Positions 1 through 64,000 of a DNA stretch of 64,000 bases are shown one piece after another. Source of the DNA: Pseudomonadota bacterium (lineage in GTDB: Bacteria > Pseudomonadota > Gammaproteobacteria > Steroidobacterales > JBCBZW01); assembly GCA_039193195.1 (NCBI GenBank), contig JBCCWS010000028.1, positions 1 to 64,000 on the forward strand, written 5' to 3'. Below the pieces are notes generated by a model. The model ran no database searches. It saw nothing but the letters and a program-made list of their open reading frames with translations, and had not been told where the DNA came from. Numbering within the stretch: position 1 is the stretch's first letter; every line of letters begins with the position of its first letter. The position numbers were made by a program, and so were the translations under genes.

Positions 1-236
1 GCCCGATCGTGACGACCGGCTCGATGTCGCTCACCGCCTACCTGCTCCACATCGTGATCGTCGTCGGCGTGTTCGACTACATCATCGCCCCGATGGGCTG
101 GTCGGTCGGCGAGCAGGAACTCGTGTTCTTCGGGCTCGTCAGCCTGATGATCGGCGCCTGTGTCGCCTTCGCGGCGTGGAACCGGGTGGGTCCGGCCGAG
201 CGGATCATGAAGCGCCTTGCCACCCCGAAGCGCTGA
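1..236 (+). CDS. C-terminal fragment of a multi-pass membrane protein, DUF418-like
   Basis: The gene enters the window from the left; the reading frame runs from base 3 to a TGA at 234-236, so only about 77 residues are visible. Two hydrophobic helices are seen, one after a GSMSLTAYLLH motif and one before a WNRVGPAERIMKRL tail. The small-LT-Y-L-H motif and the GPxE-xxxR end resemble the C terminus of DUF418 membrane proteins, but related acyltransferase-type families have similar ends. The family call is tentative; a membrane protein is clear. The next 210 bases are very G-rich and hold no gene I can support. Confidence 0.5.
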   Translation, partial: PIVTTGSMSLTAYLLHIVIVVGVFDYIIAPMGWSVGEQELVFFGLVSLMIGACVAFAAWNRVGPAERIMKRLATPKR

Positions 237-446
237 CCGGCCCGGCCGGGGGGCCTCGCCCGGCGGGGCCCGCGAGTGTCTGTGGGTGGGCCGGGGGGGG
301 CACCCGCCCCGCGGCCCGAACCACGACTGGTTCACAGTTTCCTCAGTCACTATGTCCATATCCGGTACCGGGTCGCCGCTTGTAGATGGCCCGTGTTGCT
401 AGAGTTCGCCGAAGTCCTTTTCGTTCTCGAACAACAGAGAGAGCCT

Positions 447-1706
447 ATGAGTACCGCAACCGACCACGTGGCTGAGCTAGCTAAAGTTCAAGAAGAGAAG
501 AAGCGGTTCCGCATTTGGTTCGAGTCCGCCATGATGATGGTGGACAATACGCCAGCCCCACTAATGTGGGCGAATGCGGAGCAGGATTTCACCGTGTCCT
601 ATATGAACACGGCAGGTCGCAAGAGCCTCCAGGGGCTTAGCGAGCACACGGGCGTCTCGCCCAAGGACATGGACGGCGCGCCCCTTTCACGGTTGTTCGG
701 TCCCCAGTCGGCGAAGTTGCCCAATCTGCATGATGCCAACCAGTTGCCATGGCAGACCCGAGTGGTGTTCGGCACGCAGACCCTGGACTTCCAGGTCCGC
801 GCAATCCTGGATCGCAAGGAGCAGTACTGCGGCGCCATGATCACCTGGTCCGACGTGACCGATCGGGTGAACCTCATCCAGAGCTTCGAGCATGACGTGT
901 ATGGGGTAGCCAACGAGATCGGGCGCTCGGCCGATCAACTCATGTCGAGCGCGGAGATCGTGCGAAGCGGATCTCAGGAATCGGCTCAGGGGGCCAATCA
1001 GGTCTCAAGCGGGATCACCTCCGTGACTTCGCATCTGAATGACTTGACCACCGCCGGAGAGACCTTGGTCACCGCCCTATCGGAGATCGGCCGGCGCGGG
1101 AAGGAATCGAGTGACGCGTCCCAGCTCATCGCCCAGCAGGCGGGCAACGCCGATGAGAAGGTGCGGGTGCTCGCCGAGGGTACGTCGCAGATCGGTGAGG
1201 TTCTGCGCCTGATCACTGAGATCGCCAACCAGACCAATCTGCTGGCGCTAAATGCCACCATTGAGGCTGCCCGTGCGGGCGAAGCCGGCCGCGGATTCGC
1301 AGTGGTGGCAAAGGAGGTGAAGTCGCTATCGAACAAGACCTCGGAAGCCATTTCGAATATCGAGCATCAGATCCGCGGGATCGAGACCGCCACCACTGGT
1401 GCCGTAGCGGCCCTCGGGGAGATCCGCGAGTCTATTGGCTCAGTGACTGATACGGGCGAGCAAATCGGCTCGGCCGTCGAGGAACAGACCGACGCTACAG
1501 ATCAGATTCAGCGCTTGATCAGCGAAATTCGGCGCCTCATGCAGGACGTATCTCGTCACACGCAGGGTGCTACCCAGCGCATCACCAGTGCGGGGGAGGC
1601 CTCGGAGAGCCTCCATGTGGACGTTGGTGACCTGCGTGAGGTCTCCAATCGTCTTCGCTCGCAGGTGGAGAACTTCCTGGCAGCCATTCGTGGTGGTGAA
1701 GGCTAG
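447..1706 (+). CDS. Soluble PAS-domain methyl-accepting chemotaxis protein
   Basis: A 419-residue chemoreceptor with no transmembrane segment, so it should sense a cytoplasmic signal. Residues about 20-130 form a PAS-like domain ([12 protein letters not shown], then an [20 protein letters not shown] strand). The rest is a long signalling coiled coil whose hairpin tip, near residues 259-290, carries the hallmark NQTNLLALN and [16 protein letters not shown] motifs that bind CheA and CheW. I chose the ATG at 447 because an AGAGAG purine run precedes it and the upstream frame has no family similarity. It ends at a strong terminator. It has no C-terminal NWETF-type tether. It is presumably the receptor for the che genes that follow. 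Confidence 0.93.
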
Positions 1707-1745
1707 CTGCGCAAGGCTACGGACCGAGCTAGAGCGCGCTCGTGA

Positions 1746-1776
1746 GCCCTCGCGGCATTGGCCGCGGGGGCTTTTT
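1746..1776 (+). terminator. Rho-independent terminator after the chemoreceptor gene
   Basis: A 10-bp stem, GCCCTCGCGG pairing with CCGCGGGGGC (one G-T wobble), is followed directly by TTTTT. It lies 40 bases after the receptor stop codon. Confidence 0.85.
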
Positions 1777-1831
1777 CGTATGCGGGGATCTTGTTCGGTT
1801 CGCCGATGGATCGTTGAGGCTCAGAAAAGCA

Positions 1832-1864
1832 AAACGCCGAGGTCCCCGACGGCCCTCGGCGTTT
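1832..1864 (-). terminator. Terminator of the reverse-strand cheX-cheY unit, likely bidirectional
   Basis: An 11-bp perfect stem, AAACGCCGAGG against CCTCGGCGTTT, lies 23 bases beyond the reverse-strand stop codon at 1887. Read on the reverse strand it continues TTGCTTTTC. Its A and T flanks mean it could also stop forward transcription. Confidence 0.85.
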
Positions 1865-1886
1865 GCCAGCCTTGACTAAGGGAAGG

Positions 1887-2357
1887 TCAGCTCACGAAGA
1901 ACGACACATTCCCCATGCCGTAGCGCGGCACGTCCACCTTCAGGTGGGCGGCGTTGCCCGCGCTTACAATCTCATTGGCCGCGTCGTCCAGCGCTTCACC
2001 GGGAGGGTGGATGCCGCCGAGCTTGAGGTGCGGAGTTTTCTCATCCATCAGCAGGCGGGTGCAGAGGTTCATGACCTCGTAGAGATTGTCCACCATCGGC
2101 TTGCTGAGGTTGCCATCGGCGATGGCATCTTCGGCGCCGGCCTTGGGGATCAGCGATAGGGCCGAGCCGGCGAAGGCGCCGAACTGCGTATCGCACGCGC
2201 TGACGGCAACTAGCTTTCCTTCGTCGTCGACGAAGGTGGCCAGGTAGCCAACGGTCGGATCGACAGGTGATCCCTCGAAGATCTCCGTATCCTCGCCGAA
2301 GACCATGCCGAGCATCTCGGTGGTGGACTCGTTAGTCGGAACTAGGAAGTTTGGCAC
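1887..2357 (-). CDS. CheX/CheC-like CheY-P phosphatase
   Basis: A 156-residue soluble protein whose gene lies 20 bases after a reverse-strand cheY. The GTG start is supported by GAGGAA seven bases upstream. The sequence has the active-site pattern of the CheC/CheX/FliY phosphatases: D90-X3-E94-X2-N97 on a helix (VDNLYEVMNL), followed by prolines at 118-119, about 21 residues after the Asn. In that family the Glu and Asn reach into the CheY active site and speed dephosphorylation. Overall similarity looks low, so this is a motif-based call. The paired CheY is the obvious substrate, which is inference. Confidence 0.65.
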   Translation of the reverse strand: MPNFLVPTNESTTEMLGMVFGEDTEIFEGSPVDPTVGYLATFVDDEGKLVAVSACDTQFGAFAGSALSLIPKAGAEDAIADGNLSKPMVDNLYEVMNLCTRLLMDEKTPHLKLGGIHPPGEALDDAANEIVSAGNAAHLKVDVPRYGMGNVSFFVS

Positions 2358-2377
2358 GTTACATTTCCTCGCTTTCG

Positions 2378-2761
2378 TCAGGCGATGATGCCCGTTAGGG
2401 CGTCTTTGAAACTATCCGGAGTGAAGGGCTTGGCGATTAGGAATGTGGCGCCCGCTTCGCTAGCACGGGCGCGCATCTCGCCGCTCGCCTCAGTGGTCAC
2501 GAAGCCGAAGGTCAGGCCGAGGCCGTGCCCACCTTCCTCCTCACGCTCTTCCTTCAATTTCTCCAACAGCTCAATTCCGGTCATGTTGGGCATATTCCAG
2601 TCGGAGAGCACCACATCCGGCTTATCTTCGCCGATCGCGTTGTAGGCCTTGGCGCCGTCTTCGGCTTGGGCGATGTCGTGTCCGCCAAAGCCAGCCTGGC
2701 GCAGGCATCGAACCACCATCAGGCGCATTGCGATGCTGTCGTCCACAACCAGAATCTTCAT
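2378..2761 (-). CDS. cheY: CheY-type single-domain response regulator (reverse-strand copy)
   Basis: A 127-residue receiver domain with no output domain. It has the acidic pair D7-D8, the phosphoacceptor D54 (VLSDWNMPNMTG), T89/T90 and K111 (IAKPF). An EEREEEGGHG stretch near residues 71-80 enlarges the alpha3-beta4 region compared with E. coli CheY. AGGAG lies eight bases before the ATG. It is the first gene of a two-gene unit with the CheX/CheC-like phosphatase and is divergent from cheW. Whether it drives the flagellar switch or acts as a phosphate sink cannot be told from sequence. Confidence 0.92.
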   Translation of the reverse strand: MKILVVDDSIAMRLMVVRCLRQAGFGGHDIAQAEDGAKAYNAIGEDKPDVVLSDWNMPNMTGIELLEKLKEEREEEGGHGLGLTFGFVTTEASGEMRARASEAGATFLIAKPFTPDSFKDALTGIIA

Positions 2762-3117
2762 TGTCGAGTCTCCTATCGGGGTGGTTGTCGTGCCTCAGGG
2801 CCGCACGAGCAGAGCGTTCTAGGTGATGAGCGAGCCTCGCCAGCGCGTCACCATCTGCAAGGGTGTCGGCTGTGCGCTGAGCAACTTGAGGCCAGACAGT
2901 CGATCGGGTCGAGGAACCGAGGGGGACTTGCTTCGGGTCGCCCGGTTGTGCCGATCAGCGCACAGATTCCTTACGCGTCAGAGGATTCCATACGCTCGTG
3001 CCTCGAATTACGCGCCGACGGGTCGATAGGATTTACCAGCGATCCGAGAACGCGCGGCTGCGAACGCTAAGGCGAAGCAGTTAGGTGCCCCCGACAGCTA
3101 CCAGGAAATGAGGACCG
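2762..3117. other. Divergent intergenic region between cheY and cheW
   Basis: 356 bases separate the reverse-strand cheY from the forward cheW. Short open frames here have Arg/Ser-rich, family-less translations and no ribosome site, so I see no gene. The region must hold promoters for both directions. I could not identify a convincing sigma-70, sigma-28 or sigma-54 site. A GCCGATCA resembling a sigma-28 -10 occurs near 2957 but lacks a matching -35. Confidence 0.6.
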
Positions 3118-3630
3118 ATGGCCATCACCAACGAAGCAGCAACGGAGTCTGTCGCCGAGTCGACCACCAACCAGTATCTCACCTTCATGCTCGATGGCGC
3201 CGAGTACGGCGTGGACATATTGCGCGTGCAAGAGATCAAGGGGTGGGATACGGCAACCCGGATCCCCAACACGCCGGAATTCGTCATGGGCGTGATCAAT
3301 CTGCGTGGCACTGTGGTGCCCGTCATCGATCTGCGTCGCCGCTTCCAGCTCGACCCGCTCGAGTACAGCAATACGACGGTGGTGGTGATCGTGAAGGTCC
3401 AGTCAGACGCCAAGCGCGAGCACACTTTTGGGTTCGTCGTAGACGCGGTCTCTGAGGTGTACTCCGTGCCTCACGAGAACATCAAACCGCCCCCTGAAGT
3501 CGGCACCTCGGTAAACATCGACTTCGTCAAGGGTCTGGTGACCGTGGATGAGAAAATGTTGATCCTGCTGGATATCGATAATCTGGTCGACTCGCACATG
3601 CAAGTGGATGAGGAAGAAACGGTTCACTAA
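3118..3630 (+). CDS. cheW: CheW coupling protein
   Basis: A 170-residue CheW domain that links the chemoreceptor to the CheA kinase. Typical landmarks are YLTFMLDGAEYGVDILRVQEIKG near the N terminus, then IPNTPEFVMGVINLRGTVVPVIDLR and the closing VKGLVTVDEKMLILLDIDNL. The ATG is preceded by an AGGAAATGAGGA purine run. It is the first forward gene of the main che series, 117 bases before the second cheY. Confidence 0.96.
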   Translation: MAITNEAATESVAESTTNQYLTFMLDGAEYGVDILRVQEIKGWDTATRIPNTPEFVMGVINLRGTVVPVIDLRRRFQLDPLEYSNTTVVVIVKVQSDAKREHTFGFVVDAVSEVYSVPHENIKPPPEVGTSVNIDFVKGLVTVDEKMLILLDIDNLVDSHMQVDEEETVH

Positions 3631-3747
3631 GAAGCGCAATAGCAAGGGAACATCAAGCTAGCTAGGTGAGGGGCCGAAACAAGGGCGCACTAGACGCTCG
3701 CCCGCGGCCTCTTGACACGACACACGCAGGTACAGGAATTAGACGAC

Positions 3748-4110
3748 GTGGCTAAGATTCTTGCGGTTGACGACTCGCCCTCCATTAGGCAGATGGTGAC
3801 GTTGGTGTTGAAGTCTGGCGGTCACGATGTGGTGACTGCTGAGAACGGCGTGGAGGCACTCGAGTTCGCTCAGGACGAGGACGTGAACCTCGTGGTGACC
3901 GACGTCCACATGCCAGAGATGAACGGGATCACGCTGATCTCTCGCTTGCGAGAACTCGGCGGCTACCGTTTCACGCCCATCTTGGTGTTGACCACCGAGT
4001 CGAGTGCCGAGATGAAAGCCAAGGGGAAGTCCGCCGGGGCTACCGGCTGGATCGTAAAGCCCTTCAGTCCCGACTCGTTGCTCGCAACGGTCGACAAAGT
4101 GCTGTCTTGA
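3748..4110 (+). CDS. cheY: CheY-type response regulator (forward copy, beside cheA)
   Basis: A 120-residue receiver domain with D8-D9, phosphoacceptor D52 (VVTDVHMPEMNG), T82/T83 and K104 (VKPF). I place the start at GTG 3748 because AGGA lies ten bases upstream and the product then begins two residues before the first beta strand. A TTG at 3712 in the same frame would add 12 residues. It is 19 bases before cheA, so it is the likely direct phosphoacceptor of that kinase. It is clearly distinct from the reverse-strand cheY. Confidence 0.93.
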   Translation: MAKILAVDDSPSIRQMVTLVLKSGGHDVVTAENGVEALEFAQDEDVNLVVTDVHMPEMNGITLISRLRELGGYRFTPILVLTTESSAEMKAKGKSAGATGWIVKPFSPDSLLATVDKVLS

Positions 4111-4129
4111 CCCCTAGGAGATAAGTCGC

Positions 4130-6493
4130 ATGTCCGACTTCGACATGTCCGAAATCACGGACATTTTCTTCGAAGAAAGTGTGGAAGGGCTCGAGGTACT
4201 CGAAGCCGGACTCCTACGCCTAGAGCCAGGCGAACCCGATGCCGACACGGTCAACGAAGTGTTTCGCGCAGCGCATTCGATCAAGGGTGGCGCGGGTACC
4301 TTCGGCTTCGAGGCGATCGCCGAGTTCACCCATCACATGGAGACGCTCCTGGACCAGATGCGATCCGGTGAGCGCAATGTGACCGAACCGGTGGTGGCCC
4401 TTCTTCTTAAGTCAGTGGACTGCCTGCGTGACATGTTGGGCGCAGCGAAGGAAGGTGCTGCTCACGATACGGGCCGCGTAAGCGATCTGCAGCAGAAGCT
4501 GGAGGCAGAAGTCGCGGCCCTGGGGCAAGAAGGCGGCGATGGCGCGAGCGGAGGTGGTGAGGCCGCATCGGTCGATGGCACGCCCGCGGCCGCCGGTGAA
4601 TCCAGCGCGAGCGCACCGGCAAACGTGGCCGCACAGGCTAGCGCGTCAGGCGATGCTTCGGCCACAGCTGGCGCAGCGTCCGGAGCCCAGAGCGCCGCCG
4701 ACGCCAGCGACGATGCTGTTGACGGCCGACGGGACGTCACGATCAAATTCGCTCCTCACCCCAACATGATGTCCACGGGAAACTGTGTCCTGAGCCTGAC
4801 GCGCGACCTTGCCGCGCTGGGCGCGGTCACCCCCTCCGTCGCCCTCGACAAGCTCCCAGCCTTCGGCGAACTGAATCCCGAGGTTTGCTACTTGGACTGG
4901 ACGTTCGTGGTGCGCACGACGGCTAGCCTGCAGCAGCTGCGTGACGTCTTCGACTGGGTGGAGCTGAGCGCCGATATCGCTATCAGTGAGGGCGCGGTTG
5001 TGGGCGAGGTCGAGGCGCGAGGCGAGCAAGCGTCAGGTGGCGCGGCAAAGAGCGCTGCCCAAGGCCCGGCGATGGCGAGTGCGAACGCGGCGCCATCCTA
5101 CGCCAGCAATCCCGTCTCCCCTGCGCCGGCGAGTGCCGGTGCCGCTGCCGCGCCCACGGCGTCTGCCGCCGCCAAGGCCGATGCAGCGCCGGCGAAAGCC
5201 TCTCCTCCGCCAGCGAAAGCTGCCGCAGCAGCAGGTGGTGGCGCTAAGGGCACCGCGGACGCACCGAAGAAGGCCGGCGGTGGTGGTGGCGGTGGCGGCG
5301 AATCCACGTCGATCCGCGTCAGTATCGATAAAATTGACAACTTGTTGAATCTAGTCGGTGAGCTCGTAATTACCCAGTCGATGCTGCGACGCTACGGTGC
5401 GGACGCTGACGACTCCCTCGGGGGGCTCAAAGACAGCCTGGCCCAGCTCGAGCGGCATACGCGCGAGCTCCAAGAGAGCGTGATGCAGATTCGCATGCTG
5501 CCCATCCGCTTCTGTTTCAGTCGTTTCCCACGCTTGGTGCGCGACCTCAGCGCTCAGCTCGGCAAGAAGATCGATCTGAAGCTCACCGGCCAGCAGACCG
5601 AACTCGACAAGACCGTCTTGGAGAAGATCGGCGATCCCCTGGTGCACCTCGTTCGCAACTCTCTCGACCACGGCATCGAACCGGTCGAGAAGCGTCGCGA
5701 GGCAGGCAAGCCGGAGACCGGTACGATCGAGCTGAGTGCCTTCCACGAGGGCGGCAACATCGTCATCCGTATCTCGGACGATGGCCAGGGCCTCGATCCA
5801 GAGAAGATCCTGGCCAAGGCGCGCTCGCGCGGCCTGGTCGGGGCGGATGAGCAGGTCTCCGATGAGCGCGCCATCCAGCTGATCTTCCAACCGGGGTTCT
5901 CTACCGCGGAGACCGTGAGCGACGTATCCGGTCGCGGCGTTGGCATGGACGTTGTGCGTCGGAACATCAAGGACCTCGGCGGGCGTGTCGAAGTGCATTC
6001 CGAAGTGGGCGTGGGCACGGTGTTTACGATTCGCCTGCCGCTCACCCTTGCGATCCTCGACGGCCAGCTGGTGCGCATTGGTGAGGAGACCTTCGTCCTG
6101 TCCCTGCTCTCTATCGTAGAGACGGTGCAGGTGCGGTCCGACGAGATCAACGAGTTTGCAGGCAAGCGCCGGGTATATCAGACGCGAGGCGAGTTCATCC
6201 CCGTCACCAGCTTCGATGATGCCTTCTACCGAACGCGATCCGACGTTCCCGATCAGGGACTGCTCGTGATCGTAGAGGCAGACGGGCAGCGGGTCGGCCT
6301 ATTCGTGGACGAACTCCTGGAGCAGCAGCAGGTGGTGATCAAGAGCCTGGAGGAGAACTACCGCCAGGTGGAAGGTCTGTCCGGCGCTACGATTCTCGGC
6401 GACGGCACCGTCGCCCTGATCCTCGACGTGCCGGGCTTCGTGCACCGGTTCTACAACCGCGGCGAGGCACGCGGCGGCCGCGCGGCGGCCTAA
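4130..6493 (+). CDS. cheA: CheA chemotaxis histidine kinase
   Basis: A 787-residue CheA. Domains in order: HPt with phosphoacceptor H49 (AAHSIKGGAG); an Ala/Ser-rich linker; a domain at about 201-290 (RDVTIKFAPHPNM onward) found in many proteobacterial CheAs; a second Ala/Pro linker ending in eight consecutive Gly near 380-388; the P3 dimerisation helix (SIDKIDNLLNLVGELV) from about 397; the ATPase with its N box near 505 (HLVRNSLDHGIEP), a DDGQGLD box and a GRGVGMDVV box; and a C-terminal CheW-like domain. AGGAG precedes the ATG. It should phosphorylate the neighbouring CheY proteins and CheB. Confidence 0.97.
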   Translation: MSDFDMSEITDIFFEESVEGLEVLEAGLLRLEPGEPDADTVNEVFRAAHSIKGGAGTFGFEAIAEFTHHMETLLDQMRSGERNVTEPVVALLLKSVDCLRDMLGAAKEGAAHDTGRVSDLQQKLEAEVAALGQEGGDGASGGGEAASVDGTPAAAGESSASAPANVAAQASASGDASATAGAASGAQSAADASDDAVDGRRDVTIKFAPHPNMMSTGNCVLSLTRDLAALGAVTPSVALDKLPAFGELNPEVCYLDWTFVVRTTASLQQLRDVFDWVELSADIAISEGAVVGEVEARGEQASGGAAKSAAQGPAMASANAAPSYASNPVSPAPASAGAAAAPTASAAAKADAAPAKASPPPAKAAAAAGGGAKGTADAPKKAGGGGGGGGESTSIRVSIDKIDNLLNLVGELVITQSMLRRYGADADDSLGGLKDSLAQLERHTRELQESVMQIRMLPIRFCFSRFPRLVRDLSAQLGKKIDLKLTGQQTELDKTVLEKIGDPLVHLVRNSLDHGIEPVEKRREAGKPETGTIELSAFHEGGNIVIRISDDGQGLDPEKILAKARSRGLVGADEQVSDERAIQLIFQPGFSTAETVSDVSGRGVGMDVVRRNIKDLGGRVEVHSEVGVGTVFTIRLPLTLAILDGQLVRIGEETFVLSLLSIVETVQVRSDEINEFAGKRRVYQTRGEFIPVTSFDDAFYRTRSDVPDQGLLVIVEADGQRVGLFVDELLEQQQVVIKSLEENYRQVEGLSGATILGDGTVALILDVPGFVHRFYNRGEARGGRAAA

Positions 6494-6554
6494 GGCCGAG
6501 CGCACTAGGCGCGCAACGGTACCGACACAGGCTACGGGGAGAGGAGTCAGTACG

Positions 6555-6860
6555 ATGGCAGAACAGGCAGCGGTTGTTGAGAATCTAGAGGGTGACGCTA
6601 TCCAGGTGAATCTGCCTGGGCAGCTGACCATCGCCGGCAGCTCATCGCTTCACGAGGAACTCGCTCGCATCGTCGAGAGCACCGATGTGGTCACGCTCAA
6701 CGCCAGCCATGTCGAGAAGGTCGATACGGCAGGTATTCAGTTGATTGCCGCCTTCGCCCACGAGCGTAGTGACCAGTCGCTGATTACCGAGCTTCGGCAT
6801 CGCCCCGATCGGTTGACGGAAGCGCTAGCTATGCTGGGGCTCACGGCTGTCTTTTCCTGA
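6555..6860 (+). CDS. Small STAS-domain protein of the chemotaxis locus
   Basis: A 101-residue STAS domain, the fold of anti-sigma-factor antagonists. The usual phospho-switch loop DSxG appears here as VDTAGIQLI, with Thr in the Ser position, so phosphorylation on Thr is possible but not shown. A GGAG site precedes the ATG. It lies between cheA and the CheZ-like gene with short spacings, so it is probably co-transcribed. A STAS protein within a che operon is seen in several proteobacteria, but its role there is poorly defined. Confidence 0.8.
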   Translation: MAEQAAVVENLEGDAIQVNLPGQLTIAGSSSLHEELARIVESTDVVTLNASHVEKVDTAGIQLIAAFAHERSDQSLITELRHRPDRLTEALAMLGLTAVFS

Positions 6861-6873
6861 GCGGGAATCGAGC

Positions 6874-7380
6874 GTGACCGAATCGACAAACGGGGTCGAC
6901 CCCGAAGGCGTTAGCGTTTGCGATGACGCGGACGACACGGGTGGCGACCATCAACAGGCGATTCGGGCCTTGCTTGATCTGCAGCGCGCGCAACTCGAAG
7001 CGCTGCGCGAAGACGCCCAAGCGCGTCTGAATGAGCTTGCCGATGCGTTCAAGGTGATGGGGGCTGCTCTCGAACAGCACGGCGACGCAGATGCCGAGGC
7101 AAGGCTCAGTTCCGATGTGATCGTGAAGACCCTGCAGTTCGCCGACAACCAGTCGCAGCGCCTTGAGCATCTTATCCGCGCGATGGATCAGATGGGCTCG
7201 CTCGTCGCGTCTGCGGGAGCCGATTGTGGCGCCTCTTGGGTCGCCCTGCGTTCGGGTATGCGGGCGGACTATACGATGGCACGGGAGTGCGAGGTGTTCG
7301 ATAGCTTGTTCGGGGCACCGCGCGATGCATCCGCTACATCATCCGCGGAGTCTGCCGAGTCGAGTATCGAGTTGTTCTAG
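6874..7380 (+). CDS. Helical chemotaxis-locus protein, candidate CheZ-like phosphatase
   Basis: A 168-residue mostly helical protein with no clear named family. After an acidic N terminus come two long helices. The second (TLQFADNQSQRLEHL) contains D91-x3-Q95, the spacing of the catalytic Asp and Gln of CheZ (D143 and Q147 in E. coli). Near the end CEVFDSLFG resembles the CheY-binding tail of CheZ, and the last residues are SSIELF. The neighbouring CheD ends in the same IELF. GTG start 13 bases after the STAS gene; weak ribosome site. The phosphatase role is inference. Confidence 0.5.
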   Translation: MTESTNGVDPEGVSVCDDADDTGGDHQQAIRALLDLQRAQLEALREDAQARLNELADAFKVMGAALEQHGDADAEARLSSDVIVKTLQFADNQSQRLEHLIRAMDQMGSLVASAGADCGASWVALRSGMRADYTMARECEVFDSLFGAPRDASATSSAESAESSIELF

Positions 7381-7439
7381 CGAAGGAGCGCTACGCCGCC
7401 ATGGCGTGGCCGCTCTGGCCAGGGTGAGAGGGGAGAGGC

Positions 7440-8069
7440 TTGAGCGCGAAATCTATGGGTAATTTGGCAGAGGATCCCTCGGCAGTTCGCCGACACTACT
7501 CGCCAAAGCATGACCGCGAGGTGGTGAACATCCAAGCCGGTGACTGCTACGTGACCGATACGGATGAGGGCATCACGACCGTTCTGGGCTCGTGTATTGC
7601 GGCATGCGTGCGCTCGCCCAGCCTAGGGATCGGCGGTATGAATCACTTTATGCTGCCCGCTTCGAACAGCGGTGGTCAGGCACAGGACCCTGGCTTTGCG
7701 ATGCGCTATGGCGCCTACGCCATGGAGTACCTGATAAACGAGATACTTCGCCGCGGGGGCGACCGCGCCAGCCTTGAAGTCAAGCTCTTCGGCGGCGCGA
7801 GTGTGATGGCCTCCCTATCGGACGTAGGTGAGCGCAACATCGCGTTCGCCAGAGACTTTCTTAAGACCGAGGGGTTTAAGGTCAGCTCGGAGGATCTCGG
7901 CGATGTCAATCCGCGCCGGGTGATGTACTTCCCTGCCACGGGCAAGGCAATGGTGAAGCGACTGCAGGAGGTCTCCACTACTGAGATTGCTTCGCGTGAG
8001 CAAGAACACATGCGCGCGATTGCAAGTCCTCCGAAGCAACAGAGCACGCCCGACATTGAACTGTTCTAG
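7440..8069 (+). CDS. cheD: CheD chemoreceptor glutamine deamidase
   Basis: A 209-residue CheD, which deamidates Gln residues in chemoreceptor methylation helices. The catalytic Cys52 is in VLGSCIAACV and the catalytic His69 in GGMNHFMLP, with Thr46/47 just upstream as in the family. KLFGGASVM and ERNIAF follow as usual. The N terminus is about 20 residues longer than in short CheDs. The TTG at 7440 has GGGAG four bases upstream; ATG at 7455 is the alternative but has no ribosome site. The C terminus ends PDIELF, matching the end of the protein encoded just upstream. Confidence 0.93.
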   Translation: MSAKSMGNLAEDPSAVRRHYSPKHDREVVNIQAGDCYVTDTDEGITTVLGSCIAACVRSPSLGIGGMNHFMLPASNSGGQAQDPGFAMRYGAYAMEYLINEILRRGGDRASLEVKLFGGASVMASLSDVGERNIAFARDFLKTEGFKVSSEDLGDVNPRRVMYFPATGKAMVKRLQEVSTTEIASREQEHMRAIASPPKQQSTPDIELF

Positions 8070-8079
8070 GGAGAACCCG

Positions 8080-9165
8080 ATGCGCGTCGTAATCGTCGAT
8101 GACAGCCAGAGCATGCGTCATCTACTGAAGCAGCTGATCTCCCAGGACAGCGAGCTCGAAGTGGTCGGTATGGCGGAGGATCCCTACGAGGCCCGCGATA
8201 TGATCAAGGCGACCAATCCGGATGTGATCACGCTGGATGTCGAGATGCCGAAGATGGACGGGCTCAGCTTTCTGCGCAACATCATGCGCCTGAGACCCAT
8301 GCCCGTGGTGCTGGTGAGCTCGCTGGTCGGGCGCAACATCCAAGTGGCTGTGGAGGCCTTGGAGACTGGTGCTGTGGATGTGCTGACCAAGCCCTCCGGC
8401 GGGGTCACCCCTCAGTTCGGCGAGCAGCTACGGGAGAAGCTGCGTATCGCCGGCAGTCGCACCGTGGATCAACTCAAATGTGGAGCGGTCGCGTCCTCAA
8501 CTGCAGCCCCCTTGCGCTCCACAGCGGTTGGTGAAGGCAGCAGCGGCGCTGTGGACCGCGTGATCGCCATAGGTTCTTCCACCGGTGGCACCTCGGCAGT
8601 GAAGGAGATCTTGCGCGAACTTCCCGGTGATCTCCCACCTATCATGATCTCTCAGCACATTCCCGAGAAGTTCTCCAAGGCCTTCGCGGACAGCGCGAAT
8701 CGCTTGACGGCGCTTACGGTCATCGAGGCGCACGACGGCGACCCGGTAAAGCGCGGACACGTCTACATCGCCCCCGGCGGCTATCACCTCTCACTGGCGC
8801 GTGAGGGGGCAGGCTACGTCTGTCGCGTGATCTCCGGAGAACGCGTCAATGGGCATCGACCGTCCGTGGGCGTGATGTTCGATTCGGTAACGGAAGTGAT
8901 GGGTCGGCGCCAGCTCGGCGTCATTTTGACGGGTATGGGCAACGATGGCGCCCATGCCATGGTGCGCCAGCGGGAGGCGGGTGCGTTCACGATCGCGCAG
9001 GACGAGGCGAGTAGTGTCGTGTGGGGCATGCCCGGCGAAGCGCACAAGCTCGGCGGGGCGTGCGAGACCCTGCCGCTGGCGGAGATTGCCAGCGCCGTCG
9101 TCGCCTGGTGCGATCGTCCCCTGAGCAAGTCCCGCGAGGCCAAACTGGCCGCCAACGGAGCATAA
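8080..9165 (+). CDS. cheB: CheB receptor methylesterase / glutamine deamidase
   Basis: A 361-residue two-domain enzyme that removes methyl groups from receptor glutamates. The N-terminal receiver has D7-D8 and phosphoacceptor D53 (TLDVEMPKMDG). The C-terminal esterase has Ser167 (IGSSTGGT), His193 (SQHIPEKFS) and Asp289 (GMGNDGA), matching the Ser-His-Asp triad of Salmonella CheB. The start is the ATG at 8080, after GGGAG and 10 bases past cheD; the open frame extends upstream inside cheD but has no function there. CheR follows three bases after its stop. Confidence 0.97.
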   Translation: MRVVIVDDSQSMRHLLKQLISQDSELEVVGMAEDPYEARDMIKATNPDVITLDVEMPKMDGLSFLRNIMRLRPMPVVLVSSLVGRNIQVAVEALETGAVDVLTKPSGGVTPQFGEQLREKLRIAGSRTVDQLKCGAVASSTAAPLRSTAVGEGSSGAVDRVIAIGSSTGGTSAVKEILRELPGDLPPIMISQHIPEKFSKAFADSANRLTALTVIEAHDGDPVKRGHVYIAPGGYHLSLAREGAGYVCRVISGERVNGHRPSVGVMFDSVTEVMGRRQLGVILTGMGNDGAHAMVRQREAGAFTIAQDEASSVVWGMPGEAHKLGGACETLPLAEIASAVVAWCDRPLSKSREAKLAANGA

Positions 9166-9168
9166 GTC

Positions 9169-10002
9169 ATGGCAGCATCACCAGCCCAAAGCGGGCAAGA
9201 CGACAACTTCGACTTCACCGATCAGCACTTCGAGACCATCCGTGAGGTCGTGACGTCCTCGATCGGTGTGCAGCTGCCCGATATCAAGCGCCAGCTCGCT
9301 TACTCGCGTTTCGCTAAGCGAATGCGCAAGATAGGCGTGAGTAGCTTCGATCAGTACATCGCCCTGCTGAAGGACCCTACCAGCGGTGAGATGGATGCAC
9401 TCCCGAGTATCATCACCACTAACATGACCTCGTTCTTCCGCGAGCGTCATCACTTCGACTACCTTGCCGAAACCGTGCTGCCGGCACTGCGTGATCAAAA
9501 GCGCGTTCGCATCTGGTGCTCAGCGTCCTCCACGGGCGAAGAACCCTACTCGATCGCCAGCGTGGTGATGGACGTGTTGGGCGGGCCGTCTCGCACGATC
9601 CGCAACGACGTCAAGATTCTCGCCACAGACATCGACACGCAGGTGCTAGACCACGCCAAGGCGGGTATCTACCAGGAATCCAAGGTGCCGGCGGACTTCC
9701 GCAGTCGTTGGACACAAAAGCTGTCCAATGGCACCTACCAGATCGTTCCGGAGCTGCGCGAGCTGTTGACCTTCAAACGCCTGAACCTGCTTGGTGACTG
9801 GCCGATGAAAGGACCCTTCGATGTGATCTTCAATCGCAACGTCGTCATCTACTTCGACCTCGAGACCAAATCACGGGTGTTCCAGCGCCAATCAGACTTG
9901 CAGCGCCCTGGCGACACACTGATGATCGGTCACTCCGAGCAGTTGACTGGCCCAGCCGATCGCTACGAGCGCTTGGGGCATACGATCTACAAGCGCATCT
10001 GA
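9169..10002 (+). CDS. cheR: CheR chemoreceptor methyltransferase
   Basis: A 277-residue SAM-dependent methyltransferase that methylates receptor glutamates and so opposes CheB. An N-terminal helical domain with NMTSFFRERHHFDYL is followed by the SAM-binding fold: IWCSASSTGEEPYSIA, ILATDIDTQVL, and FDVIFNRNVVIYFD where most CheRs have CRNV. GHSEQL is present near the end. The VFQRQSDLQRPGD segment is slightly atypical. It is the last gene of the che series and converges on the protease gene 25 bases away. Confidence 0.96.
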   Translation: MAASPAQSGQDDNFDFTDQHFETIREVVTSSIGVQLPDIKRQLAYSRFAKRMRKIGVSSFDQYIALLKDPTSGEMDALPSIITTNMTSFFRERHHFDYLAETVLPALRDQKRVRIWCSASSTGEEPYSIASVVMDVLGGPSRTIRNDVKILATDIDTQVLDHAKAGIYQESKVPADFRSRWTQKLSNGTYQIVPELRELLTFKRLNLLGDWPMKGPFDVIFNRNVVIYFDLETKSRVFQRQSDLQRPGDTLMIGHSEQLTGPADRYERLGHTIYKRI

Positions 10003-10027
10003 TCGCTCGGGCGGAGCGAGCGGGCCG

Positions 10028-12457
10028 TCAGATGGGCGACCCCGGCGGGATCGGATGACGCGGTCCCACAGCGACCTCGCTCGGGCGCTCCAGGAAGCGA
10101 GTGAGCTCAGCCTCGAGCTCCTGGCGATAGGGAGAGTCCTTCGCCGACGCCCACCGCTTGAGATCGCGCAGCGTGGTCATGACCGTGGTTCGCACGGGCT
10201 GGGATGCCGACCCATCGACGCTCAGGCGCTGTAGCTCGCGCACGAAGGTCCACGCGATCTCGCGTGCGGTCACATCCGCAGCCGACACACCGCTCCCCGT
10301 CACTTGGATCCGACGCTCGGCGATGCGCGCTAGCAGCGCGGGGAGTCCCGGTAGGGCAGGGTTCTGCGCATGTTGGAGGAGCATGCGTTCGGCGCGCTTA
10401 GCGTCCAGAAGCAGGGTGGCGGTCAATTGGGCGGCGGCCCTAACCGGGGCTTGCGGATCGAACACGCGCCCCGTGCGATGGGTGAAGTACTCGCGTGTGC
10501 GCGCTGACTCGCTCTCGGGGGGATGCATCAGGTGACGGATGTGATCGCCCACCTGAAGCGCATCGACGCTACTCGCATCGAGCACCGCCTCGATCGCGCG
10601 CAGCTGGCGTTCGCCACTCACCGGGCTTGGGCTCGGGACCGACTCCTCGCGTAAGCCGTAGCCGTAGTGGGTGCCGCCGATGAGCTTGGCCGCGGCTTCA
10701 AGCTGATAGCGGTGCAGCAGGTACACGGGCACCAGGCGCGCTTCGGCTTCGTACAAGGGACGATCCGGCCGCAGCACGGCAGCGGAGAAATCCTGTAGCG
10801 CTAAGGCGCGAATGCGCATTAGCTCATCTAGGCGGGACAGTGGGTCTGCGCCGTTGTCCCACAGGTGTGCGCCGGGGGCAGCGGCCGAAGGACTGCGCGC
10901 ATCGGCGTCCGATAGGTAGGCGAGCTCAGCCCCTGACTCGATGATCTGGCGTAGTCCCCCGGCTTCCTGTGCCGCGGGGAAACTGCGATAGAGGTAGTCG
11001 ATCGCGTGCAGGTCCCAGCGGCCGGCGCCGACCGAGTACGCCTTGGTGATGTCGATCTTGCCGCGCCCGTTGAGTCGTATGTAAGGGTGAGGATAGTCCA
11101 TGACTGATGCATCGCCCTGGCCGCTCGCCGCGAAGTTGTGGGCGAGGCCGAGCGTATGCCCCACCTCGTGTGCGGCGAGCTGACGTAGGCGCGCCAGGGC
11201 CAGCTCACGAGCCGCCGCGCCGCCGTCACCACCTTCACCGAAGGGAGTTGTTAGGGCTTCGGCGATCAGTTGATCCTGGCGTACGCGCTGCGACCCGAGG
11301 GTGACATGCCCCTTGACGATTTCGCCGGTGCGTGGGTCGATCACGCCCCACCCGTAGGACCAACCGCGCGTTGCCCGATGCACCCACTGGATCACGTTGT
11401 AACGGATATCCAGGGGGCTCGCGCCCTCGGGGAGCAGCTCCACCCGGAAACCGTCCGGGTAACCCGCCTGGGCGAAGGCCTCGGCCCACCAGCCGGCGCC
11501 CTCCATGAGGGCAGAGCGAATGGGCTCCGGTGCACCCCGGTCGACGTAGTAGACAATCGGGTCGAGAGTGCGGCCGCTTAGGGAGTCACGCTGCAGACGA
11601 TGGCGGGCCACGATCTGCTGGCGCAGGGGGCGATCCAAGGGCGCGGCGAAGTCGTAGAACACCCTTGAGTAGCCTCCCGATCGAGGGTGATAGGTACGGG
11701 CGCGAAAGTTGCCTTCGGGGGCGGCGATGAAATCGTGGCGGATGCGAACGCTCAGGGCGTGCGGCGTCGGCGTGACGTCACTCAAAAAGTCCCCCGCGTC
11801 GCTGCCGGAGAAGGTGAGCAGAGCCTCCACCATCGTGTTCTTGGGAAAGGACGCCAGCGCATCGCCCAACACCAGGCTGCGCCCCCGATCGAGCTTGTAG
11901 TTGCCCTGGCCGGTTGCTCGAAGGCGGTCGACGATGCCGTGTACGTCGGCCGTCGCGAATGCTGTGAGGTCAGCTAGCACGCGGCGTTCGTCGCGGGCCT
12001 TGATCGGTAGGGACGCGAGCACGGAGCTGGCGAAGGCTTCCGCCACGGCGCGGCGTTCATCCGCGTTATCCGAGCGCGCGCGGTACGTGAGGTTCGGCTG
12101 CACCACGAGCACGCGATCACCGTGCACCTGGAGCTGCACGTAGCGCGTGTTGCCTATTTGCCCCCGGTCAAGGCCGATGTCATTGGAACCCACGCCGGCT
12201 GCGAGGTAGTTCACGTACAGCGCATCGGTGCCCTCGGCAGGTACTGCGATGTACAGGGCGTGCTGCTGCGCAGAGAAGTACAGGTCGAGGAAGCCGGCGT
12301 GGTGAGCGAAGCCCGAGGTGAGCTCTTCGATCGAGGGCGTCTCGTCCGCCAGCGCCGCACAGGCGGCCATCAATGAAAGTGCCAGCGTGGCAAGCTGGGC
12401 GCGTGCCCGCAGCGGAAGCGGTTGCTGCTGCGGGACGCTGAACGAACGGTACAGCAT
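10028..12457 (-). CDS. Secreted zinc metalloprotease of the metzincin type (DUF5117-like)
   Basis: An 809-residue exported protein. The ATG at 12457 follows AAGGA, and the product opens with a signal peptide (LATLALSLMAACAALA). The catalytic motif H430-E-V-G-H434-T-L-G-L-A-H440 is the full metzincin HExxHxxGxxH, followed by a candidate Met-turn (SVMDYPHP). The N-terminal 350 residues resemble the DUF5117/5118 region of large bacterial zinc proteases. It lies 44 bases after metB on the same strand, so it may be read through from the SAM-riboswitch transcript, although no functional link is evident. Substrate unknown. Confidence 0.85.
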   Translation of the reverse strand: MLYRSFSVPQQQPLPLRARAQLATLALSLMAACAALADETPSIEELTSGFAHHAGFLDLYFSAQQHALYIAVPAEGTDALYVNYLAAGVGSNDIGLDRGQIGNTRYVQLQVHGDRVLVVQPNLTYRARSDNADERRAVAEAFASSVLASLPIKARDERRVLADLTAFATADVHGIVDRLRATGQGNYKLDRGRSLVLGDALASFPKNTMVEALLTFSGSDAGDFLSDVTPTPHALSVRIRHDFIAAPEGNFRARTYHPRSGGYSRVFYDFAAPLDRPLRQQIVARHRLQRDSLSGRTLDPIVYYVDRGAPEPIRSALMEGAGWWAEAFAQAGYPDGFRVELLPEGASPLDIRYNVIQWVHRATRGWSYGWGVIDPRTGEIVKGHVTLGSQRVRQDQLIAEALTTPFGEGGDGGAAARELALARLRQLAAHEVGHTLGLAHNFAASGQGDASVMDYPHPYIRLNGRGKIDITKAYSVGAGRWDLHAIDYLYRSFPAAQEAGGLRQIIESGAELAYLSDADARSPSAAAPGAHLWDNGADPLSRLDELMRIRALALQDFSAAVLRPDRPLYEAEARLVPVYLLHRYQLEAAAKLIGGTHYGYGLREESVPSPSPVSGERQLRAIEAVLDASSVDALQVGDHIRHLMHPPESESARTREYFTHRTGRVFDPQAPVRAAAQLTATLLLDAKRAERMLLQHAQNPALPGLPALLARIAERRIQVTGSGVSAADVTAREIAWTFVRELQRLSVDGSASQPVRTTVMTTLRDLKRWASAKDSPYRQELEAELTRFLERPSEVAVGPRHPIPPGSPI

Positions 12458-12501
12458 CACTATCCTTAGGCAGAGTCGGGGGGTCATGCGACCCCTCGAC
12501 A

Positions 12502-13728
12502 CTAGCAGATAGCGATCGCGGACGCGGCAGGGAACGATGTCTCCTGGTGATCCTGGCGTGTCCGTGCGCGTGAGGCGAGTACGCGATCGAGGGCGGCATC
12601 GATGTCGCGCAGGAGGTCTTGCACGTCCTCGATACCTGCCGAGAGGCGAAGCAGGGAATCGCCGATGCCCGCTGCGCGGCGCGCCTCCGGCGCCATCGCT
12701 GCATGGGTCATGGTGGCGGGGTGAGCTACCAGGCTCTCCACTCCGCCGAGCGACTCGGCAAGGGAGAAATACTCGAGCCCGTCCAGGAAGACCTGCACCT
12801 CGTCGGTGCCGCCGACCAGCTCCACGCTGAGCATGCCGCCACCTGCTCGTTGTTGGCGTGCCGCGATCTCGTGGCCGGGGTGTTCTTCGAGGCCAGGGTA
12901 GTAAACCGCCTGGACGGCGCGGTGGCCCACGAGATGTCGGGCGATCGCCGTCGCGTTCTCAACGTGCAGGCGCATGCGTGCGTTGAGGGTTCGCAGCCCG
13001 CGCAGGGTCAGGTACCCATCGAAGGGGGAGCCGGTCAACCCAAGACAGTTGGCCCACCAAGCGAGATGCTCGTGCAGCTCGGTGTTGGCGGCGATCGCAG
13101 CCCCACCCACCACATCACTGTGGCCGTTGATGTACTTCGTGGTGGAGTGCACAACGATATCTGCGCCGAGCAGGATTGGGTTCTGCAGAGCCGGCGAGAG
13201 GAAGGTGTTGTCAGCCACTACCAGCGCGTCGCACGCCGCGTGCGCCTGCTGGCAGATGCGCTCGATGTCGACGATTCGCAGCAGCGGATTGCTCGGCGTC
13301 TCGACCAGCACCATGCGAGGCTCGCGTGCTAGGCCGTGCGCGAGTTCATCCGCATCACCCTGGTTGATGAAAGCAACCTCGAAGTGACCCTTGCGGCTCA
13401 AGGTGTCGAGGAGGCGATAGGTGCCGCCGTAGCAGTCGATGGGCGCAAGCAGCAGGTCACCGGGCTGCAGGAGGCTGCACACCAAGTGGATAGCGGCCAT
13501 GCCGGAGCTCGTGATGGTGGCGCCGGCGCCGTGTTCTAGGCGCGCGAGCGCGACGCCGAGCTGGTCACGGGTGGGGTTGCCCGATCGCGTGTAGTCGTAC
13601 TCGCGCTTCTGATCGTAGCCCTCGAAGGTGTAGTTCGAGGACAGGTAAAGAGGGGGAATCACCGCGCCGTGCGCAGTATCTTCGCAGATGCCCGTGCGGA
13701 CGGCGGCGGTGCTAGGCCTAGCGTTCAT
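12502..13728 (-). CDS. metB: Cystathionine gamma-synthase MetB
   Basis: A 408-residue PLP enzyme that joins activated homoserine to cysteine to make cystathionine for methionine synthesis. The PLP Lys is K198 (STTKYINGHSD), as numbered in E. coli MetB. The segments AWWANCLGLTGSPFDGYLTLRG and ESLGGVESLVAHPATMTHA match MetB rather than cystathionine lyases. The ATG at 13728 has AAGGAG six bases upstream; an open frame continues 61 residues further but is unrelated. The final 25 residues (after LDRVLASRA) are an unconserved tail. A SAM-I riboswitch lies 375 bases upstream. Confidence 0.94.
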   Translation of the reverse strand: MNARPSTAAVRTGICEDTAHGAVIPPLYLSSNYTFEGYDQKREYDYTRSGNPTRDQLGVALARLEHGAGATITSSGMAAIHLVCSLLQPGDLLLAPIDCYGGTYRLLDTLSRKGHFEVAFINQGDADELAHGLAREPRMVLVETPSNPLLRIVDIERICQQAHAACDALVVADNTFLSPALQNPILLGADIVVHSTTKYINGHSDVVGGAAIAANTELHEHLAWWANCLGLTGSPFDGYLTLRGLRTLNARMRLHVENATAIARHLVGHRAVQAVYYPGLEEHPGHEIAARQQRAGGGMLSVELVGGTDEVQVFLDGLEYFSLAESLGGVESLVAHPATMTHAAMAPEARRAAGIGDSLLRLSAGIEDVQDLLRDIDAALDRVLASRARTRQDHQETSFPAASAIAIC

Positions 13729-14103
13729 GATCGCTCCTTCGAAGCAGGGCATTGGGCGCGTGCCTCGCGCGCCACCATGCCGGGGTGTCCGATACCAGGG
13801 GGGAAAGCGGACGTTCGCGCTGACGGAGTTGCCAGAGGGCGGGGCGCGGGGCCGCGAGCTGATCAGCCAGACCCTCCGCGCTGGCGCCGTTGTGACGGGA
13901 GCCCTGGGCAACGCGCCAGAGAAAGCAACGCCAGGTCATGCGCGCGCCAGTACGCGCCTGAGCTAGGGTCGAAGGGCCTTTACGTTGGGTCACACGGCGC
14001 TCCAAATCAGTCAGCAAGACTCGAGATCCTTGGAGGATTCGTGACCCGACACTGAGAGGTTGGGAGCGTGCCCGCTGCGGCGAACGCCTGGTGCAGGGCT
14101 TCC
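13729..14103 (-). other. Long leader between the SAM-I riboswitch and metB
   Basis: This 375-base stretch separates the aptamer from the metB start. I see no stem followed by a U run, so a classical intrinsic-terminator expression platform is not obvious. An open frame from a TTG near 14017 to 13718 would encode 99 Arg/Trp/Pro-rich residues, overlapping the metB start. It has no recognisable family and no good ribosome site, and I do not call it a gene. Control could be through Rho, through pairing near the metB ribosome site, or through a second promoter. Confidence 0.5.
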
Positions 14104-14212
14104 CTCATCTCTCGGTGGGACGGATCCCCCGTAGGATTTGGCACCGCTTCGGATTCGCATCCGATGGTTGCCCCGGCGTCTTCGGGCCTGTCCCTCAGCC
14201 GGTCTCGATGAG
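14104..14212 (-). promoter_or_regulatory. SAM-I (S-box) riboswitch upstream of metB
   Basis: Read on the reverse strand, the segment opens with CTCATCGAGA and closes with GATGAG, giving P1. The core matches the S-box consensus: TGAGGGACAGGCCCGAAGA, then CGCCGGGGCAACC, then GGTGCCAAATCCTAC. These correspond to the conserved kink-turn, the GGCCC/GGCAACC helices and the GGTGCCAAxTCC pseudoknot partner. The segment lies upstream of metB in the right orientation, so SAM should lower methionine-pathway expression. The family assignment rests on sequence and pairing read by eye. Confidence 0.92.
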
Positions 14213-14219
14213 TGGAATC

Positions 14220-14249
14220 AGGGTAAGCGTAGGTTGTGCCGCGCGTCAA
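14220..14249 (-). promoter_or_regulatory. Candidate sigma-70 promoter for the SAM-I / metB transcript
   Basis: On the reverse strand TTGACG (14249-14244) is followed 18 bases later by TACCCT (14225-14220). Transcription would then start within a few bases of P1 of the riboswitch. The -35 is good; the -10 is poor. Confidence 0.4.
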
Positions 14250-14931
14250 TCCCACGCTCGCGACGCGGGTCACACCCCCGCGAGCTCGCCGGCATCGAGC
14301 TCTGGCATGCCAGCAATAAGGCGCCCGATGGCAGTCAAATGGCCCGCGCTTCAGAAAATCTGCCGGCTTAGGCCATTCGGGCCGTGCGACAGTGCGCGAT
14401 CGGGGCTGGCCGATCGACGGGCCTGCTACGCCGAGGCAAGCGCCAGCATTATGGCGAGTGGTGAGCTGGTGGGTATCGATGCCTCATCCAGCCAGCGCGC
14501 GACTGCGAGCGCACGGCATCAATTCGGTACTTTCGCCGAACATACTGGAATAAAGCCCCCAATGCGGGTGCCTTCGTTACTGGATGTCCACCGCTGGCTG
14601 AGCGCCCCTGTTTCGCTCCACGGGCTCTCGCAGCCTCGCTTACGTGCCGCTGCGCAGGGCCGCATCACCGAGGTATCCCGATCGATCGCACCTACCTCGA
14701 ACTGTGGATTTGCGCCTCAGGTTCGGGCCCTGGGCATTCACGTGCTGCGTGCGAGTGTCGATGTGGCAGGGCGGCGACGTCTTCCACAGGCGGCAGGGGG
14801 AAGGCAGCTGGGTTACCATCTGCGCTCTGGTACGGCTGGGGCGGTTCGGAGATTGGCCGTCGCGGGCGATGGGGATGCCGTCTCGCTCGAGCTTACCAGG
14901 CATACACAACTATATCGGGGTAGCCGAAATA
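14250..14931. other. Intergenic stretch with no supported gene
   Basis: About 680 bases separate the metB leader promoter from the start of the next forward gene. Open frames exist on both strands but their translations are Arg/Pro/Ser-rich, family-less and without ribosome sites. I see no tRNA, repeat or terminator. The last part must contain the promoter of the gene at 14932. Confidence 0.5.
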
Positions 14932-16617
14932 ATGACTCGTTCCAACTCTCTCGCAGCAGGCCTTTGGGCCGCCCTTGCGTTGACGCTGTCGGCTTCGACC
15001 GCGTTCGCGCACGGTGATTTGAAGCCGCGCTTCGTCGCGGTCGGTGGTGTGGACAGTGGCGACTGCACGGACGCAAGCGCACCTTGTGGCTCCATCATGT
15101 ACGCCATCAAGAACGCCAGTAAGGGCGACTTCGTGGCGCTCTCTAAGGGCACTTACGAGTTCGATCCGAAGGAAGCGATCCTCCTGGTCAGCGATGTGGT
15201 GCCTGTCGTCGGCGGCTACCGCCAAGCGGATGGGTTCCTCAATCGCGACGTCGCCAGTCCCGACACCTACGTGATCGGTGCACCGGCGCGTATGCGCGAG
15301 CGACTCGCCGAGCGCGGTATCTCGCTGATCGCCGACCGCAAGGGCCTGTCGCCTAAGTTCTCGAAGTTCGAAGCGCAGATAAACGCCGTGGCCAACGCGC
15401 CGGCACGCGTGGACTGCGTGGGCGGTCGCGTCGGCCCCTTCGAGTGCGACAACATCAACCTGCTCGGCCTCAAGCAGCTCAGCACCTTCAGCACCAATCC
15501 GAGCGCGGCCAACGATATCTGGGGATTCGTTGATCTAAACAACGGTCGTGAGTACGCCTTGATCGGCCTGCGCAACGCGATGGCAGTGGTGGACATCACC
15601 CGTCCCCGGCGCCCGCGTGAGGTGGGCAGCATCTCCGGCGCCAGCACGACCTGGCGTGACATCAAGGTGGTACAGTCCTTCGACGAGAACGAAGGCCGCT
15701 GGAAGGGCTACGCTTACGTCGTGTCCGACGCGACCAGCGATGGTCTGCAGATCATCGACCTGTCCGGCCTGCCCTTCAGCATCTCGCTGGCGAACACCTA
15801 CCGCGAGTTCAACAGCGCCCACAACATCTACATCAGCAACGTGGACTACACCACGGGCGAGATCTTCGAAGGTCAGACACCCTACGCGTACATCCTCGGC
15901 TCCAACCGCAACGGTGGGGCTTTCCGCGCGCTGGATCTGAGCGATCCCGTGAACCCCGTGGAAGTGACGCCGCCGCCGGCCGGATCGCGCTACGTGCACG
16001 ACGCGTCGAGCATCACCCTGCAGGGTGAGGACGCTCAGCGCTGTGGCCCCGGCCGCACCGTGTGCGAGGTGTTTATCGACTACAACGAGAGCACCGTCGA
16101 TCTGTGGGACACCACGGACAAGGCCAACCCGGTGCTGCTCAGCCAGACCTCCTATCCGCAGGTGGGCTACACGCACTCCGGGTGGTGGTCGAAGAATGCG
16201 GACTTCGTGCTGATTCAGGACGAACTCGATGAGAGCTTCTTCGGTCTGAACACCACCCTGCGTATCCTCGATATCCGCGATCTCACCAACCCGACCCTAG
16301 CCGGCGAGTGGGTGGGTCCGACCCGAGCCATCGATCACAACGGCTTCGTGAAGGGCGATCGCTACTACATGTCCAACTACCGTCGTGGGCTGACGATCCT
16401 CGATATCAGCAATCCCGCTGAGCCCACCGAGATCGGCTTCTTCGACACGTTCCCGGACAGTGACAGCGCGTCCTTCAATGGCGCCTGGGGCGTGTACCCC
16501 TACCTGCCGAGCGGCCGTCTGATCGTGAGCGATATCGAACGCGGTCTGGTGATCCTGCGTGAGGCCGATGGTGGCGATGGCGCGATTGGCGGCAAGCCGG
16601 TGTCTATCGGCAATTGA
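14932..16617 (+). CDS. Secreted choice-of-anchor B family protein with LVIVD-type repeats
   Basis: A 561-residue exported protein. The ATG at 14932 gives a clean signal peptide (LAAGLWAALALTLSASTAFA). Residues to about 130 form a separate domain (CGSIMYAIKNASKGD and VVPVVGGYRQ, reminiscent of beta-helix passenger starts). The rest is a propeller-like repeat region with AVVDITRPRRPREVGS, LQIIDLSGLP and LTILDISNPAEP, typical of choice-of-anchor B proteins. No C-terminal anchor (no PEP-CTERM, LPXTG or Por-type tail) is seen; it ends soon after the last repeat. It is probably periplasmic or released, function unknown. The next gene starts within its stop codon. Confidence 0.8.
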   Translation: MTRSNSLAAGLWAALALTLSASTAFAHGDLKPRFVAVGGVDSGDCTDASAPCGSIMYAIKNASKGDFVALSKGTYEFDPKEAILLVSDVVPVVGGYRQADGFLNRDVASPDTYVIGAPARMRERLAERGISLIADRKGLSPKFSKFEAQINAVANAPARVDCVGGRVGPFECDNINLLGLKQLSTFSTNPSAANDIWGFVDLNNGREYALIGLRNAMAVVDITRPRRPREVGSISGASTTWRDIKVVQSFDENEGRWKGYAYVVSDATSDGLQIIDLSGLPFSISLANTYREFNSAHNIYISNVDYTTGEIFEGQTPYAYILGSNRNGGAFRALDLSDPVNPVEVTPPPAGSRYVHDASSITLQGEDAQRCGPGRTVCEVFIDYNESTVDLWDTTDKANPVLLSQTSYPQVGYTHSGWWSKNADFVLIQDELDESFFGLNTTLRILDIRDLTNPTLAGEWVGPTRAIDHNGFVKGDRYYMSNYRRGLTILDISNPAEPTEIGFFDTFPDSDSASFNGAWGVYPYLPSGRLIVSDIERGLVILREADGGDGAIGGKPVSIGN

Positions 16618-17366
16618 TCCACGCACCAGGACCGTCGTCGACCCTCAAGGAGGTCTTCACCGTCCTGGACGTGGCTGGCGCTGCAGCCTCGGCACTGAGG
16701 CTGCAGCGCTTACCCCGCTGCGATGGCCAGCGGGTGCTTACCCTTCCGGGCTACGGTTTTGACGACCTATCGCTGCTTGCCCTGCGCATGCAGCTACGGG
16801 CACTAGGCGCCGATGCGAGCGGTTGGGGGCTCGGCATAAACCTCGGTCAGGTGGGCAAGCTGCTACCGCGGTTGGGTGCTCGCGTGCGCGAGCTGGCAGC
16901 CGCGGCACAGTCGCCTGTCTCGCTGATCGGCTGGAGTCTCGGTGGCTACCTGGCGCGCGAGGTGGCACGCGATCAGCCAGAGCTGATCAGCCGCGTAATC
17001 ACCCTGGGCAGTCCCCTGCGTGGTGGTCCCCGATACACGGTGGTCCGCAGCGTGTATGAGCGCCTGGGCTACGATCTCGAGCAATTGGACGCGCAGATTC
17101 AGGCGCGTCAGCAGCAGCGCGCCTTAGCGGTGCCGGTCACCGCGGTCTACTCCAAACGTGATGGCATCGTCGCCTGGCGGGCCTGCATCGATGAGGTGGA
17201 GCCGGTGACGGAGCACGTAGCTGTCAAGGCCACTCACCTCGGCCTGTGCTACGCACCGGCGGTGCTGGAGGTGGTCGCCGAGCGGCTGGCTGCCGATCTT
17301 GAGAACGAATTCGTCGCCGTCCCTGCGACCAATGCTCAGGCGGCGCAACCCTCTGCTTCCGACTGA
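16614..17366 (+). CDS. Alpha/beta-hydrolase fold protein, lipase/acyltransferase-like
   Basis: About 250 residues of a soluble alpha/beta hydrolase. The opening VLTLPGYGFDD strand and the HG-equivalent region, the nucleophile elbow GWSLGGYLAREVA, the acid on the strand VTAVYSKRDGIVAW and the late His in VKATHLGLCY together give a Ser-Asp-His arrangement. The TTG at 16614 overlaps the upstream stop (TTGA), suggesting coupling. A GTG at 16671 is an alternative start; an AAGGAGG at 16648 lies too far from it for an ideal site. Many such proteins act on lipids or short acyl esters; the substrate is unknown. Confidence 0.7.
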   Translation: MIHAPGPSSTLKEVFTVLDVAGAAASALRLQRLPRCDGQRVLTLPGYGFDDLSLLALRMQLRALGADASGWGLGINLGQVGKLLPRLGARVRELAAAAQSPVSLIGWSLGGYLAREVARDQPELISRVITLGSPLRGGPRYTVVRSVYERLGYDLEQLDAQIQARQQQRALAVPVTAVYSKRDGIVAWRACIDEVEPVTEHVAVKATHLGLCYAPAVLEVVAERLAADLENEFVAVPATNAQAAQPSASD

Positions 17367-17422
17367 GCAGCCTCCGGCGCGCGCTCGTTCGTGCGCCCCA
17401 AATGACAAGCGAGTAGCGCACG

Positions 17423-18079
17423 ATGGCAACTTACGTGGTGAGCGGATGCAATCGAGGTATAGGCTTGGAATTGTGCCGGCAGCTGCGGACACGCAATGAA
17501 CGCGTAATCGGCCTATGTCGCCATGCTTCGAGCGCCCTCGTGAACTTGGGCGTGGAGGTGGTCGAGTCCATCGACGTAACCGAGGATGCGGCGATGTCTA
17601 CCCTGCGCAAGGCGCTCCGCGGTGTGCAGATCGATGTCTTGATCAACAATGCAGGAGTGCTGTCGCGAGAGTCCCTAGACGATCTGGGCTGGGATCGTAT
17701 GCGCCTGCAGTTCGAGGTGAATACGCTCGGGCCTTTGCGGGTGACGCACGCGCTCTTGGAGCAACTGCAACGAGGCGCGAAGGTCGCTATCGTGACCAGC
17801 CGGATGGGTTCGATTAGCGAGAGTTCCGGCAGCTACTACGGCTATCGTATGTCGAAGGCGGCCGTGAACATGGCCGGGGCCAGTCTGGCCGCTGACCTTC
17901 GTTCACGGGAAATCGCGGTAGCGCTCCTGCATCCCGGCATGGTGGCCACGGAGATGACGGGCTACCAGGGCATCGCGCCGGAGGAAGCCGCTGGCGGCAT
18001 GCTCGAGCGCCTCGACGGCCTGACGTTGGCGTCTAGCGGGCGGTTCTGGCACGCCAAGGGCGAATTACTGGACTGGTAA
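17423..18079 (+). CDS. Short-chain dehydrogenase/reductase, C-factor-like
   Basis: A 218-residue classical SDR. It has the nucleotide-binding VSGCNRGIGLEL motif, the LINNAG motif after strand 4 and the catalytic Y141-x3-K145 (YRMSK), with a Ser in VTSRMGSI. The LLHPGMVATEM loop follows. Its shortness and the GCNRGIGLEL start resemble CsgA/C-factor-type SDRs, whose substrates are unclear. It is 56 bases after the hydrolase gene and may share its transcript. The ATG has no strong ribosome site. Confidence 0.85.
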   Translation: MATYVVSGCNRGIGLELCRQLRTRNERVIGLCRHASSALVNLGVEVVESIDVTEDAAMSTLRKALRGVQIDVLINNAGVLSRESLDDLGWDRMRLQFEVNTLGPLRVTHALLEQLQRGAKVAIVTSRMGSISESSGSYYGYRMSKAAVNMAGASLAADLRSREIAVALLHPGMVATEMTGYQGIAPEEAAGGMLERLDGLTLASSGRFWHAKGELLDW

Positions 18080-18351
18080 ACGCCTCCGCGCCGCCTCGCT
18101 CGCAGTCCGCCGGCGAGCTACGGGCCGGCGCTGCCGCGAGTGGAAATTTGTGACGTAGGCGCGTGCCCCGTTCTGGATCCAAGTTGCTGTTAGTTCAGTA
18201 AAAGACCCCATTTACATGGCTTTCGTAGCGCCCCCCAGTGGCATGTGCATGGTGTCGGGCGCTAATCCCCGGTTGCACATAAGAAAGTCGAAGGTTGACG
18301 GCGCCCCGCCCGCCTTAGGATGCTAGGGAAAAGGACACGCAGGAAGCGATC

Positions 18352-20754
18352 ATGGATCGGGTCGGCATCAGGGCGCTGGTCGCCGCAGCGAGCTGCCTGC
18401 CCAGCGCCACCTTGGCGCTGGGACTGGGCAACATCGAGGTCAACTCGCGGCTCAACCAGCGGCTGGACGCGCGGATTGAGCTAGTCGGGGCGACCGCTGC
18501 AGATCTCGAGCAGCTCACCGCCGCGCTCGCCTCCAGAGAGGTGTTCGCCTCCCAGGGCGTGGACTACCCGTCCTCCTTCGCCACCATCGACATCCAGGCC
18601 CGTCGAGACGTGCGCGGGCGCGCCATCCTGCACCTCACGTCCCGCCAGAGTATCGTCGAGCCGATCGCTACCTTGGTGGTGCAAGCGGACTGGCGCCGCG
18701 GCCGCATGCAGCGGGCCTACACCATCCTGCTGGATCCCCCCGGCTTGGGGAGCGAGCGGACCCCAGCGCCGCCGTTAACGGCGGGCGTCACCCCGAGCGC
18801 CGTGGTCGCAGCGCCCCGCCGCGACCCCGTGACCGTACCCCCTGCAGCAACCGCCCTACAGATGACTCGAGAGCCGGTGCGCGCGGCCTCTTCGCGTGAG
18901 CCGATCGAACCCGGGATCGAGTACGGGCCCGTCGCGCGCGGTGAGTCCCTGTGGAAGATCGCCGTGCGGGTGCGCGGTGACGGCGTCAGCCTCGAACAGA
19001 CCATGGAATCCATCTACCTAGCGAACCCACAAGCCTTTGCGGGCAGCATGGATCGCTTAGGGGCGGGCGCACTGCTGCGCATCCCCGCGGCTGTCGCCAC
19101 CAGCAAGGCCCAGGCCGCCGCCAAGCCGCAAACGCCGGCGGGGACCACCCGGTCCTCCGTCGCGAGCCCCGCTGAGCAGGAAGCGTTGTTCGACTCAGCT
19201 CAAGGCCAGCTGGCCGCGCCAGCGACGTCGCCGAGTGACGGGCTGCTCTCAGCCGTAAGCCGCCAGATCGCGAGCACACGTGCCAGCAACGCGGAGCTGA
19301 ACGAGGAAATCGACGCACTCAACTCTCGCTTTGCTTCCACCGCCGCGCTTCTACAGCGGCGCGAGGCCGAACTCGATCGGCTGCGTGGGGAACTCTCGAG
19401 CCTGCAACAAGATCGCGTAGGCCAGGCGCCAGGCCAGCTGGGGATCGAGTCGGCCACCGCGTCTCGAACCGTGCCATCGCTCGTTGACGCGGCCGAGGCC
19501 GCTGCCATCGAGTCAACGTTGCCCGACTCAGCCCCGTCGAGTCTTCGCGGGAGTCTGCTGAGCGGCGTCGCCGGTGCTGCACTGTGGTTCACCTTGGGAG
19601 CGCTGGCGGTCGGCCTCACGCGTTTGCGACGCCGACCTGCTGTAGAGACCGCTTCGGCGGTCGGCGATCGGATGCGGGCAACGCAAGTCACTCCCACCGA
19701 GGTAGCGACGGCCGCGGCGCTGGAGGTGGGTCCGATGCCGATCGAGAACGATACGGTCGCCCCCCCAGCGTTGTCCCTGCCGGCGTCCGCCGAGGGCCGG
19801 GTCCCGCACGCTGCGCAGCCAGCACAGCACGGGCTGCAAAGCGTGGAGGAGGAAGGCCCGGTCGATGCGGTGGCCGAAGCCGACATCCTGCTGGCTTACG
19901 GTCTGCACACTCAGGCGAGCGACCTGGTGCAAGCAGCGCTGGTACGTGAACCTCGCAGCTTGTCACTCAAGGCCAAGCTGCTAGAGGTCTACTTTGCGGC
20001 GAACAAGCCCAACGACTTTGCCCAGGCAGCGCGGGCGTACCAAGCGTCCCTTCGCGAGCACGCAACCTTCTGGCGCGGCGCACTGGCGATGGGGCGGCAG
20101 CTGTGTCCGCGGGAGGCCCTGTTCGCCACCGGCTCCACGACAGGGCGCGCGTCCGTCGAGGCGCCGACGGCGGATCCCTTTGTGGACTTCGACCTTGGCG
20201 AGCCGGACGAATTGCCTCTCAGCGACGACTTCCCCACGGTGCGGGCGAAGATCGTAAGTGACGAAGAAGTCGCTGCGGCCCAGCTGGCTGCGGCGAGCCA
20301 GGCCAGCGAAGACGAAGAAGCGACCGCTCGGGTGGAAGGGCCGGAATTTGCGATTGACGGGCTCGATACCTTGCCCGAGGAGCAGATCGCCGACCCGACG
20401 ATCCGTTCGCGCACCTTGGCGGTGGACACCGTTACCCTGGCGGCCGAGGTGGCCGCCGCACAACAGGCCAGCGACAGCACCGACACGTCCATTTCCTCAA
20501 CGGACATCCTGCACGGTGTAGATGATCCGTTGCGGGGAATTCCCGCCGAACAGGCCTTCGGTGCGACCGCCGATGAGGAAACCGTGCGCGTCGAGCGTGC
20601 CGCGTCGACGGACGCGACGACCCTGCGCATCACCATGGACAGGCTCGCTCGCGGTGTTGTCGAAGAAACCTACGACTCGCGGCGAGCCGACCCACGCGCG
20701 GCCTCAGACGGCGCCTCGAACGACACGCGCCCGAAACGGGCCTCTAGCGAGTAG
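18352..20754 (+). CDS. fimV: FimV-like polar organising protein
   Basis: An 800-residue inner-membrane protein. After a signal peptide (residues 1-23) comes the FimV N-terminal domain (LGNIEVNSRLNQRLDARIEL, then FVASQGV-like and IDIQARRDVRG strands). A LysM peptidoglycan-binding domain lies at about 190-245 (YGPVARGESLWKIAVRV). A coiled coil, a transmembrane helix near 402-422, a TPR-like segment near 505-565 (DILLAYGLHTQASDLVQAAL) and a long acidic tail follow. FimV homologues organise the cell pole, type IV pili and polar flagella. The tail lacks the usual compact C-terminal FimV domain as far as I can tell. A TTGACG at 18295 could be its -35. Confidence 0.85.
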   Translation: MDRVGIRALVAAASCLPSATLALGLGNIEVNSRLNQRLDARIELVGATAADLEQLTAALASREVFASQGVDYPSSFATIDIQARRDVRGRAILHLTSRQSIVEPIATLVVQADWRRGRMQRAYTILLDPPGLGSERTPAPPLTAGVTPSAVVAAPRRDPVTVPPAATALQMTREPVRAASSREPIEPGIEYGPVARGESLWKIAVRVRGDGVSLEQTMESIYLANPQAFAGSMDRLGAGALLRIPAAVATSKAQAAAKPQTPAGTTRSSVASPAEQEALFDSAQGQLAAPATSPSDGLLSAVSRQIASTRASNAELNEEIDALNSRFASTAALLQRREAELDRLRGELSSLQQDRVGQAPGQLGIESATASRTVPSLVDAAEAAAIESTLPDSAPSSLRGSLLSGVAGAALWFTLGALAVGLTRLRRRPAVETASAVGDRMRATQVTPTEVATAAALEVGPMPIENDTVAPPALSLPASAEGRVPHAAQPAQHGLQSVEEEGPVDAVAEADILLAYGLHTQASDLVQAALVREPRSLSLKAKLLEVYFAANKPNDFAQAARAYQASLREHATFWRGALAMGRQLCPREALFATGSTTGRASVEAPTADPFVDFDLGEPDELPLSDDFPTVRAKIVSDEEVAAAQLAAASQASEDEEATARVEGPEFAIDGLDTLPEEQIADPTIRSRTLAVDTVTLAAEVAAAQQASDSTDTSISSTDILHGVDDPLRGIPAEQAFGATADEETVRVERAASTDATTLRITMDRLARGVVEETYDSRRADPRAASDGASNDTRPKRASSE

Positions 20755-20782
20755 AGAGCGCCCGCGCGGCGTGCTCGCCGGC

Positions 20783-21331
20783 TTAGGAGCCTCGCTCGAG
20801 CAGGTTCTTAAGATTGGTGAGGCCGCGCTCGTAGTCTCGCCCGATCGCCCCTTCCAAGACGAATGCGCCCATGTAGCGCTGCAAGATGTCACCGTCGAAG
20901 TCCATGTCGAGGTGCCAGATCACCCGCGTGCCGCCGCTCGGACTCGGGGCCAGTTCCAGCTCGGCCATGGCCGTTTGGTTGTAGCCGAACTGTAGGCGCA
21001 GGCGCACGCGGTCGTTCGGCTCACTAGCCACGATCACCTGCGAGCCGGACCCCACCTGGGGGCTTTGGCTGGCCCAACTCATGGCGGCGCCCACGCCCTG
21101 GCGTGGGCCTTGGTACTCGTAGCGCGTGTTCGGATCGAGCTCGGCCCAGGGCGACCAGCGGTTGAAGGCGCGCATGTCGTTCACCACGTTGAAGACGGCG
21201 GCTTCGCTGGCCGCGACGTCGATACTGCGGGTCACTCGTTTGTCATCCGGCAGCACCAACGCACCAACGGCGTAAATACCAACGGCAAGCAACATCACCA
21301 ACGTGGTGATGCGAACGGTCCAGTTCAGCAT
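20783..21331 (-). CDS. SRPBCC (START-like) family protein with an N-terminal membrane anchor
   Basis: A 182-residue protein. One hydrophobic helix (residues about 5-27) is followed by a polyketide-cyclase/START-like domain: SIDVAASEAAVFNVVNDMRAF, the signature WSPWAELDP, then YQGPRQGVGAAMSW and the closing helix DYERGLTNLKNLLE. The ATG at 21331 has GGGAGG five bases upstream; a TTG at 21343 is less likely. The domain binds small hydrophobic molecules in other proteins, but no ligand can be inferred here. It is divergent from the envelope cluster at 21501 and converges on fimV. Confidence 0.85.
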   Translation of the reverse strand: MLNWTVRITTLVMLLAVGIYAVGALVLPDDKRVTRSIDVAASEAAVFNVVNDMRAFNRWSPWAELDPNTRYEYQGPRQGVGAAMSWASQSPQVGSGSQVIVASEPNDRVRLRLQFGYNQTAMAELELAPSPSGGTRVIWHLDMDFDGDILQRYMGAFVLEGAIGRDYERGLTNLKNLLERGS

Positions 21332-21408
21332 GCGTCCTCCCAAACTCTCGCAAGCTCGCGGCAGCGCAGCGTAGACGTTCTGCGACAGCCGGCCCTCGGG
21401 TCCGTTAA

Positions 21409-21428
21409 GAACCCATTCAGATGGGTTC
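21409..21428. repeat. Perfect inverted repeat between the SRPBCC gene and the envelope cluster
   Basis: GAACCCAT and ATGGGTTC form a perfect 8-bp palindrome with a TCAG spacer, 77 bases from the reverse-strand start and 72 bases from the forward start. It could be an operator shared by the divergent genes or a short hairpin in either transcript. There is no U run, so it is not an obvious terminator. Confidence 0.5.
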
Positions 21429-21500
21429 AGGCAGCGTTCAGCGTGCCAGCGGTAGCGTCTTTTCTCCAGTCACCCACTGCCGAGCGACGGAGCCAAGACC

Positions 21501-22370
21501 ATGCCCCAACCATCCTCACCGCACACCCCGGATACCCCGCCCGGGCGACCACTTCGCAAGGGAACCGTCCTGTCGGTCGTGTCCCTGACCGCCTGCGTAC
21601 TGCTCGGTGGCGTTGCCCGATCTGCCGATGGGACCGCGCCCACCATCCGTCTGTTCCCCACCACTGTGATCGAGGAGATTCGCCTGACCGGGCAGGTGGC
21701 CGAGCAAATGGAGTCCGGTCTGCAGGGGGTGATCGCTCGCCTTGAAGAGCAGGAGGCGCTCTACCGCGAGGCGCGCTGCGAAGGTGCTGAGGGAGATCCC
21801 GGTTGCAGCAGCATTGCCCGCAATCTCGGTGCTACATACCTAGAGATGCTGAACGTCATGGAGACCCAGCTGCCCGAGATGGAGCGAGCGGTGAATGCGA
21901 CGCGCGTGGGTCTGGAGAAGCGGCTGCGCAACGAGCTGGGGCACAAGCTATCACCCTGGGCCTTGCAGGACACGCTGCTCGGTGGTGACGGAAGCGGAAA
22001 GGCCAATACGCGTGAGCGTCCTGCCATGCGCGGCAAGTCCGGCCTGCGCCTCTCCCAGCGGTTCCGCCAATACCATCAACTCGTTGCGACCAGCACGGGT
22101 GGCGCCGACGACTCCCTCGCGGTGGTTGCTGCTGACATCTACCTGGACATGCAGGAGGCCAGCGTGCTGATCGCCCAGACCCGCCAGGAAATCGCGCGCG
22201 CGACCTTGCTGGAGCAGCTAAATCAGTCCTTCGGCCAGATCACTCCCGAGATGCAGCAGGTGGTCGGCGGCGTCAAGGCCATCCTGTTTGGCGAACAGGA
22301 CGCCGAGCCCATCCCCGGACCGCGCCCGAGCGGCGATGACGCCCCTTGGCGCAGTCCCCTCGAAATGTAG
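21501..22370 (+). CDS. Exported coiled-coil protein of unknown function
   Basis: A 289-residue protein I do not recognise. Positively charged N terminus, hydrophobic stretch (VLSVVSLTACVLLGGVA) and ARSADG give a probable signal peptide of about 42 residues. The mature part is largely helical, with a coiled coil from about 52 (IEEIRLTGQVAEQMESGL) to 150 and two cysteines (CEGAEGDPGC) that could form a disulphide. A second helix bundle (DIYLDMQEASVLIAQTRQEIA) is near 215-260. It starts the forward envelope cluster and is 19 bases before the lipoprotein gene. It may be a periplasmic scaffold, which is inference. Confidence 0.75.
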   Translation: MPQPSSPHTPDTPPGRPLRKGTVLSVVSLTACVLLGGVARSADGTAPTIRLFPTTVIEEIRLTGQVAEQMESGLQGVIARLEEQEALYREARCEGAEGDPGCSSIARNLGATYLEMLNVMETQLPEMERAVNATRVGLEKRLRNELGHKLSPWALQDTLLGGDGSGKANTRERPAMRGKSGLRLSQRFRQYHQLVATSTGGADDSLAVVAADIYLDMQEASVLIAQTRQEIARATLLEQLNQSFGQITPEMQQVVGGVKAILFGEQDAEPIPGPRPSGDDAPWRSPLEM

Positions 22371-22389
22371 TCTCCAGGAGATCAAACCG

Positions 22390-22947
22390 ATGAAATTCAA
22401 TAACCTATCTTCTCTCGGCCGCGCCGCCGTGCTACTCGGTGCCCTGGCCGCTCTTGGCGGCTGCATGACAACCCCCGAGCCCCAGGTCTGCAGCATGCCT
22501 GGTACCCGCGATTTGGACGCAGCAATCGCCTTTACGAAGGATCAACTGGATGCCGGCTGTGAGGCGAGCTTCGACGCCTATCTCGACCACCTGCTCGCCA
22601 TCGCTGAGGGTGATCCAGGCGCCGACAACAAGCGTCAGTTCAGCAGCTTCCTGATGTGGTCAGCAGACAACGGCGTGCTCAGTCGGCGCCAGGCCGAGCA
22701 GCTGTACAACCGCTACTTCAACATCAAGTTTGTATCGCTCTTAGGCGACTACAACAACTGCGCTTATACCTGCCCGCGCCAGGACGTGTTCATGGACGCC
22801 CTGCAGGATGAGCTGACCGACAAGGAGCGCGGCCTGCTCAAGGTTAGTGCTGACCGGGACTCGTACTACCGTGCAGATCGCCTGGCGCAGCAGGCGGAGC
22901 TGGTCATTGCGGCCACCTGTGAGGCCTGCGAGGGCGGCGCACCGTGA
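22390..22947 (+). CDS. Cysteine-rich lipoprotein of unknown function
   Basis: A 185-residue lipoprotein. AGGAGATC precedes the ATG at 22390, and the N terminus ends in the lipobox LGGC at residues 22-25, after which CMTT predicts lipidation and outer-membrane sorting (no Asp at +2). Six or more cysteines remain in the mature part (QVCSMPG, AGCEASF, NNCAYTCP, ATCEAC), suggesting disulphides. The middle is helical. I know no family for it. Its stop overlaps the next gene by GTGA, so the two are translationally coupled. Confidence 0.8.
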   Translation: MKFNNLSSLGRAAVLLGALAALGGCMTTPEPQVCSMPGTRDLDAAIAFTKDQLDAGCEASFDAYLDHLLAIAEGDPGADNKRQFSSFLMWSADNGVLSRRQAEQLYNRYFNIKFVSLLGDYNNCAYTCPRQDVFMDALQDELTDKERGLLKVSADRDSYYRADRLAQQAELVIAATCEACEGGAP

Positions 22948-23666
22948 ACGACGTCGGCCCCAGCGCCGCGCACGGCACCCCCTCAGGAGCGGAAGGCGCG
23001 GCGTTTCGCGACGGCCTGCTCTTCGGCGTGTTCGTGGCGCTGGTGAGCGCGGTGACCACCGCCTACCTGCTGCACGGCACCGCGTGGCTGACCCTGACCC
23101 GCGAGCCCGCGTCTGCGGTGCTGGGGTGGTTGGAGCGTAACCTCGGCAGCTCGGTGCCGGTCTTCGCCGCGCTGTCGCTCCTGTTCGCCGCCACTCTCGT
23201 GCGCCTTCGGCGCGTGCTCGCGGACCAGCCGCAAGATGTGGATGCAATTGCCCAGGCGGACCATCTGAGCGATCTGTGGACTAGCTTGTTCTTCGGCACC
23301 GGTGTGATCTGGACCGCCATCGGTATGCGCGGGGCGCTCCTGTTCGCCCTCGGAGACCCGGACGAGATCACCAGCGCCGGCGCCTTCGCGGTGCTGCAAC
23401 GAATGGTCGATGGGGGGATTCTCTTGGCCCTCTCCAGCACGATCGTCGGCGGCGTCGGCGGTTACCTGTTGCGCACGGCGAAGACGCTGCTGTTCGGGCA
23501 TGCCTTGAAGCAGGCCTACGCGGGCCAGGCGCGGCGCTCTGCGGAACACGTGCAAACGACCCTCGGCAACATCGAGCGCAAGCTGCGAGAGGGTAGGGCT
23601 TCGAGGGATCCTTCGCCTGCATCCGCGCCCGCTCGCCAAGCTCTGGCTGCGACGCAAGGGGAGTAG
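22944..23666 (+). CDS. MotA/TolQ/ExbB-like proton-channel membrane protein
   Basis: A 240-residue protein with about four membrane helices: near 26-46, 68-87, 111-135 and 150-177. The third (SLFFGTGVIWTAIGMRGALL) resembles the GTVWGI helix of ExbB/TolQ/MotA. The fourth (GGILLALSSTIVGGVGGYLL) resembles the ALxTTxxGL channel helix with its conserved Thr/Ser. A charged cytoplasmic tail follows. The GTG start overlaps the lipoprotein stop. The next gene encodes a MotB/ExbD-like partner, which strengthens the channel call. It is far from standard ExbB in sequence, so this is inference from helix patterns plus context. Confidence 0.6.
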   Translation: MNDVGPSAAHGTPSGAEGAAFRDGLLFGVFVALVSAVTTAYLLHGTAWLTLTREPASAVLGWLERNLGSSVPVFAALSLLFAATLVRLRRVLADQPQDVDAIAQADHLSDLWTSLFFGTGVIWTAIGMRGALLFALGDPDEITSAGAFAVLQRMVDGGILLALSSTIVGGVGGYLLRTAKTLLFGHALKQAYAGQARRSAEHVQTTLGNIERKLREGRASRDPSPASAPARQALAATQGE

Positions 23667-23672
23667 GCGACG

Positions 23673-24674
23673 ATGCTACCCTGGCATTCCTACCCTTACC
23701 CGACTTCAGGCACCGAAGGTGGTGGCGGGGCCGAGGACCTGCAGACAGATGTCATGCGGTTCATGGCGATGTTAGGGCTTTGCCTAGTGGCGATCTTCGC
23801 TCTGGTGCAGTCCTTGCCGGCGACGCCGGTGGCCAGCGAAACGCTGCCGGAGGCAGGGTCGCCTGCCGTAGGGAGCGCTCAGGTGGCGAGGCCTGCGCCG
23901 CTGCCGGTGACGCGACCTAAGCGCGAAGTGGAGCGTCCCTCGCAGGTGTCGACTCCCGAGCCGCCGCCTACGCCCGATGCGGCCGCGATCTCGCCACCTG
24001 TCGCGAAGCTCGCGGCGAATGGGCCGATGGCACCGCCCTCCGCCCCACCCCTTGCCCCGGCTGATGTGCTGACCGCGACGCCGCCTCCCCTCAAGGCTCC
24101 GCTCGTGCCGGCGCACTCCCCGGCGCCACCCGCCCGTCTGGCGCAACCATCTCCCGCGCAGTCACCGATCACAGAGGAGCTCACGCCACCGCCGAGTGTT
24201 GCGCCGTCGGCGCCTGCGCCTATGCCGACCGCGCCGTCGCCGCCGCCCAGTACGCCGGCGTTCACCTTGCGCTTTGTCGACGCCTCGGCGCTGCTCGCTC
24301 TGGTCCAGCGCGAGGCCGTGAGCCTGTTCGCCGTGGACGGGCGAGGCACCAGCAGGCTCTCTGCTGCACGGGGACGCTACGCCTTCGAAATCACCCCTGC
24401 CCCTTCGCAGATGCACGAGATGGACCCGGCCAGCGTGCCGGCCCAGGTGCGCTCAGCGTATGCCCGCACCCGCGGGCAAAGTGCCGACGCCGTGCGCCGG
24501 TGGGGGGTCGTGCTGCCGACGAGCACGCGCCGTGCGATCGACGAACTGCTGCGAGACCCGCGCGGTGGAGAGCTGCAGATCTCGGCGGACGGTCAGGTGC
24601 GCTTGGTACCCGATCGATCTGTCCGGCCTGTGCCCGCCTACCCATCTATTCCATTAGTAAGAGGAGCTTCCTGA
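23673..24674 (+). CDS. MotB/ExbD/TolR-like single-span protein with a Pro-rich linker
   Basis: A 333-residue bitopic protein. A short glycine-rich cytoplasmic tail leads to one helix at about 27-47 (TDVMRFMAMLGLCLVAIFAL). It begins with Asp26 in a D-x-M pattern like MotB (DFMTAMM) and ExbD (DVMLVLL), where that Asp carries the ions. A roughly 140-residue Pro/Ala-rich periplasmic linker follows, then a compact C-terminal domain from about 190 (TLRFVDASALLALVQREAVSL) of no named family. It is not an OmpA domain, so it differs from MotB. Six bases after the channel gene; its stop overlaps the next ATG (TGATG). Confidence 0.6.
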   Translation: MLPWHSYPYPTSGTEGGGGAEDLQTDVMRFMAMLGLCLVAIFALVQSLPATPVASETLPEAGSPAVGSAQVARPAPLPVTRPKREVERPSQVSTPEPPPTPDAAAISPPVAKLAANGPMAPPSAPPLAPADVLTATPPPLKAPLVPAHSPAPPARLAQPSPAQSPITEELTPPPSVAPSAPAPMPTAPSPPPSTPAFTLRFVDASALLALVQREAVSLFAVDGRGTSRLSAARGRYAFEITPAPSQMHEMDPASVPAQVRSAYARTRGQSADAVRRWGVVLPTSTRRAIDELLRDPRGGELQISADGQVRLVPDRSVRPVPAYPSIPLVRGAS

Positions 24675-26257
24675 TGGTCCGGTTCAGTCATCGACACAAA
24701 CGACCCTCACGATCCGCAGTTCGGGTCGCACCCAAGGGCAATCGCCTGCCCCTGGCCGTGGCGCTGGCACTAGGGCTCCTTCTGTTGCTAGGGGCGGCAT
24801 CGTCGGTACTTGCTCAAGAGCCGCGCACTGCGCTCATGACCTGGTTGACCCAGGATCTTGAGCCAACGCTAAGTCAGCGGTTCACGGAGCATCCACGTTT
24901 GCGCGGGCAGGCCGTGCAGGTGCTGGCCATGCGGGGAACGCAAGCCCGCGTTCGCAGCGATGCGCTCACCGAATCCATCGTCCGGCACCTGGGCAAGGCC
25001 CTCGCCGATCAGGCGGGTACGCGAGTCGTGCCAGTGGGAGCAGCGCCCTCGGCGCAGGCGTGTATGGCGCAGGCGGCGGTCGAGTATCGGATCGGCGTTG
25101 ACGTGCGTGCACTTGGTGGCGAAGTACAGGTGGATGTGCGTGTGTTCGATGTGACCGAGGGCACCTGGGTGGGGGGCTTCGGTGGCAGCTGGAGCGGTGC
25201 GCTCACCGCGCGAGAGCGCAACGCTCAGGAGCGCGAGATGGTGGCCGAGTCCGCCCGCGGCGCGCGCGAGTTACCCTTTCAGGTCGGTCAGGCAGATCTG
25301 GTCGCCAAGGATCTCGCCGCACAGATCGACTGCATCATGGCTGGCGCCCGCCAGCGTGAACCTCGAGGGGCAGCCCTTTACTTGGCACCGGCCGCGCAGC
25401 TCGATCCCCATCTGCAGAAGGCGGGCCTGCTCCTGATGCACGCGCTGCGTGCAAACCACGGCTGGCATCAGGTCACCACGATCGATGAGGCCGATCTTCT
25501 TCTGGAGTTGCACACGCAGGGGCTCGACCAGGATCTGAGCGTGTTTTGGGTGACCTTGAGTCGGGCGTCCGCGCAAGCGGCGCGCGAGCGCCGTGAGGGT
25601 CTCGTGGCGAGTGCTAGCACCTATGTGAACGGTGAGGACAGGCAAACCCGTGTCGCCGGGCGCACCGTTCGGTTGCCGAGGCCAGAGCCGGTTGCGACGC
25701 CTGCGCAAGCAGCACCGCCTGCAGTGGTCAGCGCGCCCACGGCGACGACCTTGTTGTCGCGCCCTCGCATGGTGATGCGACGCTCCCCGCGGGCTTGCGC
25801 CCAGGCCGCTGGCGCTAGGGCGGGGCGTGAGCTCAAGGAAACGTGTGCGGTCGTGGAGGTGGCGGTGACGCGACCCGCCACCGTCTTCTGGCTGTGGCAA
25901 CCGGCGAGTTGCCGACTGCAACCAAGTCCAGGGGGTGTCCTGCCGCGGGTGGTCAGTCGTCGAGCGAATGGTGCGGATACCCTGACTGCGCGGTTGCAGT
26001 CGACGGATGGCACTGCCTACGACAGCGTCTACGTCATCGCGGTTGACGCGCGCACGGATGCCGAGCGAGTGCGGGAGGTTCTCGAGCGCCATCCGGGAGG
26101 GAGTGGCTGCGATGCGCCGCAATGGGAACGCGACTTACGGCGCTGGGCCTTGGCCCTGGAATCCACCCTGCTGCGCCTTGGTGATGGAGCGGACTGGCAG
26201 GCGGTGCGCGCGCCGCGCCTGCCTACGCGGATGGTAAGTTCGGAGGCGCAGAGATGA
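24674..26257 (+). CDS. Large exported protein with two unassigned domains
   Basis: A 527-residue protein. GAGGAG precedes the ATG at 24674, which gives a basic N terminus and a signal peptide (LALGLLLLLGAASSVLAQ). The first domain contains DALTESIVRHLGKALADQAG and VQVDVRVFDVTEGTWVGGF, a pattern seen in CsgG-, LpoB- and FlgO-like periplasmic proteins. A second, Cys-containing beta domain lies from about 400 (KETCAVVEVAVTRPATVFWL). I cannot assign a family. It is coupled to both neighbours by overlapping starts, so it is almost certainly part of the same system. Confidence 0.7.
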   Translation: MVRFSHRHKRPSRSAVRVAPKGNRLPLAVALALGLLLLLGAASSVLAQEPRTALMTWLTQDLEPTLSQRFTEHPRLRGQAVQVLAMRGTQARVRSDALTESIVRHLGKALADQAGTRVVPVGAAPSAQACMAQAAVEYRIGVDVRALGGEVQVDVRVFDVTEGTWVGGFGGSWSGALTARERNAQEREMVAESARGARELPFQVGQADLVAKDLAAQIDCIMAGARQREPRGAALYLAPAAQLDPHLQKAGLLLMHALRANHGWHQVTTIDEADLLLELHTQGLDQDLSVFWVTLSRASAQAARERREGLVASASTYVNGEDRQTRVAGRTVRLPRPEPVATPAQAAPPAVVSAPTATTLLSRPRMVMRRSPRACAQAAGARAGRELKETCAVVEVAVTRPATVFWLWQPASCRLQPSPGGVLPRVVSRRANGADTLTARLQSTDGTAYDSVYVIAVDARTDAERVREVLERHPGGSGCDAPQWERDLRRWALALESTLLRLGDGADWQAVRAPRLPTRMVSSEAQR

Positions 26258-27033
26258 CAGTTCCAAGCCATACGGGCCGCTTCTGGCGTGGCGCAGGCGT
26301 CGGCGTAGTCTTGGGTCTGACGGCCGTCGTCGGTCTTGGCTGGTGGCTTGCTAGCGAACCGCAGACCGGTGGGCCGCCACCCGCGGTCACCCCCTTGGCG
26401 CCATCGCCCCCCGCCTCGCCGACGCCGATGCCAAGCTTCGCTCCGCCGGTCGAACGGCTGGCCGACCAGGACGCGCAGCCACCAGCAGCGTCGCAAGAGG
26501 CGGTCGCGATCGAACAGATGGCGGCCAGCGCGGCGGCGATGAGCCGAAGCGATGTCGTCGAAGCGCAAGAGCTCTCTGAAGAGGCGGTGGCGAGAGAGAC
26601 GCCATCGGTCGTCGACGCCGCAGATAGGCGAGCGCTCGAAGTGGCTGAGGAACCCATCGAGCGGGATGCCCTACGTCTTCGTGATCGGTTCGACTCCTTG
26701 AGTGACGCGCTGCTTACGGAGGAGCAATCGCAAGTGACAGCAATATTGATTGATCCGATAGGTGGCGATCTTCTCGCGAGCGCGGAGGCATTGAGCGACC
26801 CGCCGCCTTCCTCAGGGCAGTGGATCGATGTCTGGCAGCCCTTCACCAGTCCGGTCTCAGCGCGAGGTTTCGCCGATCGTTTAGAGTTGTTGACGGGTTT
26901 TACCTATCGTGTGCAGCGTCGCCCTGGCGATGGGTTGCATCAGGTAGCGGTGCTGCCGGTGCCTGGCTATGCGCCCGAACAGATGTTGCGGCAAATCGCC
27001 GATCGCAGCGGCCTGGCGATGGCGTCGCCGTGA
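26254..27033 (+). CDS. Membrane-anchored protein with a SPOR-like C terminus
   Basis: A 259-residue bitopic protein. One N-terminal helix (VGVVLGLTAVVGLGWWLA) is followed by a Pro/Ala-rich stretch and an acidic helical region. The C-terminal 75 residues (WIDVWQPFTSPVSARGFADRL, then YRVQRRPGDGLHQVAVLPV) have the size and strand-helix pattern of a SPOR domain, which binds denuded peptidoglycan in division proteins such as FtsN. Similarity is weak, so SPOR is inference. The start overlaps the previous stop (ATGA), and the next gene starts at TGATG. Confidence 0.6.
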   Translation: MTVPSHTGRFWRGAGVGVVLGLTAVVGLGWWLASEPQTGGPPPAVTPLAPSPPASPTPMPSFAPPVERLADQDAQPPAASQEAVAIEQMAASAAAMSRSDVVEAQELSEEAVARETPSVVDAADRRALEVAEEPIERDALRLRDRFDSLSDALLTEEQSQVTAILIDPIGGDLLASAEALSDPPPSSGQWIDVWQPFTSPVSARGFADRLELLTGFTYRVQRRPGDGLHQVAVLPVPGYAPEQMLRQIADRSGLAMASP

Positions 27034-27851
27034 TGCATCCACCGACCGCGCTCGCACGTGCCCTTGGCGCGTTTACGTCCCTAGCCGGGATGTTGCTGAT
27101 GGCATCGGCTCACGCGCTTACCTCGGATCAGGCCTGGCAGCAGTTTTTGGCAGACGAGACGCGACATCTGCCCGCCTCTGGTTACCCTTACCAGCATTGC
27201 TTCGCCGAGTCGGCCCGACGCTACGACTTACCCGAGGCTCTGCTGCTGGCTGTAGGTCGCGGTGAGAGCGCCCTGGATCCTCTCGCAAGATCCCATGCCA
27301 ACGCCTATGGGCTGATGCAGATTCAGTGGCCGGGGACAGCCAAGCACCTTGGGATCCACAGCGTACGCACGCTGCTCAACCCATGCCGCAACGTGGATGC
27401 GGGGGCGCGTTACTTAAGGGAACTTCTAGGCCGCTACGGAAGCTTGGAGCGGGCACTGGCCGCCTACAACGTGGGTCCAGGTCGAGTGTCTGAGCGAGCT
27501 GACGTGCCCCTTCCTGGTGCCGGTCATCGCTACAGCCAGTACATCTACCGGCAGCTGGCAAAGGGTGGAGACCGCGCTTCGCCGCCGCCGTTGAAGGCCG
27601 GGAAGGCGCCGGCATCGCCAACCGCGCCTACGGCGCGGGCCTATCCGCAAACCCACCATCTGGTTGTGTTCGATAGTCCTGTCCGTGCGCATTCACTCGC
27701 CCATGCCCTGTCGCGACGCTATCCACAGCTGGATGTTTCCGCGCAACGTCTCGATGCTCGTAACTTCGCCGTCACGGTGGTGTTGGCGAGTGAGGCGACC
27801 TCGCGCGCTAGCCGCGAGGCCCTGCGCCGTGCGGGCTTCGAGTTGCCTTGA
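27033..27851 (+). CDS. SLT-family lytic transglycosylase with a SPOR-like tail
   Basis: A 272-residue exported enzyme that cleaves peptidoglycan glycan strands. The signal peptide ends at ASAHA. The SLT domain has Glu78 as catalytic acid (AVGRGESALDPLA) followed by ANAYGLMQIQWPGTA, the VDAGARYLRELL helix and LAAYNVGPGRV. After a Pro/Ala linker the last 70 residues (HHLVVFDSPVRAHSLAHAL, then NFAVTVVLAS) have a SPOR-like pattern, echoing the neighbour upstream. I chose ATG 27033, which overlaps the upstream stop. It is the clearest biochemical clue in this cluster: the cluster works on the cell wall. Confidence 0.88.
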   Translation: MHPPTALARALGAFTSLAGMLLMASAHALTSDQAWQQFLADETRHLPASGYPYQHCFAESARRYDLPEALLLAVGRGESALDPLARSHANAYGLMQIQWPGTAKHLGIHSVRTLLNPCRNVDAGARYLRELLGRYGSLERALAAYNVGPGRVSERADVPLPGAGHRYSQYIYRQLAKGGDRASPPPLKAGKAPASPTAPTARAYPQTHHLVVFDSPVRAHSLAHALSRRYPQLDVSAQRLDARNFAVTVVLASEATSRASREALRRAGFELP

Positions 27852-27879
27852 GCAGATCGATCTACGGAGGACCACGTCC

Positions 27880-28362
27880 ATGCTTGCGCTTAGCCACCGC
27901 CACTCTCTCCCCCTAGCGTTGACGATGGTGTTCGCGGTGCTGCTGGGGGCACCCGCGAGCGCGGACAATCGGTACCGCGTGGGTGAACGCTACGATCCCC
28001 CGCCGCGCGTGTACTACGACTACGCTCCCGTAGTCGACGTCAGGGCGCTGCGCGAGCAAGTGCCGGTGCCCGCCGCTTGCTTGCCTTCGACGCAAGCCGA
28101 TGAGGCGACCTTACCGAACCTAGGGGTCGTGCGAGAGTTCGCGGCGTCGATTGCGAGCGCCATCGTGCAGGAAGCAGAGGCTCAGGCAGACGCGCGCGAG
28201 CAGGCGCGTGAGCGCCGTCACAGATGTGAGCGCGAGCGTGTGGAGCCGCGGATCACCGCCTACGAGGTGACGTACCGCTATCGGGGCGAGCAGTACCGCC
28301 GGGTGATGACGCGCGACCCGGGCGACGAGGTGCGCGTGCGCGTGGAAGTGCGCACGCACTAA
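27880..28362 (+). CDS. Exported protein with a YcfJ-like C terminus
   Basis: A 160-residue exported protein. ACGGAGG precedes the ATG at 27880; signal peptide to about residue 29 (LLGAPASA). The end, RITAYEVTYRYRGEQYRRVM followed by TRDPGDEVRVRV, closely resembles the C terminus of YcfJ-family proteins (YDVTYRYxG, RDPG). The glycine-zipper segment those proteins carry is missing here and replaced by a charged helix with many Glu and Arg (EAEAQADAREQARERR). It is the last gene of the forward cluster, 28 bases after the transglycosylase, and converges on pomB three bases away. Confidence 0.75.
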   Translation: MLALSHRHSLPLALTMVFAVLLGAPASADNRYRVGERYDPPPRVYYDYAPVVDVRALREQVPVPAACLPSTQADEATLPNLGVVREFAASIASAIVQEAEAQADAREQARERRHRCERERVEPRITAYEVTYRYRGEQYRRVMTRDPGDEVRVRVEVRTH

Positions 28363-28364
28363 CG

Positions 28365-29408
28365 CTAGATGTCCTCGTCGTAGACGGCGGTCGGGGCAGG
28401 ACCCGCAGGCGCCTGGGGCACGTTCACCCGATTGGGGGCCGCTCGGCGCTGTAGGAAGGGTGCCAACTCGCGCACATCGTTGATGAGCACGGGCTCGGCA
28501 GCTCCACCCTCCGGCGGCGGCTCGTCCGTCGGCAGCGTCAGGGTCATCAGGCCGCCCTCCACCTTGCCTACCACGCTGCCGAGCCGCTCGACCACCTCTG
28601 ACATGTCGTCTTCCGCGTCCTTGTTGCGATCGATGAGCACGTCCACGCGCCGGTTGGCGGCCCGGCCGTCGCGCGTGTCGTTGGTCTCTACTGGTTCCGT
28701 ATCGGCGTGGCCGACCACGAGCAATCGCGCCGGCTCGAGCACACTGTTGCCCAGCATCTCCTGGGTGACCGAGACGGCCCTGGACGCCGACAGCTCCCAG
28801 TTGGAGCGGAAGCGGGCAGTGGCGATCGGCACGTTGTCCGTATGACCTTCGACGCTGACCTGTCCCGACAGCTCGGCGAGCAGATCGCGGATACGATGAA
28901 TGACAGGGACGAAGTCCTGCTTGAGATCCGCCGAGCCACTATCGAAGGAAGCCTTCTCCTGGATGTGGATGGTGATCGTGTCCTTATCCCATTCGAGCTC
29001 CAGTTCGCCGTCCTTGAGCTGCTGTTCCAGAGCCTCGACCACCTTCGCCACATCCTCGAAGTCCGCTCCCTGCTTCTCGAGCCACTTCAGGGAATTCTTG
29101 TTGGTTTGGATGGTGAACTGGCGAACGGATTTGATCGGCGTCGGTTCGGGCTTACCTGGACGGAACTCTCGCGCGATGATGCTGGTGCCGCGAGGCATGA
29201 CGCGGGTCTCCACATCGGCCTGGACGCCGAAGGCGTTCTTGATCTCGCCGGCGAGCTCCTTGAATTTGTTGATGTCCATCTCCGAGAACGCCAGTAGGAG
29301 CACGAAGAAGCTCATCAGCAGTGTACTGAGATCGGCAAAGGTGGACATCCACAGCGGTGCGCCCGGTTCGCATTCGCACTCTTCGCCGGTGTCCTCATCC
29401 CCATCCAT
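28365..29408 (-). CDS. pomB: Flagellar stator protein, PomB/MotB type
   Basis: A 347-residue stator subunit. One membrane helix near 25-43 contains the ion-binding Asp26 (TFADLSTLLMSFFVLLLAFS). The ADLSTLLMSFFVLL sequence is typical of sodium-type PomB rather than E. coli MotB. A plug/linker region and an OmpA-type peptidoglycan-binding domain follow (VSVEGHTDNVPI, WELSASRA, RRVDVLI), ending near residue 250. About 95 further residues, acidic then Pro-rich, extend past the OmpA domain, which is longer than usual. pomA lies immediately upstream (15-base gap). Ion type is inferred from similarity only. Confidence 0.9.
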   Translation of the reverse strand: MDGDEDTGEECECEPGAPLWMSTFADLSTLLMSFFVLLLAFSEMDINKFKELAGEIKNAFGVQADVETRVMPRGTSIIAREFRPGKPEPTPIKSVRQFTIQTNKNSLKWLEKQGADFEDVAKVVEALEQQLKDGELELEWDKDTITIHIQEKASFDSGSADLKQDFVPVIHRIRDLLAELSGQVSVEGHTDNVPIATARFRSNWELSASRAVSVTQEMLGNSVLEPARLLVVGHADTEPVETNDTRDGRAANRRVDVLIDRNKDAEDDMSEVVERLGSVVGKVEGGLMTLTLPTDEPPPEGGAAEPVLINDVRELAPFLQRRAAPNRVNVPQAPAGPAPTAVYDEDI

Positions 29409-29423
29409 CGGTTCTTCCTCGCC

Positions 29424-30179
29424 CTAGTCCTTGCTGCCGCGCTGCTTTACGGGCAGGTAGTTCTCGAGCATGCCCTCGATGACGCGCGGGTTTTGGCCAT
29501 CCTGAATGGCGATTAGCGCGTCGATGATGAGGGACTTCGAGTGCTTCTCTTCCTTCGAGCGCAGGATGAGCTTGTCGGCGATGGGGAAGGCCACCACGTT
29601 GGCGAGCACGGCCCCGTACAGGGTGGTGAGCAGGGCGACGGCCATGGCGGGACCGATTTGCTTCGGGTCGTCCATGTTGGAGAGCATCTGCACCAGGCCG
29701 ATTAGGGTGCCGATCATGCCCATGGCGGGGGCGACGTCGCCGATGGCCTTGAACACGGCTTGCCCTTGGGAGTGGCGATCCACCGTGAGGGCAAGGTCCT
29801 TATTGAGGAGCGTCTTCACCGTCGCAGCGTCGTGGCCGTCGACCAGGTAGCCGATTCCCTTCTTCATGAAGTCGTCGGGAATCTCAGCGCTCTCCAGTGC
29901 CAGCAGACCACCCTGACGCGACATCTGGGCCAGCTCCACGGCCTTGTCGACGAGTGCTCTGGGCTCGCTGACCTTCACCATGATCGCCTTCATCGCCACG
30001 CCAGCGGCGGCGAGGAATTGGCCGATGGTGAACTTCGACAGCGCCACCATCAACGTGCCGCCGAATACGACCAGGATGGAAGGTGGGTTAATAAAGACGA
30101 GTGCGGAGCCGCCCAGCATGACGGCGAGTGCCATGACTGCAAAAGCCCCGACGAAGCCTACTATGGTGGCGAGATCCAA
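29424..30179 (-). CDS. pomA: Flagellar stator protein, PomA/MotA type
   Basis: A 251-residue protein with four membrane helices: two near the N terminus (LATIVGFVGAFAVMALAVML, SILVVFGGTLMVAL) and two after a cytoplasmic loop (APAMGMIGTLIGLVQML, PAMAVALLTTLYGAVLANVVAFPIA). The last two line the ion channel, and the loop carries the charged residues that act on FliG. The length and the VAPAMGMIGTLIG segment fit PomA. The start is TTG with GGGGGA five bases upstream. A sigma-28-like site lies 40 bases further upstream. Confidence 0.93.
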   Translation of the reverse strand: MDLATIVGFVGAFAVMALAVMLGGSALVFINPPSILVVFGGTLMVALSKFTIGQFLAAAGVAMKAIMVKVSEPRALVDKAVELAQMSRQGGLLALESAEIPDDFMKKGIGYLVDGHDAATVKTLLNKDLALTVDRHSQGQAVFKAIGDVAPAMGMIGTLIGLVQMLSNMDDPKQIGPAMAVALLTTLYGAVLANVVAFPIADKLILRSKEEKHSKSLIIDALIAIQDGQNPRVIEGMLENYLPVKQRGSKD

Positions 30180-30219
30180 CCCAGTCCCCCAAAAATTCGA
30201 GTGAGAACGACTGCTAGCT

Positions 30220-30246
30220 TAGTCGGCGGGGGGGACACGGACTTGA
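30220..30246 (-). promoter_or_regulatory. Candidate sigma-28 (FliA) promoter for pomA-pomB
   Basis: On the reverse strand TCAAGTCC, 11 bases, then GCCGACTA. The consensus is TAAAGTTT-N11-GCCGATAA, so spacing is exact, with five of eight matches at -35 and six of eight at -10. Confidence 0.6.
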
Positions 30247-30322
30247 CGGACGGCTCGCAGAAGTGAGACGGCGCGCTGTCAGGTGATGGCAGCTTTGCGA
30301 GCCTGTTCCCGTTCGAAGGTGG

Positions 30323-30826
30323 TTAGCGGCGGGGGAGTTGCCCGATCGTGCTGGAGAGGGCTCCGTCCGGGCCGTAGACCGGAGTGGGTGTCTCCTCGCC
30401 GGCAGCGGCGTGGAGTAAGAGGAGCGTCTGCTCGGCGCGATTGCGCAGGCGAGTGCTCAGCAGCCCGTTGCGCTCGTTCAGTTCCTTGCACTCTAATGTG
30501 AGCGCTTGCAAGGCCCGCCAACTCCCGGCGAGGGTGCCGTCTTGGTCTAAGGTGCGAAGATGAGCCTCCAGCCCCTCGGGGGTCGGCAAACCTTCGCCCG
30601 CTTGGTCGGCTAGGCGTTTGCGGGGATCCGCCTCGTGGAGGCGAGCAATGCAGTCACGCTTGCTTTCCAGCGCGCTGTCTAAGGCGTTTTGATCGCGCTG
30701 CTCGAGGGCTCTGCGTTCGGTGCGCAGCGTAGCCTTCAGTGCATCGGTCAGGGCAGCGCACTCGCGCAGACAGCGGCCAGCGAAGGACCGCGGGCTGTCG
30801 GGGTTGGGTGTTTCGGGCATTGCCAT
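30323..30826 (-). CDS. flgN: FlgN flagellar export chaperone
   Basis: A 167-residue helical protein in the place of FlgN, the chaperone of hook-filament junction proteins FlgK and FlgL, directly after flgM. It has the FlgN outline: an early helix with LKATLRTERRALEQRDQNAL, an LTLECKELNERNGLL helix, and the characteristic YGPDG near the C terminus. The gap to flgM is eight bases. ATG at 30826. Confidence 0.88.
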   Translation of the reverse strand: MAMPETPNPDSPRSFAGRCLRECAALTDALKATLRTERRALEQRDQNALDSALESKRDCIARLHEADPRKRLADQAGEGLPTPEGLEAHLRTLDQDGTLAGSWRALQALTLECKELNERNGLLSTRLRNRAEQTLLLLHAAAGEETPTPVYGPDGALSSTIGQLPRR

Positions 30827-30834
30827 GCCGTCGA

Positions 30835-31173
30835 CTAGTTCCGGTACAGCAGCGAGGCGATGCCACCTTCGGCGGCGAGCAGCTTCTCGGCGACGCGTTC
30901 GGCATCGATGCGGTACTCCCCGTTAGCCAGGGCCGTACGCACTTGCTCGACGCGCGCCGCATTGACCGCCGGCGATGCAGCGATCTGCTCGTCCAGCGCC
31001 TGCAACAGGGCGGCGTCCTCGGTAAGGGACACGGTCTCGGTGGTCGCTAGCGTGGACCGTGATGTCGCACCGGTGCCGGTGTTAGTGGATCGGGCGCTAC
31101 GGTCGGGACCGATGATCCCCGGGTAGCTGCCGCTGGCGCCGCTGCTGCTGGGGCCCGTGATCTTGTCCGTCAC
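30835..31173 (-). CDS. flgM: FlgM anti-sigma-28 factor
   Basis: About 112 residues. FlgM holds FliA inactive until it is exported through the completed hook. The disordered Ser/Thr/Gly-rich N terminus and the C-terminal sigma-binding part (VSLTEDAALLQALDEQIA, VNAARVEQVRTALANGEYRI, ERVAEKLLA) are typical. I prefer GTG 31173, which gives MTDKI and has GGAG six bases upstream; a TTG at 31185 is the alternative. A sigma-28 promoter precedes it, so it is subject to autoregulation. flgN follows. Confidence 0.93.
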   Translation of the reverse strand: MTDKITGPSSSGASGSYPGIIGPDRSARSTNTGTGATSRSTLATTETVSLTEDAALLQALDEQIAASPAVNAARVEQVRTALANGEYRIDAERVAEKLLAAEGGIASLLYRN

Positions 31174-31260
31174 CTCAGTCTCCAATAGCTTGTGGTGGGT
31201 AAGGGCATCATCCGACCGAGGAGCGCCACACTGGCGGCGATCCCCCGTCCTGTGACCTGG

Positions 31261-31287
31261 TTATCGGCAGGGGTCGCGCCGACTTTA
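31261..31287 (-). promoter_or_regulatory. Sigma-28 (FliA) promoter for flgM-flgN
   Basis: On the reverse strand TAAAGTCG, 11 bases, then GCCGATAA. The -10 is a perfect consensus match and the -35 has TAAAGT intact. It is 88 bases upstream of the flgM start. Confidence 0.9.
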
Positions 31288-31359
31288 GGGATTCTGTGAA
31301 GCGCGTCCGTGCAAAGGTCGCAAATTCGACAAAAACGGCACTGTAGGCGGCGCCCGTTG

Positions 31360-32085
31360 TCATTCCAGCAGCACCTCCACCACCTTGGCGCTGCGAATCA
31401 CCCCCTCGACGACGACCTGGGATCGCAAGTTACGCACCCTGATGAGCTCCCCTCGGCTGCCATCCTCTAGCGCCTCACCGGGCATGCCCACGGCGACACC
31501 GCTCGAACTCGCCTTCAAGAGAACCTCTTGCCCCGCCACGATGTCGTGGCTGTGCCCGACGTTGCTAGGGGTGACCACCGCGCCGGCGGCAACCGGACGC
31601 AAGGTGGGTCGGCCGACAAGCTCCTCGTGGCGATGGAACCAGCCGTAGGGAAGCTGATCGATGCGCCGCTCCTCGAGGTAGAGATCCTCGCCCAACAGCC
31701 GCTGCCCACGGGCCAGGGGACGTCTGGCGATGATGACCTCCGCGTAGGTTTCCAAAGCCACTCTTATATACGCGGTCCACACGACCGGTGCCTCGCACTG
31801 GAGAGAGACCGTTCGGTAGGCGCCGGGACGTCGGCCAGGGTCGCGTATGGCTGCGGTGGGTGTCTCAGCGCAAGCCTGCAGCTTCAGGCGTGGATCGAGT
31901 CGCTGTGCCCTCACCACACGACGGTACCCATCGCTCGGTTGGGCGGCCCTCACTGTTCGCTCAGCTATCGCGCTGAGTGCCTCTAAGGGTTGCCAGTGGG
32001 TCGGCGGCGTCGTGGCTCCGGCGGCGGGTGTCAGCAGCATGGCGCCGACGCCGATCAGTGCCCAGAGCCGAATTGCTATCCCCAT
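31360..32085 (-). CDS. flgA: FlgA flagellar P-ring assembly chaperone
   Basis: A 241-residue periplasmic protein needed for P-ring (FlgI) assembly. Signal peptide to about 24 (LWALIGVGAMLLTPAAGA). The SAF-type domain has the expected IIARRPLARGQRLLGEDL and PVAAGAVVTPSNV segments, then GQEVLLKASSSGVAVGMPGEAL and GELIRVRNLRSQVVVEGVI. AAGGACC precedes the ATG. It is divergent from flgB and has its own sigma-54 site. Confidence 0.95.
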   Translation of the reverse strand: MGIAIRLWALIGVGAMLLTPAAGATTPPTHWQPLEALSAIAERTVRAAQPSDGYRRVVRAQRLDPRLKLQACAETPTAAIRDPGRRPGAYRTVSLQCEAPVVWTAYIRVALETYAEVIIARRPLARGQRLLGEDLYLEERRIDQLPYGWFHRHEELVGRPTLRPVAAGAVVTPSNVGHSHDIVAGQEVLLKASSSGVAVGMPGEALEDGSRGELIRVRNLRSQVVVEGVIRSAKVVEVLLE

Positions 32086-32186
32086 GGTCCTTCTCCGCGC
32101 GTAAGCCCTGATTCTTAAAAGGGCTAAGGTAATGGTCTATCGTTACACTGGACATGCCTGAGGTCACGTCCGGTCTACCAGGTAGA

Positions 32187-32202
32187 TGCAAAGCGCGTGC
32201 CT
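32187..32202 (-). promoter_or_regulatory. Sigma-54 promoter for flgA
   Basis: On the reverse strand AGGCACGCGCTTTGCA has the -24 GG and -12 GC with the required ten bases between them, and CAC after GG. It is 102 bases from the flgA start. An AGCCCT/AGGGCT inverted repeat at 32104-32125 lies in the resulting leader. Confidence 0.7.
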
Positions 32203-32410
32203 ATCAAATCTCTGCGCTTTCAGCCCACAGGCAGGGCGATCGCAGGCGTACCCCAGCGCCGCTCGTGGGCAAACCCTTGCCGCCCGTTGCCGCCCGACGG
32301 CAAGTCTCGTGTGCTTGCTAGGCACCCGTTGCCGTGCTCCCTGCGGGCTGGTTCACATCGCCCGTGAGCGCTGGTTCACAGGCCGCCCGCTCAGCGGTGA
32401 ACTCCAGGAC

Positions 32411-32426
32411 TGGCACGCAAGTTGCT
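32411..32426 (+). promoter_or_regulatory. Sigma-54 promoter for the flgB operon
   Basis: TGGCACGCAAGTTGCT matches the sigma-54 consensus TGGCAC-N5-TTGCW completely, with GG and GC ten bases apart. It lies 59 bases before the flgB start. Activation by a FleQ/FlrC-type regulator is expected by family knowledge; that gene is not in the window. Confidence 0.9.
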
Positions 32427-32484
32427 CCTATCCCATGGGAGCGAAGCCGTGAGTCGCTCATTCAGCACTTGCCCGGAGGCACAC

Positions 32485-32892
32485 GTGATATTTGATTTGG
32501 ACAACTACCTGGGGCTCCACGCTCAAGCCATGAAGGTTCGCACCGACCGATCAAAGCTGCTAGCTGCCAATATCGCAAACGCAGATACGCCAAACTTCCA
32601 GGCGCGCGACGTGGATTTCCGGGAAGTGATGCGCAGCTACTTGGACGGCAACCAGCAGGGTACGCGCCTGAACCGAACGCGGGCCGGCCACTTCAGCGAG
32701 CCGACAGTGACTCGCAGCGGTGGCGAGGTGTCCTACCGAGTGCCCATGCAGCCAAGCCTTGACGGTAACACGGTGGAACCAGATATCGAGATCGCGGCCT
32801 TCGCCGAGAACTCCCTGCGCTACCAGGCCACCCTGCGCTTCCTTAGCGGGCGTATCACCGGTCTGCGCGATGCGATTACCGGAGGTCGCTGA
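32485..32892 (+). CDS. flgB: FlgB flagellar proximal rod protein
   Basis: A 135-residue rod protein. The GTG start has CGGAGG five bases upstream. It has the rod-family N terminus with LLAANIANADTPNFQARDVDF and the C-terminal helix (FAENSLRYQATLRFLSGRI) that packs in the rod. First gene of the flgB-L series, two bases before flgC. Confidence 0.95.
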   Translation: MIFDLDNYLGLHAQAMKVRTDRSKLLAANIANADTPNFQARDVDFREVMRSYLDGNQQGTRLNRTRAGHFSEPTVTRSGGEVSYRVPMQPSLDGNTVEPDIEIAAFAENSLRYQATLRFLSGRITGLRDAITGGR

Positions 32893-32894
32893 GC

Positions 32895-33296
32895 ATGTTC
32901 AACATCTTTGATGTGACCGGCAGCGCGATGGCTGCCCAGTCCGTGCGCATGAACGTGACCGCGAGCAACATCGCGAACGCGGAATCCGCGGGCAATTCGC
33001 CCAATGCTACCTACCACGCCAGATCACCGGTCTTCGCCACCATTCTTGACCAGAATTCGCGGGCTCGAGGCGGTGTTCAGGTGCGCGGCGTGGTGGAGGA
33101 CTTATCGCCCGGGCCGCGGCGCTTTGAGCCTACCAATCCGATGGCGGACGAGGAGGGCTACGTCTACCTCAGTAACGTGGACGTGATCGCAGAGATGGTC
33201 AACATGATGTCCGCCTCTCGCACCTACCAGAACAGCATCGAGGTGCTGAATACCTCGAAAGAGATGATGTCCCGCACCCTGACCATCGGCCAGTAA
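32895..33296 (+). CDS. flgC: FlgC flagellar proximal rod protein
   Basis: A 133-residue rod protein. It has the N-terminal VTASNIANAESAGN motif, the central YVYLSNVDVIAEMVNMMSASRTYQ segment shared with FlgG/FlgE C termini and the terminal helix (SIEVLNTSKEMMSRTLTIGQ). Two bases after flgB. Confidence 0.96.
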   Translation: MFNIFDVTGSAMAAQSVRMNVTASNIANAESAGNSPNATYHARSPVFATILDQNSRARGGVQVRGVVEDLSPGPRRFEPTNPMADEEGYVYLSNVDVIAEMVNMMSASRTYQNSIEVLNTSKEMMSRTLTIGQ

Positions 33297-33326
33297 GCGC
33301 GATCCCATAGGAGCCTTATTCGAATC

Positions 33327-33989
33327 ATGATCATCTCAGATCCCCTAGCCCCGTCCTTCGATGTACCACCGTCGACACAGAACCCCTCGGGTATCGACGA
33401 TGCGGAAGACAGCTTCCTGACCCTAATGCTCACGCAGCTGCAGAATCAGAACCCCGTGGAGCCGATGGACAACGGTGAGTTCCTAAGTCAGCTTGCATCC
33501 TTCGAGACCGCCTCGGGCATCCGCGACCTAGAGGACTCCTTCGCGGAGCTTGCCGACGCGCTCGCCGCGAATCAGACCCTGCAGAGCGCCTCGCTGGTTG
33601 GACGCGATGTGATCGCTGAGACGGACGCCGTCGTACTAGAGGAGGGCGGCACAGTCTCCGGCCGGGTACCCCTCGAGGGCTCCGTGGATGACCTGACGGT
33701 CGAGATCACTGACCCGGGAGGCGCGGTGATTCGCCGTCTGTCCCTTGGCGCCCAAGCGGGCTTGACTGACTTCACCTGGGACGGGCGCGATGAGGCCGGC
33801 GCACCCATGCCCGCGGGCACCTATCGGGTGAACGCCATCGGCACTGCGGATGAGGAGACCTTCAGCGCACCGCTCGAGATAGCGACTCGGGTCGACAGCG
33901 TGTTGCTCGGTGGTTTGGGCGGTGAGGTGGAACTCGCCCTTGCCAACGGCGACAAGGTGGCCGTCTCCCAGGTGAAGGAAATCAGCTGA
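33327..33989 (+). CDS. flgD: FlgD hook-capping scaffold protein
   Basis: A 220-residue hook cap that guides FlgE polymerisation and is shed when the hook is done. The N-terminal export and capping motif FLTLMLTQLQNQNPVEPMDNGEFLSQLASFE is typical. A beta-rich C-terminal FLG_D domain (SGRVPLEGSVDDLTVEI, TDFTWDGRDEAGAPMPAGTY) follows. Next to flgE, whose product it caps. Confidence 0.95.
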   Translation: MIISDPLAPSFDVPPSTQNPSGIDDAEDSFLTLMLTQLQNQNPVEPMDNGEFLSQLASFETASGIRDLEDSFAELADALAANQTLQSASLVGRDVIAETDAVVLEEGGTVSGRVPLEGSVDDLTVEITDPGGAVIRRLSLGAQAGLTDFTWDGRDEAGAPMPAGTYRVNAIGTADEETFSAPLEIATRVDSVLLGGLGGEVELALANGDKVAVSQVKEIS

Positions 33990-34068
33990 ATTGGGTTCGC
34001 GGGCAACCCGGCGGCGCTAGCGCAGCGACCCGACCCGCGAACCATCTAGTCAAGAAGAGGAAACTTCC

Positions 34069-35247
34069 ATGTCATTTCAGATTGCACTCAGTGGTATCAA
34101 CGCTGCCTCATCCGACCTCAGCGTCATTGCTAATAACATCGCCAACTCCGCCACTCTCGGCTTCAAGGAGTCGCGCCTAGAGTTCTCCGAGCTGGTCACA
34201 AAGGGCGTACAGCAGGCCGCGGAGACGCAGCAGTTCGGCTCCGGCACGATCGAGTTCACCGGCAACAACTTCGATATGGCGATCTCCGGAGAGGGCTTTT
34301 TCACCCTCGAGGACGAGGGCTCTCTCGTGTACTCGCGGTCCGGTGCCTTCGGGGTAGACAACGAAGGGTTCGTCGTCAACAGCTTCGGCCAACGGCTGCA
34401 GGTGTTTCCCGAAGCGGGACGTGGCGTGTTCGACATCGGCAACCTCGTCGACCTGCGTTTGGCTGTGGGCGAAGCACCCCCGCGCGCTACGACCGGCGGG
34501 GATATCGGTTTGAATCTGCCCGCCTCGGCAGGAGTGCCGGTGTCCCCCGTCTTCGATCCCCTCGATGTAGACAGCTTCAACAACTCCGCATCCACCACCG
34601 TGTTCGACTCCCTGGGTGCGCCTCATGTTGCCACCTTCTACTTCGTGAAGGGCGCCAGCAGCGGAGAATGGGCGACCCACCTCACGATCGACGGGGACGT
34701 CGTTGGCGGCCCCCAGTCCCTGCAATTTGATAGTGAAGGTCAGCTTCAAGCACCAGCTAACGGAGTCCTTGATTTTCCCCCGTATGCAATCGCGAGCGGT
34801 GCGAACGATCTCGATCTGAGCTTCGATTTCGACGCCAGCACCCAGTTTGGTGATGCTTTCACCATCACGCAGGTGTTCCAGGATGGCTTTGGCGTGGGTT
34901 TGCTCACCGGTATCGACACCGATACCAGCGGCGTCGTGTCTGCTCGCTTTAGCAACGGCACCACCCAGGCGCTTGGACAGATCGCCCTGAGCTCCTTTAC
35001 CAATCCTCAGGGCTTGCGGGTGGATGGCGACAACACCTGGGTCGACACCACAGCCTCTGGCGAAGCGGTGCGCGGAGTGGCCGGATCGAGTCGCTTTGGT
35101 CTGGTTCAGTCCGGGGCTTTGGAGCAATCCAATGTGGATCTAACCACGCAGCTGGTGGACATGATCATCTCCCAGCAGTTCTTTCAGGCGAACGCCCAGA
35201 TGATCTCGACCCAGGACGAGATCCAGCAGACCATTATCAACCTCTAA
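34069..35247 (+). CDS. flgE: FlgE flagellar hook protein
   Basis: A 392-residue hook protein. The N terminus has ALSGINAASSDLSVIANNIAN followed by TLGFKESRLEF. The FlgE/FlgF-G body includes IAISGEGFFTL-like MAISGEGFF, and the C terminus has GALEQSNVDLTTQLVDMI, the coiled hook core. AAGAGGAAA lies before the ATG. Length is close to Salmonella FlgE (403). Confidence 0.96.
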   Translation: MSFQIALSGINAASSDLSVIANNIANSATLGFKESRLEFSELVTKGVQQAAETQQFGSGTIEFTGNNFDMAISGEGFFTLEDEGSLVYSRSGAFGVDNEGFVVNSFGQRLQVFPEAGRGVFDIGNLVDLRLAVGEAPPRATTGGDIGLNLPASAGVPVSPVFDPLDVDSFNNSASTTVFDSLGAPHVATFYFVKGASSGEWATHLTIDGDVVGGPQSLQFDSEGQLQAPANGVLDFPPYAIASGANDLDLSFDFDASTQFGDAFTITQVFQDGFGVGLLTGIDTDTSGVVSARFSNGTTQALGQIALSSFTNPQGLRVDGDNTWVDTTASGEAVRGVAGSSRFGLVQSGALEQSNVDLTTQLVDMIISQQFFQANAQMISTQDEIQQTIINL

Positions 35248-35259
35248 GGGGCCTGACCG

Positions 35260-35988
35260 ATGGATCGTTTCCTCTACGTCGGCATGAACGGCGCCCGCCA
35301 GCTGATGATGGCGCAGGCCGTCAATGCGAACAATCTCGCTAATGCCTCCACTACAGGCTTTCGCGCAGATCTCCACGGCTTCCAGGCGCAGGAGAATCAG
35401 GGCTTCGGCTTCCATAGTCGCATCAACCCCTCGGCGACCTCCCAGAGCATCGATCTCTCTTACGGTTCCCTGCGAGAGACCGGTCGTCGCCTCGACGTGG
35501 CCCTGGCCGGGGATGGGTTTTTCGTGATGCAAGACCCGAGTGGGGCGGAGGGCCTCACGCGCAACGGCCAGTTCAGCATCGGACCTGGCGGCCTGCTCTC
35601 CACTAGCAACGGTGGTCTCGTCCTGGGCGAAGGTGGACCGATTTCCATCCCCCCTGGCGGGCAACCCTTTATCGAACCCGACGGCTCCGTGCTCGTCAGT
35701 CAGGATGGAGGCGCTGGTGCCGCGGTCGGACGCCTGCGCCTGGTCAATCCACCTGCCGCGTCGCTCTACCGTCGCGAGGACGGATTGCTGAACTCCTCCG
35801 AGGCCTTTGAGAACGACCCCGAGGTGCGTGTGCGTTCCGGCGCCCTCGAGCAGAGCAACGTCAACCCGGTGCACGAGATGGTGCGCATGATCGAGCTCTC
35901 GCGTCTGTGGGAGATGAATGTCAAGACCATGACCGCAGCGGAGGACAACGCGCGTGCCGCTGCCTCCGTCGCCGCCTTCGTACGATGA
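35260..35988 (+). CDS. flgF: FlgF flagellar proximal rod protein
   Basis: A 242-residue rod protein. It starts MDRFLYVGMNGARQLM, with ANNLANASTTGFRADL after it, then the DVALAGDGFFVM signature and the C-terminal SGALEQSNVNPVHEMVRMI. The order flgE-flgF-flgG and the shorter body separate it from FlgG. Twelve bases after flgE. Confidence 0.95.
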   Translation: MDRFLYVGMNGARQLMMAQAVNANNLANASTTGFRADLHGFQAQENQGFGFHSRINPSATSQSIDLSYGSLRETGRRLDVALAGDGFFVMQDPSGAEGLTRNGQFSIGPGGLLSTSNGGLVLGEGGPISIPPGGQPFIEPDGSVLVSQDGGAGAAVGRLRLVNPPAASLYRREDGLLNSSEAFENDPEVRVRSGALEQSNVNPVHEMVRMIELSRLWEMNVKTMTAAEDNARAAASVAAFVR

Positions 35989-36006
35989 TCTCGGGAGACG
36001 ACTAGC

Positions 36007-36792
36007 ATGACGCCAGCACTATGGGCCGCGCAAACGGGGCTCGATGCGCAGCAAACGCGCATGAGCAACATCGCCAACAACCTATCAAACTCCTCCACCA
36101 CTGGCTTCAAGACCGGTCGGGTCGCCTTTGAAGACCTGCTCTACCAGAACATCAAACAGGTGGGCGGCTTGTCGTCGCAGCAAACCGAGCTGCCCTCAGG
36201 TCTCATGCTGGGCAGCGGCGTGCGGGTTGTGGCCACCCAAAAGATGTTCTTGCAGGGTCCCATACAGCCCACCGGTAACCCTCTCGACGTGGCGATCGAA
36301 GGGCAGGGGTTCTTCTCCGTACAGCTGCCCGACGGCACCCAGGCCTTCACCCGAGACGGCGCCTTTCAGCGAAACGCCAACGGCGACATGGTGACCTCTA
36401 GTGGCTACCTCCTAGATCCGCCCGTGAATATCCCTGAAGACGCGGTCTCCGTCACGATCGGCATCGACGGTACGGTCTCCGTGCAGCTGCAAGGCCAGCC
36501 GGCAGCGGTAAACCAGGGCAACATCCAAGTCACCACCTTTGCCAATCCGTCGGGGCTCATGCCGCGAGGAGAGAATCTCTTCGTGGAATCGGCAGCGTCC
36601 GGCGCTGCCACGCCTGCCGTACCAGGGCAGGCGGGCGCTGGGCAGCTGCGAGCCCAGGCCGTGGAAGGCTCGAACGTGAACGTCGTCGAGGAGCTGGTGA
36701 GCATGATCGAGACCCAGCGTGCCTACGAGATCAACTCACGCGTGATCTCTGCCAACGATCAGATGCTTCAGTTCCTGAGCAACAACCTCTAA
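36007..36792 (+). CDS. flgG: FlgG flagellar distal rod protein
   Basis: A 261-residue distal rod protein, close to the usual 260. It starts with PALWAAQTGLDAQQTRMSNI, followed by STTGFKTGRVAFEDLLYQ, LGSGVRVVATQKMF, DVAIEGQGFFSV, and ends EGSNVNVVEELVSMIETQRA. Eighteen bases after flgF. Confidence 0.97.
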   Translation: MTPALWAAQTGLDAQQTRMSNIANNLSNSSTTGFKTGRVAFEDLLYQNIKQVGGLSSQQTELPSGLMLGSGVRVVATQKMFLQGPIQPTGNPLDVAIEGQGFFSVQLPDGTQAFTRDGAFQRNANGDMVTSSGYLLDPPVNIPEDAVSVTIGIDGTVSVQLQGQPAAVNQGNIQVTTFANPSGLMPRGENLFVESAASGAATPAVPGQAGAGQLRAQAVEGSNVNVVEELVSMIETQRAYEINSRVISANDQMLQFLSNNL

Positions 36793-36833
36793 TGGGATAT
36801 CGCCTAGCAACGCCTATAGAAAGAGGAGTGACC

Positions 36834-37538
36834 ATGAGTGATCGGTGGCAACGATGGGGGCGCCCCACAAGCGCAGCGCTGCTCGGCGTGCCGCTGGCAG
36901 GTCTGATGGGTTGCGCTAGTACGAGCTCAGACGGAATGCCGCCCTGGCCCTCGGCGCCGCCGACGCAAATCGTCGCGCCGGCGGTGGCCGAGTCCGGCGC
37001 CATCTACACCTCTGGGCAGGACATTCGCTTTTTCGAGGACGTGAAGGCACGTCGCGTCGGCGACATGATCACGATCACCCTCGCGGAGCGTACCGATGCA
37101 CGGAAATCGGCGAGTACCGCCACTAGCCGCGAGAGTGAGCTTGAGATTCCCGCACCCACAATCGCCGGCGGACCGGTGCCTCGTAACGGCACGCAGTTGC
37201 TCCAGAACGACGTGGATAGCTCGCGCGCGTTCTCTGGCTCCGGCGATTCATCTCAGAGCAACAGCTTGAACGGTAGTATCACGGTGACCGTAGTCGGCGT
37301 CACGCCGACTGGCAATCTGCTCGTGCACGGCGAGAAGTGGATTGAGATCAACCAAGGTTCCGAGCTGCTTCGAATCAGCGGACTGGTGCGCCCCGCGGAC
37401 ATTCAAACGGACAACTCCGTCGACTCCTTCCGTGTGGCCAACGCTCGAATCACCTATAGCGGGCGCGGTGCCGTCGCGCGGGCCAACACCCAGGGCTGGC
37501 TCGGACGCTTGTTCGACTCGCCCATCTTCCCCCTGTGA
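36834..37538 (+). CDS. flgH: FlgH flagellar L-ring lipoprotein
   Basis: A 234-residue L-ring lipoprotein. I place the start at ATG 36834, which has AGAGGAG five bases upstream; an in-frame ATG at 36792 overlaps flgG but lacks a site. The lipobox LMGC is near residue 26. The body shows [58 protein letters not shown] and the AYSGRG-like [10 protein letters not shown]. Immediately followed by flgI. Confidence 0.95.
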
Positions 37539-37561
37539 TGCAACTGAGGAAGGCCTTGAGT

Positions 37562-38710
37562 ATGCGAAATGCTGAGTCACTGTTGCTCTCCCATGCGCGT
37601 CGACGCCTAGCACTGCTGCTGACGGTAGTGCTGGTGTGCCTAATTGCGCCCTTGGGGGAGTTGCGGGCAGAGCGCATCAAGGACATCGCCTCGATACAAG
37701 GAGTGCGTACGAACCAGCTCGTGGGCTACGGACTCGTGGTGGGCCTCGACGGCACGGGCGATCAGACCGTGCAGGCGCGCTTCACCCAGCAGTCCATCAT
37801 CAACATGCTGCAGGGCTTCGGAATCACTATTCCGCCCAACACCAATCTGCAGTTGACCAACGTAGCCTCGGTGATTGTCCACGCCGACCTTCCGCCCTTC
37901 GGCAAGCCCGGGCAACAGATAGATGTCACCGTCTCTTCCCTGGGCAATGCCGATAGCCTTCGCGGTGGCAGTCTCATCATGACACCCCTGAAGGGGGCTG
38001 ATGGTGGGGTGTACGCCATCGCCCAGGGCAACCTCATCGCGAGCGGCTTCGGTGCCTCGGGCAACACGGGGACTAGTGTGAACGTGGGTGTGAAGACCGT
38101 GGCGCGGATCCCGAACGGCGCCACGATCGAGCGGACCGTACCCAGCGCCTTCGGCAATGGGGATAGCATTCGCCTCAACCTGCACACGCCCGACTTTACG
38201 ACCGTGCGTCGGGTGACCGATTCGATAAACGCTTTCTTTGGACCAGAGATGGCGATGGCCGTGGACCAGAGCACCCTGGCCGTGCGCGCTCCCGAAGAGG
38301 CATCTCAGCGGGTGGCGTTCGTTGCAGAGTTGGAAAACCTAGAGGTGGAGCCCGGCGAGGCGCCAGCGCGAGTCATCGTAAATTCACGCACGGGCACGGT
38401 GGTGATCGGCTCCCACGTGCGGGTATACCCGGCTGCCGTTACGCACGGCACGCTCACGGTCACGATCAGCGAGCAACCGGGCGTCAGCCAGCCCTCGCCC
38501 TTCGGCGGTGGTGCGACCGCCGTCGTCGAGCAATCGGCGGTGGAGATTACCGAGCAGGAGAACGCCATGTTCCTGTTCGAACCGGGGGTTACCCTCAGCG
38601 ATATCGTCACCGCGGTAAATCAGGTGGGCGCCGGCCCGAGTGACCTCGTGTCTATCCTGCAGGCTCTGAAGCACGCCGGTGCCTTGCGCGCAGAGCTGGT
38701 GGTGATCTGA
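37562..38710 (+). CDS. flgI: FlgI flagellar P-ring protein
   Basis: A periplasmic P-ring protein of about 382 residues. The ATG at 37562 has GAGGAAGG nine bases upstream and gives a signal peptide ([17 protein letters not shown]). GTG 37535 and ATG 37538, overlapping the flgH stop, are alternatives. The mature part opens [21 protein letters not shown] and has [30 protein letters not shown] and [14 protein letters not shown] as expected. Stop overlaps flgJ (TGATG). Confidence 0.96.
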
Positions 38711-39753
38711 TGAACTCCCTCGCCCAGCACCTGACGCCGGTGGTTCTAGACGGTGTTTCGGCCGCAGCGCAAAGTGCGCGGGTGGCCGCCAACAGCGGTC
38801 GAGCATTGGATGCAGATCAGGCTCAGGCGGTGATCGAGCAGTTCGAGCAGATGTTCGTGCGCATGATGCTCAAGAGCATGCGCTCGGCAACCCAGACCTT
38901 GAGCGCCGATGGCGGCTTGGGTGGCGGTGGCGCCCTCGGTGGCGGTGCCGGGGCCAACGCGAGCTACCTTGAGATGTTTGACGGGCAGATCGCCCAGCGG
39001 CTGGTGCAGGGTCGCGGCCTTGGCATCGCCGAGCTGTTGCGTGAGCAACTGGGACTTGGTACGCCGGAACGGGGCGCGGAACCGGTGAGTGCGAAGCCTC
39101 TGCCCGAGTCGCGTGCCCTAGGCGGCGCGTCCATGCCGCCACCCATCGATCCGAAGTACCAGGTGCTTCCACGACCTGGACTGCGTGCACCAAGCGGGAT
39201 GAGCGCGATGCAAGCTCCGCAGGGCGAGGCCGCTGTGCCCAGTGCTCGAGAAGCTGGACCTGTCTTCGAATCAGCAAGCGAATTCGTCAGCTCGCTCCTA
39301 CCGCTCGCCCGCCAAGCGGCGCGTCGGCTTGGCGTCAGCGTGCGTGGACTGCTGTCCCAGATCGCGCTCGAGACCGGTTGGGGCCGCCACGTCCCACCGA
39401 CGGCGGATGGCGCGAGCAGCCACAACCTGTTCGGCATCAAGGCCGGCACCGATTGGGCCGGTGGCCGCACCACCTTGTCGACGCTCGAAATGGACCACGG
39501 CGTGTTGCGCAAGACGATCGCCCAATTTCGCGTGTACGACTCGCCTATGCAGAGCCTGGATGACTACGTGCGGCTGCTCGAACGCAACCCGCGATACGCG
39601 GAGGCCTTGGGTACGGGCGAGGATGTCGCCGCCTTTGCCCGGGGACTGCAGAGCGGCGGCTACGCCACAGATCCGGCCTATGCACAGAAGATCGAATCCA
39701 TCGCCAGCGGCAAGCTCTCGACGCTGCTGGATGACCTAGGAGTGACCCCATGA
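38710..39753 (+). CDS. flgJ: FlgJ, rod cap and peptidoglycan hydrolase
   Basis: A 347-residue two-domain FlgJ. The N-terminal rod-binding domain (IEQFEQMFVRMMLKSMRSAT, then YLEMFDGQIAQRLV) has a glycine-rich loop between. The C-terminal glucosaminidase domain opens at about 195 and carries Glu221 (SQIALETGWGRH), HNLFGIKAG and QSLDDYVRLLERNPRY. It opens the cell wall for the growing rod. The two-domain form is typical of gammaproteobacteria and betaproteobacteria. It overlaps flgK by four bases. Confidence 0.96.
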   Translation: MNSLAQHLTPVVLDGVSAAAQSARVAANSGRALDADQAQAVIEQFEQMFVRMMLKSMRSATQTLSADGGLGGGGALGGGAGANASYLEMFDGQIAQRLVQGRGLGIAELLREQLGLGTPERGAEPVSAKPLPESRALGGASMPPPIDPKYQVLPRPGLRAPSGMSAMQAPQGEAAVPSAREAGPVFESASEFVSSLLPLARQAARRLGVSVRGLLSQIALETGWGRHVPPTADGASSHNLFGIKAGTDWAGGRTTLSTLEMDHGVLRKTIAQFRVYDSPMQSLDDYVRLLERNPRYAEALGTGEDVAAFARGLQSGGYATDPAYAQKIESIASGKLSTLLDDLGVTP

Positions 39754-41648
39754 GCAGTATCTTCAACACCGGCGTGTCGGGCTTGCTGTCCTACCAGGCA
39801 GCGCTAGCCACGGTGAGCAACAATATCGCCAACGCCAGCAACGAGAACTACAGCCGTCAAGTGTCGGAGTTCGAAGCGCTTCCAGGGCAGGGTGGCGGTG
39901 CCGTTCGTATCGGATCTGGTGTGGAGCTCGCTGGGGTCCGACGGGTCTTCGATCAGTTCTTGACTCGCTCCCTTTTCAACGCGACTGAATCGGCGGCGCG
40001 CCTGAGCGCCATGAGCGAGCTCGGGGCGAGCGTCGACAGCGTGCTGATCAATGCCGAGTCCGGGGTGTCCGCCGGCATCCAGGGCTTCTTCGAGTCGCTC
40101 TCCTCGCTCACCACTGACCCCTCCTCCCTGGCCTCACGTGAGGATACGCTGGGCGCGGCCACCGCCATGATCGATCAATTCCGCGCCTTGGATACGCGTT
40201 TCCGTGAGGTGGAGTCACAGATTGACCAACGGCTCAGTATCGCCGTGTCCGACATCAACGCTCTCGCCCAATCGATCGCAGATCTCAACGATGAGATCTC
40301 GCGCACCTCGGGCAGCGCAGGTCGTGGACCCAACGATTTGCTTGATAGGCGCGATGCGCTGCTGCGCGAGCTCAGCAACTACACCAACGTGCAGACCTCC
40401 GAGAACGGTGACGGCTCGGTCACGGTGACCATCGGCGAGGGACTGACCTTGATCCGCGGTGTGGAGGCCGACAGCTTGGCAGTGGCGATCGACCCCGCAG
40501 ACCCGCAGGTGCTGACCGTAACCCTGCGCACGGGTGACGGACCTGGCGCCACCACGATCGATATAGGCACTCGCCTGCGCGGCGGTGAGCTGGGCGGCTT
40601 GATCGACTACCGCCGCGATGTTCTCGTCGGCGCTCGCAACGAGCTCGGTGCTGTCGCCTACGCCTTGTTCGACCAACTGAACGAGGTGAACCTTGGCGGA
40701 TTGACCCTGGATGGGCAGCTCGGTGAGGAGCTGTTCGCCTTCGGCGATGCTACGACGTTCATTCGTGATGGTGCTAGCCCTGGGCTCGGTGCTAGCGCGA
40801 CCGTGACCGATACTTTAGCGCTGTCCGGACAAGACTACGATCTACGCTACGACGGCTCTGCGTGGGTGATACGCGATGCGGTGACCCTGCGTGAAGTGCC
40901 CTTCTCCGGCACCGGCGCGTCAGGCGATCCGCTCGTGGTAAACGGTGTGACTATCACGGTCACGGGTACGCCTGCCGCAGGCGATCGTATCCGCGTGCGA
41001 CCCACCACCGATGTCATCAGCGGCCTGCAGCTGCTCACTGACGATCCTGCCGATCTCGCCATTTCGGCGCCCCTGGTGGCGAGCGCAAGCCTCGATAACA
41101 TCGGCGATGGCACGATCGGCGATCTCAGTGTGTTGAACCGGAACGACCCCGCACTGTTCGACCCAGTGACCGTCACGATCATCGACGACACCACCTACAG
41201 CGTGAACGGCGGTCCCGCCCTCCCGTACACCCTGGGTCAACCGGTGTCCTTGAATGGCTATACGTTTACCTTCAACGGCGATCTGGTCGGCGGTGATAGC
41301 TTTACGATCGAGAGCAATGCCTCTGGTATCGGTGATAACCGCAACGGTTTGAGAATGCTCGACGTGCGCAACTTGCGCACGCTCAACGGTGGCACTACCA
41401 CGGCGGAGGCCGGCTTCGACAACCTAGTGACTGGCCTTGCCGCTGAGAATCGCTCCATCAACTTGAGCGTCGATGCTGCATCATCGTTGCTGCTCAATGC
41501 AGAGCAGGAGCGCCTGGCCCTGTCTGGCGTCAACCTCGATGAGGAAGCCACCAATCTCCTGCGCTTCCAGCAGGCCTACTCGGCGTCGGCGGAGGTGATT
41601 CGCGCGGCGGACGAGTTGTTCAGCACTTTGCTCGGCATCGTCCAGTAA
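39750..41648 (+). CDS. flgK: FlgK hook-filament junction protein (HAP1)
   Basis: A 632-residue junction protein. The N terminus has GLLSYQAALATVSNNIANAS followed by YSRQVSEF; the C terminus has SGVNLDEEATNLLRFQQAYSASAEVIRAADELFSTLLGIV in the family form. The middle is a longer variable region with repeated Ala-Thr-Val and beta segments (YDLRYDGSAWVIRD). Overlap ATGA with flgJ. FlgN is its export chaperone. Confidence 0.95.
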   Translation: MSSIFNTGVSGLLSYQAALATVSNNIANASNENYSRQVSEFEALPGQGGGAVRIGSGVELAGVRRVFDQFLTRSLFNATESAARLSAMSELGASVDSVLINAESGVSAGIQGFFESLSSLTTDPSSLASREDTLGAATAMIDQFRALDTRFREVESQIDQRLSIAVSDINALAQSIADLNDEISRTSGSAGRGPNDLLDRRDALLRELSNYTNVQTSENGDGSVTVTIGEGLTLIRGVEADSLAVAIDPADPQVLTVTLRTGDGPGATTIDIGTRLRGGELGGLIDYRRDVLVGARNELGAVAYALFDQLNEVNLGGLTLDGQLGEELFAFGDATTFIRDGASPGLGASATVTDTLALSGQDYDLRYDGSAWVIRDAVTLREVPFSGTGASGDPLVVNGVTITVTGTPAAGDRIRVRPTTDVISGLQLLTDDPADLAISAPLVASASLDNIGDGTIGDLSVLNRNDPALFDPVTVTIIDDTTYSVNGGPALPYTLGQPVSLNGYTFTFNGDLVGGDSFTIESNASGIGDNRNGLRMLDVRNLRTLNGGTTTAEAGFDNLVTGLAAENRSINLSVDAASSLLLNAEQERLALSGVNLDEEATNLLRFQQAYSASAEVIRAADELFSTLLGIVQ

Positions 41649-41680
41649 TGCCGGCGACCCTCGACTAACGGAGTGAGACG

Positions 41681-42877
41681 ATGCGAGTAGCGGAGCTTTC
41701 CAACCCTACCTTGATGATCGACCTCATCGGTCGCGCATCGGCAGAGCTGACTCGATTGCAGAGCCAGTCGGCCACCGGCAAGGCATTTCAGGCGCCCAGC
41801 GAAGATCCCTTCGGCGCCACCCGCAGCCTGCAGCTGACGCGCGCCTTGGAGCAGCTCGAGCAGTACGAGATCAACGCTGGCCGCGCGGAAGATCGCCTGA
41901 CCTTGCAGGAAGTGACACTCGGCGATCTAGGCGATCAGTTTCGACGCGTTCGCGAGCTGGCGATCCAGGCGAACAACGGGATCCTATCCGATCCGGATCG
42001 ACGGGCGATCGCAGCGGAGGTGGAGCAGATTCGCCAGGAGGTGATCGCTTTGGCCAACGCCGTCGATGGCGAGGGACGCTTCCTATTCTCCGGTACCCGG
42101 TCCAACGTTGAGCCCTTCGCAGACTCTGCGAGCGGGGTGACCTACCTGGGAGATCAGGTTGAGCGGCGCTTGCAGATCGGCCCTGGCCGTACCGTAAGCG
42201 ATGGCGCTGACGGTGACGCGGTGTTCATGCGGGTGACTAATGGGAACGGCACCTTCGTCACCGATGCGGTGGATAGCAACACGGGGACAGCTGTCGTCGA
42301 CGCCGGCAGTCTGATCGATTTGAGCGTCGTGATGGAGCAGACCTACGCCATCACATTCACCTCGCCCACCGACTACGAGGTCAGCGATGGCGCCTCGGTC
42401 ATCGCCAGCGGCAGCTACGACGCGCAGTCCGGTGGAGATATCGTCTTTGCCGGTTTGCGGGTGGGCCTGAGTGGGGCGCCGGAGACGGGTGATTCCTTCG
42501 AGGTGAGCCCGAGTCGCAATCAGGATGTTTTCTCAACTCTGGATCAGTTGGTGGACGTGCTCAACACGCCGCAACCGACGCCGGCAGATCGCGCCGCGCT
42601 CAACAACGCCCTCAACTCGGCGCTCGTCAATATCGACCAGGCGCAGGAGAACTTCTCCGTACAACGGGCTAGGTCCGGGGCGCGCCTCAACGCCGTCGAG
42701 AGCCAGCGCGCGCTCAATGATGAAAGCGCGATCCTGCTCCAGGCATCCCGCTCGGCGGTGGAGGATGTGGACTTGGTCGAGACGATCAGCTCCCTCGAAC
42801 TGCAGATCAGTACGCTCGAGGCCGCGCAACAGTCCTACGTGGCCGTGCAGCGGCTCTCACTGTTCAATTTCCTCTGA
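41681..42877 (+). CDS. flgL: FlgL hook-filament junction protein (HAP3)
   Basis: A 398-residue flagellin-like junction protein. The N-terminal part has LTRLQSQSATGKAFQAPSEDP and ALEQLEQYEINAGRAEDRL; FLFSGTRSNVEPF follows and the C terminus has ESQRALNDESAILLQASRSA and VEDVDLVETISSL, ending RLSLFNFL. Last gene of the flgB-L series; 332 bases then separate it from the first flagellin. Confidence 0.94.
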   Translation: MRVAELSNPTLMIDLIGRASAELTRLQSQSATGKAFQAPSEDPFGATRSLQLTRALEQLEQYEINAGRAEDRLTLQEVTLGDLGDQFRRVRELAIQANNGILSDPDRRAIAAEVEQIRQEVIALANAVDGEGRFLFSGTRSNVEPFADSASGVTYLGDQVERRLQIGPGRTVSDGADGDAVFMRVTNGNGTFVTDAVDSNTGTAVVDAGSLIDLSVVMEQTYAITFTSPTDYEVSDGASVIASGSYDAQSGGDIVFAGLRVGLSGAPETGDSFEVSPSRNQDVFSTLDQLVDVLNTPQPTPADRAALNNALNSALVNIDQAQENFSVQRARSGARLNAVESQRALNDESAILLQASRSAVEDVDLVETISSLELQISTLEAAQQSYVAVQRLSLFNFL

Positions 42878-43092
42878 TGCAGGTGCTTAAGCTAATGCAG
42901 CACATGGCCGATGCAGGAGCCGGGATATTGCGCCCGTCACCGCGTCGCCACGACTGGTCGACGAAAGTGACGAGGTTACGTCAAAAGGGAGGTCGATCGC
43001 CGCCCTAACCGCCCGGATTGCTATGAACTTTAGCGTCGGTGCTCGGAAATCGGCGCAACGTCTCGATCCTGATGACGGGAAGCGTGCATTCC

Positions 43093-43119
43093 TAAGGTTT
43101 GCATGGCCGCTCCCGATAC
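43093..43119 (+). promoter_or_regulatory. fliCp: Sigma-28 (FliA) promoter for the first flagellin gene
   Basis: TAAGGTTT, 11 bases, then CCCGATAC. Against TAAAGTTT-N11-GCCGATAA there are two mismatches, one in each element apart from the last base. It lies 91 bases before the flagellin ATG, in the 332-base gap after flgL, in which I see no gene. Confidence 0.85.
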
Positions 43120-43209
43120 GGGGTTCGAAGGCTGGCCTATGGCGCCCACACACCCGTGGTGCGTTGCTAGAGCCAGAAGCTTCGTTACAACCGCATCAGG
43201 AGTTCAATC

Positions 43210-44640
43210 ATGGCTTTGACAGTCAACACTAACGTTCTGTCTCTGACAGCCCAGCGCAACCTCTCTAACTCCGAGTCGCTGCTGGGCTCGGCACTGGAAC
43301 GTCTCGGTTCTGGCCTTCGCATCAACAGCGCCAAAGACGACGCTGCTGGTCTGTCGATCGCCGAGCGTCTGACCACGCAGATTCGCGGCCTGAACCAGGC
43401 CGTGCGAAACGCCAACGACGGTATTTCGCTGTCGCAGACGACAGAAGGTGCCCTCAGCGAGGTGGTCAACAACTTGCAGCGTATTCGTGAGCTGGCTGTG
43501 CAGTCCGCTAACGGTACCAACTCTAACGACGATCGCGGCGCACTGGATGCAGAAGTGCAGCAGCGTCTGGCGGAGATCGACCGTATCGCCACGCAGACCA
43601 CCTTCAACGGCCTGGCCGTGCTCGACGGCACCTTCGGCAACGCTACCTTCCAGGTTGGCTCCGAGGTCGGCGACACGATCACCCTGGATCTGGGCACCAG
43701 CGCACGCACCAACTCTCTGGGCACCATCGCTCAGGGTACCGGTGGTTCCGCCGTCGACGCTAACGCGCTCGCGGCGGGCGACGTCACCATCAACGGCGTT
43801 GAGGTCGCAGCCTCTGCTGGTTTCGCTGGCTCCGAGAGCGGTCAGGGCTCTGACAGCGCCTTCGCCAAGGCTGACGCGATCAACAACAGCGGTATCACGG
43901 GCGTCGAGGCCAGCGTGGTCTCTGCTGTGGTCGATGGTGACGTTGCCGGTGGCATCACCCTGACGGACGCGGCTGATACCTTCCAGCTCGACATCAACGG
44001 CGTGACCGTGCTCAACGAGACCAACACCACGCTGACGGCTGATGAGGTGGTTGAGCAGATCAACGCCGTGTCGAGCCAAACCGGTGTGACTGCGGCGAAC
44101 AACGGCGGCACGATTCGTCTCACCGCGGAAGACGGCCGCAACATCGAGACGGAAGCGTCCGTGACCGACGCCAACTCCAACTCCACCACGTTCTTCACCG
44201 ATGACGGTGGTACCGCTGCGGTCGCTCGCGGCAGCATCCAGCTGACCTCGCCCACCGGTGCTATCACCGTGGGTGACGCCAACAGCCGTACGGGCTTCGG
44301 CGACACGGTCATCAACCTGGATAGCACCACGTTGAACTCCGTGGACGTGACCACGGTGGCGAACTCCGAGACCACGATCACCCGAATCGACGCGGCCCTG
44401 GCCGTGATCAACTCGGTGCGTTCGGACCTTGGTGCTACGCAAAACCGCCTCGAGTCGACGATCTCCAACCTGTCCAACGTGCAGGTGAACCTGGAAGCTT
44501 CGCGTGGTCGGATCACCGACGCTGACTTCGCTGCTGAGACTGCCAAGCTGACGCGCGCGCAGATCCTGCAGCAGGCCGGCATTTCGGTGGTGTCGCAGGC
44601 CAACGCTGCGCCCCAGTCGGTCCTGGGTCTGCTGGGCTAA
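43210..44640 (+). CDS. fliC: Flagellin (first copy)
   Basis: A 476-residue flagellin. The D0/D1 N terminus has LTVNTNVLSLTAQRNL, LGSGLRINSAKDDAAGLSIAE and TQIRGLNQAVRNANDGISL. The C terminus has QNRLESTISNLSNVQVNLEA, TAKLTRAQILQQAG and ends SVLGLLG. The central domain has FlaG-fold-like repeats (FQLDINGVTVLNETNTTLTA). It is about as long as Pseudomonas type-a flagellins. The second copy downstream is clearly similar at both ends. CAGG and a hairpin follow. Confidence 0.97.
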   Translation: MALTVNTNVLSLTAQRNLSNSESLLGSALERLGSGLRINSAKDDAAGLSIAERLTTQIRGLNQAVRNANDGISLSQTTEGALSEVVNNLQRIRELAVQSANGTNSNDDRGALDAEVQQRLAEIDRIATQTTFNGLAVLDGTFGNATFQVGSEVGDTITLDLGTSARTNSLGTIAQGTGGSAVDANALAAGDVTINGVEVAASAGFAGSESGQGSDSAFAKADAINNSGITGVEASVVSAVVDGDVAGGITLTDAADTFQLDINGVTVLNETNTTLTADEVVEQINAVSSQTGVTAANNGGTIRLTAEDGRNIETEASVTDANSNSTTFFTDDGGTAAVARGSIQLTSPTGAITVGDANSRTGFGDTVINLDSTTLNSVDVTTVANSETTITRIDAALAVINSVRSDLGATQNRLESTISNLSNVQVNLEASRGRITDADFAAETAKLTRAQILQQAGISVVSQANAAPQSVLGLLG

Positions 44641-44666
44641 ACGCTCCAGTAGCTCCTCCAGGACGG

Positions 44667-44696
44667 GTCGGCGGCAGCCTCAAAGCTGCCGCCGAC
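44667..44696 (+). terminator. Perfect 12-bp stem-loop after the first flagellin gene
   Basis: GTCGGCGGCAGC pairs fully with GCTGCCGCCGAC around a CTCAAA loop, 26 bases past the stop codon. No U run follows, only TCATGAAAATC, so it may stabilise the abundant flagellin mRNA or terminate poorly. Confidence 0.6.
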
Positions 44697-44781
44697 TCAT
44701 GAAAATCAAGGGCTTCGCGAAGATCTCGCGGAGTCGTGTTGTCGTAATGGTCGAACTGAGAACTGGTTGGATTAGGCACTG

Positions 44782-44808
44782 AACAGAATCATAGGGGAGG
44801 GCCGATAC
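44782..44808 (+). promoter_or_regulatory. Possible sigma-28 promoter for the second flagellin gene
   Basis: GCCGATAC at 44801-44808 is a good -10 (seven of eight). The eight bases 11 upstream, AACAGAAT, match the -35 poorly. It lies 94 bases before the second flagellin ATG, nearly the same distance as the first promoter from its gene. Confidence 0.45.
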
Positions 44809-44902
44809 ATAAGCCGAAGCTTGGCGTGACGTGGTCGCGGTTCAGCCGTGATGGCCCTGTGCGCTGGGAACTTCTTCTAACCGTATCGGGAGTTCTAGAC
44901 CT

Positions 44903-46339
44903 ATGACGCTGACAGTCAACACCAACGTGCTTTCTCTGAACGCCCAGCGCAACCTCCAGTCATCCGCGGGATTGCTGGGGCAGGCGCTCGAGCGACTTTC
45001 CTCCGGCCTGCGCATCAACAGCGCGAAGGACGATGCCGCTGGCTTGGCGATTGCCGAGCGTCTGACCACGCAGATTCGTGGCCTGAACCAAGCCGTACGC
45101 AATGCCAACGACGGCATCTCGCTCTCGCAAACTACCGAAGGGGCGCTGTCCGAGGTGGTCAGCAACCTCCAGCGAATCCGCGAGCTCGCGGTGCAGTCGG
45201 CCAATGGTACTAACTCCGCCGAAGACCGCGCCGCGCTTGACTCGGAAGTGCAGCAGCGCTTGCAGGAGATCGATCGCATTGCCCAGCAGACCACCTTCAA
45301 CGGCCTGAACGTGCTTGACGGCACCTTCGGCACGGCCACGTTCCAGGTCGGACCTGAAGTGGGTGACAACATCGCCCTTGATCTTAGTGCGAGCGCGCGC
45401 ATCAACTCTCTTGGGCGGATCGCGCAGGCAACTGGTGGTGCCGCGGTGGATGCCAACGCCATCGCCACGGGCGAAGTCACCGTAAACGGCGTGGAGATCG
45501 CCGCCTCGACCGATTTCGCCGGCATCTCAGCCGGCCAGAGTGCCGACAGTGCCTTCGCCAAGGCGAATGCAATCAACTCCAGCGGCGTCTCTGGCGTGAC
45601 CGCGCAGGCCATCAGTGCCACCGTCGCCGCCGACAACGCCGGTGGTGTGGTGCTGGTAGATCCCGCCGATACCTACACCTTCGAGATCAACGGCGTCACC
45701 GTGATCAACGAGAGCGGCGCAGTCACGCTCACGCTAGATGACGTGGTGGAGACGATCAACGGCGTCACCGGCGAGACTGGCGTCACCGCCACCAACAACG
45801 CTGGCACGATCGAGCTGACCGCTGAAGATGGCCGCAACATCACCACGGAAGCTACGCTCGTTGATGCGAACACCAACGCCACCGTGTTCTTTGATGACGA
45901 CGCTGGCACAGCGGCAGTGGCGCGCGGCTCGGTTCAGCTGACATCGCCAGTCGGCGCGATCGCCGTTGTCGATGCGAACAACCGCACGGGTATCGGCAGC
46001 ACCACGATTCAGCTCGACAACTCGAGTCTGATCGATGTTGACGTGACCACTGTGACCAACGCCGAAGAGACCTTGAACCGAGTCGATGCCGCCCTCGATG
46101 TGATCAACAATACGCGAGGCGATCTCGGTGCAGTCCAGAACCGTCTTGAGTCCACCATCATCAACTTGAGCAATGTGGTGGTGAACCTCGAGGCATCACG
46201 AGGTCGGATTACCGACGCGGATTTCGCGGCGGAGACGGCCAAGCTAACGCGCGCACAGATTCTCCAGCAGGCCGGCATTTCCGTGGCCTCGCAGGCGAAC
46301 GCTGCGCCGCAGTCCGTGCTGGGGCTGCTGCAGGGCTAA
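44903..46339 (+). CDS. fliC: Flagellin (second copy)
   Basis: A 478-residue flagellin with the same architecture as the first copy. N and C termini are almost the same (AKDDAAGLAIAERLTTQIRG; TAKLTRAQILQQAGISVASQ), whereas the centre (NGVTVINESGAVTLTLDDVV, NNAGTIELTAEDGRN) has drifted but aligns throughout. It probably arose by tandem duplication. It ends SVLGLLQG. It may be expressed at a different level, as the upstream -35 is weak. Confidence 0.96.
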   Translation: MTLTVNTNVLSLNAQRNLQSSAGLLGQALERLSSGLRINSAKDDAAGLAIAERLTTQIRGLNQAVRNANDGISLSQTTEGALSEVVSNLQRIRELAVQSANGTNSAEDRAALDSEVQQRLQEIDRIAQQTTFNGLNVLDGTFGTATFQVGPEVGDNIALDLSASARINSLGRIAQATGGAAVDANAIATGEVTVNGVEIAASTDFAGISAGQSADSAFAKANAINSSGVSGVTAQAISATVAADNAGGVVLVDPADTYTFEINGVTVINESGAVTLTLDDVVETINGVTGETGVTATNNAGTIELTAEDGRNITTEATLVDANTNATVFFDDDAGTAAVARGSVQLTSPVGAIAVVDANNRTGIGSTTIQLDNSSLIDVDVTTVTNAEETLNRVDAALDVINNTRGDLGAVQNRLESTIINLSNVVVNLEASRGRITDADFAAETAKLTRAQILQQAGISVASQANAAPQSVLGLLQG

Positions 46340-46351
46340 CGCCCTTATTGA

Positions 46352-46396
46352 GGAGGCTCTGGCCGATGCCCCACGGGTGGGCATCTAGGAGCCTCC
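46352..46396 (+). terminator. Nested stem-loop after the second flagellin gene
   Basis: An outer perfect stem GGAGGCTC/GAGCCTCC encloses an inner perfect stem GATGCCC/GGGCATC with a seven-base loop (CACGGGT). It starts 12 bases past the stop codon. No U run follows. As after the first copy, this looks like a transcript-stabilising or partly terminating structure. Confidence 0.6.
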
Positions 46397-46425
46397 CGCC
46401 CCAGCGATATGGGGAGATGATGAAG

Positions 46426-46842
46426 ATGGATCTACTCAAGCCAACGAGCACCAGCCAGCCGCAACAGCAGCCGAGCACAGCGACGACGCCCGAGCGCGTG
46501 CCCAGCGGCGAGGCGAGCGCGAGCGCAGGAGCCCCCGGACGCCAGCGCGACGCGGTCAGCGTGGATCCGGCCGCGGTGCCCGCACCTGCGCCGGTCGGTG
46601 AAGTGGCGCGGGAGCAGCGGCGCACCGCGGAGCTCAACGCCGAGCGAATGCGTGAGCTTGCAAAGACGCTGAATCGTGAACTTGAGTTTCGGGTGGCCGA
46701 CAGTGGTCGAGCCATCATCGATGTCGTCGATACAGAGACCGGTGAAGTGATCCGAACGATCCCACCCGACGATCAGCAGCGCTTGATCGACGCCCTCGCC
46801 GGGGGCGACCTATCGCTGCTGCCGGTCGATGGCGCCGCCTAG
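46426..46842 (+). CDS. flaG: FlaG family protein
   Basis: About 138 residues. FlaG proteins influence filament length by an unclear mechanism. A long Pro/Ala/Ser-rich N terminus precedes the compact FlaG domain (LAKTLNRELEFRVADSGRAI, IDVVDTETGEVIRTIPPDD). Several ATGs lie close together (46417, 46420, 46426); I chose 46426 because GGGGAG is nine bases upstream. It sits between flagellin and fliD, the usual place. Confidence 0.9.
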   Translation: MDLLKPTSTSQPQQQPSTATTPERVPSGEASASAGAPGRQRDAVSVDPAAVPAPAPVGEVAREQRRTAELNAERMRELAKTLNRELEFRVADSGRAIIDVVDTETGEVIRTIPPDDQQRLIDALAGGDLSLLPVDGAA

Positions 46843-46853
46843 GAGAACCCCTA

Positions 46854-48320
46854 ATGTCTATCACATCACTCGGTACCGGCTCCGGCCTCGATCTCGAGAG
46901 CCTCGTCAACGATCTCGTCAATGCGGAGATCGCGCCGCAGAGTTTCCAGCTAGATCAGCAGGAGTTTGCGCTGCAGACCGAGCTGTCGGCGGTGGGTACG
47001 CTGCGGGCGACGCTAGACAACCTGGCGCTGGTGCTCGAGGACTTTACGGACGCGAACGCTTTTCTCTCGCGCACGAGCAACTCCAGCAACGACGACCTGT
47101 TCACCGTGTCGGCGAACGAGACGGCCGTGGCTTCCAGCTACGAGGTGGAAGTCACCCAGCTGGCGCAGTCCCAGCGACTGCAGTCCGCCGCCTACGCTGA
47201 TGAGGAAGCGGAGGTAGGCACGGGCACGCTGACGATACGCGTCGGCGACCTTCCCGCCGATGGCGAGCTGGATGATGAGGGCAACCCCGTCGAGCCTCGT
47301 GCCTTCGACATCACGCTTGTGGAAGATGCCAACTCCCTCGCCGATCTACGCGATGCGATCAACAGCGCGAGCGACAACCCGGGGGTGACCGCGTCCATCG
47401 TCACCGGTGATGACGGCGCCTTCCTGGTATTGAGCTCGGACGATACAGGGCTCGAGAACCGGCTGACGATTACCGCCTCCGACGGCAACGTGGGACTCGA
47501 CGCACTGACCTTCGATCCGGACGACGTGCCCGGCAGCGCCCTCACGGAACAGACGCAAGCGCTCGATTCGATCGTTGTCATCGACGACATCACCGTGACC
47601 AGCAGCTCCAACACGGTGACCTCTGCGATCGATGGGGTCACCTTAAACCTGGTCTCCGCAGAGGTAGGGACTAGCGCCACGCTCAGCGTGGCGATCGATG
47701 AGGCAGCGGTCGAGAACCGCATAGACACCTTCATCTTCAACTACAACCAGTTGATCGATACGGTGAACGCGCTCACTGCCTTCGACGCAGATTCGGGCAT
47801 CGCCGGTCCGCTGCTCGGTGACTCGACCGCTCGACTCCTGCTGGATCAGGTGCGTAGCGCCCTCGGGTCACGCACCGATGACCTGCAGGGGAGCTTTGAC
47901 ACCCTCTCCGACGTCGGCATCACCCTCGACTTCAACACTGGCCGCTTGCAGCGCGACCAGGTGGTCGGTGACTTCGATGGCATCGACACGGTGGCCGAGG
48001 CGATTGAGGCCGACCTAGTTGGACTGGCAGAACTTTTTACCTCAGAGAACGGTGTCGCCAACCAGTTGGCGGCGATCGTGGACGCTTATGTGGACACTGA
48101 TGGGGCGCTACCGACGCGAATCGCGGGGCTCGAGGAGAGCATCGCCGAGATCGGCGAGGAGCGAGACGAACTGGCTGACCGGGCTGTGGCCCTGGAGGCG
48201 CAGTTGCGTGCCGAGTTCATCGCATTGGATCTGTTGGTCGCGGAGCTCAGTTCCACCAGCAACTTCCTGCAGCAGCAGCTCGCCTCGCTGGCGACGCCTG
48301 CGCAGCTGAACGGATCGTAG
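46854..48320 (+). CDS. fliD: FliD filament cap protein
   Basis: A 488-residue filament cap that folds flagellin onto the growing tip. The N terminus has ITSLGTGSGLDLESLVNDLV with the early coiled coil; FliD_N and FliD_C parts follow (ASSYEVEVTQLAQSQRLQSA; VENRIDTFIFNYNQLIDTV), and the C terminus has RIAGLEESIAEIGEERDELA followed by LSSTSNFLQQQL. Eleven bases after flaG with an AGGAGAA site. Confidence 0.95.
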   Translation: MSITSLGTGSGLDLESLVNDLVNAEIAPQSFQLDQQEFALQTELSAVGTLRATLDNLALVLEDFTDANAFLSRTSNSSNDDLFTVSANETAVASSYEVEVTQLAQSQRLQSAAYADEEAEVGTGTLTIRVGDLPADGELDDEGNPVEPRAFDITLVEDANSLADLRDAINSASDNPGVTASIVTGDDGAFLVLSSDDTGLENRLTITASDGNVGLDALTFDPDDVPGSALTEQTQALDSIVVIDDITVTSSSNTVTSAIDGVTLNLVSAEVGTSATLSVAIDEAAVENRIDTFIFNYNQLIDTVNALTAFDADSGIAGPLLGDSTARLLLDQVRSALGSRTDDLQGSFDTLSDVGITLDFNTGRLQRDQVVGDFDGIDTVAEAIEADLVGLAELFTSENGVANQLAAIVDAYVDTDGALPTRIAGLEESIAEIGEERDELADRAVALEAQLRAEFIALDLLVAELSSTSNFLQQQLASLATPAQLNGS

Positions 48321-48346
48321 TTTGATTATTGCCTAGGAGAAGTGGC

Positions 48347-48820
48347 TTGCCTTCGAACAACCGCAATGGCGCCATGGCGACGTATCAGAACGTGGGTGTC
48401 TCCAGCGGCATCACAGATGCTGATCCCCACAAGCTGATTTCGATGATCATGCAGGGTGTACTCGACTCCCTTGCCCGCGCGCGAGGTGCGCTCGAGAACC
48501 AGCAGGTGGCGACCAAGGGTGAGCAGATCAGCCGCGCCATCTCCCTGGTCGAGCTGCTTCGCAGCTGCCTGGACCACGAGTCCGGGGGAGAGGTGAGCCG
48601 GAATCTCGAGAGCCTGTATGAGTACATGAGCACCCGCCTGCTCATGGCGAACGCCAATAGCAAGATCGAGTGGATGGACGAGGTCGCCTCGCTCATGCGT
48701 GAGATCAAGGCCGGCTGGGACGAGATTCCACCGGACGCTCGCGCCCTGCGACAGACCGATCCTGCCGACGCCCAGGGCGGCCCGTTGGTCGGCTCCAACG
48801 AGGTGATCGGGTCATGCTGA
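48347..48820 (+). CDS. fliS: FliS flagellin export chaperone
   Basis: About 157 residues. FliS keeps flagellin from polymerising in the cytoplasm. The family outline is seen: ATYQNVGVSSGITDADPHKL, LIxMIxxGVLDSLARARG-type helix, then KGEQISRAISLVELLRSCLD and SLYEYMSTRLLMAN. The TTG at 48347 has AGGAG seven bases upstream; ATG 48374 (MATYQ) is the alternative and would match shorter FliS proteins. Overlaps the next gene by seven bases. Confidence 0.93.
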   Translation: MPSNNRNGAMATYQNVGVSSGITDADPHKLISMIMQGVLDSLARARGALENQQVATKGEQISRAISLVELLRSCLDHESGGEVSRNLESLYEYMSTRLLMANANSKIEWMDEVASLMREIKAGWDEIPPDARALRQTDPADAQGGPLVGSNEVIGSC

Positions 48821-49140
48821 ATCAAGCGCGGTCGGATGCGCTGGCCGAAATCCTGTCCCTGACTATCGCCCAGACCGAGGCGGCGGACGAAGGGGCTTGG
48901 GACCAAGTGCGCTCCATGGATCGGCGCCGATTGGAATTGCTCACCAACTTCTTCGACACCCCCGCTGGCCCTGGCGAGCGGGATGCTCTCAGCGAGCAGC
49001 TGGGCGCCTTGATGCTGGCGGATGCTCGCTTGCTCGAGGTGGCAACGCAAGCTCGCAACGGCATTGCCGACCGGATGTCTGCCCACACGCGGCAGCGATC
49101 CGGTGTGGCGGCCTATCGCAAAGCCAGTACCCATCTGTAG
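48814..49140 (+). CDS. fliT: FliT-like flagellar chaperone
   Basis: A 108-residue helical protein directly after fliS, overlapping its end. The order fliD-fliS-fliT and the outline (early helix LAEILSLTIAQTEAADEGAW, then DRRRLELLTNFF and a terminal helix) fit FliT, the FliD chaperone. FliT is poorly conserved, so the call leans on position. A GCCGGC hairpin follows. Confidence 0.7.
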   Translation: MLNQARSDALAEILSLTIAQTEAADEGAWDQVRSMDRRRLELLTNFFDTPAGPGERDALSEQLGALMLADARLLEVATQARNGIADRMSAHTRQRSGVAAYRKASTHL

Positions 49141-49194
49141 GAGGGGCCTGGCTAAGGAAGGACTCGTGCGCCCGGATGCGCAATTGAACTGACT

Positions 49195-49215
49195 GCCGGC
49201 TCGAGGCCGGCCTTT
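49195..49215 (+). terminator. Possible terminator after fliT
   Basis: GCCGGC/GCCGGC with a TCGAG loop, then CTTTACG. The stem is only six bases and the T run short, so efficiency is doubtful. It lies 23 bases before the next gene. Confidence 0.4.
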
Positions 49216-49237
49216 ACGATCTGGGGATTTAACCGCT

Positions 49238-49915
49238 ATGTCCGACATATCATCTAGTCTTAAACTGCCGTCGATCAACATAACCACCGCGCCCGCGCTG
49301 GACGGTGGTCCGGAGCGCGCACCCACGCCGCAGCCGCCGGAGTCTCAGGACTCGACCGTGGGTTATCGCGTTAGCATCAGCGATCGTGCTCGAGCGCTCG
49401 TTGCTAAAGCCCTGCAGGCGCGCGCAGAGGCGGCGCCCGTGCCGCCACAGGCGCGCGAGCTGCCGGAGGGCGTGGAAGTCAGCCGTGGCGGCGGCACAGT
49501 CGAGATCAGCCGTGAGGTGGAGAGCGCTAGGGGCGGTACACAGACTCGTGAGCTGAGTGTAACCGTCGACCCGCAGGCGCAGACCGTGAGCCGCGAGCGT
49601 AGCGTGACCGGTGCTGGCGGACGAAGCATCACTGTGAGTGGCTCCTTAACGCGCGTGGAAGGCGGATTTGAGAGCTCCTTCACCGTGACCGGGCCGAACG
49701 GCAACGAGTTCAACCGTACGCTCGAGCAGAGCTTCGACGCCGAAAAGGGTACCTTCTCCCGCTCAGTGGTCGTGACCGGTGACACCTACACCGTGAGCCG
49801 CAGCACCGAGGTAGAGCGCAACGACGGCGGCTTCGACGCTTCCTTCAACCTCTCCGTGGAGCGAAACGATCTGCCCCAAGCCCAGGGTGGCCCGGAGATC
49901 GAGAGCGACGCCTAG
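49238..49915 (+). CDS. Unassigned protein between fliT and fliK
   Basis: A 225-residue soluble protein with no signal peptide or membrane helix. I recognise no family. After a Pro-rich N terminus comes a short helix (VSISDRARALVAKALQARA). The rest is a series of beta-strand repeats rich in Ser, Thr, Arg, Glu and Val, alternating SVTVDPQAQTVSRERSV, GSLTRVEGGFESSFTVTG and STEVERNDGGFDASFNLSVE. The FESSFTV and FDASFNL units look like repeats of one module. There are no cysteines. Its place inside flagellar genes suggests an exported filament or hook accessory protein, but this is inference. Confidence 0.7.
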   Translation: MSDISSSLKLPSINITTAPALDGGPERAPTPQPPESQDSTVGYRVSISDRARALVAKALQARAEAAPVPPQARELPEGVEVSRGGGTVEISREVESARGGTQTRELSVTVDPQAQTVSRERSVTGAGGRSITVSGSLTRVEGGFESSFTVTGPNGNEFNRTLEQSFDAEKGTFSRSVVVTGDTYTVSRSTEVERNDGGFDASFNLSVERNDLPQAQGGPEIESDA

Positions 49916-50002
49916 GCCCTCCGCCGAGGGCTCGCGCTGGACCGACCCGGCCCCGGGCCAGGTCGGTCCGCGTCAACCGCTTTGCGCTGATGTCTGCCAC
50001 CG

Positions 50003-51238
50003 GTGACCGACACTCTCCTCACGCTACTGCGCCCGCCTGAGCGAACCCTCAGCCCTGCCAGCGCCGCGTCTGCGCTGCCTGGCCCCGCTCGAGTCGCATC
50101 CAGTCTCCAACCTGGGAGTCGCCTACTTGCCCAGGTGCTCGCAAGCACCGGCGACGGACAGGCCACCTTGAAGGTCGGTTCGCAGGCCTTCCAGGTGCGC
50201 ACGACCACGCCCCTGCACGTAGGCGAACGGCTAAACCTCGAGGTAACTCATGCCGGGCGTCTCCTCGTGCTTGCGCGTCGTGAGGATACGGGCGGCTCGC
50301 CCCGCGCCATCTCTCACATAGCTAGTAATATACTTCGGCAAAAGCTCCCCGTGCAGCGCAGTCTCGGCGAGACGCTAGGAGCGATCGTGGCGCTAGCTGA
50401 GGCCACCCCTTCCGCCGCTACACCCCGCGATCTGCGCAACCTCGCTCAGCAATTGCTCGGCGCCCTGCCGCCTCGCGAGACGTTGACCAATGCAGCTGGG
50501 GTTGCTCGGGCGCTGCAATGGGCATCGTCCCGGTCGACGTGGTCTCCCGGCCTTGCAAGTGCCTTAGGAAAAGCCCTGGAGGCCTTGCCCTCTTCGCCAG
50601 GCCGGCAGGGCGCGGCGTCCCCTGCGGCGGGTACGGCCGATGAGCACCCGCCCCTCCCCGGTCAGCGGCCTGTGCCCCAACGGCGGGTGCCGGTACCCAG
50701 GGAGTTGCCTTCCCATGAAGCCCTGCGCCAACAGCTACAGGGTGCGAGCGCACGGGTAGACCTTCTGGCCCTGACCGCGATGTTCCCAAGAGCGAGGGAG
50801 CGGGCCGCGCTGGCCGCAGAGATCCCCCTCGTGAGCTCTGGTGAGTCGGCGCAGGTCGATGTGATCGGCGTGCGCATCGCGCACGAGGCTGTCCCCGCGC
50901 AGCCAGAAAGTGAGCAATCCTCTCGGCATGCCAGGGACGAAGGCGAGGCGCGCCATCGCTGGCGCGTGGAGCTCGCCTTCGATCTGCCTGGGCTTGGCCC
51001 GCTCAACGCAGTGGTCAAGCTGAGCGGTAAGCAGGACGTCGCGGTGCGCTTTCGTAGCCGTGAGGCACCGACTGCTCAGTACCTGCAGGGGCAGTTGCCT
51101 GAGCTCGATCGACGTTTGCTCGCGCGCGGACTATCGGTGCAGACCCTACTGGCTGGGGTGGATGCTGGGGCCGTCGACGGCCCCGGGGCGAGCGCCGGCG
51201 AGCAGCTGCTCGGCCCCATGGTGGATGAGCGTGTCTGA
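50003..51238 (+). CDS. fliK: FliK-like flagellar hook-length control protein
   Basis: A 411-residue protein. The N-terminal two thirds are low-complexity Ala/Pro/Leu-rich, as in FliK rulers. The C-terminal part (RWRVELAFDLPGLGPLNAVVKLSG, then VAVRFRSREAPTAQYLQGQL and LDRRLLARGLSV) matches the Flg_hook/FliK C-terminal domain, which switches export from hook to filament proteins. The start is GTG 50003, with only a weak ribosome site. The FlhB-tail gene overlaps or follows at once, an arrangement common in proteobacteria. Confidence 0.85.
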   Translation: MTDTLLTLLRPPERTLSPASAASALPGPARVASSLQPGSRLLAQVLASTGDGQATLKVGSQAFQVRTTTPLHVGERLNLEVTHAGRLLVLARREDTGGSPRAISHIASNILRQKLPVQRSLGETLGAIVALAEATPSAATPRDLRNLAQQLLGALPPRETLTNAAGVARALQWASSRSTWSPGLASALGKALEALPSSPGRQGAASPAAGTADEHPPLPGQRPVPQRRVPVPRELPSHEALRQQLQGASARVDLLALTAMFPRARERAALAAEIPLVSSGESAQVDVIGVRIAHEAVPAQPESEQSSRHARDEGEARHRWRVELAFDLPGLGPLNAVVKLSGKQDVAVRFRSREAPTAQYLQGQLPELDRRLLARGLSVQTLLAGVDAGAVDGPGASAGEQLLGPMVDERV

Positions 51239-51260
51239 GCAAAGGTCGGGAGACGACTCC

Positions 51261-51533
51261 ATGCGAGTGGCCGCGACCCTTCGCTACGAGCAGACGCTTG
51301 GAAATGCGCCCCGGGTGACTGCGTCCGGATACGAGGCACTTGCCGAGCAGATCATCGCCCTGGCGGAGGACGCCGGTGTCCCCCACTACCAGGACCCGCA
51401 CCTAGCCCGCCTTCTAGCGCAAGGGGATCTAGGGGAAGAGATACCGCCCGCGCTGTACCAAGCCGTGGCGGAGGTCATCGCCTTCGTGTGGTCCTTGAAT
51501 GACGCAGAGGACGACTCACCCGTCGTACCTTAA
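51261..51533 (+). CDS. FlhB C-terminal-like protein (FhlB/EscU family)
   Basis: About 90 residues, equal to the cytoplasmic C-terminal region of FlhB without its membrane part. The AATLRYEQTLGNAPRVTASGY start and the HLARLLAQGDLGEEIPPALYQAVAEV block match that family. FlhB's autocleavage NPTH is absent, as in other free-standing homologues. ATG 51261 has GGGAG nine bases upstream; ATG 51225 inside the fliK end is an alternative. A role in export-substrate switching is inferred from FlhB. Confidence 0.85.
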   Translation: MRVAATLRYEQTLGNAPRVTASGYEALAEQIIALAEDAGVPHYQDPHLARLLAQGDLGEEIPPALYQAVAEVIAFVWSLNDAEDDSPVVP

Positions 51534-51542
51534 AGTGTGTTG

Positions 51543-51559
51543 TGCACCGATCTGGTGCC
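51543..51559 (+). promoter_or_regulatory. NtrC-binding site upstream of glnK
   Basis: TGCACC-GATCT-GGTGCC is a near-perfect match to the NtrC enhancer TGCACC-N5-GGTGCA. It lies 100 bases before the sigma-54 promoter. A second palindrome, GTGCC-N7-GGCAC at 51614-51630, could be a further site but has a different spacing. Confidence 0.85.
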
Positions 51560-51642
51560 AACCGCCCCGTCTACGCCCCTCAGTAGTGCATAGGGCGGCC
51601 TGGCAACACCGTCGTGCCCTTGGATGGCACATCGCGAAGCGG

Positions 51643-51658
51643 TGGCGCGCTTCTTGCT
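51643..51658 (+). promoter_or_regulatory. Sigma-54 promoter for glnK-amtB
   Basis: TGGCGCGCTTCTTGCT has the -24 GG and -12 GC separated by exactly ten bases, and the TTGC box. It is 125 bases before the glnK ATG. With the NtrC site it predicts induction under nitrogen limitation. Confidence 0.85.
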
Positions 51659-51782
51659 ATCGAACCCCCATGGAATAGCGCCGCCTGGCGCCGCGTGCTG
51701 CCTTAGGCGTCGCGGGGGCGACGGGCAACTCAGGGTGTGGGCGCGCCGCCGGCAAGCCGGCTGGGCGCGTGGAGGACAGGAA

Positions 51783-52121
51783 ATGAAGCTCGTGACGGCC
51801 ATCGTCAACCCCTACAAGGTGGAGGACGTGCGGGAGGCGATCGCCTCGCTGGGTCTGCAAGGGATGACCGTGACTGAGGTCAAGGGGTTCGGTCGCCAGC
51901 GGGGCCATGCGGAGTTGTACCGAGGCGCCGAGTACACGGTGGACTACCGGCCAAAGGTGAAGATCGAGATCGCAACGGCGGATGATGATGTCGACCGCCT
52001 CATCGAGGCGATCGTGCAGGCCGCGCGCACCGGCCGTGTCGGCGACGGGAAGATATTTGTGACCGGTCTTGAGCAGAGCGTTCGCGTCCGTACGGGCGAG
52101 GCTGGTAAAGCCGCGCTTTGA
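51783..52121 (+). CDS. glnK: PII nitrogen regulator GlnK
   Basis: A 112-residue PII signalling protein that binds 2-oxoglutarate and ATP/ADP and controls AmtB. The T loop has Tyr51 (YRGAEYTVDYRPK), the site of uridylylation by GlnD. B-loop TGRVGDGKIFV and the C loop (QSVRVRTGEAG) are intact. GGAGGACAGG precedes the ATG. The link to amtB 51 bases downstream makes GlnK more likely than GlnB. Confidence 0.95.
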   Translation: MKLVTAIVNPYKVEDVREAIASLGLQGMTVTEVKGFGRQRGHAELYRGAEYTVDYRPKVKIEIATADDDVDRLIEAIVQAARTGRVGDGKIFVTGLEQSVRVRTGEAGKAAL

Positions 52122-52172
52122 GGCGAGCGCAAGACCGGGCACATCGAAGGATCGTACAGGAGGAGACTGCCG

Positions 52173-53417
52173 GTGGAGTTACTCGAAGTCAGCTACGCGC
52201 TGGACACCTTTTACTTCCTAGTCATGGGCGCCCTGGTCATGTGGATGGCCGCCGGGTTCACCATGCTGGAAGCGGGCCTTGTGCGGGCGAAGAACACCAC
52301 GGAGATTCTGACCAAGAACGTGGGGCTCTACAGCATCGCCTGCATCATGTACATGCTCTGCGGCTACGGCATCATGTACGGCGACGGCCTCAACGGGTTC
52401 ATCCCAGGCATCGGCGTGTTGGGTGGCACGGACAACGAGGTGGAGGCCGTGTTAAGCGGTGCGGAGGACGCCCCTTACTACTCTCAGCTGGCCGACTTCT
52501 TCTTCCAAGTGGTGTTCGTGGCCACAGCCATGTCGATCGTCTCGGGGGCGGTCGCCGAGCGCATGAAGCTATGGACATTCTTCACCTTCGCCATCGTGAT
52601 GACAGGGTTTATCTATCCAGTCCAGGGATTCTGGAAGTGGGGCGGCGGCTTCCTGGAGCAGGCAGGCTTCCTGGACTTCGCAGGCTCTGGGGTCGTGCAC
52701 CTGTCCGGTGCTGCAGCGGCCCTGGCCGGTGTCCTGCTGCTCGGGGCACGCAAGGGCAAGTACGGCAACCGTGGGCAGATCAATGCGATCCCTGGCTGCA
52801 ACCTACCACTGGCAACGCTCGGTACGCTGATTCTTTGGTTAGGCTGGTTCGGCTTCAACGGCGGTTCGGAGCTCCAGCTCACCGGCGTGGAGCATGCCAA
52901 TAACGTGGCCAGGGTGTTCGTCAATACCAACATGGCGGCCGCTGGCGGCCTAGTCGGTGCACTTCTCCTGGCGCGCTTCTGGTTTGGGAAGGCGGATCTG
53001 ACCATGGCGCTAAACGGGGCGCTTGCAGGCTTAGTGTCGATCACAGCCGAGCCTCTGACGCCGACCCCCGTGGCAGCTACGCTCATCGGCTTAGTCGGCG
53101 GCTTGCTGGTGGTCGCCTCGATCGTCACCCTTGACAAGCTGCGCGTCGATGACCCTGTGGGCGCTATCTCCGTGCATGGCACCTGCGGCCTGTGGGGGCT
53201 GCTCGCCGTTATCCTGACCAACCCCGAGGCCAAGCCGCACGTTCAGCTTCTTGGACTGGTAAGCATCTTCGTGTGGGTGTTCGGCGTCAGCTTCCTAAGC
53301 TGGTTTCTCCTGAGGCAGGTAATGGGGCTGCGCGTTGGTGAGGAAGAAGAGGTCGGTGGCTTGGACGTCGTCGACTGCGGCATCGAAGCTTACCCCGAGT
53401 TCACCAAGGGCAGCTGA
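52173..53417 (+). CDS. amtB: AmtB ammonium transporter
   Basis: A 414-residue transporter with about eleven membrane helices. The twin pore histidines are H176 (GVVHLSGAAAALAG) and H335 (AISVHGTCGLWG). Other Amt marks are GFTMLEAGLVRAKNT, NTNMAAAGGLVGALL and FGFNGGSEL. The GTG start has GGAGGAG eight bases upstream. There is no cleaved N-terminal signal of the E. coli type; the product starts within the first helix. A predicted stem-loop follows the stop. Confidence 0.95.
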   Translation: MELLEVSYALDTFYFLVMGALVMWMAAGFTMLEAGLVRAKNTTEILTKNVGLYSIACIMYMLCGYGIMYGDGLNGFIPGIGVLGGTDNEVEAVLSGAEDAPYYSQLADFFFQVVFVATAMSIVSGAVAERMKLWTFFTFAIVMTGFIYPVQGFWKWGGGFLEQAGFLDFAGSGVVHLSGAAAALAGVLLLGARKGKYGNRGQINAIPGCNLPLATLGTLILWLGWFGFNGGSELQLTGVEHANNVARVFVNTNMAAAGGLVGALLLARFWFGKADLTMALNGALAGLVSITAEPLTPTPVAATLIGLVGGLLVVASIVTLDKLRVDDPVGAISVHGTCGLWGLLAVILTNPEAKPHVQLLGLVSIFVWVFGVSFLSWFLLRQVMGLRVGEEEEVGGLDVVDCGIEAYPEFTKGS

Positions 53418-53435
53418 TCGCCCACGTCTTGGCAG

Positions 53436-53472
53436 GATCCGCCGTCGCCAGCCCTTCGGCCGGTGGCGGATC
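53436..53472 (+). terminator. Possible terminator after amtB
   Basis: GATCCGCC at 53436-53443 pairs with GGCGGATC at 53465-53472 and is followed by TTCGCC. The loop region can form further GC pairs. The T run is weak, but the position 18 bases past the amtB stop fits. Confidence 0.55.
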
Positions 53473-53675
53473 TTCGCCCAGGCGACCGCCCCCTGCCGGA
53501 GGTCATCGAGGCTTACAAGGGTTAGTGCGCGATTCACAAGGCGGTGTCCCGCAACGCAGTTAGGCAACACCCCTCGACGCAACCTGACCCTGGTGTGACC
53601 CGTTAGTCGGCGAAGAGGCGCTCCCTCAATAGGGTCCCCTAGGTGCGCCGTGCGCAGCGCCCTCCATCCCTTGCC

Positions 53676-54731
53676 ATGCTAAGTGTCCTCAGATTTGTCC
53701 TCGCCTGGCTGGTAATCATCGCGCACCTCACGGAAGGGTCGGTGGGTACGGACCACCTAGGGCGCTTTGCCGTGTTCGGCTTCTACCTGCTGTCGGGCTA
53801 CCTAATCACACTCATGCTGAACGACCGCTATGCCCTTTAGTGCCGTGCCGTTCTTTCTCAATCGGGTCCTGCGCATCTATCCGGTCTATTGGCTGATCGC
53901 GAGCGGTACGCTGCTGATGGTTGCTCTGTATCCGACAGCCTGCGCGTGGAAGGGGGAGTGGTGTAGAGAATCGACCGCCCTCGATTGGTCGGGCAATCTG
54001 CTGACTCTTCCCTTCGAGTGGTACGCAGCGGACTTTCGACTGGTGCCGCCAGCATGGTCGGTGGCCGTGGAGCTGATCTGCTACGCAAGCTCTGGGGAGC
54101 GCTGGCCAGAGCACGGTGGGTAGCCGCGGGAGCGGTGGTGCTGTTCGGCGCCTACCACGGGTGGATCTACCAAACGGCCGGTGCCTTCGAAGCGCGGTAC
54201 GCACCAGTTCTGGCGGCGCTCCTACCCTTCTCTGTGGGTGCTGTGATCTACTTTTCGAGGCCCTTGGTCGATCGCTTGAGTTCAGCTTCGACGTCGATAC
54301 TGCTCGTCGCGGGCTTGCTGAGCTGGCTGGTGAACTTGCTTGCTGCTGGCGCAGCCGGGGGCATGGCCTCAGGGCGAATCGACGTCCACTTCTACACCAA
54401 CTTGGGGGCTCTGGCGGTGGTGGTTATGGCGCTGAGTCATCGGCGATATCGGCGCCGCGCAAGCGGATGGCAGAAACGGTGCGGCGATCTGTCGTACCCG
54501 GTGTTTCTAGTCCACTGGCAAAGCGGCTATGTGGTGAGCCACCTGCTGCTCATCGGCCAGGGGCGGGGATGGCAGGTGCTCGCCTGGGCCGCACCGCTGA
54601 TCCTGCTGTTGGTCTGGCTTGCCGACGCGCTCGCGACGCGATCGCTCGAGCCCCTACGGGATCGGGTTGCACCCACTCGCAGCGCTCGCTCGGCGCGTGA
54701 TGACTCAAGCAGGGTGAGCGGGCGGCGCTGA
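53676..54731 (+). pseudogene. Frameshifted acyltransferase-3 family gene (OafA-like)
   Basis: Three reading-frame pieces together make one membrane acyltransferase of about 350 residues. Piece one (from ATG 53676, or GTG 53643) has FVLAWLVIIAHL and VFGFYLLSGYLITLML, stopping at 53840. Piece two in another frame (53830-54123) has FFLNRVLRIYPVYWLIASG and PPAWSVAVELICY. Piece three, back in the first frame, has the later membrane helices and LSYPVFLVHWQSGYVV. Each junction needs a shift of one or two bases, near 53832 and near 54080. Unless these are sequencing errors, the gene is dead. The catalytic His is in the first piece. Confidence 0.8.
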
Positions 54732-54878
54732 ATTCCTACCCCACTGGGCGCCGGGCGCCGCTCGCGCAGGGCACATCGCCGTCGAGCTGATCGGCTTCGA
54801 CGACAGTGTGCGTAGCATCCCTGGGGTGGTTACCGTCTGCTCCTTTACGGATTTCCCACACTCAGCTCGTAGACGTTC

Positions 54879-55364
54879 ATGAAACAAGCGAATTCGCTCG
54901 TTGCGGCCCTGCCGCTAGCCCTTTGCTCGCTGCTCCTCTCCCACCAAGCGGCAGCGCAACTCTCCCTAGGCGGTGCCTTGACCTACGGGGAGGGGATCGA
55001 AGAGTTGGGGCTGCAGGCGCGGGCTGCCTACGCCTTTAGTCCGTCGCTGGCCCTGGCCGGCAAGTACTCGTTCTTCTTCGTCGATGATGGAGTGGACTTC
55101 TCGATGGTCGATGTAGACTTGCACTACACCTTCCTCGCCGACGGCAACGTCGCGTTCTACGGTCTCGGTGGCATCAATCTCTCCATCTTCGATTTCGACG
55201 ACTTTTTCGTCGGCTTCGGATCGGAGACCGAGATCGGGCTCAACGTAGGGTCCGGCGTTACGGTCGGGCTAAACGACCAGATCGACTTCGTTGGCGAGCT
55301 CAAGTACGTGATTGGCGACGCCGACCAGCTGGTGGTCTCGGCGGGCCTGCGCGTTGGGTTCTGA
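54879..55364 (+). CDS. Small outer-membrane beta-barrel protein
   Basis: A 161-residue exported protein. Signal peptide to about 26 (LPLALCSLLLSHQAAA). The mature part alternates in the way of a beta barrel, with aromatic-rich strands (KYSFFFVDDGVDFSMVDVDL, GNVAFYGLGGINLSIFDF) and ends GLRVGF with a C-terminal Phe, the signal for BAM insertion. With about 135 mature residues it should form an eight-stranded barrel of the OmpX/Ail or OmpW-like kind. The exact family is uncertain. It converges on leuB. Confidence 0.75.
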   Translation: MKQANSLVAALPLALCSLLLSHQAAAQLSLGGALTYGEGIEELGLQARAAYAFSPSLALAGKYSFFFVDDGVDFSMVDVDLHYTFLADGNVAFYGLGGINLSIFDFDDFFVGFGSETEIGLNVGSGVTVGLNDQIDFVGELKYVIGDADQLVVSAGLRVGF

Positions 55365-55447
55365 TGCTTGTCAGAGGGACGGATCAGGATCTCGCATCTA
55401 AGCGGCCCCTCGTGAGGCAAGTGACGCGTACGCGCTTGTTCGGCGAC

Positions 55448-56524
55448 TCAGTATCGATCGAGCTGAGCCAGCACGGCTTCGCCGGCCTGCGCCGTGCTGA
55501 GGGCGCTAGGTGCGTGCGCCGCGAGGTCTCGCGTGAGCGCTCCAGCCGCGATCGCCTCGTCCACCGCTCGTTCCACTAGCAAGGCCTCGCGCGAGAGGTC
55601 CAGGGAATGGCGCAAGAGGAGGGCAGCACTCGCGATAGCACCGTAGGGGTTCGCGATGCCCTGCCCGGCGATATCCGGCGCGGATCCGTGGATCGGCTCG
55701 TACAGGCCGAGTGCCTCACCGTTGAGCGAGGCGGAGGGTAGGAGCCCCAGGGACCCGGCTAGCATGGAGGCCTCGTCCGTGAGGATGTCGCCGAACATGT
55801 TTTCGGTGACGATCACATCGTAGGCGCTCGGGCGATGAATTAGATGCATGGCCATGGCATCGACCAGCAGGTGCTCGAGGTCGAGGGCGGGGAACTCCTC
55901 GGCGAGCAGCTCCGTGGTCACCTGACGCCACAGACGGGAGGTGGCGAGAACGTTGGCCTTGTCCACGGACACGAGGCGCCCGCCGCGGTCGCTCGCGAGT
56001 TGAGCGGCGAGGCGTACGACACGCTCCACTTCTTTGCGTGTGTAGGTGCAAAGATCGCTGGCGCGCTCGGCGCCTTCCTCCTTCTCGCCAAAGTAGATAC
56101 CGCCGGTGAGTTCGCGTACGACCATGATATCCACGTTGGCGATGCGATCTGGCTTCAGAGGAGAGGCGCCGGCGAGGGCTGGGTGCGTGCGAATGGGCCG
56201 CAGGTTGGCGTACAGGCCGAGGCCCTGGCGTAGGCGCAGGAGGCCTTGTTCGGGGCGCACCGTGGGGTGCGACGCCCACTTCGGTCCGCCGACGGCGCCA
56301 AGCAGTATCGCGTCCGCAGCTCGACAGGTCTCCAGCGTGGCCGATGGTAGAGGATCGTCAGTCTCGTCGATGGCCGCGCCGCCGATCAGTGCGGTCTCAA
56401 ACGTGAAGTCATGGTCGAAGCGCGCGGCGACGGCTTGCAGCACTCGCACGGCCTCGGCGGTCACTTCCGGGCCGATGCCGTCGCCAGGGAGGATGACGAT
56501 GCGGGCGCGTCTTGGCGTGCTCAT
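55448..56524 (-). CDS. leuB: 3-isopropylmalate dehydrogenase LeuB
   Basis: A 358-residue NAD-dependent enzyme that oxidises and decarboxylates 3-isopropylmalate. It has [58 protein letters not shown], the metal-binding [20 protein letters not shown] and [19 protein letters not shown]. Its start overlaps the leuD stop (ATGA), so the two are coupled. Last gene of the leu operon. Confidence 0.97.
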
Positions 56525-57096
56525 GTGCGTTGGGCCTCAAAGCGGCTTATCGTCTCATCTTGACCTAGGATAAACCCTAGCTGATCGACGCCTTCCATCA
56601 GGCAGTGACGGGCGAAGCCTTCGATCTCGAAATTCACTGCAGCGCTCCCATCCATCGAGATCGTGCACTGAGCCAGATCGATGGTGACCCGAGCGCCAGG
56701 GGCGCTGAGCAGGGTGGCATGTGTACTCTCATCCACCTCGATCGCGAGCAGCCCGTTCTTGAGGGAATTGGCGCGAAAGATATCCGCGATCCGTGAGCTG
56801 AGAACGGCGCGAAATCCCTCGGCGAGCAGGGCCCACGGGGCGTGCTCGCGCGACGAGCCGCAGCCGACGTTGTTGCCCGCGACGATGATCTGAGCGCCGT
56901 CGGCGGCGGGTTGGTTCAGGACGAAGTCGGGGTTGGGGGATCCATCGGCGAGGTAGCGCCAGTTGGCGAACAAGCCCTGGGCCAGACCATCGCGGCTGGT
57001 CGTGGTCAGGAAGCGGGCAGGGATGATCTGGTCCGTGTCGATGTCGTCGTCGGCGATCACCACCGTGGTGGAGGTGAGCGAAATTATTGGTTTCAT
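56521..57096 (-). CDS. leuD: 3-isopropylmalate dehydratase small subunit LeuD
   Basis: A 191-residue subunit that pairs with Leu[17 protein letters not shown] near the start and [19 protein letters not shown] with [15 protein letters not shown] (here IADIF) are diagnostic. The ATG at 57096 has GAGGAG eight bases upstream; the frame runs further but without similarity. Nineteen bases after leuC. Confidence 0.96.
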
Positions 57097-57115
57097 CAGG
57101 TAACTCCTCGCGGCG

Positions 57116-58516
57116 TCAGGCCGAGGCGAGCAAACGCGGGTCGGCGATCTTGCCGGCGACGGCACTGGCGGCGGCGGTGGCGGGGCTGGCGAGTAGGGTG
57201 CGTGCGCCGGCGCCCTGGCGGCCCTCGAAGTTGCGGTTGCTCGTGCTCACCGCGTAGTGGCCTGAAGCGACTGTGTCGCCGTTCATGCCGATGCACATGG
57301 AGCAGCCGGATTCGCGCCAGTCGGCGCCCGCCTGCAGGAACACCTCGTGTAGGCCTTCCGCTTCGGCCTCGCGCTTCACCGCCTGGGAGCCGGGCACGAT
57401 CAGCATGTTCACCCCGTCGGCGACCCGTCGCCCGCGCAGGATCGCAGCCGCCTCGCGCAGGTCGCTCACGCGTGAGTTGGTACAGCTGCCGACGAAGACC
57501 ACGTTCACATCCCGGCCGAGCAGCGAGGTCCCCGCCTCCAGGCCCATGTAGTCGAGGGCGCGGCGGAAGCCTTCACCGCCTTCGCTCGGGATCTCGCCGG
57601 CCACGGGCATGACCATCCCAGGGTTGGTGCCGAAAGTGATCATCGGCGTTAGGCTGCTCGCGTCTACGGTAACCTCGCGGTCGAAGCTGGCGCCGTCGTC
57701 GGTCTTCAGGCGGCGCCAGCTCTGCACGGCGATGTCCCAGGCAGGCCCTTGAGGAACACGTTCGCGGCCGGCGAGGTAGTTGAAGGTGATGTCGTCCGGG
57801 GCGATCATGCCCGCCCGAGCGCCGGCTTCGATGGACATGTTGCACACGGTCATTCGCGCTTCCATGCTCAGCTGCCGGATCGCATCGCCGCGGTACTCGA
57901 TCACGTGGCCCGTGCCGCCGTCGACGCCGATCTGCCCGATGATGGCTAAGATCAGGTCTTTGCCGGTGACCCCTGGAGTCAGGCGACCGGTCACGTTCAC
58001 GGCCAAGGTCCTCGGCCGTCGCTGCAGCAGGCACTGGGTGGCGAGTACGTGACCCACCTCCGTGGTGCCGATTCCGAAGGCGAGGGCACCGAAGGCTCCG
58101 TGAGTGGCCGTATGGCTGTCGCCGCAGACGATCGTGTAGCCTGGCTGGGTGGCGCCGAGCTCTGGGCCCATGACGTGCACGATGCCGCGACGCTCGTCGT
58201 CGATACCCACCAGGTCGATGCCGAACTCCTCGCAGTTTCGCTCCATCTGACTGACCTGGCGCATGGCTGGGGTGTCGGCACGCGTGCCGTAGAGATCCAC
58301 CGCGCGAGTGGGGGTGGAGTGGTCGAGGGTGGCGAGCGTGCGGTCGACGCGTCGCACCTTCAACCCGCGTTCACGCAGCACGTCGAAGGCCTGCGGCGTG
58401 GTCACCTCGTGGATTAGGTGCAGGTCGATGTACATGACCGCCGGGTGAGCGGGCGTCTCGTTCATCACCAGGTGCTGCTGCCACACCTTCTCGAACAGAG
58501 TGGTGGGTGAACTCAT
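57116..58516 (-). CDS. leuC: 3-isopropylmalate dehydratase large subunit LeuC
   Basis: A 466-residue aconitase-family subunit that isomerises 2- to 3-isopropylmalate. It has [39 protein letters not shown] and the 4Fe-4S cysteines in [10 protein letters not shown] and [10 protein letters not shown]. Three bases after the ilvE stop, so translation is probably coupled. Confidence 0.97.
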
Positions 58517-58519
58517 CGC

Positions 58520-59488
58520 TTAGGCGCCAGCTGCTGCGGCGGCACTTGTCGGCGCCTCGCCTAGGGGTTCGAGCCAGTTGCGCGTATCGGCGGTCTTGCC
58601 CGAGAACAGGCCGAAGAAGGCGTCCTGGATTTTCTTGGTGACCGGGCCCCGGTGTCCAGGGCCGATCTCGATGTGGTCCACGGAGCGGATCGGCGTGACC
58701 TCAGCTGCGGTGCCGGTAAAAAACAGCTCATCCGCCAGATAGAGCATCTCGCGCGGGATCGCCTGTTCCACCACCTCATACCCGAGGTCCTTGGCTAGGT
58801 GGATGATCGTGTCGCGCGTTATGCCGCCGAGGATCGAGGCGGCCGTGGGCGGAGTGACGATCCGCCCCTGTCGCACGAGGAAGAGATTCTCGCCGGCGCC
58901 CTCGCTCACGGTGCCGTCGACGGTCAGGCCGATCCCCTCGACGAAGCCGAGGCGCTGAGCCTCCATGGTGATCAACTGACTCGATAGGTAGTTGCCCGCT
59001 GCTTTGGCGGTGGCGGGAATCGTGTTCGGTGCGACGCGCTGCCAGCTGGACACGCAGACGTCGACGCCGCGCTCAAGGCCGTCGGCCCCAAGGTAGGCGC
59101 CCCATTTCTGGGCGGCGATGCAAACGTCGATGGGGCCGTCCTCGGGTGGGGCCACGCCGAGGCCGCTCATGCCGCGGAAGGCGAAGGGACGAATGTAGGC
59201 CCCTTCCTGCAGGCCGTTGGTGGCGACCACCTCGTGGGTGGCGTCGAGGAGGGTCTGTAGGTCGTAGGGTATCTTCATGCGATAGATCTTCGCCGAGTCA
59301 TACATGCGCTGCATGTGGTCATTGAGGCGGAAGAAGCGCGGGCCCTCGGGCGTGCCGTAGAGGCGGATGCCTTCGAAGACCGATGAGCCGTAGTGCAAGG
59401 CGTGGCAAAGCACGTGGCAGGTGGCCTCGGCGAAGGGCACGAGTTGGCCGTTTTTCCAGATACTCGGTTGGGTGCTGTCGCTCGACAT
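58520..59488 (-). CDS. ilvE: Branched-chain amino acid aminotransferase IlvE
   Basis: A 322-residue class IV PLP aminotransferase making leucine, isoleucine and valine from their keto acids. YGSSVFEGIRLY and RLNDHMQRMYDSAKIYRM are typical; the PLP Lys lies in TAKAAGNYLSSQLI; EGAGENLFLV and SILGGITRDTII follow. The Ala-rich end (SAAAAAGA) is unusual but harmless. It sits inside the leu operon between leuA and leuC, which couples the last step to the leucine-specific steps. Confidence 0.95.
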   Translation of the reverse strand: MSSDSTQPSIWKNGQLVPFAEATCHVLCHALHYGSSVFEGIRLYGTPEGPRFFRLNDHMQRMYDSAKIYRMKIPYDLQTLLDATHEVVATNGLQEGAYIRPFAFRGMSGLGVAPPEDGPIDVCIAAQKWGAYLGADGLERGVDVCVSSWQRVAPNTIPATAKAAGNYLSSQLITMEAQRLGFVEGIGLTVDGTVSEGAGENLFLVRQGRIVTPPTAASILGGITRDTIIHLAKDLGYEVVEQAIPREMLYLADELFFTGTAAEVTPIRSVDHIEIGPGHRGPVTKKIQDAFFGLFSGKTADTRNWLEPLGEAPTSAAAAAGA

Positions 59489-59538
59489 GGGTGGGCCTCA
59501 AGCTCTTGTTCGAAAGTGTGGGCTACAGGGCGATGCGC

Positions 59539-61119
<1,581 letters not shown>

Positions 61120-61163
61120 GGCTTAGGGTCTCGGTAGGCTTAGGGGTGGGTTTCGAAGGGGCT

Positions 61164-61209
61164 GAAAACGAAAAACCCCGCAGCGGTTGGTGTGTCCGGT
61201 GCGGGGTTT
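61164..61209 (-). terminator. Attenuator terminator upstream of leuA
   Basis: On the reverse strand AAACCCCGC pairs with GCGGGGTTT around a 19-base loop with inner CGG/CCG pairing, and runs into TTTTTCGTTTTC. It lies between the leucine leader peptide and leuA, 45 bases before the leuA ATG. In this position it would act as an attenuator. Confidence 0.85.
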
Positions 61210-61230
61210 GAAGCGTCCTGAATGTTTGCC

Positions 61231-61314
61231 TCAGGTGCCCGCGTGTCTCCTGCTAAGGAGAAGGAGGCCGATAAGGAGGAGGGCAGCGCTGTGACGGATC
61301 GTGTTGCTGATCAT
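61231..61314 (-). CDS. leuL: Leucine operon leader peptide
   Basis: A 27-residue peptide on the reverse strand, from ATG 61314 to TGA. It contains the run LLLIGLLLL: three Leu, Ile, Gly and four Leu codons (CTC and CTT). The stop codon is 22 bases before the terminator stem. This matches the logic of leu attenuation: ribosomes stall on Leu codons when leucyl-tRNA is short and prevent terminator formation. The ribosome site is weak (GGCCACACG). The leader call comes from position and composition rather than homology. Confidence 0.85.
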   Translation of the reverse strand: MISNTIRHSAALLLIGLLLLSRRHAGT

Positions 61315-61428
61315 CGTGTGGCCGTTTGCTCTTGGGACGGGGAAACCGTCGACTCCTTGACACCGAAGCAGGCACTTTTGCCCTTGGTCGCAATCGACCC
61401 TCGAAGGCAGTAAGCTCGATCGCTCCCG

Positions 61429-61457
61429 ATACAAACACGGGTTTCCAGCAGAGTCAA
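61429..61457 (-). promoter_or_regulatory. Candidate sigma-70 promoter for the leu operon
   Basis: On the reverse strand TTGACT (61457-61452), 17 bases, TTGTAT (61434-61429). The -35 matches five of six, the -10 three of six. It would start transcription about 110 bases before the leader peptide. It lies just outside the divergent ilvD start. Confidence 0.5.
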
Positions 61458-61483
61458 GCAGCTGCGAACAAGGGGCAGAGCTA

Positions 61484-63172
61484 GTGGGCAGTGCAGGCAA
61501 CGGGAGTGAAGGCCGGCGTCACTCCAGCGTAATCGTTGACGGCGTGGAGCGGGCGCCGAGCCGCGCCATGCTTCGGGCGGTAGGCTTCACCGACGCAGAC
61601 TTCCGCCGACCACAGGTGGGCGTCGCGTCCACCTGGAGCATGGTCACCCCCTGCAACATGCACATCGATGTCTTGGCCAAGGCGGCGGCAGCGGGCGTGG
61701 ACGAGGCCGGCGGCAAGGCGGTCGTGTTCAACACGATCACTGTGTCGGACGGCATTTCAATGGGCACGCCGGGCATGCGCTACTCATTGGTGTCTCGCGA
61801 GGTGATAGCCGATTCGATCGAGACGGTGGTGGCGGGCGAAGGCCTTGATGGTGTCATCACGATTGGTGGATGCGACAAGAACATGCCTGCGTGCGCCATG
61901 GCCATGGCGCGTTTGGATCGGCCCTCCGTGTTTGTGTACGGCGGCACTATCCGGCCCGGTGCGGGGCGCCGCGACATCGTCTCGGTGTTCGAGGCGGTGG
62001 GCGGTCACGCCGCCGGCACCGTGAGTGATGCGGAACTCAAAGACGTCGAGAGCACTGCCATTCCAGGCCCAGGCTCCTGCGGCGGCATGTACACGGCGAA
62101 CACCATGGCCAGCGCGATCGAGGCGCTCGGCCTGTCCCTGCCCGGGAGTAGCGCCCAAGAAGCGGTGAGCCAGGACAAGCTCGCCGACTGCACGCGCGCA
62201 GGTGAGGCCCTGGTACGCCTTGTTCGCGAGGACCTTCGCCCGTCGCATATCCTCTCGCGCGAGGCCTTTGAGAACGCGATCACCGTGACTATCGCGCTCG
62301 GCGGATCCACTAACGCGGTGTTGCACCTGTTGGCCCTGGCCCGCGTCGCCGGGGTGCCACTCGCGCTCGATGACTTCAGTCGTCTGGGCGCCCGCGTGCC
62401 CGTGCTGGCGGACGTACGCCCGAGCGGTCGTCACCTCATGTCCGAGCTCATCGAGATCGGTGGCATCGCGCCGCTGATGAAGCGCCTGCTCGACAAGGGG
62501 CTGCTGCACGGGGACTGCATGACCGTCACGGGCCAGCCGATGGCGGAAAACTTGGCCGACGTCGAGGACTACCCCGCGGATCAGAGTATCGTCGTGCCCT
62601 TCGAGCAACCGATCAAAGCGGATAGCCATCTGGTGGTCCTGCGCGGCAACCTCGCCCCGGAGGGCGCGGTGGCGAAGATCAGCGGCAAGGAGGGCGAGCG
62701 CTTCACCGGCACCGCGCGTGTGTTCGATGCAGAGGAGGCCGCCCTGCGCGCTATCCTCGACGGCACCGTGGTGGCCGGCGACGTTATCGTGATCCGCTAC
62801 GAAGGCCCGAAAGGTGGGCCCGGCATGCGCGAGATGCTGAGTCCCACCTCGGCCATCATCGGCCGTGGTCTCGGCGCCGACGTGGCGCTGATCACGGACG
62901 GCCGCTTCTCGGGCGGTAGCCACGGGTTCGTGGTCGGCCACGTAGCGCCGGAAGCAGCCGCGGGCGGGCCGATCGCATTGATCGAAGACGGTGACGCGAT
63001 CACCATCGACGCGGTCGCGCGCAGTATCGAACTTGGTGTGGACGACACCACCCTCGAGGTTCGGCGTGAGGCCCTGACGCCCCGCCCCCTCGAGACCCGC
63101 GGCGTGCTTGGAAAGTACGCACGCCTGGTCGGTAGCGCCAGCGAAGGCGCGGTGACCGACCTCGACGTCTGA
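61484..63172 (+). CDS. ilvD: Dihydroxy-acid dehydratase IlvD
   Basis: A 562-residue Fe-S enzyme that dehydrates dihydroxy-acids to the keto acids for valine, isoleucine and leucine. The cluster cysteines are C57 (TPCNMH), C130 ([11 protein letters not shown]) and C199 ([11 protein letters not shown]), the standard set. [20 protein letters not shown] near the end is diagnostic. GTG 61484 has AAGGGG upstream. It is divergent from the leu operon and 20 bases before the aspartokinase gene. Confidence 0.96.
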
Positions 63173-63192
63173 ACCCTGAAGAGACTCCCACC

Positions 63193-64000
63193 TTGAAACA
63201 ACCTGGATGGACCATCCACAAGTTCGGCGGCTCTAGCCTGAAGGACGCCGACTGCTTCCGTCGCGTCGCCGACATTCTCTGTGGAGCCTGCCGCGATGAG
63301 CTGCCGCGTCCGCACGGCGTGGTGGTGTCGGCCATGGGCGGTATGACCGACGCACTCCTGAGTCTGGTCGACCAGGCGGCTGCGGGTCACTCGAGCTTCC
63401 GCGAAGGCTTGCAACGCCTGCGCGACCGCTACCGCAACACGGTGATCGAGCTCGTCGCCGAACCTACCCGCGAGGAAGTGCTCGCCGCTTGGGAAGACGA
63501 CGCCGAGGTGATCGTCGATGTGCTCCAGGGTGTGCTCCGCCTACGCTCCTCGTCCCAGCGCAGCCGTGATCTGGTGGCGGGCTACGGTGAGATCTGGTCC
63601 GCGCGATTGCTCGCGGCCGTGCTCGCGAGCGCCCTCGACGAGCGTGATGTCGACTGGGTCGACACGCGAGAGGTGATCGTCGTGCGCTGGACTGAGATGG
63701 GTCCTAGCGTGCAGTGGGATGCCTCCGGCCAGAGGCTCGGTGCGCTGCTGCCCAGTGATTTCGATGGGATCAAGGTGGTGACGGGTTTCGTCGCCAGCGA
63801 CGAGGAGGGCTTGCAGACCACCCTCGGTCGCAACGGCAGCGACTTCACCGCCTCGATCATAGCGGCGCTGGTCGGCGCCGATGACATTACGATCTGGACC
63901 GACGTGACGGGCGTGATGAGTGGCGATCCGCGACGCATCCCGGAAGCAGCCGTGATCGACCAGATCTCCTACGACGAGGCGATGGAGCTCGCCTACTTCG
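63193..64000 (+). CDS. Aspartokinase, probably N-terminal part of an aspartokinase-homoserine dehydrogenase (cut by window end)
   Basis: The first 269 residues of an aspartate kinase; the gene continues past base 64000. TTG 63193 is the only start that keeps the first strand. It has HKFGGSSLKDADCFRRVADIL, the AGYGEIWSARLLAAVL helix, VVTGFVASDEEG, LGRNGSDFTASIIAALVGAD and IWTDVTGVMSGDPR. The HKFGGSSL start and the EIWSARL and LGRNGSD segments resemble the bifunctional ThrA/MetL enzymes more than LysC, but the dehydrogenase part is outside the window. With ilvD it would supply the aspartate-to-isoleucine route. Confidence 0.85.
   Translation, partial: MKQPGWTIHKFGGSSLKDADCFRRVADILCGACRDELPRPHGVVVSAMGGMTDALLSLVDQAAAGHSSFREGLQRLRDRYRNTVIELVAEPTREEVLAAWEDDAEVIVDVLQGVLRLRSSSQRSRDLVAGYGEIWSARLLAAVLASALDERDVDWVDTREVIVVRWTEMGPSVQWDASGQRLGALLPSDFDGIKVVTGFVASDEEGLQTTLGRNGSDFTASIIAALVGADDITIWTDVTGVMSGDPRRIPEAAVIDQISYDEAMELAYF

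Follow-up and report, generated by a model that had tools for sequence, protein, structure and literature searches.

An operon of eight genes (here, P1 to P8), found in a 64,000-nt stretch of DNA (here, the window), most likely represents a new TolQR-family system for remodeling of the cell wall or outer membrane, a function that is inferred. The genes lie on one strand (+), span positions 21501 to 28362, and encode exported or membrane proteins. The preliminary description had listed them as eight close-packed ORFs on the same strand, and each was recovered at or very near the position assigned to it there.

P1, 21501 to 22370, + strand: exported, probably helical periplasmic protein, 289 aa
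P2, 22390 to 22947, + strand: Cys-rich lipoprotein, 185 aa
P3, 22944 to 23666, + strand: putative diverged ExbB/TolQ/MotA-type membrane channel subunit, 240 aa, GTG start
P4, 23673 to 24674, + strand: putative motor B-type subunit with N-terminal membrane helix, spacer, and C-terminal alpha/beta domain
P5, 24674 to 26257, + strand: periplasmic protein or lipoprotein with FlgO-type N-domain and DUF4384-type C-domain, 527 aa
P6, 26254 to 27033, + strand: single N-terminal membrane helix, spacer, and SPOR-like C-terminal domain
P7, 27030 to 27851, + strand: SLT lytic transglycosylase with SPOR-like tail, start at GTG 27030 or ATG 27033
P8, 27880 to 28362, + strand: small exported protein, accessory

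From P1 to P8, the intergenic distances are +19, -4, +6, -1, -4, -4 (or -1), and +28 nt. The listed P2 ORF begins at 22288; we chose the ATG at 22390, which matches a lipoprotein signal. The genes are not chance ORFs, because their products are conserved in a genome of the same genus, G008 (P1 to P5 and P7, six of the eight, show 70 to 93% identity where aligned; P6 and P8 were not in the query set). With the same genus excluded, identity to the window is 49 to 59% for P1, 29 to 56% for P2, and 38 to 49% for P3 (alignments of 27 to 31 members). Among the eight proteins, only the generic SLT domain of P7 exceeds a Pfam cut-off, and Pfam, NCBIfam, and PADLOC assign none of them to a known system. 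The open literature that we searched contains no description of the operon. A promoter scan of the operon found none and was uninformative.

Conservation of the operon

A conserved gene order links the operon to 80 named loci from Gammaproteobacteria and Desulfobacterales, taken as the 80 best of 114 relatives. These loci were selected via P3 alone, and the denominators that follow count the loci with room for the gene concerned. Among these best 80 of 114 relatives, P3 is accompanied by P1 in 69/70, P2 in 76/77, P4 in 72/72, P5 in 64/66, P6 in 48/60, P7 in 58/60, and P8 in 11/59 loci. Because the flanking genes vary by lineage, P1 to P5 and P7 are the operon core, and P8 is an occasional member; a row of seven to eight genes is thus shared by distantly related bacteria. 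Two outcomes had been named beforehand that would refute the proposal, namely, homologs dispersed outside any conserved neighborhood and a database hit assigning the genes to an established system. Neither was observed, and the P3-started neighborhood search found order, strand, and close spacing maintained across the named loci.

Divergence covaries among six members (r, 0.80 to 0.96; 52 loci), which shared ancestry alone could produce. Loci L086 and L101 have P1 to P4 and lack P5 to P7; some bases of L101 are masked, and P4 of L086 is followed by housekeeping-type genes. Three Desulfobacterales-type loci have P5 and P7 with no P6 between them. Neither the synteny count nor the profile sets include the 22 loci L011 to L032; L011, the only one of them checked for duplication, matches L033 in gene offsets and scores. 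The profile sets omit length outliers and X-containing sequences, leaving 72/78 sequences for P1, 80/81 for P2, 81/82 for P3, 72/78 for P4, 68/73 for P5, 46/54 for P6, 64/65 for P7, and 12/13 for P8.

A candidate ion motor

P3 had been described as MotA/ExbB-like. Pfam model PF01618 does not detect it, and none of the Pfam, NCBIfam, or PDB sequence profiles connects P3 or P4 to motor families. We compared P3 with 33 ExbB/TolQ-type sequences (from 35 loci tried, with the window's MotA excluded). In hhalign, the two profiles align colinearly over 146 columns (P = 7.3e-4), with an hhalign probability of only 26%. Controls with one side reversed gave 0.16 to 0.18, other operon proteins gave 0.03 to 0.6, and reversal of both sides gave 0.0012, as expected of a true match. 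T124 and T166 of P3 are invariant in 81/81 sequences and, in both hhalign alignments, align with threonines of the TolQ-like protein L001, which presumably correspond to T145 and T178 of Escherichia coli TolQ. These two TolQ residues and TolR D23 are described as the proton path in PMC12583513. P3 has a leucine, L161, in the position aligned with E173, the acidic residue of the TolQ channel mouth.

The fold evidence is less firm. The AlphaFold model of P3 (pLDDT, 89) has about four membrane-length helices by our own count. By simple hydropathy, only 12 of the 81 sequences show four membrane segments; 16 show three, 37 show two, and 16 show one. With VIA-align, 12 of the 14 displayed rows with a Z of at least 8 are ExbB/TolQ/ZorA structures (Z, 8.0 to 8.8); the top score (Z, 8.8) is shared with a designed helical protein, and values of 8 to 9 fall short of the baseline for helical bundles. 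Foldseek ranks an unrelated BAR domain first (E, 0.067), and among motor proteins TolQ scores best (E, 0.17). The earlier assignment is supported by the profile match and only less firmly by the fold; we propose, with modest confidence, that P3 belongs to the ExbB/TolQ-ExbD/TolR-MotAB rotary motor superfamily, to judge from the putatively homologous membrane-helix core and the two pore threonines.

The P4 gene follows the P3 gene in 72/72 loci (among the best 80 of 114 relatives), with a median gap of -4 nt. P4 has a single hydrophobic segment in 71/72 sequences, and D26, within this membrane helix, is invariant (72/72), as are L23, M28, R29, F30, and C37. P4 thereby meets the criteria for a B subunit as far as sequence can indicate, i.e., a predicted single N-terminal helix with a conserved Asp and a gene adjoining that of the A subunit. 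The description of P4 as MotB/ExbD-like is accordingly upheld by gene position, topology, and the invariant membrane Asp, without a domain match. No alignment with ExbD/TolR was obtained, the only local match to a set of four ExbD sequences covering 13 columns (P = 0.14) off the membrane helix; we equate D26 with TolR D23 because of where it sits in the only membrane helix, without support from an alignment.

The P4 spacer ranges from 45 to 182 aa and is, by composition, Pro-rich in 53/72 and helical-looking in 8/72 sequences, resembling the variation of TolA domain II described in PMC12204202. The C-terminal alpha/beta domain occupies approximately residues 196 to 314 (pLDDT of about 95 over residues 201 to 290). 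No convincing PDB match to it was found (best Foldseek E, 0.49; best VIA-align Z, 3.9, with a query that included the disordered spacer), and its profile did not match SPOR, FlgO, ExbD, the two P5 domains, or the P6/P7 tails (P of at least 0.023; for ExbD, with a set of four sequences only, P = 0.063). Overall, an ExbB/TolQ-TolR-type motor that has diverged far is the best reading of P3 and P4.

The transglycosylase and its proposed partners

P7 clearly matches PF01464 (E = 2.1e-25), and E79 and an A-Y-N motif, presumably the catalytic Glu and the motif of SLT enzymes, are present in 64/64 sequences. By these signatures P7 is, as first proposed, an SLT lytic transglycosylase with an intact motif; that it cuts glycan is inferred. 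P6 has one membrane segment in 44/46 sequences. The C-terminal domains of P6 and P7 had both been called SPOR-like. They are homologous to each other (P = 2.1e-7; reversed, 0.43), but their relation to SPOR is marginal (P6, P = 4.9e-4 over 18 columns only, reversed 0.23; P7, P = 4.9e-4 over 65 columns, reversed 0.08), and in a search of the window's own genome with PF05036 (SPOR) at an E of 10 or less, both tails went undetected.

P1 is the most conserved member (mean pairwise identity, 66% in 52 loci; 49 to 93% identity to the window in a 29-row alignment). C93 and C102 are present in 72/72 sequences, and one signal-like segment in 58/72, which is compatible with, and no more than that, the exported coiled coil first suggested. 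No Pfam family matches P1 above its cut-off, and PDB sequence profiles of P1 to P5 revealed no credible relative (best E, 0.014, for the Abl interactor against P1). A CATRA-C/caspase link of P1 (3/29 members, E of 0.014 or worse) was treated as chance; caspases nonetheless neighbor the Desulfobacterales-type copies of the operon. For P2, the Cys-rich lipoprotein label is supported by Cys25 (80/80) and five further Cys residues (79 to 80/80), with a simple lipobox pattern in 76/80; its gene keeps its strand and its side relative to P3 in 76/77 loci. P8 had been called YcfJ-like, for which there is only a weak match (17.4 bits; cut-off, 99).

The two-domain architecture suggested for P5 is likewise supported, in the form of FlgO-like and DUF4384-type domains. 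Its N-domain matches a FlgO-domain profile (19/25 loci) over 101 columns (P = 1.5e-4; reversed, 0.41). DUF4384 is detected in P5 of 4/27 relatives (best, 6.9e-11) and not in the window P5 itself; a lipobox pattern occurs in 22/68 sequences. LpoB was considered for P5 and set aside in favor of the FlgO-type profile, the one sub-cut-off match to PF13036 in 39 genomes lying outside this operon.

SLT enzymes commonly accompany envelope-spanning apparatus, and the sub-cut-off NCBIfam matches of P7 include flagellar assembly and type III secretion transglycosylases. Together with the FlgO-like domain of P5, this leaves room for an energized assembly or secretion apparatus, in which P3/P4 would drive export of a surface structure or its insertion into the outer membrane, P5 and P2 would form an outer-membrane station, and P7 would clear a path through the wall. 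We regard this as unlikely, although not negligible: outside P1 to P8 no constant gene was found beside the block, and the flanks depend on lineage (secretins, pilins, and secretion ATPases were not sought by name).

Genomic context

Clustering of flank ORFs was swamped by antisense ORFs and was replaced by other flank comparisons; 37 of the 80 named loci have at least 8 kb upstream and at least 10 kb downstream of P3. Genes for a caspase-DUF4384 protein, an OmpA-TPR protein, and a caspase come after the block in 3/4 Desulfobacterales-type loci (the fourth contig ends early). The two-gene pair upstream in such loci looks sigma/anti-sigma-like, but it has no Pfam match at 1e-3 and is not claimed as such. 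Eight gammaproteobacterial-type loci have a PhoPQ-like regulator, accompanied by a kinase in seven of them, and a gene for a glycine-zipper protein upstream or downstream, which suggests envelope-stress control of the operon.

Such neighbors raise the question of a sensor or signaling module, with P3/P4 as a membrane relay reporting the state of the wall or outer membrane to PhoPQ-like regulators or caspases. The response regulators in the eight loci are closely related and lie about 7 kb or less from P3, and the Desulfobacterales-type caspases carry the DUF4384 that is also detected in P5 of 4/27 relatives. This reading is improbable, since a relay would not need the invariant motor-type Thr and Asp residues and a regulator at this strength is found in only 8/80 loci (the best 80 of 114 relatives).

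One could also read the operon as a flagellar accessory set (FlgO/FlgT/MotX-like): motB/motA and flagellar genes adjoin it in both the window and G008, P5 has a FlgO-like domain, and FliG is somewhat more frequent in carriers (16/24) than in noncarriers (54/123). This reading is strongly disfavored, because 8 of the 24 P3-carrying genomes of the order (three of them 99 to 100% complete) have no FliG match and because no motA/motB match occurs in the 80 named loci (37 with long flanks on both sides), themselves the 80 best of 114 relatives. The position between fimV and the stator genes, seen in the window and G008, is not found in those 80 loci; it was seen only in the window's genus and therefore gives no hint of function. 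A defense system was also considered and dropped, there being no PADLOC match for the eight proteins.

Comparison with known systems

Like Tol-Pal (TolQRA-TolB-Pal-CpoB), the operon combines a TolR-type protein with an ExbB/TolQ-type one, has periplasmic proteins and lipoproteins as partners, and likely transfers force to the envelope. It differs in that P4 extends, beyond its motor helix, into a long spacer and then an end domain for which no match was found, and in that an SLT enzyme and SPOR-like domains are included; no Tol or OmpA/Pal domain was found in the eight proteins by Pfam at an E of 1 or less. A separate PF01618/PF02472 pair is located on C16 of the same genome. As in Ton (ExbBD-TonB), there is a motor pair with a membrane-anchored spacer protein (P6), whereas P6 ends in a SPOR-like domain, and Pfam and NCBIfam found no TonB C-terminal domain in the eight proteins at an E of 1 or less. 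The motor residues and the roughly four helices of the P3 model recall the MotAB stator, but the P3 model has no apparent large cytoplasmic domain, Pfam found no OmpA-type domain in P4, and the P3-P4 pair occurs in genomes without a FliG match.

The P3 model also matches ZorA of Zorya (Z 8.5, rmsd 15.3 over 163 residues; Z 8.0, rmsd 4.7 over 137), whereas the partners here are all envelope proteins, and PADLOC models gave no match at an E of 1 or less (only the eight operon proteins were scanned). The sole match to Agl-Glt homologs is GltJ against P6 residues 13 to 124, i.e., the membrane helix and spacer (21 bits; cut-off, 450). P6 has the layout of FtsN/DamX-type SPOR proteins (membrane helix, spacer, and SPOR-like end), which is also TonB-like, but its SPOR relation is marginal and it is tied to a motor operon. 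The initial judgment that this is not Tol-Pal, Ton, Mot, or Agl-Glt thus holds, in that the diagnostic partners or domains of each were not found in the eight proteins.

A proposed trans-envelope machine

The conserved operon, intact SLT motif, invariant motor-type residues, and domain layout are observed, and we consider it rather probable that these genes specify a machine spanning the envelope, with an ExbB/TolQ-type ion motor as its power source and with P6/P7 as its coupling to the cell wall. P3 would form an inner-membrane ring surrounding the P4 membrane helices, and ions passing the T124/T166 ring and P4 D26 would move P4. Because P4 has a long spacer and its own end domain, it would do the work that is split between TolR and TolA, or ExbD and TonB, reaching the periplasmic P1, the lipoprotein P2, and P5. 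This motion would be passed on to the wall by P6, with its membrane helix and SPOR-like domain, together with the transglycosylase P7, so that the energized state of the membrane would place or license glycan cutting. Ion flow, a 5:2 assembly, force transfer, the glycan-cutting output, and the envelope-remodeling role are all inferred, and glycan cutting may be a side function. The notion of an undescribed ion-driven cell-wall system is thus supported, with "ion-driven" and "cell-wall" still inferences from residues and domains. Only tentatively do we go further and propose a TolQR-type motor whose periplasm-spanning B subunit gates a dedicated, SPOR-guided transglycosylase with lipoproteins, in Gammaproteobacteria and Desulfobacterales and joined by caspases in the latter.

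The records behind all 80 named loci carry titles of metagenome-assembled genomes or symbionts, and such a system would therefore have been easily overlooked. To our knowledge, few families of ion motors acting across the Gram-negative envelope are known (Ton, Tol, Mot, Gld, Agl, and Zorya). A further family, missed by the standard Pfam model and tied to a wall-cutting enzyme, would, if true, widen the range of processes powered by ion gradients, and the mechanical driving or licensing of glycan cleavage would become directly testable.

An eight-gene block without a named counterpart

The window contains eight closely packed forward open reading frames, with fimV and an SRPBCC gene on one side and convergent motB-motA on the other. 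The names fimV, SRPBCC, motB and flg for the flanking genes are our own reading of the translations. The eight genes, separated by +19, -4, +6, -1, -4, -4 and +28 nt, are as follows.

21501-22370 (+), P1, showing the highest conservation of the set (66% mean pairwise identity); two of its cysteines are invariant (72/72)
22390-22947 (+), P2, lipoprotein
22944-23666 (+), P3, channel-like subunit
23673-24674 (+), P4, partner subunit
24674-26257 (+), P5, two-domain protein
26254-27033 (+), P6, protein with a putative SPOR-like tail
27030-27851 (+), P7, SLT transglycosylase with a putative SPOR-like tail
27880-28362 (+), P8, accessory protein

Among these, only P7 scored above the Pfam cut-off (SLT, 2.1e-25), a generic match, and NCBIfam and PADLOC searches assigned none of the eight to a known system. 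The preliminary description had been unable to match the cluster to a named system and had set it apart from Tol-Pal, Ton, Mot and Agl-Glt; both statements are upheld. We file the system under the ExbB/TolQ motor kind, as distinct from Tol, Ton, Mot, Zorya or Agl-Glt. No description of such an operon was found among the matches listed in the open full-text PMC literature, a search that leaves most subscription papers and preprints outside its scope, and the term transglycosylase is absent from the main texts of PMC12505986, PMC12204202 and PMC9389320. “Undescribed” is thus limited to the open PMC literature and to the matches listed there.

Conservation and distribution of the block

Genomes were scanned for relatives with P3 alone as the query. 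Within the window's order, P3 is carried by 24 of 147 genomes, the window's own included. The scan of genome contigs gave 114 relatives, of which the best 80 were retained; titles among these best 80 of 114 include Woeseiaceae, Ectothiorhodospiraceae, Thiogranum, Motiliproteus, and Marinobacterium, as well as tubeworm symbionts, Desulfobacterales, and the Olavius symbiont “Delta 1.” The other window proteins were then searched for in the P3-selected loci, counting only loci with sufficient sequence. This neighbourhood check, with P3 as its sole query, bears out the clustering in the preliminary description, recovering the same genes in conserved order: P1 in 69/70 loci, P2 in 77/77 (on the expected side in 76), P4 in 72/72, P5 in 64/66, P6 in 48/60, P7 in 58/60, and P8 in 11/59. 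Median gaps along P1-P8 in the relatives are 23, 6, -4, -4, 9, -4, and -1 nt. Divergence of P1, P2, P3, P4, P5, and P7 is correlated (r, 0.80 to 0.96; 52 loci), which is expected if the genes are inherited together. The system is uncommon; in a class sample P1 was found in 6 of 369 genomes and in a phylum sample in 1 of 398, the window's own being counted in both. One gammaproteobacterial genome (G486) has two P1 copies on separate contigs (L122 and L125).

There are a few exceptions to this layout. Locus L100 (Marinobacterium), where a diverged P2-like gene comes after P3 and P1 was not found, is a rearranged form of the block. L086 and L101 have P1-P4 only, and L101 contains masked bases. 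In L086, genes resembling rpsA and an IHF-type gene follow P1-P4, and P5-P7 are absent; it is perhaps a remnant. P6 was undetected in twelve loci, including these two. In four of the twelve (L055, L057, L085, and L104) a similar-looking gene occupies the P6 slot; in three others (L093, L097, and L099), from the Olavius Delta 1 symbiont and from two Desulfobacterales, the P5-P7 distance is too short for one. The remaining three of the twelve are L082, L094, and L095.

Flanking genes

Outside the block, neighbours change among loci. A gene that we read from its sequence as feoB lies upstream in 25 loci, and one that we read in the same way as nucleoside-kinase-like lies downstream in 24. A PhoPQ-like response regulator (about 290 bits or more, with L092 as the query) occurs in eight loci (L055, L057, L077, L085, L090, L092, L094, and L095). 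Seven of these also have a kinase match, and all of them have a glycine-zipper gene. The regulator and glycine-zipper gene lie upstream of the block at some loci but downstream at others, an arrangement that hints at regulation being linked to it.

The Desulfobacterales-type loci L088, L093, L097, and L099 have two genes upstream of the block (4/4). Their downstream genes could be counted only in the last three, the contig of L088 being too short; there the genes beyond P7 encode a caspase (Peptidase_C14)-DUF4384 protein, an OmpA-TPR protein, and additional caspases. Because DUF4384 also occurs in P5 of some relatives, it may be the signature of a single pathway. L103, a fifth locus with Desulfobacterales in its title, lies on a 3.5-kb contig that cannot show its flanks. 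Its P2 scores like gammaproteobacterial copies (192 bits versus 110 to 117 in the other four), which may reflect transfer or mis-binning.

The placement between fimV and the stator genes, emphasized previously, holds in the window and in G008, a genome of the same genus, but fimV, mot, and flg genes were seen beside the block in no other locus. FliG is absent in 8 of the 24 P3 carriers; among the 123 noncarriers, 54 have it. The window motA is also matched by PF01618. The window genome has nine such matches, motA included, at window positions 29424-30179 and on contigs C3, C8, C9, C11, C12, C16, and C60, and thus many ExbB/TolQ/MotA-type systems besides P3/P4.

P3 and P4 as a proposed motor pair

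The MotA_ExbB Pfam model did not match P3 in the window genome, nor in any of 30 alignment members (E ≤ 0.1). The alignment of a profile built from 81 P3 sequences with one from 33 ExbB/TolQ-type sequences is colinear and spans 146 columns (P = 7.3e-4; probability, 26%); controls with one side reversed gave P values of 0.16 to 0.18, and other operon proteins gave 0.03 to 0.6. An earlier, smaller ExbB set had aligned at the same place (44 columns; P = 0.0041). In the AlphaFold model of P3 (pLDDT, 89), which has an extra N-terminal helix, residues ~57 to ~214 superpose on the whole of TolQ. Among the VIA-align matches listed, 12 of 14 with Z ≥ 8 are ExbB, TolQ, or ZorA (root mean square deviation from TolQ/ExbB, 4.6 to 5.8 over 142 to 163 residues), but a designed protein shares first place and a Z of 8 to 9 is indecisive for helical proteins. 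With Foldseek, the top match was an unrelated BAR domain (E = 0.067) and the top motor match was TolQ (E = 0.17). The proposed MotA/ExbB-like channel is supported, at modest strength, by the profile comparison and by invariant threonines; Pfam gives no match and the fold match does not decide.

These threonines, T124 and T166 (both 81/81), align with two threonines of the TolQ-like L001; we take them to correspond to TolQ T145 and T178, from the alignments and the E. coli TolQ sequence. P4 D26 is likewise invariant (72/72), and its equivalence to TolR D23 is judged from where it lies within the one membrane helix. TolQ T145/T178 and TolR D23 are given as the proton-handling residues in PMC12583513. 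The acidic E173 of TolQ is not retained in P3. The P4 spacer varies from 45 to 182 residues, being Pro rich in 53/72 and helical looking by composition in 8. At the C terminus of P4 is an alpha/beta domain, predicted with confidence, for which no convincing match was found in the PDB.

Partner proteins and a possible mechanism

P2 has, besides its lipoprotein features, five further invariant or near-invariant cysteines, in agreement with its designation as a Cys-rich lipoprotein. The two-domain reading of P5 is likewise supported, with a FlgO-type domain at the N terminus (P = 1.5e-4; reversed, 0.41) and a DUF4384-type end (Pfam match in 4/27 members, the window's own P5 being unmatched). P7 retains the SLT Glu and the A-Y-N motif in 64/64. 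P6 and P7 have a C-terminal domain in common (P = 2.1e-7; reversed, 0.43), and each tail gave P = 4.9e-4 against SPOR (reversed, 0.23 and 0.08). Of the earlier assignments for P6 and P7, the SLT domain is firm, while the shared tail appears, from sequence comparison, only marginally SPOR-like.

For the proposed P1-P8 machine, the sequence of events, the ion used, and its role in the cell are all inferred, and rival readings are that it is an assembly or secretion station or a signalling relay. The economical reading is a P3/P4 motor acting across the periplasm on partners and on wall cutting. The motor would move or hold a periplasm-spanning arm, P4 itself and perhaps P6, which would act upon the periplasmic and lipoprotein partners P1, P2, and P5 and also on wall cutting by P7.
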